Of a stretch of DNA of 21,585 bases, positions 1-21,585 are shown one piece after another. The position numbers and the translations under genes were made by a program. The notes under the pieces are model-generated. The model worked only from the letters and a program-made list of their open reading frames with translations. It was not told where the DNA came from and searched no databases. The stretch comes from a virus: positions 1 through 21,585 of the IMG/VR virus record IMGVR_UViG_3300033153_005038; one strand, 5' to 3'. Every line of letters begins with the position of its first letter. Positions within the stretch are counted from its first letter, which is position 1.

Positions 1-1
1 A

Positions 2-124
2 GATAGTTGTTTGGAATACATTCCAAGAACTGACTTAAGTATATGGGGAGGAAAAGAAAAGAAGAAACAAATTATTAAATGGCTGAATAATTGGGCTGAT
101 AATAAATTAAAAAAAGGAAGATGA
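2..124 (+). CDS. C-terminal end of a small protein (5' truncated)
   Basis: An open frame enters from the left edge and stops at TGA 122-124, giving about 40 residues that end in a Lys/Arg-rich tail and include the segment KQIIKWLNNWADNK. The start lies outside the window. The next gene begins 2 bases after the stop, so it belongs to the same transcript. I do not recognise a family. Confidence 0.55.
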   Translation, partial: DSCLEYIPRTDLSIWGGKEKKKQIIKWLNNWADNKLKKGR

Positions 125-126
125 TT

Positions 127-246
127 ATGTTATACCCCTCAGAAGTTAAATTATCAAAGAGTTTAGATACTGCAATGCATTTAGTAATGCCGCTAACAAT
201 AGTCCTAATTGTGTTAGTATGGTATATAGCAAGTTTGGCGTCTTAA
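127..246 (+). CDS. 39-residue single-span membrane microprotein
   Basis: ATG 127 to TAA 244-246 encodes 39 residues. A polar N-terminus of about 16 residues is followed by a hydrophobic stretch of roughly 20 residues (LVMPLTIVLIVLVWYIASLA) that fits one transmembrane helix running to the C-terminus. A purine-rich AAAAAAAGGAAG lies just upstream and gives a plausible ribosome site. An intrinsic terminator follows, so this is the last gene of its transcript. Function unknown; phage microproteins of this shape often act at the host inner membrane, but nothing here shows that. Confidence 0.6.
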   Translation: MLYPSEVKLSKSLDTAMHLVMPLTIVLIVLVWYIASLAS

Positions 247-252
247 AATAAT

Positions 253-322
253 AGGTAGGACTTGACGTTACCTGCCTGTCTTCCTTGGTGGGTAGAGCTT
301 AATTGTGCTCTGCCCATTTTTT
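253..322 (+). terminator. Double hairpin with U-tract, intrinsic terminator
   Basis: Arms 289-298 and 307-316 (TGGGTAGAGC / GCTCTGCCCA) pair over 10 bp with one G-U and an 8-nt loop, followed directly by six T at 317-322. A second hairpin just upstream pairs 253-259 (AGGTAGG) with CCTGCCT near 270-276. This separates the left-edge genes from the operon that begins at 343. Confidence 0.85.
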
Positions 323-342
323 AATTAAAAAAGAATTGAATT

Positions 343-666
343 ATGAGTGAATTTACTGAGAACGAAGAAAATATTATTAGAAAAGTTAATAATGAGATTT
401 TTATAAAAAGGTTAACCAGATATGCTTTGGATAGAGGATTGTCTATGCCTCATTCAATTCTGTTTGCAAAGTTTTATATAGCAAGGTTTGAAAGAAAGGA
501 TGATGAAGGTTATTGGGATGATTGGATAAATAGATTTAAAAAAGGATTTCAAAATGTTTGGGAACATGCTGATGGTGAATCTCGTTATTTTTTTGCAAGA
601 GAAATGTTTAAAACAATGGGAGAGATAAATAAAGGAAAGGATATTCAAGATGAAATTGGAAATTAG
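343..666 (+). CDS. Hypothetical 107-residue protein
   Basis: ATG 343 follows the terminator region and opens the early operon. The product is mostly helical and charged, rich in Phe, Arg, Lys and Glu, with no signal peptide, membrane segment or Cys pairs. It overlaps the next gene by 17 bases, so the two are translationally coupled. I do not recognise a family. The AAAAAAGAATTGAATT leader is a weak ribosome site, so the exact start is less certain than the frame. Confidence 0.6.
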   Translation: MSEFTENEENIIRKVNNEIFIKRLTRYALDRGLSMPHSILFAKFYIARFERKDDEGYWDDWINRFKKGFQNVWEHADGESRYFFAREMFKTMGEINKGKDIQDEIGN

Positions 667-904
667 ATTATCGGTTCAGAATAAAACAAAAAGTTTTCAA
701 TATGAAGCTGAAAGAATATTGAGGACTTATCATAGTGTTATTCTTAGGGCACTGTTTCCAGGAACTAAAGCAGCAAAATCAAGTAAGAAAAATAAAGCTC
801 TCCCAATTAGAGAAGGTTATGACTCAGTTCGGGGTGAGTATTATTTTTTGAAAAATTGGATTCAGAATAATAAAAAAGATAGAATTATTTGGTTAGAAAA
901 TTAA
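650..904 (+). CDS. Hypothetical basic 84-residue protein
   Basis: ATG 650 lies inside the end of the preceding gene and has GGAAAGGA about 10 bases upstream. The protein is strongly basic, with a Lys/Ser-rich centre (KAAKSSKKNK) and a Trp/Lys-rich end. No known motif is visible. It might bind nucleic acid because of its charge, but that is a guess. Confidence 0.6.
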   Translation: MKLEIRLSVQNKTKSFQYEAERILRTYHSVILRALFPGTKAAKSSKKNKALPIREGYDSVRGEYYFLKNWIQNNKKDRIIWLEN

Positions 905-920
905 AGAAAGGAAAAATAAA

Positions 921-1340
921 ATGAATACAATAGTTGATAGTTATAAAAAAGTAATTAAGAAGGCTTTAGATGGTCAATATGATGATATGGAGGATTTCGT
1001 TCATATACAAATGGCAATGGGTGAGCTGATGAACGAGATTGGATATATGATTATAGAACGTTATTATTGTAAAAAAGAGTTTAAAGACCCATTAAAGAGT
1101 AAGGAAGATATAATAAAAAAATTAGAATGTGCACCAACAGGAAGGATTACATATAAGGAATTGGGAGAATTGATTCAACAAATGGATGAAGAACAACAAA
1201 TGATGGATGTGACTATTGAAGAAAATTATAATACTGATGAAAACGAATGTTTCGCTGGAGAATTTATAATTTGTGGTCAAGATCATGACTCATTGGATGA
1301 TTTCCACCCAGTAATTAGAAGTCCATTAAAGGAGGATTGA
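921..1340 (+). CDS. Acidic phage protein of a widespread small family
   Basis: ATG 921 is preceded by AAAGAAAGGAAAA, a clear ribosome site. The 139-residue product is acidic. Its C-terminal half (about residues 75-135) has the layout TYKELGELIQQMDEEQQMMDVT, then an acidic turn, then LDDFHPVI. This resembles small uncharacterised proteins that recur in phage early regions with a T-W/Y-x-E-L start and a D-x-L-D-x-x-H-P end. The likeness is from memory of the pattern. The biochemical role is unknown. It ends one base before the start of the SEC-C gene. Confidence 0.6.
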   Translation: MNTIVDSYKKVIKKALDGQYDDMEDFVHIQMAMGELMNEIGYMIIERYYCKKEFKDPLKSKEDIIKKLECAPTGRITYKELGELIQQMDEEQQMMDVTIEENYNTDENECFAGEFIICGQDHDSLDDFHPVIRSPLKED

Positions 1341-1341
1341 A

Positions 1342-1644
1342 ATGAATAAAATATTAGAGAAAGAACAAAAACAAAGAAGTTCTAATATATTAAAGAATTT
1401 TATTGGAACATTTGGTGGTGTTGCATTGGCAGCTCAATCAGTAATGCAAGAACCTCTTCTGAGAGCAGAAGATTTAACGCTTCCAAGAGGTAGAAAGGTT
1501 AACCCTTATAATAGTAAAAAGGTTAGAATGCTAGATTCACAAAGTTATAAAGAGAATCATAAAAAGGTACAGGGACGAAACATGCTTTGTAATTGTGGGT
1601 CTGGTAAGAAATATAAATACTGTTGTATAAAGAAAGGAAAATAG
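1342..1644 (+). CDS. SEC-C motif zinc-binding protein
   Basis: ATG 1342 follows AAAGGAGG with good spacing. The 100-residue protein has a basic, partly helical N-terminal half and ends with NMLCNCGSGKKYKYCC (about residues 80-95). This is the C-x-C-x(n)-CC form of the SEC-C motif, best known from the C-terminus of SecA, where it binds zinc and mediates protein contacts. It also occurs at the ends of many unrelated small proteins. Here it is probably a zinc knuckle for binding a partner; the partner is unknown. The first half has no recognisable fold. Confidence 0.75.
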   Translation: MNKILEKEQKQRSSNILKNFIGTFGGVALAAQSVMQEPLLRAEDLTLPRGRKVNPYNSKKVRMLDSQSYKENHKKVQGRNMLCNCGSGKKYKYCCIKKGK

Positions 1645-1645
1645 A

Positions 1646-1852
1646 ATGAAATTTAAGATTGGAGATAAAATTGAGTTAAATGAAACTCAAAAGATAGTAT
1701 TTACTAATACGTTTATGGGTGGAAAGGAAATTGAGACTATAGTAAAGATAGATATTGGTCAAAGTTCACAAACAAGACTTTGGATGTCAAATGGTTATTG
1801 GATAAATCCAGAAAGAGTAATATTATATAAAGAAGAAAGGAAAACACAATGA
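1646..1852 (+). CDS. Small beta-rich hypothetical protein
   Basis: ATG 1646 has AAGAAAGGAAAATAG upstream. The 68-residue product begins KFKIGDKIELNETQ and ends WINPERVILYKEE, a layout of short beta strands that resembles small SH3-like or KOW-like barrels, but no diagnostic residues are seen. Its stop overlaps the start of the next gene (ATGA at 1849-1852). Confidence 0.55.
   Translation: MKFKIGDKIELNETQKIVFTNTFMGGKEIETIVKIDIGQSSQTRLWMSNGYWINPERVILYKEERKTQ
1830..1852 (+). repeat. 23-base translation leader, copy 1
   Basis: This 23-base segment, from AAGAAGAAAGG to CACAATGA, contains a ribosome site and the ATG of the gene at 1849. It is identical to 2098-2120. In this copy the upstream gene reads through it as EERKTQ and stop. 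Confidence 0.8.
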
Positions 1853-2124
1853 TTTATGTTTATATGGAGGAAATAATAATATACAATGGAAAAGATAAGT
1901 TTGTGGATTGGTATTTAGCCAAGTATATGAATGAGAATTTTGTTTGTAAGATTCAAGGAATTAGTGAAGAGATTATACAATCAGAGTATAAAATTTATAC
2001 TTGGAAAGAATGGTCAGATAAATGGAAAAAGATTTTTGATGATGACCATAAATTAGACCCAAGTGAGCCTAATTGGAAGTCTCATATAAATGAATTGAAG
2101 AAGAAAGGAAAACACAATGAATGA
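1849..2124 (+). CDS. Hypothetical 91-residue protein rich in Trp and Lys
   Basis: The start at ATG 1849 is chosen because it lies at the end of the duplicated 23-base leader; an internal ATG at 1864 also follows a weak purine run. The protein is rich in Trp, Tyr, Lys and Asp, soluble, and without Cys pairs or membrane segments. It overlaps the next gene by 8 bases. No family recognised. Confidence 0.55.
   Translation: MIYVYMEEIIIYNGKDKFVDWYLAKYMNENFVCKIQGISEEIIQSEYKIYTWKEWSDKWKKIFDDDHKLDPSEPNWKSHINELKKKGKHNE
2098..2120 (+). repeat. 23-base translation leader, copy 2
   Basis: Identical to 1830-1852, but here the upstream gene reads it in a different frame (as KKKGKHN). The conservation is therefore at the nucleotide level and not imposed by the peptide. 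It positions the ATG at 2117. Confidence 0.8.
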
Positions 2125-2404
2125 GATTGATGAAAGACCGATCACCAGTAGTTATTTGGATGCCAGTATCAGACTGAAGAACATAAATAAAAGAACGAAC
2201 AAATATTTCAAGGATGATGATACAAATGATTTTGGAATTGAAATACTTAAGGAATGCATTGGAATACAGATAGACTTGAACAGAATGATGATGGGATTCA
2301 CTGAAACCCTTAGGATTATGAATAACAATAATGAAGAAACTTATAATAAGGTTGAGAAGGAGATGAAAAGAGTGATCGATTCCATGCAACCTTCCAAGAA
2401 CTGA
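2117..2404 (+). CDS. Hypothetical helical protein, last gene of early operon
   Basis: ATG 2117 lies at the end of the second copy of the duplicated leader. The 95-residue product is helical and charged, with a Met/Asn-rich middle and a C-terminal amphipathic helix (YNKVEKEMKRVIDSMQ) that could form a short coiled coil. It is the last gene before 1.9 kb without genes. Function unknown. Confidence 0.6.
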   Translation: MNEIDERPITSSYLDASIRLKNINKRTNKYFKDDDTNDFGIEILKECIGIQIDLNRMMMGFTETLRIMNNNNEETYNKVEKEMKRVIDSMQPSKN

Positions 2405-2590
2405 GTTCCCCCAACCCAATCAAATACCCAAATCCTCTTTGCTTTTCAAAGAATCATAACCTCTGAACCTCACAGAATAAAAATAGATACTTGAATCCTT
2501 CACGGAATTACATTTAATCCTCATAACATCTTACAGATATAAAATCAAATAATACAAGAAGTAGGGAAGACAAGTTAAACACGGACTCGT
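2405..2590. other. G-poor, C-rich spacer before the RNA candidate
   Basis: This stretch is rich in CCC, CCT and CAA words and nearly lacks G, opposite in skew to the neighbouring genes. TATAAA at 2538-2543 could be a -10 element for transcription into 2591 onward, but no good -35 is seen. No gene is visible. Confidence 0.3.
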
Positions 2591-3574
2591 AAGTGTGATT
2601 GAATGTTTTTTGGTATTTGGGCTTTTTCAAAAAGAGTCAAGGAAATACGAGATTTTAAAAGGGGAAGTGCGGGTATATATCGAATATACGGAAGTGAATA
2701 AGTAAATAATAGAGTTTTGAGGTATTAGGAATGTTTTTTGAGGTTTTCTTCCCCGTTACCCACGTAGGACACGTTAGCAAGATAACCACGTGAATTACGT
2801 CATCGTGGCTGCCGAGGTGTGCGTGGCCAACGTGGAGCGCGCTATTTCCGGTGGATATAAGAAGGCCCAAGTTAATAGCAGAGGGAATTGGTGTAAAAGG
2901 TTGAGGATATTGTGGTTATAAAGACATAGAAATGGTAGATTTTGTTTTGGGCGTTTTCGAAGTCTGACGTTTTATGGCCCTAACAACATCATTCGTCCGA
3001 TATTGGGCTACCTGGAAGAACGCGGACAAATCGCCTTGCATAGCAGCTTTATAAGGAAGCATGGTTAGACTGAAGTAAGATATAAAAGGATAATATGAGG
3101 AGAAACGCCTATATACGGGTATATCATTAGGGCCAACAGGGAAAGAGAGATGTCTGAAATAAGGGATTGCCAGAGTCTATTAGAATCCTTTTTATTGGGA
3201 ATGGATCGCTGGCGCGTTAACCACGCTTCTTCCAAGGGTTATAAGATAGCCTATGTAGTGGGAGGTGGGATTTGGTAACGTCATATCTACTACAGCAGAC
3301 TTCCAGCCAGGCTTCTACGCGAACACTACGTGTTATAAGACTGCGAACGCGGCGGGGAAAGTGTGGGATAAGAGGGAAATAACGTTTATTCATCTGGCCC
3401 TACGTTACCCACGCTTCCCCGCACACCAACACTACCTCATTCCCCGCGAGGTTCGCAATATACGTGGATAGATGTAGTTATAAGACGGATGTCTGTTTTT
3501 GCATCATACCCAAAATCATCCTAATATAAAACTACTCACCTATCTTGCCACTTTCCCATTCAATCATCACACTT
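2591..3574 (+). ncRNA. Candidate large structured noncoding RNA (about 1 kb)
   Basis: No convincing gene is present in 2405-4324. Within it, 2591-3574 is visibly richer in G and C than the flanks, and the flanks (2405-2580, 3490-3600) are G-poor. Its ends are complementary: 2591-2605 pairs with 3557-3574 over 9 bp (AAGTGTGAT/ATCACACTT) plus 6 bp (TGAATG/CATTCA), with a 3-nt bulge. Internal helices seen by eye include 2661-2667/2748-2754, 2673-2678/2684-2689, 2786-2790/2804-2808, 2841-2846/2874-2879, 2975-2983/3127-3135 (9 bp), 3011-3020/3227-3237, 3161-3168/3184-3191, 3254-3259/3289-3294, 3342-3348/3451-3457 and a bulged 15-bp helix 3352-3367/3408-3422. Some cross or compete, so there may be pseudoknots. 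The strand is inferred from the genes. Giant RNAs such as GOLLD and ROOL occur in phages; I cannot assign a class. A degenerated gene region is the main alternative. Confidence 0.5.
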
Positions 3575-3659
3575 GCCAACCCTCTTGATTGTTTGTTGTA
3601 CCACAATTAATGCTACAATATAGTATGAATACAATATACAATTGGTAGTATACAAATAT

Positions 3660-4035
3660 AAACAGAGTCGATAGTTGCGTTATAGCAATAGATGCGTGTT
3701 AGCACACAACTAATCTCCATCATGTCCCGGAATGAGACATGCCTCATAATGAGATTCACACTTCCTCGATTTCTGGCACACTTTTTGATAGGAAATTCCA
3801 ATATCGGTAAATTCTACCTCTTAAAAAAGTAACTATTGCGTTTTTGGTCATTTTTTAACTTTGTCTACCGTTTATCCTTTATTTTTACCGTTCATCACAT
3901 AGGTAATTTTTACCGAGTGCTGAAATTGGTCTAAATTCTCATTATATTTTTTGGCACAGTATATGAAGGGGAAAAAGAATAGTTGCGTATTAGCAATAGT
4001 GAACGATTTTTTCGGTAATTCTTACCGATAATGCT
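3660..4035. promoter_or_regulatory. Cluster of palindromic operator- or iteron-like sites
   Basis: Two near-identical 21-mers, ATAGTTGCGTNNTAGCAATAG, lie at 3671-3691 and 3979-3999; each contains TTGC-N6-GCAA, and a partial copy (CTATTGCGT) is at 3833. Three CGGTAA/TTACCG palindromes lie at 3803-3820 (imperfect), 3901-3917 and 4011-4031, with half sites near 3865-3870 and 3882-3890. A further inverted repeat pairs 3721-3726 with 3736-3741. Such clusters are typical of a repressor-controlled region or a replication origin. No gene for the binding protein can be assigned. Confidence 0.5.
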
Positions 4036-4074
4036 TTATTAAGACTAAATAGTAATAGTGAAATAGTTCGATTT

Positions 4075-4215
4075 TAGCCTAAAAAAGCACTTTTTGATGA
4101 TTGTTTGATTTTAGCTTAAAAACAAGGTGTTTTTGGCTTAAAAAGGCATTTTTGCCTATTGACTATTAACTTTTAATTGTTATATTGAAAAGAAGAAAAG
4201 AAGTAATTGAAAAGA
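4075..4215. repeat. AT-rich repeats before the gene at 4325
   Basis: The phrase GATTTTAGCYTAAAAA occurs twice (about 4070 and 4108), with a third partial copy (TTTTTGGCTTAAAAA) near 4131. A 5-bp hairpin AGGCA-TTTT-TGCCT sits at 4145-4158. Around 4190-4215 GAAAAGAAGTAATTGA is repeated in tandem. Together with the palindromes just upstream this gives an easily melted, repeat-rich block that would fit an origin or a promoter region. Confidence 0.4.
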
Positions 4216-4324
4216 AGTAATTGAACAACAGCAGGAAATGGAAAGTTAATAATAGAAAGGTATTGAACAAAACAACCTGCACCCATTAAATAAATTTACT
4301 TACATAAAACAAGGAAATAGAAAA

Positions 4325-4783
4325 ATGAAAACAAGTGAAATGAAAAACAACACAAGTGGAAGCAATACATTGCACATAGACGGCAAAGAAATTGCACCAT
4401 TCAATAACAGCTTTAATATCAATACGGACAGCGAAAAAGAACCCGCAAAGATATTAAGTAATGTGCTGAACGCAGAACCTATCCTTAATCAAAGACGCAG
4501 ACAGCAATTCAGAGACAGCGCACCAAGTTACAGCGATTACGCTGTAAAGGAAGGGGAGAACAAAGACGAATTAGACATAAAAAAGATAAATGAAAATTTA
4601 TCCAAATTTTGTCTTAACGCCAGAGAACTAAAGGACAAGGCAACAAACAAGGGCACAGGCATATACTTAGTGCCTTTTAAGATTGCAAACCGTTCTTACT
4701 GCTGGACTTTGCTTAGTAGATTAAGCTTGCAACACCAACTACAACACGCCAAAGGCAACAAGGTAAAAGATAACAAATCATAA
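4325..4783 (+). CDS. Hypothetical protein with atypical codon use
   Basis: ATG 4325 follows AACAAGGAAATAG. The 152-residue product is hydrophilic, rich in Asn, Lys, Ser and Glu, with an RRRQQ cluster near residue 58 and a short hydrophobic stretch with YCWTLLSRLSL near residues 124-134. No domain is recognised. Its codons favour C-ending forms (AAC, GAC, TAC, AGC), while nearly all neighbours use AAT, GAT and TAT. It stands alone between the repeat region and a hairpin terminator. This suggests separate acquisition. The frame is open throughout and has a plausible ribosome site, but the low complexity keeps confidence moderate. Confidence 0.55.
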   Translation: MKTSEMKNNTSGSNTLHIDGKEIAPFNNSFNINTDSEKEPAKILSNVLNAEPILNQRRRQQFRDSAPSYSDYAVKEGENKDELDIKKINENLSKFCLNARELKDKATNKGTGIYLVPFKIANRSYCWTLLSRLSLQHQLQHAKGNKVKDNKS

Positions 4784-4805
4784 TTAACATTATTTAATAA
4801 CAATT

Positions 4806-4831
4806 GGGAGTGAGAAAATAAACTCACTCCC
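4806..4831 (+). terminator. Hairpin terminator after 4325-4783
   Basis: GGGAGTGAG (4806-4814) pairs perfectly with CTCACTCCC (4823-4831) around an 8-nt loop. There is no long T-run after it, so termination may be weak, but it is placed 22 bases after the stop of an isolated gene. Confidence 0.65.
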
Positions 4832-4855
4832 ACTATTAAAAGGAAAATAAAAAAG

Positions 4856-5038
4856 ATGAAAACATATATGTTTACAAGATTTGATATTATTAACTGTTTA
4901 GTAGATTGGAAATTAGAACCCCTAACAGAGAAAGAGAAAAGTATTTTATTAGAAGTAATAATTCATAATGAACGATTTGCAATTCAAGAAGATGATATTG
5001 AAAGCTTAATTCTTTTAATAATATCAGAAAACTATTGA
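4856..5038 (+). CDS. Hypothetical acidic 60-residue protein
   Basis: ATG 4856 has AAAAGGAAAATAAAAAAG upstream. The product has two predicted helices and an acidic C-terminus. It contains no Cys pairs or membrane segment. No family is recognised. A membrane microprotein gene follows 11 bases later with a near-identical ribosome site (GAAAGGAAAAAAG). Confidence 0.5.
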   Translation: MKTYMFTRFDIINCLVDWKLEPLTEKEKSILLEVIIHNERFAIQEDDIESLILLIISENY

Positions 5039-5049
5039 AAGGAAAAAAG

Positions 5050-5133
5050 ATGAAAGCTAAATTATTATTAAATATTACAATGTTATTACTAACAACCTAT
5101 TTAATATTATTAGTTATTAGTAATTACAATTAA
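5050..5133 (+). CDS. 27-residue hydrophobic microprotein
   Basis: ATG 5050 to TAA 5131-5133, preceded by GAAAGGAAAAAAG. After MKAK the peptide is almost entirely Leu, Ile, Thr and Val and would form one transmembrane helix, ending in a polar SNYN. The good ribosome site and the hairpin just downstream support a real gene, but at this length it could be chance. Confidence 0.45.
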   Translation: MKAKLLLNITMLLLTTYLILLVISNYN

Positions 5134-5151
5134 CACCACCCCACATATAAA

Positions 5152-5175
5152 AGAGCAGTAAATTTTTACTGCTCT
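5152..5175. terminator. Hairpin, possible terminator
   Basis: AGAGCAGTAAA (5152-5162) and TTTACTGCTCT (5165-5175) pair over 11 bp with only TT between them, forming an almost perfect palindrome 18 bases after the microprotein stop. No T-run follows. It could end transcription or be a protein-binding palindrome. Confidence 0.55.
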
Positions 5176-5304
5176 CATATCAAAAGTTAATCTACATTCA
5201 TTATAATATAATACCAGAAAATCCCACACTTTCAACAGTATTTCATCCCATCTAAACTCTCTTAGTAAGAAAACATTAAAATAAACTATGCTCATAAAAT
5301 GAAA

Positions 5305-5339
5305 GTTAATTGACAATTAACTTAACAACACACTTGACA
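5305..5339 (+). promoter_or_regulatory. Palindromic operator-like site with TTGACA boxes
   Basis: GTTAATTG (5305-5312) and CAATTAAC (5314-5321) form an 8-bp palindrome with a 1-base centre, and a TTGACA -35-type hexamer (5310-5315) lies within it. A second TTGACA is at 5334-5339. An AT-rich stretch (TATATTTATATAAAAT, 5364-5379) lies downstream, but spacing to a -10 is not ideal. Together these suggest a controlled promoter for the gene at 5404. Confidence 0.35.
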
Positions 5340-5403
5340 AGTTGGATGATGAAACGAGGATTTATATTTATATAAAATCAAATCATAATAAAAAGGAGTG
5401 GAA

Positions 5404-5685
5404 ATGGGAACTTTATTTGACCAAAGAATTCGTGGAGATTGTAAGATGAATGACAAAGAAATTACAAGTTTTTTCTCTGGAATAAATGATCTTGCTGTTG
5501 AACATAATTTATCTGCAGACGTAATTGTCAAAGGTTTAGAAGTCATGGTTTTGGATGCTCGAAATGACCTTTATCGTTGGAATGGGGATACATGGGATGA
5601 GCAAATTGGTGGCTTAGGAGAAATCTTTACCAATTTGGTCAATGCAGTAGAAAGTTTAAAAGATCCACTTAAGCTAGAAAAATGA
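5404..5685 (+). CDS. Hypothetical 93-residue protein
   Basis: The start is ATG 5404: AAAAGGAG at 5391-5398 is the ribosome site, which rules out the in-frame GTG at 5398. A second possible start is ATG 5446. The protein is acidic and helical with a WNGDTWDEQIGG segment near residues 56-67. No family is recognised. The Cys4 protein gene follows after 29 bases. Confidence 0.6.
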   Translation: MGTLFDQRIRGDCKMNDKEITSFFSGINDLAVEHNLSADVIVKGLEVMVLDARNDLYRWNGDTWDEQIGGLGEIFTNLVNAVESLKDPLKLEK

Positions 5686-5714
5686 AAAAAATTCTTACAA
5701 AAAATTTATGAGTG

Positions 5715-6254
5715 ATGATACCTAAAGAGTTTACAAAAGTTGAGTCTAAAATTAAAAAGTTTTATAGAAAAGGTGCAGAGTACATCGGCACATTTAATAT
5801 TGAAGCAAAACGTTGTAAAACGTGTAGAGAGTATAAGCATCTTGAACATTTTGTTAAGATTCGTGAAAGAAAAGACGGCCTTGGTTACATTTATCAACCT
5901 TATTGTAAAGAATGTGATGGTCTACGCAATAGAATTTGGCGTCAAAAGAAATTGAAATCAGATCCAGATTATAATAAAATTCGTTGTAAAGCGGGAAGAG
6001 AGAAAAGAGGACTTTGGTATGGTCGATTAGATAAATTATGTTATACTACGTTTGGAAGATCTTTTAAGAAACTTACTAAAAATGAACAGTGTTCTATTAT
6101 TATCCGTAGATTAACCAGACTTAAGAAGAAAAATTTATTATCTGACAGTCATTTAAAAGAGTTATTCGAGTCATTAGACAAATTTAATAAGACTCCAAGA
6201 GTACAGATCAGTAAATCGTATCTGGAGGAAATATTTTCAACTAAATTACAATAG
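5715..6254 (+). CDS. Cys4 zinc-binding protein, phage endonuclease-like
   Basis: The product (179 residues from ATG 5715) has CKTCREYKHLEHF followed about 30 residues later by YCKEC, a pair of C-x2-C knuckles. This layout is common at the N-terminus of phage HNH-type or related DNA-binding proteins, where it binds one zinc. The rest is strongly basic and helical (residues 70-150). No His-Asn-His core is visible, so nuclease activity cannot be claimed; a DNA- or RNA-binding role is likely. The ribosome site is poor, so the start is uncertain. Confidence 0.65.
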   Translation: MIPKEFTKVESKIKKFYRKGAEYIGTFNIEAKRCKTCREYKHLEHFVKIRERKDGLGYIYQPYCKECDGLRNRIWRQKKLKSDPDYNKIRCKAGREKRGLWYGRLDKLCYTTFGRSFKKLTKNEQCSIIIRRLTRLKKKNLLSDSHLKELFESLDKFNKTPRVQISKSYLEEIFSTKLQ

Positions 6255-6262
6255 GAGTAGTC

Positions 6263-6502
6263 ATGTCACTAAAATCAAAAGTTGACTTAAGAAAACAATC
6301 TTCAAAAGCGCTTCGTGATGATACAGTGAAAGAGTCATGGATAGCGTTAAATCGTTATTTTAATGGAGGAGCAAATGGGCCAGAAGCAAAGGTTGCTGTA
6401 ACTGTGCTTGGAAGTGAGGCAAAGAAACACATGGCAGAAAATGGAGAAAGAGCACTTATACTTACTGCCGAACGCTATAAGTTGAAGAGTCTTACAAAGT
6501 AA
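6263..6502 (+). CDS. Hypothetical 79-residue protein
   Basis: ATG 6263 is preceded by AATAGGAGTAGTC, a good ribosome site, 9 bases after the previous stop. The protein is basic and mostly helical with an ALNRYFNGGANGPEAKVAV segment. It may act in the same transcript as the Cys4 protein. No family is recognised. Confidence 0.6.
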   Translation: MSLKSKVDLRKQSSKALRDDTVKESWIALNRYFNGGANGPEAKVAVTVLGSEAKKHMAENGERALILTAERYKLKSLTK

Positions 6503-6505
6503 AAG

Positions 6506-6574
6506 CAGGTATTTATTGAATATATTGATATGAAAGTAATGCCTGATTGACATAGGGCGTCTCTATGGCGCCCT
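6506..6574 (+). terminator. Tandem hairpins, possible weak terminator
   Basis: CAGGTATT (6506-6513) pairs with AATGCCTG (6538-6545) with one G-U, and AGGGCG (6554-6559) pairs with CGCCCT (6569-6574), followed by GATTTT. They lie between the end of one transcript and the promoter of the regulator gene at 6705. Confidence 0.5.
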
Positions 6575-6636
6575 GATTTTAAACCCATTTACAATTTGAA
6601 TGAAATAAAAATTAACATGAGAGTGTTAAGTGAAAG

Positions 6637-6669
6637 TTGACATATATTTGTGTGTACAATTGTTGTACA
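6637..6669 (+). promoter_or_regulatory. Promoter with palindromic operator
   Basis: TATATTTG (6643-6650) matches the TAnnTTTG -7 box of Bacteroidota promoters; TTGACA (6637-6642) lies directly upstream. A perfect 7-bp inverted repeat TGTACAA-TTG-TTGTACA (6653-6669) covers the expected transcription start. This is the layout of a repressor-controlled promoter. The obvious candidate regulator is the winged-helix product of the gene that follows, which would make it autoregulated. Confidence 0.5.
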
Positions 6670-6704
6670 TACTCATTAATCAAATTTAAAGAAAGGTCAT
6701 ACAA

Positions 6705-7343
6705 ATGACAAACCTAAATAAAGCACTTGCTTATCTTAGGGCAAGACCATATCGGAAAATCCGATATGAAAGTGTAGCACGGGCACTCGGGACAAGCTCA
6801 TCCACTGCGGATAGTCTTCTTATAGAACTTAATAATAAGGGTAAAATTCGACATATTGGAAGAGGATTTTATCGATATGAAGAAGATGGCCAGGCTAGAA
6901 CTAAACTTAAATATGAACTTCAAGAAAAACTTGAAAAATCTCCAAGCAGAGTCAAATATTTTGTTGGGATTGCTCGGATTACACCAGAAAAAGTGGATAA
7001 AGTTCCAAAACCTGGTGGAAGAGTTAAGTTTTCTTTTGCTGGACCATTCTTGAGAGACCATTTAGGATGGAAGCCTGGAGATCGAATCAACTTGAACTAC
7101 GATTTTAATCACCATCTCATTGTTTTGAAGATTGCAGATGAAGTTGAGTCAGCAAGAAAGGTTCATTTCAGAAACGGAACTTCCTCAAACTACAATGTAA
7201 CTTACCAACAAAATGATTGGGCTGGTTGGCCTCCATTTGGAAAGATAAAAGGCGTCCCTGATGAAGATGTATACACAGATACAGACGAAAAAGGCAATAT
7301 GTATGTTCTTTTGGGATTAAGAAGTTGGAGAAATGGCACATGA
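6705..7343 (+). CDS. Winged-helix DNA-binding regulator with possible AbrB-like domain
   Basis: ATG 6705 follows AAAGAAAGGTC. Residues 1-58 form a winged helix-turn-helix: helix LNKALAYLRARP, recognition part YESVARALGTSSSTADSLLIELNNKGKI and wing HIGRGFYRY. Residues about 105-143 (GRVKFSFAGPFLRDHLGWKPGD, then a hydrophobic strand) resemble a SpoVT/AbrB-type swapped-hairpin domain, with its l-G-w-x-x-G-D turn, although this likeness is weak. The C-terminus is Trp/Gly-rich. It is probably a transcription factor controlling its own promoter through the palindrome 36 bases upstream of its start. A stable inverted repeat lies inside its first codons. Confidence 0.65.
   Translation: MTNLNKALAYLRARPYRKIRYESVARALGTSSSTADSLLIELNNKGKIRHIGRGFYRYEEDGQARTKLKYELQEKLEKSPSRVKYFVGIARITPEKVDKVPKPGGRVKFSFAGPFLRDHLGWKPGDRINLNYDFNHHLIVLKIADEVESARKVHFRNGTSSNYNVTYQQNDWAGWPPFGKIKGVPDEDVYTDTDEKGNMYVLLGLRSWRNGT
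6748..6768. repeat. Perfect inverted repeat inside regulator coding start
   Basis: CATATCGGA and TCCGATATG pair over 9 bp around AAA, at codons 15-22 of the regulator gene. A second, shorter stem (CTTGC 6726-6730 / GCAAG 6741-6745) lies just upstream. It could be an internal operator or an mRNA hairpin. Confidence 0.6.
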
Positions 7344-7370
7344 GGACTAAATACGCTTTGAGGACATAAG

Positions 7371-7520
7371 ATGTCTTATATTGTATTAAACAATTTAATT
7401 GATAAGGCTCCAATTTATTACGTAGAGGTCATGTTCTACTCTTGTCAGCGCCAGCGAAACAAGATTCTTGAAGAGACATTCAAGATAATGCGGAGCCATT
7501 TTATAAAGGAAACTAAATGA
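7371..7520 (+). CDS. Hypothetical 49-residue protein
   Basis: ATG 7371 has TGAGGACATAAG upstream and ends at TGA 7518-7520, which overlaps the next ATG. Residues 28-33 are basic (CQRQRNK). The coding frame is clean and coupled to the following gene. Function is unknown. Confidence 0.5.
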   Translation: MSYIVLNNLIDKAPIYYVEVMFYSCQRQRNKILEETFKIMRSHFIKETK

Positions 7521-7687
7521 AAAAAGAAGAACCATTAGAAAAATTAATCAGTAAACATTGGGCTTATATAAAAGCTTTTTTAGTAGCACATAATGAACCT
7601 CCTCATACTATTAGGAAAATTGAATATCATTATAAAACAGCATTTGAACACGGATGGAAACATAGAAAAGATTTAGAAAAGAAATGA
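7517..7687 (+). CDS. Hypothetical basic 56-residue protein
   Basis: ATG 7517 overlaps the previous stop (ATGA) and has ATAAAGGAAACTAA as ribosome site. The product is basic and rich in His, Lys and Glu, with no motif recognised. The stop at 7685-7687 overlaps a third short start at 7684. Confidence 0.5.
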   Translation: MKKEEPLEKLISKHWAYIKAFLVAHNEPPHTIRKIEYHYKTAFEHGWKHRKDLEKK

Positions 7688-7734
7688 AAAATCTTGCCGA
7701 TGCTCTCGCAAAAGAATTACAGAAAGATTTATAA
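7684..7734 (+). CDS. 16-residue leader-like peptide
   Basis: ATG 7684 overlaps the previous TGA, and the frame ends at TAA 7732-7734, one base before ATG 7736. The peptide MKNLADALAKELQKDL is an amphipathic helix. It may serve mainly to carry ribosomes to the next start. At this length it is speculative. Confidence 0.3.
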   Translation: MKNLADALAKELQKDL

Positions 7735-7735
7735 C

Positions 7736-8095
7736 ATGTGGTGTAAATTTTGCGGAAATACATTTGAATATAGTACATCAACAAGACCAATGGATGTTTG
7801 TTGGAAATGTCATAAATTAGTTTATACATATACTATTGTTAAGGAACCTGAAATGAGAAAAATAATTTTTGAACCTAAAGATGAACTAATTATCTATTTT
7901 GATGATCTAAGTGAAGACAAACCTATCTTTTTGAAAAAGGATGGAAAACTTGTTGGAATGGTTGTTGAAGAGAAAGATAAAGGATGGATTTTAAGAACTG
8001 GAGGACCATTCGGGGTAGCTGGTTATTATGAAGAACTTAAAGATTGTTTGATTAAAGGTTTAGAATTTGATTATGAATATTATATAGAGGATTAA
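7736..8095 (+). CDS. Zinc-ribbon protein, 119 residues
   Basis: The start at ATG 7736 places MWCKFC at the N-terminus. Two C-x2-C pairs (residues 3-6 and about 23-26, CWKC) form a zinc ribbon. The remaining 90 residues alternate beta strands and acidic loops (KPIFLKKDGKLVGMVVEE, then GWILRTGGPFGVAGYY), suggesting a small beta-rich domain. In-frame starts further upstream exist but would precede the zinc ribbon with unrelated residues. Role unknown; possibly nucleic acid or protein binding. Confidence 0.6.
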   Translation: MWCKFCGNTFEYSTSTRPMDVCWKCHKLVYTYTIVKEPEMRKIIFEPKDELIIYFDDLSEDKPIFLKKDGKLVGMVVEEKDKGWILRTGGPFGVAGYYEELKDCLIKGLEFDYEYYIED

Positions 8096-8257
8096 ATGAC
8101 TGATGAAGAAAAGACAGAGAAAAAGAAATTGCAAGAAGAAAATCTTACAAAGTTATTAGAGGCTCGTAGACAGATTAGGGTATATTTAAGTGAATTGATT
8201 GTAATACCAGATGATCTGATTAAAGAATTTAACGAAAAATGTCAGTGTAATTATTAA
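8096..8257 (+). CDS. Charged helical 53-residue protein
   Basis: ATG 8096 directly follows the previous stop (TAAATGA), and the stop at 8255-8257 is directly followed by the next ATG. The product begins MTDEEKTEKKKLQEEN and is probably one long helix, ending with a C-x-C. No family recognised. Confidence 0.5.
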   Translation: MTDEEKTEKKKLQEENLTKLLEARRQIRVYLSELIVIPDDLIKEFNEKCQCNY

Positions 8258-8494
8258 ATGATAGTACTTAATGTAAAATCCTTGATGCAAGGAATGGTAA
8301 CTTGTACTGATGAGTGGGAAGAAACTTCTTTTCATTTTTTGAGATCGGCTTGGAAAGATATGTATCTTATTATAATGCAAAATGCTCATGATGCACATGA
8401 TCCTGATATTAAATGTATGTCTGCTAAACAGATTCTCAACGAATTTAATCTTGATATGGAATTATTATTACCAATGGTTAAGAAAAATGGATAG
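8258..8494 (+). CDS. Hypothetical 78-residue protein
   Basis: The ATG directly abuts the preceding TAA, so translation is probably by coupling. The product is Met- and His-rich (MQNAHDAHDPDIKCM, residues 41-55), with a C-terminal helix that resembles a short helix-turn segment. No family recognised. Confidence 0.5.
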   Translation: MIVLNVKSLMQGMVTCTDEWEETSFHFLRSAWKDMYLIIMQNAHDAHDPDIKCMSAKQILNEFNLDMELLLPMVKKNG

Positions 8495-8681
8495 TTCATT
8501 AAATGATTTATTACTTGCTATTAAGACAAGAATGGAGTGGAATCAAAAACCTTTTGAAGAAGTTGTAAAAGCAGTAGAAGAGCATCTTGAAAAAAAGTTT
8601 TCAGAGAAAGAATTAGAAGAATGGAAACTTACAGGATTAAATAACACAGATTTTATTATAATGAAAATAGGAATTCTTTAA
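8487..8681 (+). CDS. Hypothetical 64-residue helical protein
   Basis: ATG 8487 (in AAGAAAAATGG) overlaps the end of the previous gene by 8 bases. The product is acidic and helical (FEEVVKAVEEHLEKKFSEKELEEWK). The next start follows after one base. No family recognised. Confidence 0.5.
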   Translation: MDSSLNDLLLAIKTRMEWNQKPFEEVVKAVEEHLEKKFSEKELEEWKLTGLNNTDFIIMKIGIL

Positions 8682-8682
8682 T

Positions 8683-8985
8683 ATGGCAAAAAGTAAATTA
8701 GATAAGTTTCTTGGGAGTATGACTGAAACTGAATTTCATCAAGTCAGAATGAGAATTAATATTGGTGAAAGTCTTAGAAATCTTGAAAAGACTTATAAAG
8801 TTAGTATGCTAAGAATGGCTAAAAGACTTGAACTTACTTTATCTCAATATAAAAAATGGAGAAATGGCGGAATTGATTTTGATGTAAAAATGATAGCAAA
8901 AATTCAATGTCTTTCTACAGAATTATTTGGAGAGCAAAATCATATTATAATTACAATGCAAGATGCTATAAAGAAAAAGAAATAG
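8683..8985 (+). CDS. HTH-like DNA-binding protein
   Basis: ATG 8683 starts a basic 100-residue protein. Residues about 32-75 (LEKTYKVSMLRMAKRLELTLSQYKKWRNGGIDFDVKMIAKI) have the helix spacing of a Cro/C1-type helix-turn-helix, with the small-residue turn replaced by Arg/Leu. It is probably a small DNA-binding regulator. Its stop lies within the left arm of a 13-bp inverted repeat (8979-8991), so the end of the gene and that structure overlap. Confidence 0.5.
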   Translation: MAKSKLDKFLGSMTETEFHQVRMRINIGESLRNLEKTYKVSMLRMAKRLELTLSQYKKWRNGGIDFDVKMIAKIQCLSTELFGEQNHIIITMQDAIKKKK

Positions 8986-9050
8986 TCTAACATATTGATT
9001 GATTCGACCTCCTATATTTAATTATATCTACTATAAGGTTAGACTATTTC
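8979..9050 (+). repeat. 13-bp inverted repeat spanning 72 nt
   Basis: GAAATAGTCTAAC (8979-8991) is perfectly complementary to GTTAGACTATTTC (9038-9050), with a 46-nt intervening segment that holds a CCTCC stretch. The left arm contains the stop codon of the HTH gene. A palindrome ATTTATTAATAAAT (9051-9064) follows. It may act as a terminator, an RNA element or a binding site. Confidence 0.65.
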
Positions 9051-9079
9051 ATTTATTAATAAATAGAAAAAGAGAAAAT

Positions 9080-9319
9080 ATGATTGGATTAACTTTACAG
9101 CACACAAATGATGAACGTTATCTTGTTTTGGATAAGGTAATTGGAAAAGATGTTTCTATGTCAATCGAAAAAAATTATTATGTTGTAGAACAAGAAACGA
9201 GTCATAAAATAATGATGATTGAAATATCAAATGCAGAGTTAAAAGAATATAAGATAATTGATTTAAGTTCATTGTCTGAAGGATTGAGTCTTTTTAATGC
9301 GTTAAGAAATGTAGGATGA
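9080..9319 (+). CDS. Hypothetical 79-residue protein
   Basis: The ATG at 9080 is chosen because AAAAAGAGAAAAT lies upstream and the in-frame TTG near 8999 would fall inside the inverted repeat. The product is beta-rich in its first half, then helical, without recognisable motifs. Confidence 0.5.
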   Translation: MIGLTLQHTNDERYLVLDKVIGKDVSMSIEKNYYVVEQETSHKIMMIEISNAELKEYKIIDLSSLSEGLSLFNALRNVG

Positions 9320-9386
9320 AAATGGATTAGGATATCGTGAATGGTTAAGTCAATTTCCAAAATTTAATAATAAGGAGAAATAAACT

Positions 9387-9776
9387 ATGGCAGGTGGAAC
9401 ACGTGGGATCGATTATTGGGATCCTTGGACAGGCTCAATTGATACAGCTGGGCCTTGCTCTTCAGCTTACACTGATATAGATACTGCTACTTCAGCAACT
9501 AGCGGGTGGATTTATATTCAAACTATTAAAAAATTAATAGTTCCAAGACCTGAAAATTGGACTGATAAGAATCAGGAAGCTTTTTTAAGGTTAGTTAATA
9601 TTGATACTAATACAGGATGGAAAGTTACTATGGTTATTGAAGGAAAAATTCTAATAACTGATCCTGATGTAGAAATTAGGAAAATGAAAGATTTTTATCC
9701 TTTGATGAAACAACGAGCTAATGGCGCAGACATAATTAAAATTAACAAGTTTATTGAAGAGAACCCCATTAAATAG
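9387..9776 (+). CDS. Hypothetical 129-residue protein
   Basis: ATG 9387 follows AATAAGGAGAAATAAACT, a strong ribosome site. The N-terminal 45 residues are rich in Gly, Thr, Ser and Asp (DYWDPWTGSIDTAGP) and look unlike a folded globular domain; the remainder is mixed alpha/beta. No family recognised. Confidence 0.55.
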   Translation: MAGGTRGIDYWDPWTGSIDTAGPCSSAYTDIDTATSATSGWIYIQTIKKLIVPRPENWTDKNQEAFLRLVNIDTNTGWKVTMVIEGKILITDPDVEIRKMKDFYPLMKQRANGADIIKINKFIEENPIK

Positions 9777-9790
9777 AAAAGGAGAATAGA

Positions 9791-10015
9791 ATGGAAAAGC
9801 TTTATTCAGAAGGTATATTTTATATCTATAAAGACGGTAAAAAGTATTCATGGTATACTGAATCTTTAACATTCCATGATGGCACAGAACATGCTTTGGA
9901 ATCACTTGAAGAATATATCAGACAAACGGATGCAGTAATAGCAGCTGTAAGGGCTGCTGAATTATTGTGTACTACTTATAAAGTTATCATAGATTCTGAT
10001 TACGTAGATCAATAG
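9791..10015 (+). CDS. Hypothetical 74-residue protein
   Basis: ATG 9791 follows AAAAGGAGAATAGA. The product begins with a beta segment (GIFYIYKDGKKYSWYTESL) and continues with an acidic helix. Its last codons lie a few bases before the left part of a predicted pseudoknot. No family recognised. Confidence 0.5.
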   Translation: MEKLYSEGIFYIYKDGKKYSWYTESLTFHDGTEHALESLEEYIRQTDAVIAAVRAAELLCTTYKVIIDSDYVDQ

Positions 10016-10094
10016 GTTAATTGACGGCTCAGACCTTTTTTAAGAAATGAACCTATGGTTATCTTAATTAAACTCAAACAGTAGAGGCTGAGCC
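10012..10094 (+). repeat. Inverted repeat with possible pseudoknot
   Basis: GGCTCAG (10026-10032) pairs with CTGAGCC (10088-10094). ATAGGTT (10012-10018), upstream of the first arm, is complementary to AACCTAT (10050-10056) within the loop, so the two helices cross. AACC-TAT-GGTT (10050-10060) offers a competing small hairpin. CTTTTTA follows the right arm, so it may also be a terminator. Confidence 0.45.
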
Positions 10095-10157
10095 TTTTTA
10101 TAAGGAAATTAAACTATTAGAAGTTTATAATTTAACAAGAACATTTAAGGAGTATTT

Positions 10158-10415
10158 ATGAAAGCAAAAGAATTATTGTGGAATACAGATACTGTTCTTA
10201 ATCATGGGGATGGAAGTATGGTTCCTATTTCTTTTTCTAATTTGACAATTAGAGATCATATTGCTATTGAGATGCTTAAGGCATTATCACCTCGGAATAT
10301 GGTAATTGATGATGATAAACTTGATATTTTAACTAATGAAGCATATAGATATTCTGATGCTTTGATTGCAAAATCAAATAAAGATATTCCATTTACAAAT
10401 AAGAATGGTGATTAA
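10158..10415 (+). CDS. Widespread phage small protein (RDH...ALI type)
   Basis: ATG 10158 follows TTTAAGGAGTATTT. The 85-residue protein has TIRDHIAIEMLKALSP and then AYRYSDALIAKS, the order of segments seen in a common family of uncharacterised phage proteins with R-D-x-x-A and a C-terminal A-Y-x-x-A-D-A helix. No biochemical function is known to me. The zinc-ribbon gene follows immediately (TAAATG). Confidence 0.6.
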   Translation: MKAKELLWNTDTVLNHGDGSMVPISFSNLTIRDHIAIEMLKALSPRNMVIDDDKLDILTNEAYRYSDALIAKSNKDIPFTNKNGD

Positions 10416-10622
10416 ATGAGTGAAAATTTATGTGATAAATGCGGTAAACCTTTATATAATGATGGAAAGACAACAGCAGTTCCTGATTTATGTAAATGCA
10501 GTAAAGAAGAGAAACAATCTCCTGCCCCATTATACGGGTGGGTTTGTCCTGTATGTGGTAAAGGTAACAGTCCTTATTCTACAAATTGTCCTTGTGTCCC
10601 ATTAAATTATACGGTGACATAA
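10416..10622 (+). CDS. Double zinc-ribbon phage protein
   Basis: The ATG directly follows the previous stop. The 68-residue product has CDKC near the N-terminus, a C-x-C (CKC) and then YGWVCPVCGKGNSPYSTNCPC. The last part closely resembles a frequent small phage protein with the pattern G-W-x-C-P-x-C-G-x-x-x-x-P-x-x-x-x-C-P-C, predicted to bind zinc. Function is unknown. Its stop overlaps the next start (TAATG at 10620-10624). Confidence 0.65.
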   Translation: MSENLCDKCGKPLYNDGKTTAVPDLCKCSKEEKQSPAPLYGWVCPVCGKGNSPYSTNCPCVPLNYTVT

Positions 10623-10948
10623 TGAAAGTTTATTATTTAGATGATGGTATTATTAAAAGTAATGAATATGAAGATATTGCTAATTTAGAAGCATTTGAAA
10701 GAGAAATGGATGAAAGTCATGAAATTTGGGCTTATACTAAAGTTGATTTATACACAGCAGAAGAACAGGCAATAATTGATACTATAAATAAAATGAGTCA
10801 TTATGATATGTGTTCTCTTTGGAGATTTGCACCCGTAGGACATCTATATTTTAATAATATATTACCTTATGCAGACATATTTAAAGAACGATTATTTAAA
10901 CATTTTGGTGGATTTACACCAGAAATTAGTAAATCACTTGGACATTAA
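10622..10948 (+). CDS. Phage protein of the LWRFAP...GHxYF family
   Basis: ATG 10622 overlaps the previous TAA. Of 108 residues, the C-terminal half reads MSHYDMCSLWRFAPVGHLYF and ends in LPYADIFKERLFKHFGGFTPEISKSLGH. This is a conserved pattern (L-W-R-F-A-P, G-H-x-Y-F, P-Y, G-G-x-T-P-E-I-S-K) of a very common uncharacterised protein in phages and prophages. The N-terminal half carries extra residues. Function is not known to me. It ends just before a strong inverted repeat. Confidence 0.7.
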   Translation: MKVYYLDDGIIKSNEYEDIANLEAFEREMDESHEIWAYTKVDLYTAEEQAIIDTINKMSHYDMCSLWRFAPVGHLYFNNILPYADIFKERLFKHFGGFTPEISKSLGH

Positions 10949-10956
10949 TTAATTTT

Positions 10957-11032
10957 ACCTGCCATAGTGTTAAGTAGGAGCGATAAACCACGTTGGAGAA
11001 GTTCTGAAGTCACGCTACTATGGCAGGTTTAT
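10957..11032 (+). repeat. 12-bp inverted repeat with alternative pairing
   Basis: ACCTGCCATAGT (10957-10968) is perfectly complementary to ACTATGGCAGGT (11017-11028), with a 48-nt loop and a TTTATTTTT tract after it. ATAAACC (10983-10989) in the loop could instead pair with GGTTTAT (11026-11032), which would open the base of the main stem. It lies between a stop and the ribosome site of the next gene. Confidence 0.65.
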
Positions 11033-11047
11033 TTTTAAGGAGAAGAA

Positions 11048-11236
11048 ATGAAAAACAGCATAAAAAGATGGATAAAAATGATTGGGATAACTCTCATTCC
11101 GGTAATAGTAGTATTTGGAGTTAATTACCTTTTTGAATTTGATCTGACAATTGGAATTAGAATAGTCCTTATTCTTGTTCTAGTTATCTTAGAATGGGGA
11201 ATTATTTATACGTTCATGATGGGGAAAGACACATGA
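11048..11236 (+). CDS. Two-span small membrane protein
   Basis: ATG 11048 follows TTTTTAAGGAGAAGAA. After a basic start (MKNSIKRWIKM) come two hydrophobic helices (about residues 11-29 and 36-57) with an acidic link, then a short polar tail. The positive N-terminus suggests that both ends face the cytoplasm. The shape fits small phage membrane proteins, including holins, but no lysis gene is nearby, so the role is open. The stop overlaps the next ATG. Confidence 0.6.
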   Translation: MKNSIKRWIKMIGITLIPVIVVFGVNYLFEFDLTIGIRIVLILVLVILEWGIIYTFMMGKDT

Positions 11237-11430
11237 AACTATTTAAAAAGAAAGAACCGGTAACTCGTTGTAGATTTTGTAAGAAATACATTTATGATAC
11301 AGCAAGTTTTTGTCCTCATTGCAACTCTGACATTGATGGGCAATTTAGTCGATACGAATACGAATATGTAAGACAATTCTGTGACGGTGAAATTAATGAA
11401 TTAGAATATAAACATTTGGAGTCTAGATGA
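11233..11430 (+). CDS. Zinc-ribbon protein, 65 residues
   Basis: ATG 11233 overlaps the previous TGA. The product has CRFCKKYIYDTASFCPHC, a C-x2-C...C-x2-C zinc ribbon at residues about 13-30, followed by an acidic helical tail. This layout matches a short rubredoxin-like or zinc-ribbon fold. The partner is unknown. The stop overlaps the next start. Confidence 0.65.
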   Translation: MKLFKKKEPVTRCRFCKKYIYDTASFCPHCNSDIDGQFSRYEYEYVRQFCDGEINELEYKHLESR

Positions 11431-11654
11431 AACCGGATTGTGATGGATGTGGTTTATCTTTTCATCAAGGTGAACTTAATAAAATAAAGAAAGGTAAAGA
11501 AGAATTTGTATTCTGTGATTTTTGTAGGACTACTTTTGTAAGTAATTCAGTAATGTACCCATCGGAAGTTACAAATAAACAACTTATTAAAACTATAGCA
11601 AAAAGTCACAATTTAATAATGAAAGAACTAAAAAGGAAAATAAAAAATGAATAA
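11427..11654 (+). CDS. Second zinc-ribbon protein, 75 residues
   Basis: ATG 11427 overlaps the previous stop (ATGA). CDGC and CDFC, about 24 residues apart, form a zinc ribbon in residues 5-33. The C-terminal half is a basic helix (IAKSHNLIMKELKRKIKN). It overlaps the secreted protein gene by 8 bases. It is adjacent to another zinc-ribbon gene; whether the two are paralogues is unclear. Confidence 0.6.
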   Translation: MKPDCDGCGLSFHQGELNKIKKGKEEFVFCDFCRTTFVSNSVMYPSEVTNKQLIKTIAKSHNLIMKELKRKIKNE

Positions 11655-11985
11655 AATAGTATTGTTTATAATGGTTTTTACTATTGTTTGTAGTGCACAA
11701 AATGCTTTATTCGTTGAATTTAATGAAGCAATGGATACAATAGGGATAAGAGATAAAGGAAATTATGAATTGAGCTTTATCCCAACACCAGAAACAGTTG
11801 CATTATCTATTTATCATTATCCAGTACGGATTGACTCAATTGGGTTTACTCAATGGTCTAATGTTGTTATTTTATTTACTTCTGAACATCCGGATACAAC
11901 TGGGATATTTCAAGTGAAAGTTTTTAATGTTTTTGATTTAGCTGGGAATGAGATTAATTTAGAAAAAAATATAGCACACTATTAA
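11647..11985 (+). CDS. Secreted single Ig-like domain protein
   Basis: ATG 11647 has AAAAAGGAAAATAAAAA upstream. Residues 1-18 form a signal peptide (hydrophobic IVLFIMVFTIVCSA) with cleavage predicted before Gln. The rest reads VEFNEAMDTIGIRDKGNYEL and ends in VKVFNVFDLAGNEINLEKNIA, the pattern of an SbsA-type bacterial Ig-like domain (F-x-E-x-M...NY...V-x-D-x-A-G-N). The same domain forms residues 24-118 of the discoidin protein at 19272, so the two are paralogues. It is probably exported and may coat or bind a surface. It is the only exported product in the small-gene region. Confidence 0.7.
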   Translation: MNKIVLFIMVFTIVCSAQNALFVEFNEAMDTIGIRDKGNYELSFIPTPETVALSIYHYPVRIDSIGFTQWSNVVILFTSEHPDTTGIFQVKVFNVFDLAGNEINLEKNIAHY

Positions 11986-11999
11986 AAAGGAGATAAATA

Positions 12000-12191
12000 A
12001 TGTTTGGATTATCAATATCATTTTGGATAGCAATGGCTGTCTTGATAATAGCTGGAGTAATAAAACTTAAAATGTATTTTGATGAAAAAGCTTCTAAGAA
12101 ACGAGTTGCAGAAATGGAAAAGGAATTAAATACACCTTCCACATTGGGTATTAATGTAGGTGAAAGTATAGAAACTGAGGAAAAAATATGA
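12000..12191 (+). CDS. Single-span membrane protein with coiled-coil tail
   Basis: ATG 12000 follows AAAAAGGAGATAAATA. One transmembrane helix (about residues 5-22, FWIAMAVLIIAGVIKL) is followed by a basic, then acidic helical tail (KASKKRVAEMEKEL). The order resembles inner-membrane phage proteins such as spanin-type proteins, but no outer-membrane partner is visible. The stop overlaps the next ATG. Confidence 0.55.
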   Translation: MFGLSISFWIAMAVLIIAGVIKLKMYFDEKASKKRVAEMEKELNTPSTLGINVGESIETEEKI

Positions 12192-12439
12192 TTATATTGC
12201 AAGAAATAGAAGAAGAACTTAATAAAGTTGTTAAGGATAGTATGAATCACACTGAGCCTTTTGAAAAGTTAGGTCCTAAAAAAGTGGCTGAGATTGGATT
12301 ACTAACTCAATTTTTAGGAGGTATTTCTATAGGAATTGAGCTTGCCCACAAGGCTCGCAAAATGGATCCTATACAATCTACTATAAATAGAATAAAAGAT
12401 AAAATTAAAATTTTAGAAGGTTTATTAAAAAATGATTAA
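12188..12439 (+). CDS. Hypothetical helical 83-residue protein
   Basis: ATG 12188 overlaps the previous TGA. The product has helices around a Gly-rich apolar segment (LLTQFLGGISIGIELA, residues 39-54) that is too short and polar to be a clear membrane span. It ends in a basic helix that could form a coiled coil. No family recognised. Confidence 0.5.
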   Translation: MIILQEIEEELNKVVKDSMNHTEPFEKLGPKKVAEIGLLTQFLGGISIGIELAHKARKMDPIQSTINRIKDKIKILEGLLKND

Positions 12440-12665
12440 AGTACCTCAACCAGCACAGAAAAAAATGAAAATGATCACAATAGATGACGTGGTTAAGGAT
12501 TTATTATTTAGTAAAGAATGTATTTCAAGAACAGAAATTACAAATGAATTGAAAAAGAAGTGGCCAAAAAGAAATATTAGTGATGTGACTTTGGCTGGTG
12601 CTATTTATAAGTTAAGAGAAAAAGGTAATATTATAGTTGTCGATACATATTATAAAATATTATGA
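12432..12665 (+). CDS. Winged-helix protein, 77 residues
   Basis: ATG 12432 overlaps the previous gene by 8 bases. The sequence DVVKDLLFSKECISRTEITNELKKKWPKRNISDVTLAGAIYKLREKGNIIVV has the helix-helix-wing spacing of a winged helix-turn-helix, with a basic N-terminus. It is a candidate DNA-binding regulator. Its stop overlaps the next gene by 4 bases. Confidence 0.55.
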   Translation: MIKVPQPAQKKMKMITIDDVVKDLLFSKECISRTEITNELKKKWPKRNISDVTLAGAIYKLREKGNIIVVDTYYKIL

Positions 12666-12949
12666 TGCTAAATACTACATCTTATAAGATTAATAAAGTA
12701 AAATCTAGAGTAGTAGATATTCCTGCAAATCCGGGAGAAGGTCTTAAGTCTTTACCCGATTTAAATGAAGGTAGAAATCTCCCTGTTGATAGAAGGATAA
12801 AATGGCATATTTATAAGGTTTTTAGAAAAAAAGAGTACTATTACCATACTAAGCCTCTTGATTCTAAAGATTCTATATATCAGAAGAATATTGATGTATC
12901 AACTGCTATGGATAGAGTTCGTACTTTAAATAAGAAGAGCAAGGGATAA
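12662..12949 (+). CDS. Hypothetical basic 95-residue protein
   Basis: ATG 12662 overlaps the previous TGA. The product is basic and hydrophilic, with a Pro/Gly-rich segment (IPANPGEGLKSLPDL, residues 20-34) and a Lys/Tyr-rich centre. No family recognised. It ends this run of coupled genes; an AT-rich gap with GGGTTTTTATTTATATATATAATA follows. Confidence 0.5.
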   Translation: MMLNTTSYKINKVKSRVVDIPANPGEGLKSLPDLNEGRNLPVDRRIKWHIYKVFRKKEYYYHTKPLDSKDSIYQKNIDVSTAMDRVRTLNKKSKG

Positions 12950-13041
12950 CGGGTTTTTATTTATATATATAATATCAATTGAATATCAGAAAGATCTTAA
13001 AGAATCTCTATGATTGTTAAATTAGAAACTAGGAATTGAAT

Positions 13042-13221
13042 ATGGAATTTTTATTAAAATTTATTGCCGTACTAAGTTGGGTATTTGGGGCTATATCAGT
13101 ATTAATGCTTTTTATGTTCATTAAATTTTACCCACGTAAATATGATGCAGCTCAAGTTTTGTCTGGAATAATAGTTATTTTAGCAGTCTGCTATTTATTA
13201 GTTTATTATAACTTCGTATAA
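13042..13221 (+). CDS. Two-span small membrane protein, holin-like shape
   Basis: ATG 13042 has AGGAATTGAAT upstream; the in-frame TTG at 13036 is less likely. The 59-residue product has two hydrophobic helices (about residues 5-27 and 38-57) joined by a short charged turn (KFYPRKYDAAQ). It lies directly before the packaging operon, a place where small holins are sometimes found, but the identification rests on shape only. Confidence 0.5.
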   Translation: MEFLLKFIAVLSWVFGAISVLMLFMFIKFYPRKYDAAQVLSGIIVILAVCYLLVYYNFV

Positions 13222-13257
13222 ACTAAACCTACCTCTATTTTAAATCTGGAAAGTTCT

Positions 13258-13288
13258 TTTTGTTGAGATACATATATTTATTATATGT
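13258..13288 (+). promoter_or_regulatory. Putative promoter of the packaging operon with palindrome
   Basis: TTGTTG (13260-13265), a 16-base spacer and TATATG (13282-13287) could form a promoter 18 bases before the first packaging gene. The spacer and -10 are covered by a perfect 7-bp inverted repeat, ACATATA (13270-13276) and TATATGT (13282-13288), which could be an operator. Confidence 0.35.
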
Positions 13289-13305
13289 CCTAACAAAAGG
13301 AAAGT

Positions 13306-14034
13306 ATGGATTCATTATCAAGCACATCAAATAAGTCAGCAATTCAAAAACGAATATCTAATTTTTTAACTGCTGCAAAGAAAGTTGAATCTTTAGGAGC
13401 TTGTCAAATTCTTGAAAAACCGGAGATTAGTGAGAATTGGTTAGTTACTTCAGATGGAACTTTTATTCGTAAAATCTGTGGACATCGGTCTTCTAAAGGA
13501 CCATGTTTATTATTTCCAGGTTGGGGAACAAATCATATTGGTAAGGGGAAATGTCGACATCATGGTAGAAGTCTTTTATATAATCCACAATTAAATGCTC
13601 TTGAAGGGATTCCAGTTAGATTTGGAGAATTATTAGCGCATGTTGATAACGTTGAAGAAGGAACTTTACTTAATGTAGATCATGAAATTAAATTTCTTTA
13701 TGCATTACAGCAATATGTCTTAACAATGGCTACAGACTTGAATTTACAGCAGGTTGATGCATTACAAGAATTAACAATGAATATAGTTAAAACTAAGTCC
13801 ATTAAGAATAAGATTCAGAAGGAAATGAGATTAGATGCTTCAGCAGTAAAAGATTTTGTTAAAAATATTTTCGATATTGTTGTTCAAACAGTACCAGGCC
13901 CAGAAGCACAACGTATATTAAATGATATTATGAATAAGGTTATTGTTCCATATAAGAATAAACAAAGAATAACCAATGCACGTTATGATTTTGAGGAGAC
14001 TATTAAGAAAACTCTTGAAAAGGCGAAATCATGA
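13306..14034 (+). CDS. terS: Small terminase-like protein with Cys/His motif
   Basis: ATG 13306 follows AACAAAAGGAAAGT. Residues 56-88 carry ICGHRSSKGPC, then PGWGTNHIGKGKC and RHHG. This matches the C...C-x(n)-G-T-x-H-x-G-x-G-x-C-x-x-H-G motif found in phage proteins encoded just before the large terminase and usually annotated as small subunits; the final Gly of the common HGG is Arg here. The C-terminal half is helical and could oligomerise. Small terminases recognise the genome end and regulate the motor. Its stop overlaps the ATPase gene (ATGA at 14031-14034), which supports this assignment. A function outside packaging cannot be excluded. Confidence 0.7.
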   Translation: MDSLSSTSNKSAIQKRISNFLTAAKKVESLGACQILEKPEISENWLVTSDGTFIRKICGHRSSKGPCLLFPGWGTNHIGKGKCRHHGRSLLYNPQLNALEGIPVRFGELLAHVDNVEEGTLLNVDHEIKFLYALQQYVLTMATDLNLQQVDALQELTMNIVKTKSIKNKIQKEMRLDASAVKDFVKNIFDIVVQTVPGPEAQRILNDIMNKVIVPYKNKQRITNARYDFEETIKKTLEKAKS

Positions 14035-15113
14035 GTGACTTTATAAATGACCAAAATTCTGCTGATTCATTGATGCGGTATGCTGAAAACACTCTTAAAG
14101 AAATGCAAAAAAAGCAAACTGGTTCGAGTTCTGAATGGACAGAGGGTGAGGCTGCTGCTCAATCAAGAGTGGATATTGAAACTTTAATAAGAGACCCGTT
14201 TTATTTAGGTCTTGGAGATAAAGTATATCAAGGAGTTTTAGAAGATATTGTAGAATTATTTGAAGAACGTAAAAAACGACAAGTAAACCTTGCTATTTTT
14301 ATGGAGGGAATCGGAGCTGGGAAAACTTTAAAGGCATCAGTTATCCAGTGGTTACTGTGGTTTGAACTCACTTGTCTATGGCCAAATCCTCAAGACTATT
14401 TTGATTTAGTTCCAAATTCAGTAATTGCTCTTATTAATCTTAATAGGACAGAAAAACAATCTAAGAAGGTAACATTTGCTGAGGTTTATCCAAGGTTTCA
14501 ATGTCCTTTTAATATGCAATACTTTCCCCCTTCTGATAAATATACTACTGAAATACGAATTACAAGAAATAACACAACTGTTTTTCCTGGTACATCTTCT
14601 GCCCTCTCGGCCTTAGGATATAATTTATATGGTGGAACAATTGATGAGGCAGCTTTTTTAGAGGTCATTGATGATTCTACAAAAACTTATGATGGAAAGT
14701 TTGATGCAGCGGAGGAGATGTACCATGCTATTACTAATAGAATGATATCAAGATTTTTAAGAGAAGGAAAATTGCCTGGTTTATTGAGTATGATTTCTTC
14801 ATCTAATTTTCCTGATGATTTTATGCATAAACAGATTGAATATGCTGCTAGGGTTGAAGAAGAATCAGAAAAGAATGGGACTCTAAATGATTCTAATATA
14901 TTTTGGAGAAGAAGATCCACTTGGGAAGCTAAGGGACCTAAATTTTTTCCTGAAAATGAGTTCTTTTATATTGATACTGAAAATGCTGAAATTTTAGAAC
15001 ATTGGAAAGTGAAAGAGTTCTTAGATTCAATAAAAGATCATTATTTTCCATTGAAAATAGACCCAGAGACATTAATTAATCTTGCTCAATTTATGTATAA
15101 GGAGGTGGCGTAA
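14031..15113 (+). CDS. terL: Large terminase, ATPase domain only
   Basis: ATG 14031 overlaps the small terminase stop. The 360-residue protein has a Walker A-like loop GIGAGKT (residues 93-99), a Walker B with catalytic acid, GGTIDEAAF (201-209, D205-E206), and a coupling motif SMISSSNFPDDF (253-264). It then reads STWEAKGPKFF (296-306), as in large terminases. No RNase H-like nuclease follows in the frame; it stops after about 50 more residues. The nuclease is encoded separately from 15885. The protein should power DNA translocation into the prohead and needs the nuclease to cut DNA. The stop (TAA 15111-15113) overlaps the next start. Confidence 0.85.
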   Translation: MSDFINDQNSADSLMRYAENTLKEMQKKQTGSSSEWTEGEAAAQSRVDIETLIRDPFYLGLGDKVYQGVLEDIVELFEERKKRQVNLAIFMEGIGAGKTLKASVIQWLLWFELTCLWPNPQDYFDLVPNSVIALINLNRTEKQSKKVTFAEVYPRFQCPFNMQYFPPSDKYTTEIRITRNNTTVFPGTSSALSALGYNLYGGTIDEAAFLEVIDDSTKTYDGKFDAAEEMYHAITNRMISRFLREGKLPGLLSMISSSNFPDDFMHKQIEYAARVEEESEKNGTLNDSNIFWRRRSTWEAKGPKFFPENEFFYIDTENAEILEHWKVKEFLDSIKDHYFPLKIDPETLINLAQFMYKEVA

Positions 15114-15253
15114 TGCCAGTTAAAAAATCAGGTGGTGGTTATAAATGGGGTAGTAAAGGTAAAGTTTATAAAGGTAAAGACGCAAAAAAGAAAGCAGCAG
15201 CACAAGGACGGGCTGCTCATGCTTCAGGTTATAGGAGTACAAAAAAGAAGTGA
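15113..15253 (+). CDS. Small basic phage protein of the GGYxWGxxGKVY family
   Basis: ATG 15113 overlaps the terminase stop (TAATG) and has AAGGAGG at 15099-15105. The 46-residue product starts MPVKKSGGGYKWGSKGKVY and ends QGRAAHASGYRSTKKK. It closely resembles a short, basic protein common in phages (K-x-G-G-Y-x-W-G-x-x-G-K-x-Y ... G-R-A-x-x-A-S-G-Y). Such genes often sit near terminase and portal genes. Function unknown; the basic, Gly-rich composition suggests nucleic acid or virion binding. Confidence 0.75.
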   Translation: MPVKKSGGGYKWGSKGKVYKGKDAKKKAAAQGRAAHASGYRSTKKK

Positions 15254-15372
15254 TTGATGCGATATTTGGATTTTTTGTGGAATATGAAAATGCGTTTCAA
15301 TGGGCAGCTATTATAATAATTTATATTGTGCTGCTTATAAGATGGAGTTACTATAATAATATGGGTAGGTAA
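15250..15372 (+). CDS. 40-residue membrane microprotein with GTG start
   Basis: GTG 15250 overlaps the previous TGA (GTGA); the frame ends at TAA 15370-15372, just before the exonuclease gene. The product has an acidic N-terminal part and one strongly hydrophobic helix (WAAIIIIYIVLLIRW, residues 18-32). The ribosome site is weak, so the start rests on the overlap and on an otherwise empty gap. Confidence 0.45.
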   Translation: MIDAIFGFFVEYENAFQWAAIIIIYIVLLIRWSYYNNMGR

Positions 15373-15375
15373 AAT

Positions 15376-15885
15376 ATGATTTATTGGCAAATAGTTGATT
15401 TAGAAACAACAGGATTAAGTCCTAATAATGAAGAAATTGCTGAGTTGGCTTTAATTACTTGTGTGAATACGCAAATAATTGGTATCCATCATCAATTTTA
15501 TCAGATAAGTAAAATGGGTGAAAAGGCAGGACAAGTAAATGGATTATCAATTAAACAATTGGATGGTTGGATTAGGTTTTCTTCAAATGAAAATCTAACA
15601 TTATTAAGAAGTTTAATAAAGCATCCTCTTTTTGCTCATAATGCTCCTTTTGATGCAGGTTTTTTAATTGCTCAAAACGTTATAAAAGATAGTTATCCGG
15701 TTATTGATACTGTTAAACTTTGTAAAAAGAGTAATAAAAAATTGGAAAATAACAAATTACAAACTTGGGTAAATCATTATAAATTATCAAACGGAGTTGC
15801 GCATACAGCACTGAACGATGCATTTAGTCTATATAGATTAATTGTGTTAATGGGATGGCAAATATATGCAAAGGTTGGGGTATAA
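15376..15885 (+). CDS. DEDDh 3'-5' exonuclease (DnaQ-like)
   Basis: The 169-residue protein has all three exonuclease motifs: Exo I VDLETTG (D8, E10), Exo II AHNAPFDAGFL (D93) and Exo III HTALNDA (H143, D148). This is the DEDDh type, which uses two metal ions to remove 3' nucleotides from DNA or RNA. No polymerase or other domain is fused. It lies inside the packaging operon between the terminase halves, and its stop overlaps the nuclease start (TAATG at 15883-15887). It may trim DNA ends or act in replication or nucleotide scavenging; the location alone does not decide this. Confidence 0.85.
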   Translation: MIYWQIVDLETTGLSPNNEEIAELALITCVNTQIIGIHHQFYQISKMGEKAGQVNGLSIKQLDGWIRFSSNENLTLLRSLIKHPLFAHNAPFDAGFLIAQNVIKDSYPVIDTVKLCKKSNKKLENNKLQTWVNHYKLSNGVAHTALNDAFSLYRLIVLMGWQIYAKVGV

Positions 15886-16880
15886 TGATAATTAAAGTTC
15901 CATTATCATTAATGTCTGCTGCAAAAGGTGATATAGAGAACTTCATCCGTGACATCGCAAACGTAACAGAAACAGGAACACGCCCTTTTATACGAAGGCG
16001 AAAAAAGATTCGCCAATCTATTAAAGAATATTTAAACCCATTCAATCCCTTAACTAGAACTTTTGATGCGGATTATAGATGTCAAGATAATTACTTACGT
16101 TACCTACATATAGATCTTGCACATACACGAGATGCAGTGGGTATTGGTTGTTCGCATGTCCCAAGATTTGTTGAGCGTGAAGAATTAGATACTTTTACTA
16201 AAGAAATACAAAGAGTAATGCTTCCTATAATAAAGGTTGATTTTTGGGGTAAAATTCTTGCATCGAAAAGAGAAGAAATAATTTTAAGTGATATTAGAGA
16301 TATTGTTTATGACCTATCCCGCAGAGGGTTTTATTTTGGATTGATTACTTTTGACAGGTTTCAGTCAATTGAATCAGTTCAGACTTTAAGACGTTATGGT
16401 TATATAGCAGGTCATCATTCTGTTGACAGGACTTCAAGTTCACTTATATTAGATATTGAAGGTAAAATAGATATAGGATATTCAAAAGTTTCAACTGAAG
16501 GTAATTATAATGCTACTCATGTTGCTTTAAGAGATGTTTTATATGATGATAGACTTGAAGTTCCAAAGTCAACTAATCATTATGAAACAGATTGGTTTGT
16601 TTATGAATCAGAGAATGCTCAATATACAAAGGCGGGTAAAATTGATCATCCCCCTACTGGGTCTATTGATGTCGAGCAAGGAGTTGCTGCATCGGTATTT
16701 CACGCTATTAACAATGAACACATGATGGTTGAAACAGAAGCTGAACGGTCAAGACGTGAAGTAGAGGATTCATTTTATGTCACCGCCGAAGAAAATATTG
16801 ATAAAATACTATTAACAAATAAATTAGAAGAAATTGAATTGCCCCGAGATCCTCGCAGTATTGAAGGGGACTATTTTTAA
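15885..16880 (+). CDS. terL: Large terminase, nuclease domain only
   Basis: ATG 15885 overlaps the exonuclease stop. The 331-residue protein starts MIIKVPLSLM...IENFIRDIANV, which fits the VP...F...LRDIAG segment that normally joins the ATPase to the nuclease. It carries the RNase H-like acidic residues D77 (HIDLAHTRDAVGIG), D157 (LITFDRFQS) and D262 (HPPTGSIDVEQGVAASV). These are expected to bind metal and cut the concatemer at packaging start and end. No Walker motifs are present. With the ATPase it adds to about 690 residues, near a full large terminase. The proteins presumably assemble non-covalently. The portal gene follows after 12 bases. Confidence 0.85.
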   Translation: MIIKVPLSLMSAAKGDIENFIRDIANVTETGTRPFIRRRKKIRQSIKEYLNPFNPLTRTFDADYRCQDNYLRYLHIDLAHTRDAVGIGCSHVPRFVEREELDTFTKEIQRVMLPIIKVDFWGKILASKREEIILSDIRDIVYDLSRRGFYFGLITFDRFQSIESVQTLRRYGYIAGHHSVDRTSSSLILDIEGKIDIGYSKVSTEGNYNATHVALRDVLYDDRLEVPKSTNHYETDWFVYESENAQYTKAGKIDHPPTGSIDVEQGVAASVFHAINNEHMMVETEAERSRREVEDSFYVTAEENIDKILLTNKLEEIELPRDPRSIEGDYF

Positions 16881-16892
16881 AGGATTAATAAA

Positions 16893-18605
16893 ATGAATAA
16901 AATTTTAGAATTTTTTGGTGATTTAAAATTAGTTCGTAAAAATAAAGTAGATGCTCAAATCCAAACGGCCATAGATGATGCAAATGGAGAACTTATTGAG
17001 AAAATAAGAGGTCTTACAGAGTTTGAGAGTTATTTTGGGAGAGACTCTGCTGAATTCTTTTCAGTTAAAGAATCTCTTTTTAATGAAGTATTTGCTAAAA
17101 AGAAAATTGAAAATCCTGAAGTTAGAAACATTTTACTAAATGCTTTTGATAACGTACCCTCCGTCGATCTATCTTTTGAAGAACTCTATTTAATACAAGA
17201 TGCTATTTGGACGAAATACGGGTCAGACCCGCTTATTCAAGGAGCAGTTGATAATTATACAGATTATGTTATTGGAGGTGGAGTTGCTATCTCAACCCCT
17301 GTTGATGATGTAAATAAAGTCTTGGAAGATTTTGAAAGAAGAAATCAATGGTTTTCTCGCCAACAAGCAATTGTTAAAAATAGTTTTATAGATGGAGAAC
17401 ATTTTACTTTATTATATACAAATGCAAATGGAGATGTTTATGTAAGGAAATGTCATCCAAAATCAATTGAGACAATGGAAACTGCTAAAACTGATTATGA
17501 GGTTTTGTTTTCTATTCTTAGACGTTTGTATATGTATGATGACCAAGGAGGAACAACCTATAGTGATGCTAGACAATATATTAAAACCTTAGAATATGAT
17601 GATTTACAGAATGCAGGTTTAAATTATAATAGATCTATACATACTAAAGACTTTATACAGAATGTGGTTGTTTCTTTTTTGAAGTTAAATGATTCTGATA
17701 AACTTAGAGGGTTGCCACCCTTAAAAAGAGTTTTAAAATGGTCTAAGCTTTATGAAAATTTTATAATGGATAGAATGGTTTTAAATCATGAAAGAGCAAA
17801 AGTTGTTTGGATAAAAACTTATGGAATGAAACCTCGTGATCCTCTTCCAAATAAGTCTTATAAGTCTCCTCCTCAAGGTTCAATGATGATTGAGAAAGAC
17901 GGGATTAAGTACAGAACTGAAAAACCTAATTTAGATTCTTCAGAGGCAAAAGAAGATGGGTTAGGATTGTTGTATTATATTGCTACTTCAATAAGGATGC
18001 CTATTCATATTCTCAATCAAAGGACGGATCAACAAGTTTATGCGTCAATCCGAAAAGCAGATACACCATTTCAGAATATGGTTGAGTCTGCTCAGTATAT
18101 GTATGCAGAACATTTTGAAGGGATTTATCGACATCAAATAAAAGAAAAGGTAAAAAGAGGAGATTTAAAGAAAAAATATGAATACTCTTCTTATGCTGAA
18201 GATGCAGTAATGACTGCTGTTAAACAAATAAATAAGGGTGTTTTAGACGAAAGACCTGTTGAAGAAATAAGAAATGAAGTAAAGAAAACATTAGAAGATG
18301 GTAAATTTAAAGTCATAACTCCTACAGAAAATCTTCCTATTAGTCAAGATTTCCCACAAATGATTCTTCAAGATCCTAAAGAAATGGCAGAAGTCCTTAA
18401 ATTACATAAAGAGGTTGGTCTTGCATCTATTGCCACTTTATCAGGAAAAGCTGGTTATACTTGGAAGAAAGAATTTCCTAAGATTATGGCAGAATTTGCA
18501 ATTAACCTTGAGAAGAAAAGAGAAGAACAAGAAATTATTACTGAAGGAAAAGAAAACGAAATAAAGAAAGAAGATAAAGTTAAGAAAAAAGAAGATAAGA
18601 AGTAA
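16893..18605 (+). CDS. Portal protein
   Basis: ATG 16893 follows TTTAAAGGATTAATAA. The 570-residue protein has the portal pattern: an N-terminal helical part, GSDPLIQGAVDNYTDYVIGGG (residues 110-130), IVKNSFIDGEHFTLLY (160-175) and LRGLPPLKRVLKWSKLYENF (271-290). A long C-terminal helical part follows, with a final Lys/Glu-rich tail (KEDKVKKKEDKK). Portals form a 12-subunit ring at one capsid vertex, dock the terminase and later join the tail. Length and gene order are typical. It has no insertion or signal peptide. Confidence 0.85.
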   Translation: MNKILEFFGDLKLVRKNKVDAQIQTAIDDANGELIEKIRGLTEFESYFGRDSAEFFSVKESLFNEVFAKKKIENPEVRNILLNAFDNVPSVDLSFEELYLIQDAIWTKYGSDPLIQGAVDNYTDYVIGGGVAISTPVDDVNKVLEDFERRNQWFSRQQAIVKNSFIDGEHFTLLYTNANGDVYVRKCHPKSIETMETAKTDYEVLFSILRRLYMYDDQGGTTYSDARQYIKTLEYDDLQNAGLNYNRSIHTKDFIQNVVVSFLKLNDSDKLRGLPPLKRVLKWSKLYENFIMDRMVLNHERAKVVWIKTYGMKPRDPLPNKSYKSPPQGSMMIEKDGIKYRTEKPNLDSSEAKEDGLGLLYYIATSIRMPIHILNQRTDQQVYASIRKADTPFQNMVESAQYMYAEHFEGIYRHQIKEKVKRGDLKKKYEYSSYAEDAVMTAVKQINKGVLDERPVEEIRNEVKKTLEDGKFKVITPTENLPISQDFPQMILQDPKEMAEVLKLHKEVGLASIATLSGKAGYTWKKEFPKIMAEFAINLEKKREEQEIITEGKENEIKKEDKVKKKEDKK

Positions 18606-18610
18606 TTGTT

Positions 18611-18829
18611 ATGCGAAAACGACATGATTATGATAAGGATAAAGAAAGATTAGAAAATTTGCATTATGATGAAGATAATATAATAACAAAGTCGTTTTTA
18701 AGTGAAGAATATCCAAATGATATAACAGAAGAACCTCGTAAAAATAAAGTTTCAAGTTTTTATATAAACTATAAAATCAATGTTCCAGTAAATTCTACTC
18801 TTAATGAAATGTCAAAGGAGAGAATTTGA
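18611..18829 (+). CDS. Hypothetical charged 72-residue protein
   Basis: ATG 18611 follows the portal stop by 5 bases. The product is polar, with an N-terminal basic segment (MRKRHDYDKDKERL) and an acidic middle. It has no motif. The lack of a clear ribosome site makes it less certain than its neighbours. Confidence 0.5.
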   Translation: MRKRHDYDKDKERLENLHYDEDNIITKSFLSEEYPNDITEEPRKNKVSSFYINYKINVPVNSTLNEMSKERI

Positions 18830-18858
18830 CTCATTTATTAATAATTAAGGAGAATCTA

Positions 18859-19272
18859 ATGAAAGCTTTCTTTTCATTTTTTGTAATATTTTTAATCTTT
18901 TCTGTGATTAATTGTGCACAGACTACTAAAGACTATGAAATCTATTTTACAGCAAATCCAGCTTTAGACTCGGTTAAGGCCTGGTCTATTTATTTAGAAC
19001 AAAAATCTAATAATGGTACTTTTCTTATACAAGACGGTATGGAATATACTACTTTAATGGATCCATCTTATGAAGGCGAAATCATGAATACTGGTCAAGT
19101 TGGAGAAGTTATTTATCCAATTACTTTACCAATGAATGGTCAATGGGTGGTTCCAGGAGTTATTGCTTATACTAAAGAAGGAATTCCTTCACAAGTAGGT
19201 GCATCTGGAAGCATAAGAATTGCTAAGAAACCAGGAAAACCAGGTGGAGTTGGTATTAGAGAAAAGCCGTAA
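18859..19272 (+). CDS. Secreted beta-sandwich (fibronectin III-like) protein
   Basis: The start at ATG 18859 is chosen for AATTAAGGAGAATCTA upstream and because it puts a signal peptide at the N-terminus (FFSFFVIFLIFSVINCAQ). Cleavage may be before Cys (lipoprotein-like, though VINC is not a standard lipobox) or before Gln. The mature part is beta-rich, with DYEIYFTANPALDSVKAWSIYLE and VPGVIAYTKEGIPSQVGASGSI, the strand pattern of a fibronectin III-like domain. It ends in a Lys/Pro/Gly tail (KKPGKPGG). It is probably exported to the host surface or envelope. It overlaps the next gene by one base. Confidence 0.6.
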   Translation: MKAFFSFFVIFLIFSVINCAQTTKDYEIYFTANPALDSVKAWSIYLEQKSNNGTFLIQDGMEYTTLMDPSYEGEIMNTGQVGEVIYPITLPMNGQWVVPGVIAYTKEGIPSQVGASGSIRIAKKPGKPGGVGIREKP

Positions 19273-20060
19273 TGAAATTAGTTAGGTGCATAGCCCTCCT
19301 TACCCTAACGATAACAGTGTCCTTGTATTCTCAGGAATATAGGGACACTTTTAATTCTGTTAGATTAGATTTTAGTAATACAATGTCTGTTATTGGGTTA
19401 ACAGATATAGATAACTATGAAGTGGTTACTGATGCGGGCGATACTTTAGAGATCTCTGCAATTTGGTTGCCAAATGATAGTGTGTATACTAAGGTTGCTG
19501 TAATAATGGAGCAAATTTCTTGGACAGTCAAAAATTTTACAGTTAAATGTTATAATTTAAAAGACTTAAAAGATAGTACAATTAATTTAGAAAAGAATTT
19601 TGCCAATGTTTCATTTAGGAATAACATTACTAAACCTATTGTTAATATTGTTGCAGCTGGCTCAGTAAAGAAATTGATTATTGTTGATGCTATTGCTTCT
19701 AAAATTTCTCAACCAGAGCATATTCCTGCTCATGTTTATGATAATGATACTTCTACAATATGGACTGCAGAACCAATTCCTCAATGGATCATCGTTGAAT
19801 TAAGTAGGACAAGTATTATCAATAGGATCGATATAGCTTTTACTTATTGGTTTCAACCAAGAATTTATACTTATGATATATATTCATCAATCGGGGGAGA
19901 CTTATGGACTCCTGTACTAACAGCTACTTCAACTTCTTTAAATCAATGGTCAAAGCATATTTTTGATCCTATAGAAGTACGATATATAAGGATTGTAACA
20001 GTTGGAAATAGTCAATCATTATGGGCAAATATAAAAGAGATTGAGATTTACGGGTATTAA
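19272..20060 (+). CDS. Secreted Ig-like plus F5/8 type C (discoidin) protein
   Basis: Residues 1-20 are a signal peptide (CIALLTLTITVSLYS, then Gln). Residues 24-118 form an SbsA-type Ig-like domain, with FSNTMSVIGLTDIDNYEV and VKCYNLKDLKDSTINLEKNFA, matching the protein at 11647. Residues about 137-262 form an F5/8 type C domain: VYDNDTSTIWTAEPIPQWIIVEL, then YTYDIYSSIGGDLWTPV, then EVRYIRIVTVGNSQSLWANIKEIEIYGY. Such beta-sandwich domains usually bind carbohydrates or membranes. As an exported phage product it may bind cell-surface glycans, alter the host surface or block other phages. A virion role is also possible if export is not efficient. Confidence 0.75.
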   Translation: MKLVRCIALLTLTITVSLYSQEYRDTFNSVRLDFSNTMSVIGLTDIDNYEVVTDAGDTLEISAIWLPNDSVYTKVAVIMEQISWTVKNFTVKCYNLKDLKDSTINLEKNFANVSFRNNITKPIVNIVAAGSVKKLIIVDAIASKISQPEHIPAHVYDNDTSTIWTAEPIPQWIIVELSRTSIINRIDIAFTYWFQPRIYTYDIYSSIGGDLWTPVLTATSTSLNQWSKHIFDPIEVRYIRIVTVGNSQSLWANIKEIEIYGY

Positions 20061-20142
20061 ATTCATTCACTGGAACTTAAATTTTAAGGATTAACTATAA
20101 TTTAATGTATTTACAAAACTATATTTAAAAGGAGATAATTCA

Positions 20143-20640
20143 ATGGAAAAAGGCGTAATAGAGAATTCCAAAATTCAAGGATTCTTTCATCTTACTATTA
20201 GAAATAAAGATGAAAAGATTGTTGGGGATTCTGGTTGGGTAAAGAATAATATCCCAAATGAAGGTTTTCAGCATTATATCGTTCAATTGATGGGAAGTTC
20301 TGCCGGTTCTCTACAGGTTTCTCATGCAGCTTTAGGAGAAGGTACTGCTCCTGGTAATACTGATACTGCTCTTGAGTCAGAAATAACTGGGTCTAATGGA
20401 TCTGGAAGAAAATCTGTTACATTCTCTGAGACTGGTTCTAAAACAGCTCAATGGGTTTGTACTTTTGCTTCAGATGAAAGTTTTGTTACAGCAACAGAAA
20501 CTATCAAAAATGTCGGTTTATTCGATGTTTCTACTGAAGGTGGTGGAAGTATTTTTGCAGGTAATACCTATGCAACTAGTACTGTTGCCACAAACCAGTC
20601 AGTTAATTTAACTTATCAAGTTAGATTTGCTACTTCATAA
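20143..20640 (+). CDS. Probable virion or tail-associated protein
   Basis: ATG 20143 follows TTTAAAAGGAGATAATTCA. The 165-residue protein is Gly/Ser/Thr-rich and beta-rich. It has VSHAALGEGTAPGNTDTALESEITG, then KNVGLFDVSTEGGGSIFAGNTYA and a final strand VNLTYQVRF. This order (A-x-G-x-G-x-x-x-P-x-x-x-D-T-x-L-x-x-E, then N-x-G-L-F) recurs in phage tail-associated and decoration proteins. No signal peptide is present. I infer a structural role; which virion part is unknown. Confidence 0.6.
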   Translation: MEKGVIENSKIQGFFHLTIRNKDEKIVGDSGWVKNNIPNEGFQHYIVQLMGSSAGSLQVSHAALGEGTAPGNTDTALESEITGSNGSGRKSVTFSETGSKTAQWVCTFASDESFVTATETIKNVGLFDVSTEGGGSIFAGNTYATSTVATNQSVNLTYQVRFATS

Positions 20641-20676
20641 AATAATCATTTATTCATCCTAATGAAAGGAGATACA

Positions 20677-21585
20677 ATGAGTCTCAAAACTAAGAAAGGC
20701 ATACGCCTTGATATTGGGTGTGGGAATAGGAAAACTCCGGGATTCACCGGTATGGATGTGCAAAAGTTGAAAGGCGTAGACATCGTTCATGACCTTCAAA
20801 CTTTCCCTTACCCTTTAGAAGATGAGTCTTGTTCTAAAATTATTGGTTCTCATATTTTTGAACATATTAACCCTGCTGATAGTGGAGTTATCAAATTTAT
20901 GGATGAGCTTTGGCGAATAATGGAATTTGGAGGTCAACTTGCTTTTGCTTATCCTTATGGAGTAAATCAAGGTTTTCAGCAAGATCCTACACATGTTAAT
21001 CCATCTAATCAATCGACTTGGAAATATTTTGATCCTGGTTATAATTTATATGACCAGTATAGTCCTAAGCCTTGGTATATAGAAACCAATCTTTGGCAAG
21101 AGACTGGTCAAGGTGAGGTTTTATTAACTAAGATTACTAAAGAGGCAGGTAGAGAAAGAAAGAAATTGAGAAATAAGTTTCTTCGTGAAGAGAATAAAGC
21201 TAGAAAAAGGTCTCAACAAAGACAAGCAAAAACCAGGGCTAAAGCTTTAAGGGTCGACCGACTCATTAAACAAGGAACTATAAAGAAAGCATCTAATAAA
21301 GAAAATCGTGAAGACTGGATTTCTGGCATTGTTGAGAATAGAGAAAAGGTCATGCATCGTTTGATGTATGGTGTTCCTATGACTGGGATTATACGTTCTG
21401 AATGGGCTTTTGGAAGATTTAATCAAGTAGTTCCCTGTAACTGGTCTAAGGTTGATATTCATCAATGGTTAGATCAGTGGAGTCCATTGAATTTTACTGT
21501 TGCTGATGCTCGTAATATTATTGCTACTGCAGCCGTAGATCAGGATTTTGAATGGTTATTTTTTCATGATCATGATGTCATTCTT
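20677..21585 (+). CDS. Methyltransferase-glycosyltransferase fusion (3' truncated)
   Basis: ATG 20677 follows AATGAAAGGAGATACA. The open frame runs off the window after 303 residues. Residues 9-120 are a class I SAM-dependent methyltransferase: RLDIGCGNRKTPGFTGMDV (SAM loop and acidic residue) and then CSKIIGSHIFEHI. A basic, coiled-coil-like linker (about 160-210, many Arg/Lys/Glu) follows. From about 229 a GT-A glycosyltransferase domain starts: YGVPMTGIIRSEWAF, VADARNIIATAAV and EWLFFHDHDVIL, where D298-H-D300 is the likely metal-binding DxD. It may modify virion proteins, host surface glycans or phage DNA-linked sugars. The rest of the GT domain is outside the window. Confidence 0.75.
   Translation, partial: MSLKTKKGIRLDIGCGNRKTPGFTGMDVQKLKGVDIVHDLQTFPYPLEDESCSKIIGSHIFEHINPADSGVIKFMDELWRIMEFGGQLAFAYPYGVNQGFQQDPTHVNPSNQSTWKYFDPGYNLYDQYSPKPWYIETNLWQETGQGEVLLTKITKEAGRERKKLRNKFLREENKARKRSQQRQAKTRAKALRVDRLIKQGTIKKASNKENREDWISGIVENREKVMHRLMYGVPMTGIIRSEWAFGRFNQVVPCNWSKVDIHQWLDQWSPLNFTVADARNIIATAAVDQDFEWLFFHDHDVIL

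Follow-up and report, generated by a model that had tools for sequence, protein, structure and literature searches.

The phage and its non-coding stretch

The window analyzed here is the whole of a single IMG/VR virus record (IMGVR_UViG_3300033153_005038), a stretch of 21,585 bases with 31.9% GC, whose genes lie on the + strand and, in the list of open reading frames, mostly abut one another. PHROGs searches identified a portal protein gene and a tail-fiber-like gene, and the terminase was recognized via tblastn against phage records. In the 100-aa product of the gene at 1342-1644, Pfam recognizes a SEC-C motif at the C-terminal end (E 4.5e-6). The open-reading-frame list places the end of one gene at 2404 and the start of the next at 4325, with no convincing gene between them (Table 1).

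All six frames of 2405-3700 are interrupted by 18-29 stops each, and their translations found no match in Pfam or PHROGs at E<=0.1. The list of open frames and these six-frame searches thus bear out the first-pass annotation, which had described about 1 kb without a convincing gene. It had further described this region as more GC-rich than its flanks, and this too stands: the GC fraction of 2750-3500 is 0.459 versus a mean of 0.312 (31.2%; sd 0.024, maximum 0.379) in 771 other 751-nt windows of the phage, placing it 6 sd above that mean. The GC-rich part begins some 150 nt inward from the left end of the end-to-end helix described below, and the non-coding stretch runs past that helix on both sides. 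The adjacent segment 3578-4324 is AT-rich, likewise non-coding and marked by several short direct repeats, including two copies of ATAGTTGCGTTATAGCAATAG, three copies of GATTTTAGCYTAAAAA and several of TTACCG; it is possibly an origin or control region.

Table 1. Coordinates of features in the non-coding stretch and of intein-bearing genes in relatives (strand "." where none applies)
Feature	Position	Strand	Remarks
Non-coding stretch, 1.9 kb	2405-4324	.	between + strand genes; open-reading-frame list and six-frame searches
GC-rich island	2750-3500	.	45.9% GC in a 31% GC phage
End-to-end helix, 5' arm	2589-2605	+	pairs with the 3' arm
End-to-end helix, 3' arm	3557-3576	+	contains a 3-nt bulge
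Nested stem, 5' arm	2723-2730	+	with 3519-3526, inside the end-to-end helix
Nested stem, 3' arm	3519-3526	+	with 2723-2730
9-bp stem, 5' arm	2975-2983	+	with 3127-3135; pair probability 0.86
9-bp stem, 3' arm	3127-3135	+	with 2975-2983
Most stable local domain	3342-3457	+	outer stem 3342-3348/3451-3457
Block similar to L191 1602-1690 (G013)	3337-3420	+	nhmmer
TATAAG, five copies	2856, 3050, 3240, 3334, 3479 (2856-3484)	+	0.5 expected
TTA(A/C)CCACG, three copies	2756, 3217, 3405 (2756-3413)	+	0.015 expected
Intein-bearing terminase genes of relatives	L145 3338-6079 and 6598-8010; L006 2-2176; L008 717-3035; L117 13132-15264		

Two short motifs recur in the region in a single orientation (Table 1), the - strand carrying neither TATAAG nor TTA(A/C)CCACG. 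None of 1000 shuffles reached the count of either, figures that are descriptive since the motifs were chosen after looking at the sequence. TATAAG at first suggested itself as a signature of non-coding DNA across the clade, a suggestion not borne out when all the clade's non-coding DNA is considered. Pattern scans of viral contigs with motifs of the region gave no convincing relative; two sets of matches were without further similarity to the region, and those of a third lay almost all within long open frames and are attributable to chance. The region shows no excess of promoters, and no intrinsic terminator was found in it. A group II intron, considered on account of a GUGCG at about 2667, was rejected, there being no match to domain V or other Rfam intron models.

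Complementarity and predicted folding

The two ends of the region are complementary. As the first-pass annotation had claimed, 2591-2605 pairs with 3557-3574 in a helix of 15 Watson-Crick pairs with one 3-nt bulge; adding a U-G pair and a G-C pair takes this helix to 2589/3576. A helix of 15 such pairs with one bulge and a span of at least 800 nt was matched in 1 of 200 shuffles; with G-U pairs allowed, the helix counts 17 pairs and was matched in 8 of 200. On the + strand, in its genomic context, the predicted pair probability of this helix is about 0.62-0.65, and on the - strand other pairings displace it. The local helices named in the same annotation are also present, namely the 9-bp stem, the outer stem of the most stable domain and, within the latter, the helix 3352-3367/3408-3422, which is made up of 8 and 7 bp (3352-3359/3415-3422 and 3361-3367/3408-3414) with one bulged A.

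Perfect stems of at least 8 bp number 16 in the region versus 6.7 +/- 2.8 in dinucleotide shuffles, a 2.4-fold excess reached by none of 40 shuffles; one of 41 other 1-kb windows shows a higher excess (z 3.1 here). When stems are scored as sets compatible with one another, the best set is ordinary (z 0.95). The complementarity is genuine and exceeds chance by a modest margin, and the locus is unusual as a non-coding island that is rich in GC and has ends complementary to each other.

The total folding energy of 2580-3577 (998 nt) gave a z of -2.25 with 20 shuffles and of -1.4 with 60, of which 7 folded as well; the corresponding values for the - strand are z -1.67 and 3 of 60. The comparison with shuffled sequence proposed in the first-pass annotation thus came out weakly in favor of the native sequence and close to failing. 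Over 2405-3800 the minimum free energy is -354.6 kcal/mol on the + strand versus -357.2 kcal/mol on the - strand; the two strands fold equally well, and folding therefore does not indicate the strand. Local 150-nt windows inside the region fold in an ordinary manner on either strand, with one domain, 3318-3467, standing out (z -3.3, with 1 of 200 shuffles as good).

Relatives of the phage and known RNA families

A DNA search of 50,697 phage and 72,556 plasmid records returned nothing relevant to the region. Relatives of the phage were collected through terminase and portal alignments; these include L006 (terminase 70%), which is just 7 kb long, G008 and G009 (portal 53%; 80 and 34 kb, respectively), G002 (105 kb), G013 (39 kb) and others. 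The phage has no assigned host, because a scan of about 85,000 prokaryote genomes with the portal alignment yielded no relatives of the phage and a scan of genome contigs with a motif compatible with G013 yielded no matches. In this clade two genes encode the large terminase, one half each, and a DEDDh (DnaQ-like) exonuclease gene lies between them (14031-15113, 15376-15885 and 15855-16880 in the phage; Pfam RNase_T for the exonuclease, E 3.5e-17). This layout is kept across the clade, being listed for L006, L007, L008, L010, L117, L145 and G008. Inteins also interrupt the terminase genes of the clade (Table 1), their insertion point apparently being the Walker A motif; in L145 there are two in the first terminase half and one in the second.

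A direct standard search of these relatives found no alignable copy of the region. A sensitive nhmmer search, which covered 2.5 Mb of fetched loci and later 3.9 Mb, recovered one block of roughly 85 nt in G013 with an E of 0.025 and 0.038, respectively, a match equaled by none of 38 block-shuffled queries (best 0.069). The block sits on the same strand inside a 787-bp non-coding gap; the counterpart of the phage gene 13306-14034 follows about 11.8 kb downstream, the corresponding distance being about 10 kb in the phage, where this gene lies just upstream of the terminase. Its alignment is ungapped over the first 29 nt and thereafter shows gaps that break the reading frame. Judged by sequence similarity, 3337-3420 is likely homologous to this block. 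A sequence-only model of 3336-3462 found the block with 21.4 bits; two structure models, R1 (the compact helix) and R2 (the minimum-energy structure), missed it on the + strand even when run unfiltered. In about 0.8 and 1.1 Mb of clade sequence, neither model gave any other match that was convincing. G013 retains one strand of the helix, and the partner strand has drifted without clear compensation; by eye, an inspection and not a formal test, the block can form a similar nested hairpin. As it matches as sequence and not under R1 or R2, the flagship helix is without support from covariation, a check that rested on this one candidate homolog. A match of G025 to the gap in G013 lies inside a coding gene and was dismissed as chance.

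Several relatives have non-coding elements of their own. In G013, successive genes are preceded by a leader-like repeat (TGAATAACAAGGGAAAATTTGTTTGTAAATTTA) in three diverged copies (L191 1716-1782, 2479-2545 and 3731-3797). G002 has a 1.4-kb non-coding region (L007 1935-3400) that contains repeats of GATATAAGGAAACAGACC, six copies of ACAGACC and TGTATAACAA in tandem and has a strong terminator-like hairpin at its end. G010 carries tRNA-like RNAs with acceptor-like stems (L188 4612-4682, 4729-4806, 4848-4980 and about 6868-7022), three of them with a T-arm-like sequence, which were missed by ARAGORN and the Rfam tRNA model; the one at 4612-4682 folds with z -3.8. In G008, the nearest long relative, the non-coding segment L182 9080-9250 folds better than shuffles (z about -2.5) and has no Rfam match above the gathering score. 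Rfam scans of the relatives found nothing relevant.

Scanning the whole phage record with Rfam 15 at the gathering score gave no match, and in 2400-3800 neither GOLLD, ROOL, OLE and HEARO nor any other family of large RNAs was detected at E<=10; ARAGORN found no tRNA in the whole record. The first-pass idea that the region belongs to a class of this kind is accordingly not upheld by the covariance-model scan. GOLLD and ROOL are phage RNAs often found near tRNA islands, GOLLD often exceeding 800 nt, and both build RNA-only cages of unknown function (PMC12286853). Like GOLLD, the region is a large non-coding one in a phage with many predicted helices; it differs in having no Rfam match and no tRNA in the record, and whereas GOLLD is marked by a conserved 3' domain, the likeness here is one of size, setting and predicted helices. 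It shares with ROOL its phage origin, large size and complementary ends and is here richer in GC than its surroundings, but is without an Rfam match or a tRNA island, and ROOL has conserved kissing-loop elements. OLE and HEARO resemble it as large bacterial RNAs with complex folds; they differ in that neither gives a match at the above threshold and no associated protein gene was found among the flanking genes searched.

A possible large RNA or control region

A GC-rich island in an AT-rich genome is the expected signature of a structured RNA. This island, together with the non-coding frames, the excess of stems, the closing helix, the 3318-3467 domain, the one-strand motifs and the block that recurs in a comparable position in G013, leads us to propose that 2589-3576 encodes a large structured non-coding RNA, an orphan read from the + strand of the phage. 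This giant-RNA reading is plausible, and we hold it tentatively, at somewhat less than even chances. It is weakened by the folding energy near that of shuffled sequence, the ordinary local windows, the equally good folding of the - strand, the lack of an excess of compatible stems, the failure of the structure models to find the G013 block, the lack of a promoter excess or terminator and the absence of a homolog in the phage and plasmid records searched.

The main rival is that 2405-4324 acts at the level of DNA, as a replication origin, a packaging region or a region of early regulation in which protein-binding sites are repeated and there is no large folded RNA, which we regard as rather unlikely but worth serious weight. 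Like phage replication and regulatory control regions, it separates blocks of genes, is long and non-coding and contains short motifs that repeat; consistent with this are the direct repeats of 3578-4324, the recurrence of both motifs in one orientation, the near-shuffled folding energy and the repeat-rich non-coding regions that relatives have of their own, which do not align with that of the phage. However, the motifs of the GC-rich part are irregularly spaced, non-coding DNA of the clade shows no clear enrichment of TATAAG, and an AT-rich origin would not be expected to show GC enrichment or a long-range inverted repeat at its edges. That same inverted repeat, flanking an island of different composition with no protein gene inside, could instead mark a non-autonomous mobile element that lacks a transposase gene; the foreign, GC-richer DNA would measure about 990 bp and have 2589-2605 and 3557-3576 as its imperfect terminal inverted repeats. 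Against this improbable origin, inspection showed no target-site duplication, searches gave no second copy in the phage, the phage and plasmid records or the relatives, the GC-rich part starts well inside the left repeat, and part of the element may be common to G013 at a similar place. Hardly more probable is that the region is a decayed protein gene, or else neutral sequence of foreign origin, its complementarity having arisen by chance: the near-shuffled total folding energy would fit it, as would two short open frames (3265-3471 on the + strand, 68 aa; 2655-2870 on the - strand, 71 aa) and the single reading frame kept in common over the ungapped start of the G013 alignment, but stops occur at about random density in every frame, protein-family matches are lacking, the later alignment gaps break the frame, and a decayed gene should be AT-rich like the genes of the phage. 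The mobile-element and the decayed or neutral readings both lack positive evidence.

Under the large-RNA reading, we infer that 2589-3576 is transcribed and folded. The RNA would be read out of a long + strand transcript; its paired ends would close a multi-domain molecule, with 3342-3457 as the most stable domain anchoring it and UAUAAG and UUA(A/C)CCACG as putative recurrent structural or protein-binding modules. During infection it might act as a regulator or a scaffold, in the manner of GOLLD or ROOL though belonging to neither family. The further suggestion of a new class, already raised in the first-pass annotation, gains from the GC island, the stem excess, the closing helix and the one-strand motifs and loses from the near-shuffled folding and the missing strand preference. 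That this little-known split-terminase clade has a class of giant phage RNAs not described before, about 1 kb long, with an end-to-end helix and repeated UAUAAG and UUA(A/C)CCACG modules, is a doubtful proposition.

To our knowledge, few phage-encoded RNAs above 0.5 kb are known. Should the region prove to be a control region instead, it would mean that a GC island and long-range complementarity alone do not identify a giant RNA. If the large-RNA reading is true, the shared features of such RNAs could be compared with the help of a further class, independent of GOLLD and ROOL and carried by an unrelated clade of phages.

Follow-up and report, generated by a model that had tools for sequence, protein, structure and literature searches.

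A large terminase very probably encoded as two polypeptides, with an exonuclease gene between its halves, in four virus lineages

Results

A large terminase in two genes

A large terminase (TerL) that is very probably a natural two-polypeptide enzyme, derived from one ancient fission of an ancestral TerL and with chains that re-associate non-covalently, was found in the virus DNA analysed here. The window, i.e. the whole stretch under analysis, is an IMG/VR virus record of 21,585 bases, classed as linear and probably a fragment. ATPase and nuclease are not encoded as one polypeptide in it: their two ORFs lie about 770 nt apart, and the same was observed in four lineages.

The packaging operon is carried by the + strand and comprises, in this order, a gene for a 242-aa product, the ATPase gene, genes for 46-aa and 40-aa products, an exonuclease gene, the nuclease gene and the portal gene. 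Its ORFs are packed start-to-stop, neighbours overlapping or nearly abutting, and start/stop overlaps at 15113, 15250-15253 and 15885 tie it together. The 242-aa gene (13306-14034, + strand) is conserved, with a homologue of 43% identity preceding the ATPase gene in two related contigs (L092 and L093, see below), and its product displayed a weak match to a small terminase profile (phrog_9231, E 0.27); judged from its sequence, it is a candidate, yet unproven, small terminase. The portal gene (16893-18605, + strand; phrog_10963, E 9e-15) is located directly downstream of the nuclease gene, which it adjoins in all split contigs. Scans of GTDB genomes yielded neither a prophage nor a host for the window.

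The ATPase and nuclease chains

The ATPase chain (360 aa, 14031-15113, + strand) was identified by tblastn, motifs and an AF2 model. It matched 275 records of isolated phages (best E 4e-27) and displays a Walker A motif, GIGAGKT, at residues 93-99 (nt 14307-14327), as well as the acidic pair of Walker B, which includes the catalytic acid, at D205/E206 (nt 14643-14648). The model (pLDDT 89) has the TerL fold, with a VIA Z of 16.7 to residues 80-346 of T4 gp17 and to the P74-26 ATPase. Past residue 310, the C-terminal tail (residues 311-360) was less constrained, yet alignable in all four lineages; it is predicted to be folded (pLDDT 81-84) and its end point is similar across lineages. Some tail comparisons with contig L182 showed no constraint; synonymous sites were near saturation.

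The nuclease chain (331 aa, 15885-16880, + strand) begins with MIIKVP and matched 337 records of isolated phages by tblastn, with a best E of 6e-19 among the matches listed. Its catalytic residues D77 (16113-16115), D157 (16353-16355) and D262 (16668-16670) are among only five invariant columns in an alignment of 73 sequences. The AF2 model (pLDDT 88) displayed an RNase H fold, with a VIA Z of 16.8 to the G20c TerL nuclease and a Z of 15.3 to residues 295 to 561 of T4 gp17. The N-terminus of the chain is under purifying selection (pN/pS 0.31-0.47 in pairs including the window, where synonymous sites are near saturation). An insert at residues 186-210 (16440-16514), with the conserved sequence LGYSKKSTEGNYNA, is common to the split clade and absent from single-chain TerLs. 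An in-frame ATG for this ORF also occurs at 15855.

Annotators should be warned that standard profiles find neither half. Neither ORF had a match in Pfam and searches with both against Pfam, NCBIfam and PDB sequences gave nothing useful, while PHROGs returned a weak TerL match for the ATPase ORF.

Position of the break

Both ORFs separately matched the same TerLs of isolated phages, in which the two matches adjoin within one ORF; this, and the recurrence of the split in six other contigs, exceeds what chance would give. The matched TerLs belonged to the Vibrio SIO-2/Ares1 type and to phages of Rhizobium, Gordonia, Streptomyces, Stenotrophomonas and Maribacter, among others, and TerL was a single gene in every isolate record opened. 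In MAFFT alignments with full-length TerLs, a short linker separates the point where the ATPase match stops from the nuclease start, and the nuclease chain starts exactly at the segment VP.ey..F..di...RDIAG, which continues the ATPase part in single-chain TerLs. In the window this segment (VP...FIRDIA, residues 6-25, 15900-15959) is modelled as two short helices (residues 7-15 and 17-24). The break lies just before VP...RDIA, at or next to the hinge between ATPase and nuclease. Since the ATPase aligns with gp17 residues 80-346 and the nuclease with residues 295-561, the break is placed at the hinge, and the nuclease chain thus includes two helices that immediately precede the nuclease domain.

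The initial annotation, made from the letters of the window, had described an ATPase gene ending before any nuclease (Walker A at residues 93-99, Walker B at 201-209), three other genes, and a nuclease gene from 15885 that opens with VP...RDIA and carries D77, D157 and D262. Each of these points held: the ORF at 14031-15113 is a TerL ATPase without a nuclease and has both motifs there, the intervening ORFs (46, 40 and 169 aa) are present, the three acids proved invariant and alignment to full-length TerLs gave the same opening segment.

The split clade

A search for phages with the same gene order uncovered the split in six other IMG/VR contigs (L011, L012, L091, L092, L093 and L182), all of which were missed by single-sequence scans and found by alignment-based profile retrieval. 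Nuclease identity to the window was 58% for L011 and L012, 51% for L091, L092 and L093, and 54% for L182. Together with the window, these seven contigs compose four lineages sharing the break, the catalytic residues and the gene order ATPase, DEDDh exonuclease, nuclease and portal; L012 is cut inside the exonuclease gene and its ATPase falls outside the contig. A scan based on the portal returned only these same split contigs. Against this one split clade stand 149 other loci where a single ORF contains both halves, a count that includes isolates and some loci overlapping on the same contig. The clade is monophyletic (SH-aLRT 99) and one change is needed to account for it. Single-chain relatives coexist with a split at one site, as in genes-in-pieces that arise by homing-endonuclease insertion.

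Three long TerLs of Gordonia phages (GordTnk2, GMA3 and Gmala1), considered as split candidates, turned out to be single ORFs with an insert. Another Gordonia match was a single terminase gene.

Genes between the halves

The interval between the halves is fully coding. The first gene, for a basic protein of 46 aa (15113-15253, + strand; phrog_31267, E 2e-5), has its start overlapping the ATPase stop, and a 69% identical homologue occupies the same place in L011. It is followed by a hydrophobic 40-aa ORF with a GTG start (15250-15372, + strand), for which no family match was found. The third gene (15376-15885, + strand) codes for a 169-aa DEDDh 3'-5' exonuclease resembling DnaQ and the PolC exonuclease (PF00929, E 3.5e-17; phrog_192, E 3e-22). 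Its product displays the ExoI (DxE), ExoII and ExoIII (H-x4-D) motifs, with D8, E10, H143 and D148 invariant in three lineages.

This exonuclease gene is the sole constant one between the halves across the split clade. The remaining content varied: the 46-aa gene precedes it in the window and L011, and downstream of it L011 and L012 have a LAGLIDADG endonuclease gene, L092 has a DUF4031 gene, L182 has an 80-aa ORF and the window has no further gene before the nuclease.

The exonuclease may be more than cargo. It could be a third working part of the motor that acts with the packaging complex, for instance trimming or proofreading DNA ends, and the reason why the arrangement was kept. Such a role is favoured by its position between the halves, which all four lineages share along with its catalytic residues, and by the lack of any homologue within the flanks of single-chain TerL loci. 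Yet the profiles nearest to it are those of replication exonucleases, its conservation is lower than that of the TerL chains (41-56% versus 51-69% identity) and co-localisation does not show interaction; we regard this role as unlikely. A motor of at least three distinct chains, with a stand-alone ATPase, an RNase H nuclease and the DEDDh exonuclease in one complex, is a less likely extension of it. If true, ATPase and nuclease would need no covalent connection for translocation, and DNA ends would be processed during packaging by the exonuclease as a novel part of the motor.

Probable separate expression of the halves

Separate translation of the two halves is well supported by the checks below. 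In each lineage the nuclease start is accompanied by an upstream purine motif or a start/stop overlap. In L092 only two codons of open frame precede the nuclease ATG, and nothing upstream is therefore readable into the nuclease. A point against is that in L011 and L012 there is no ATG, GTG or TTG near the start, only an ATT with AAGGA upstream.

It is very unlikely that the halves are exons separated by a group I or II intron that contains the exonuclease and small genes and is removed from the mRNA. Such cases do exist, since terL of ICP1 has a split appearance but undergoes splicing (PMC10448857) and both an intron and an intein are reported in the TerL of Campylobacter phage IBB_35 (PMC3322345); moreover, homing endonucleases, which are frequent intron guests, occur in the split clade. 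ICP1 and IBB_35 resemble the present contigs in that the TerL coding sequence is interrupted and mobile endonucleases lie nearby, but their interruptions are introns or inteins removed by splicing and none such was found here. Rfam revealed no intron in positions 14000-16900 of the window, either at the gathering threshold or at E up to 10, nor in L011, L012 and L092 at E up to 1. The interval is also full of overlapping ORFs, its content varies by lineage while both termini are fixed, and the nuclease has its own start in each lineage. An exonuclease of this kind is not known to act as an intron guest.

Joining of the halves as proteins by a split intein, as in a fractured gene, is hardly credible. 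The ATPases of L011 and L182 do have inteins in their P-loop, but these are contiguous and sit elsewhere in the chain than the break. At the break itself no split-intein signature was observed: no intein blocks occur in the tail of about 50 aa that closes the ATPase, the nuclease begins directly with MII.VP without a C-intein before it, and none of the window proteins matched an intein domain in Pfam.

A defective copy or an assembly error, which might be suspected of a fragment when single-chain TerLs are the rule (149 loci), has a negligible probability, being contradicted by the common break, catalytic residues and gene order of seven contigs from four lineages and by the presence of one TerL per record.

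Indeed, profiles of each half disclosed no second TerL: no record, the 79.9-kb one among them, had more than a single ATPase locus and a single nuclease locus. This check is strongest in that 79.9-kb relative, since the window is a fragment. The two ATPase pieces of L011 are one ORF divided by an intein. The view of the initial annotation that the arrangement is stable and not a frameshift is thus borne out by its conservation across four lineages. Likewise, the absence of an apparent intron or intein agreed with the Rfam and intein-signature checks, and the full-length TerL that would have spoken against a split was not encountered elsewhere in the records.

Discussion

Proposed assembly of a two-chain motor

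In the two-polypeptide reading, a single-chain TerL of the SIO-2/Ares1/RHph_TM16 type would have been broken once, before VP...RDIA at the hinge, and the two parts would be translated separately from a tightly packed operon with the DEDDh exonuclease gene between them. We infer that, in the packaging motor, the two chains come together again without a covalent bond; the nuclease domain would lie beneath the ATPase ring as in an ordinary TerL. The two-helix segment retained on the nuclease and the folded ATPase tail could replace the covalent hinge. Alternatively, the ATPase chain alone may translocate, the nuclease being used only for cutting.

According to reviews, T4 gp17 split at its linker keeps its ATPase and nuclease activities and loses translocation (PMC3012670, PMC9958956). 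Function in trans is therefore not obvious, and phages of the split clade must either have compensated, plausibly through the helices and tail named above, or translocate by the ATPase chain alone. The reported loss makes the split TerL both testable and interesting. Packaging models link the ATPase "engine" to the nuclease/translocation domain by a hinge in one chain; a split kept through four diverged lineages implies that the coupling can be non-covalent or that these phages translocate DNA without needing the nuclease domain.

Origin of the split

The break may have occurred when a homing-endonuclease gene, or some other cargo, inserted there, the exonuclease being gained at the same site, although this is proposed with lower confidence. 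A free-standing LAGLIDADG gene is located exactly at the nuclease start in L011 and L012, where it apparently took over the nuclease ATG, and is absent from the window, L092 and L182. Taken with the inteins at Walker A in L011 and L182, it indicates that the clade is a target of homing elements at TerL. A homing-endonuclease origin of the split is plausible but unproven: fission driven by such a gene, with its later loss, is plausible, and its entry into an already split gene is equally possible. The repeats on either side of the interval, direct as well as inverted, were short and chance-like, and no insertion footprint was recognised among them.

Comparison with known systems

The TerLs of Vibrio phages SIO-2, Ares1 and Vpas_PP24 and of Rhizobium phage RHph_TM16 have homologous halves with the same motif order, at about 25-34% identity. 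They differ from the window in being, in those checked, one ORF (619-673 aa) with neither a gene nor an exonuclease homologue inside. Likewise, both domains in the structures of T4 gp17, P74-26 and HK97 TerLs match the folds predicted here (Z about 15-17), but are joined by a covalent hinge, whereas the TerL of the window is encoded as two chains.

The closest parallels in organization come from phages with functional split genes for RNR, DNA polymerase and topoisomerase, the genes-in-pieces of T4-type phages: Aeh1 nrdA (mobE), gene 43A/43B and T4 topoisomerase gene 60 (mobA), among which the split halves of Aeh1 NrdA and gene 43A/43B were shown to work together (PMC2988022). In both situations two ORFs encode an essential phage enzyme, and certain relatives have a homing endonuclease at the site. 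Yet other enzymes are concerned in the T4-type cases, and the constant guest here is a DEDDh exonuclease, an endonuclease being present in one of the four lineages. With the split TerL, a core virion-assembly gene joins the known genes-in-pieces.

Under phage annotation guidelines, the ATPase and nuclease domains of TerL may be named separately. No description of a two-gene or split TerL was found in the literature searched, whose coverage was incomplete. Another divided TerL may possibly exist in mycobacteriophage cluster C1, where the "terminase-like" Pham3880 is reported to have no more than about 75 aa of the ATPase domain and to lack a P-loop (PMC5050341). The split TerL is regarded here as a known enzyme whose gene underwent fission, the constant guest gene being unusual. 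The break in Pham3880 would fall inside the ATPase domain, unlike the hinge break described here.

Mobile elements and neighbouring genes

In two of the four lineages with a split large terminase (TerL), the Walker A motif of the ATPase is interrupted by a LAGLIDADG intein (L011:83-2176 and L182:702-3035) with GIG / C...HN / SGKTT junctions. This intein was absent from the ATPases of the window and of L092. Locus L011, together with L012 from the same lineage, also displayed a free-standing LAGLIDADG endonuclease gene (L011:2854-3501 and L012:146-793) whose insertion point coincides precisely with the start codon of the nuclease, leaving the latter ATT as its sole start, preceded by AAGGA. In the L092 lineage, a DUF4031 gene (L092:7697-7978) fills the space between exonuclease and nuclease.

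Among single-chain relatives, the 1978-aa TerL ORF of L036 (1060-6993) displayed two intein-splicing and two LAGLIDADG domain matches and probably contains two inteins. TerLs of Gordonia phages GordTnk2 (L001:2013-5048), GMA3 (L002:1740-4886) and Gmala1 (L185:2022-5141) were 1011-1048 aa long, each with an extra block. That of Gmala1, which is annotated as DarB-like antirestriction, showed a LAGLIDADG match, which makes an intein likely there.

Upstream of the window ATPase, a conserved gene with a CGHR...C..HG motif (13306-14034) occupies the place expected for the small terminase and is a candidate for it, its family not being confidently assigned. A methyltransferase-like ORF (20662-21585; phrog_6636, E 8e-12) is cut off by the contig end.
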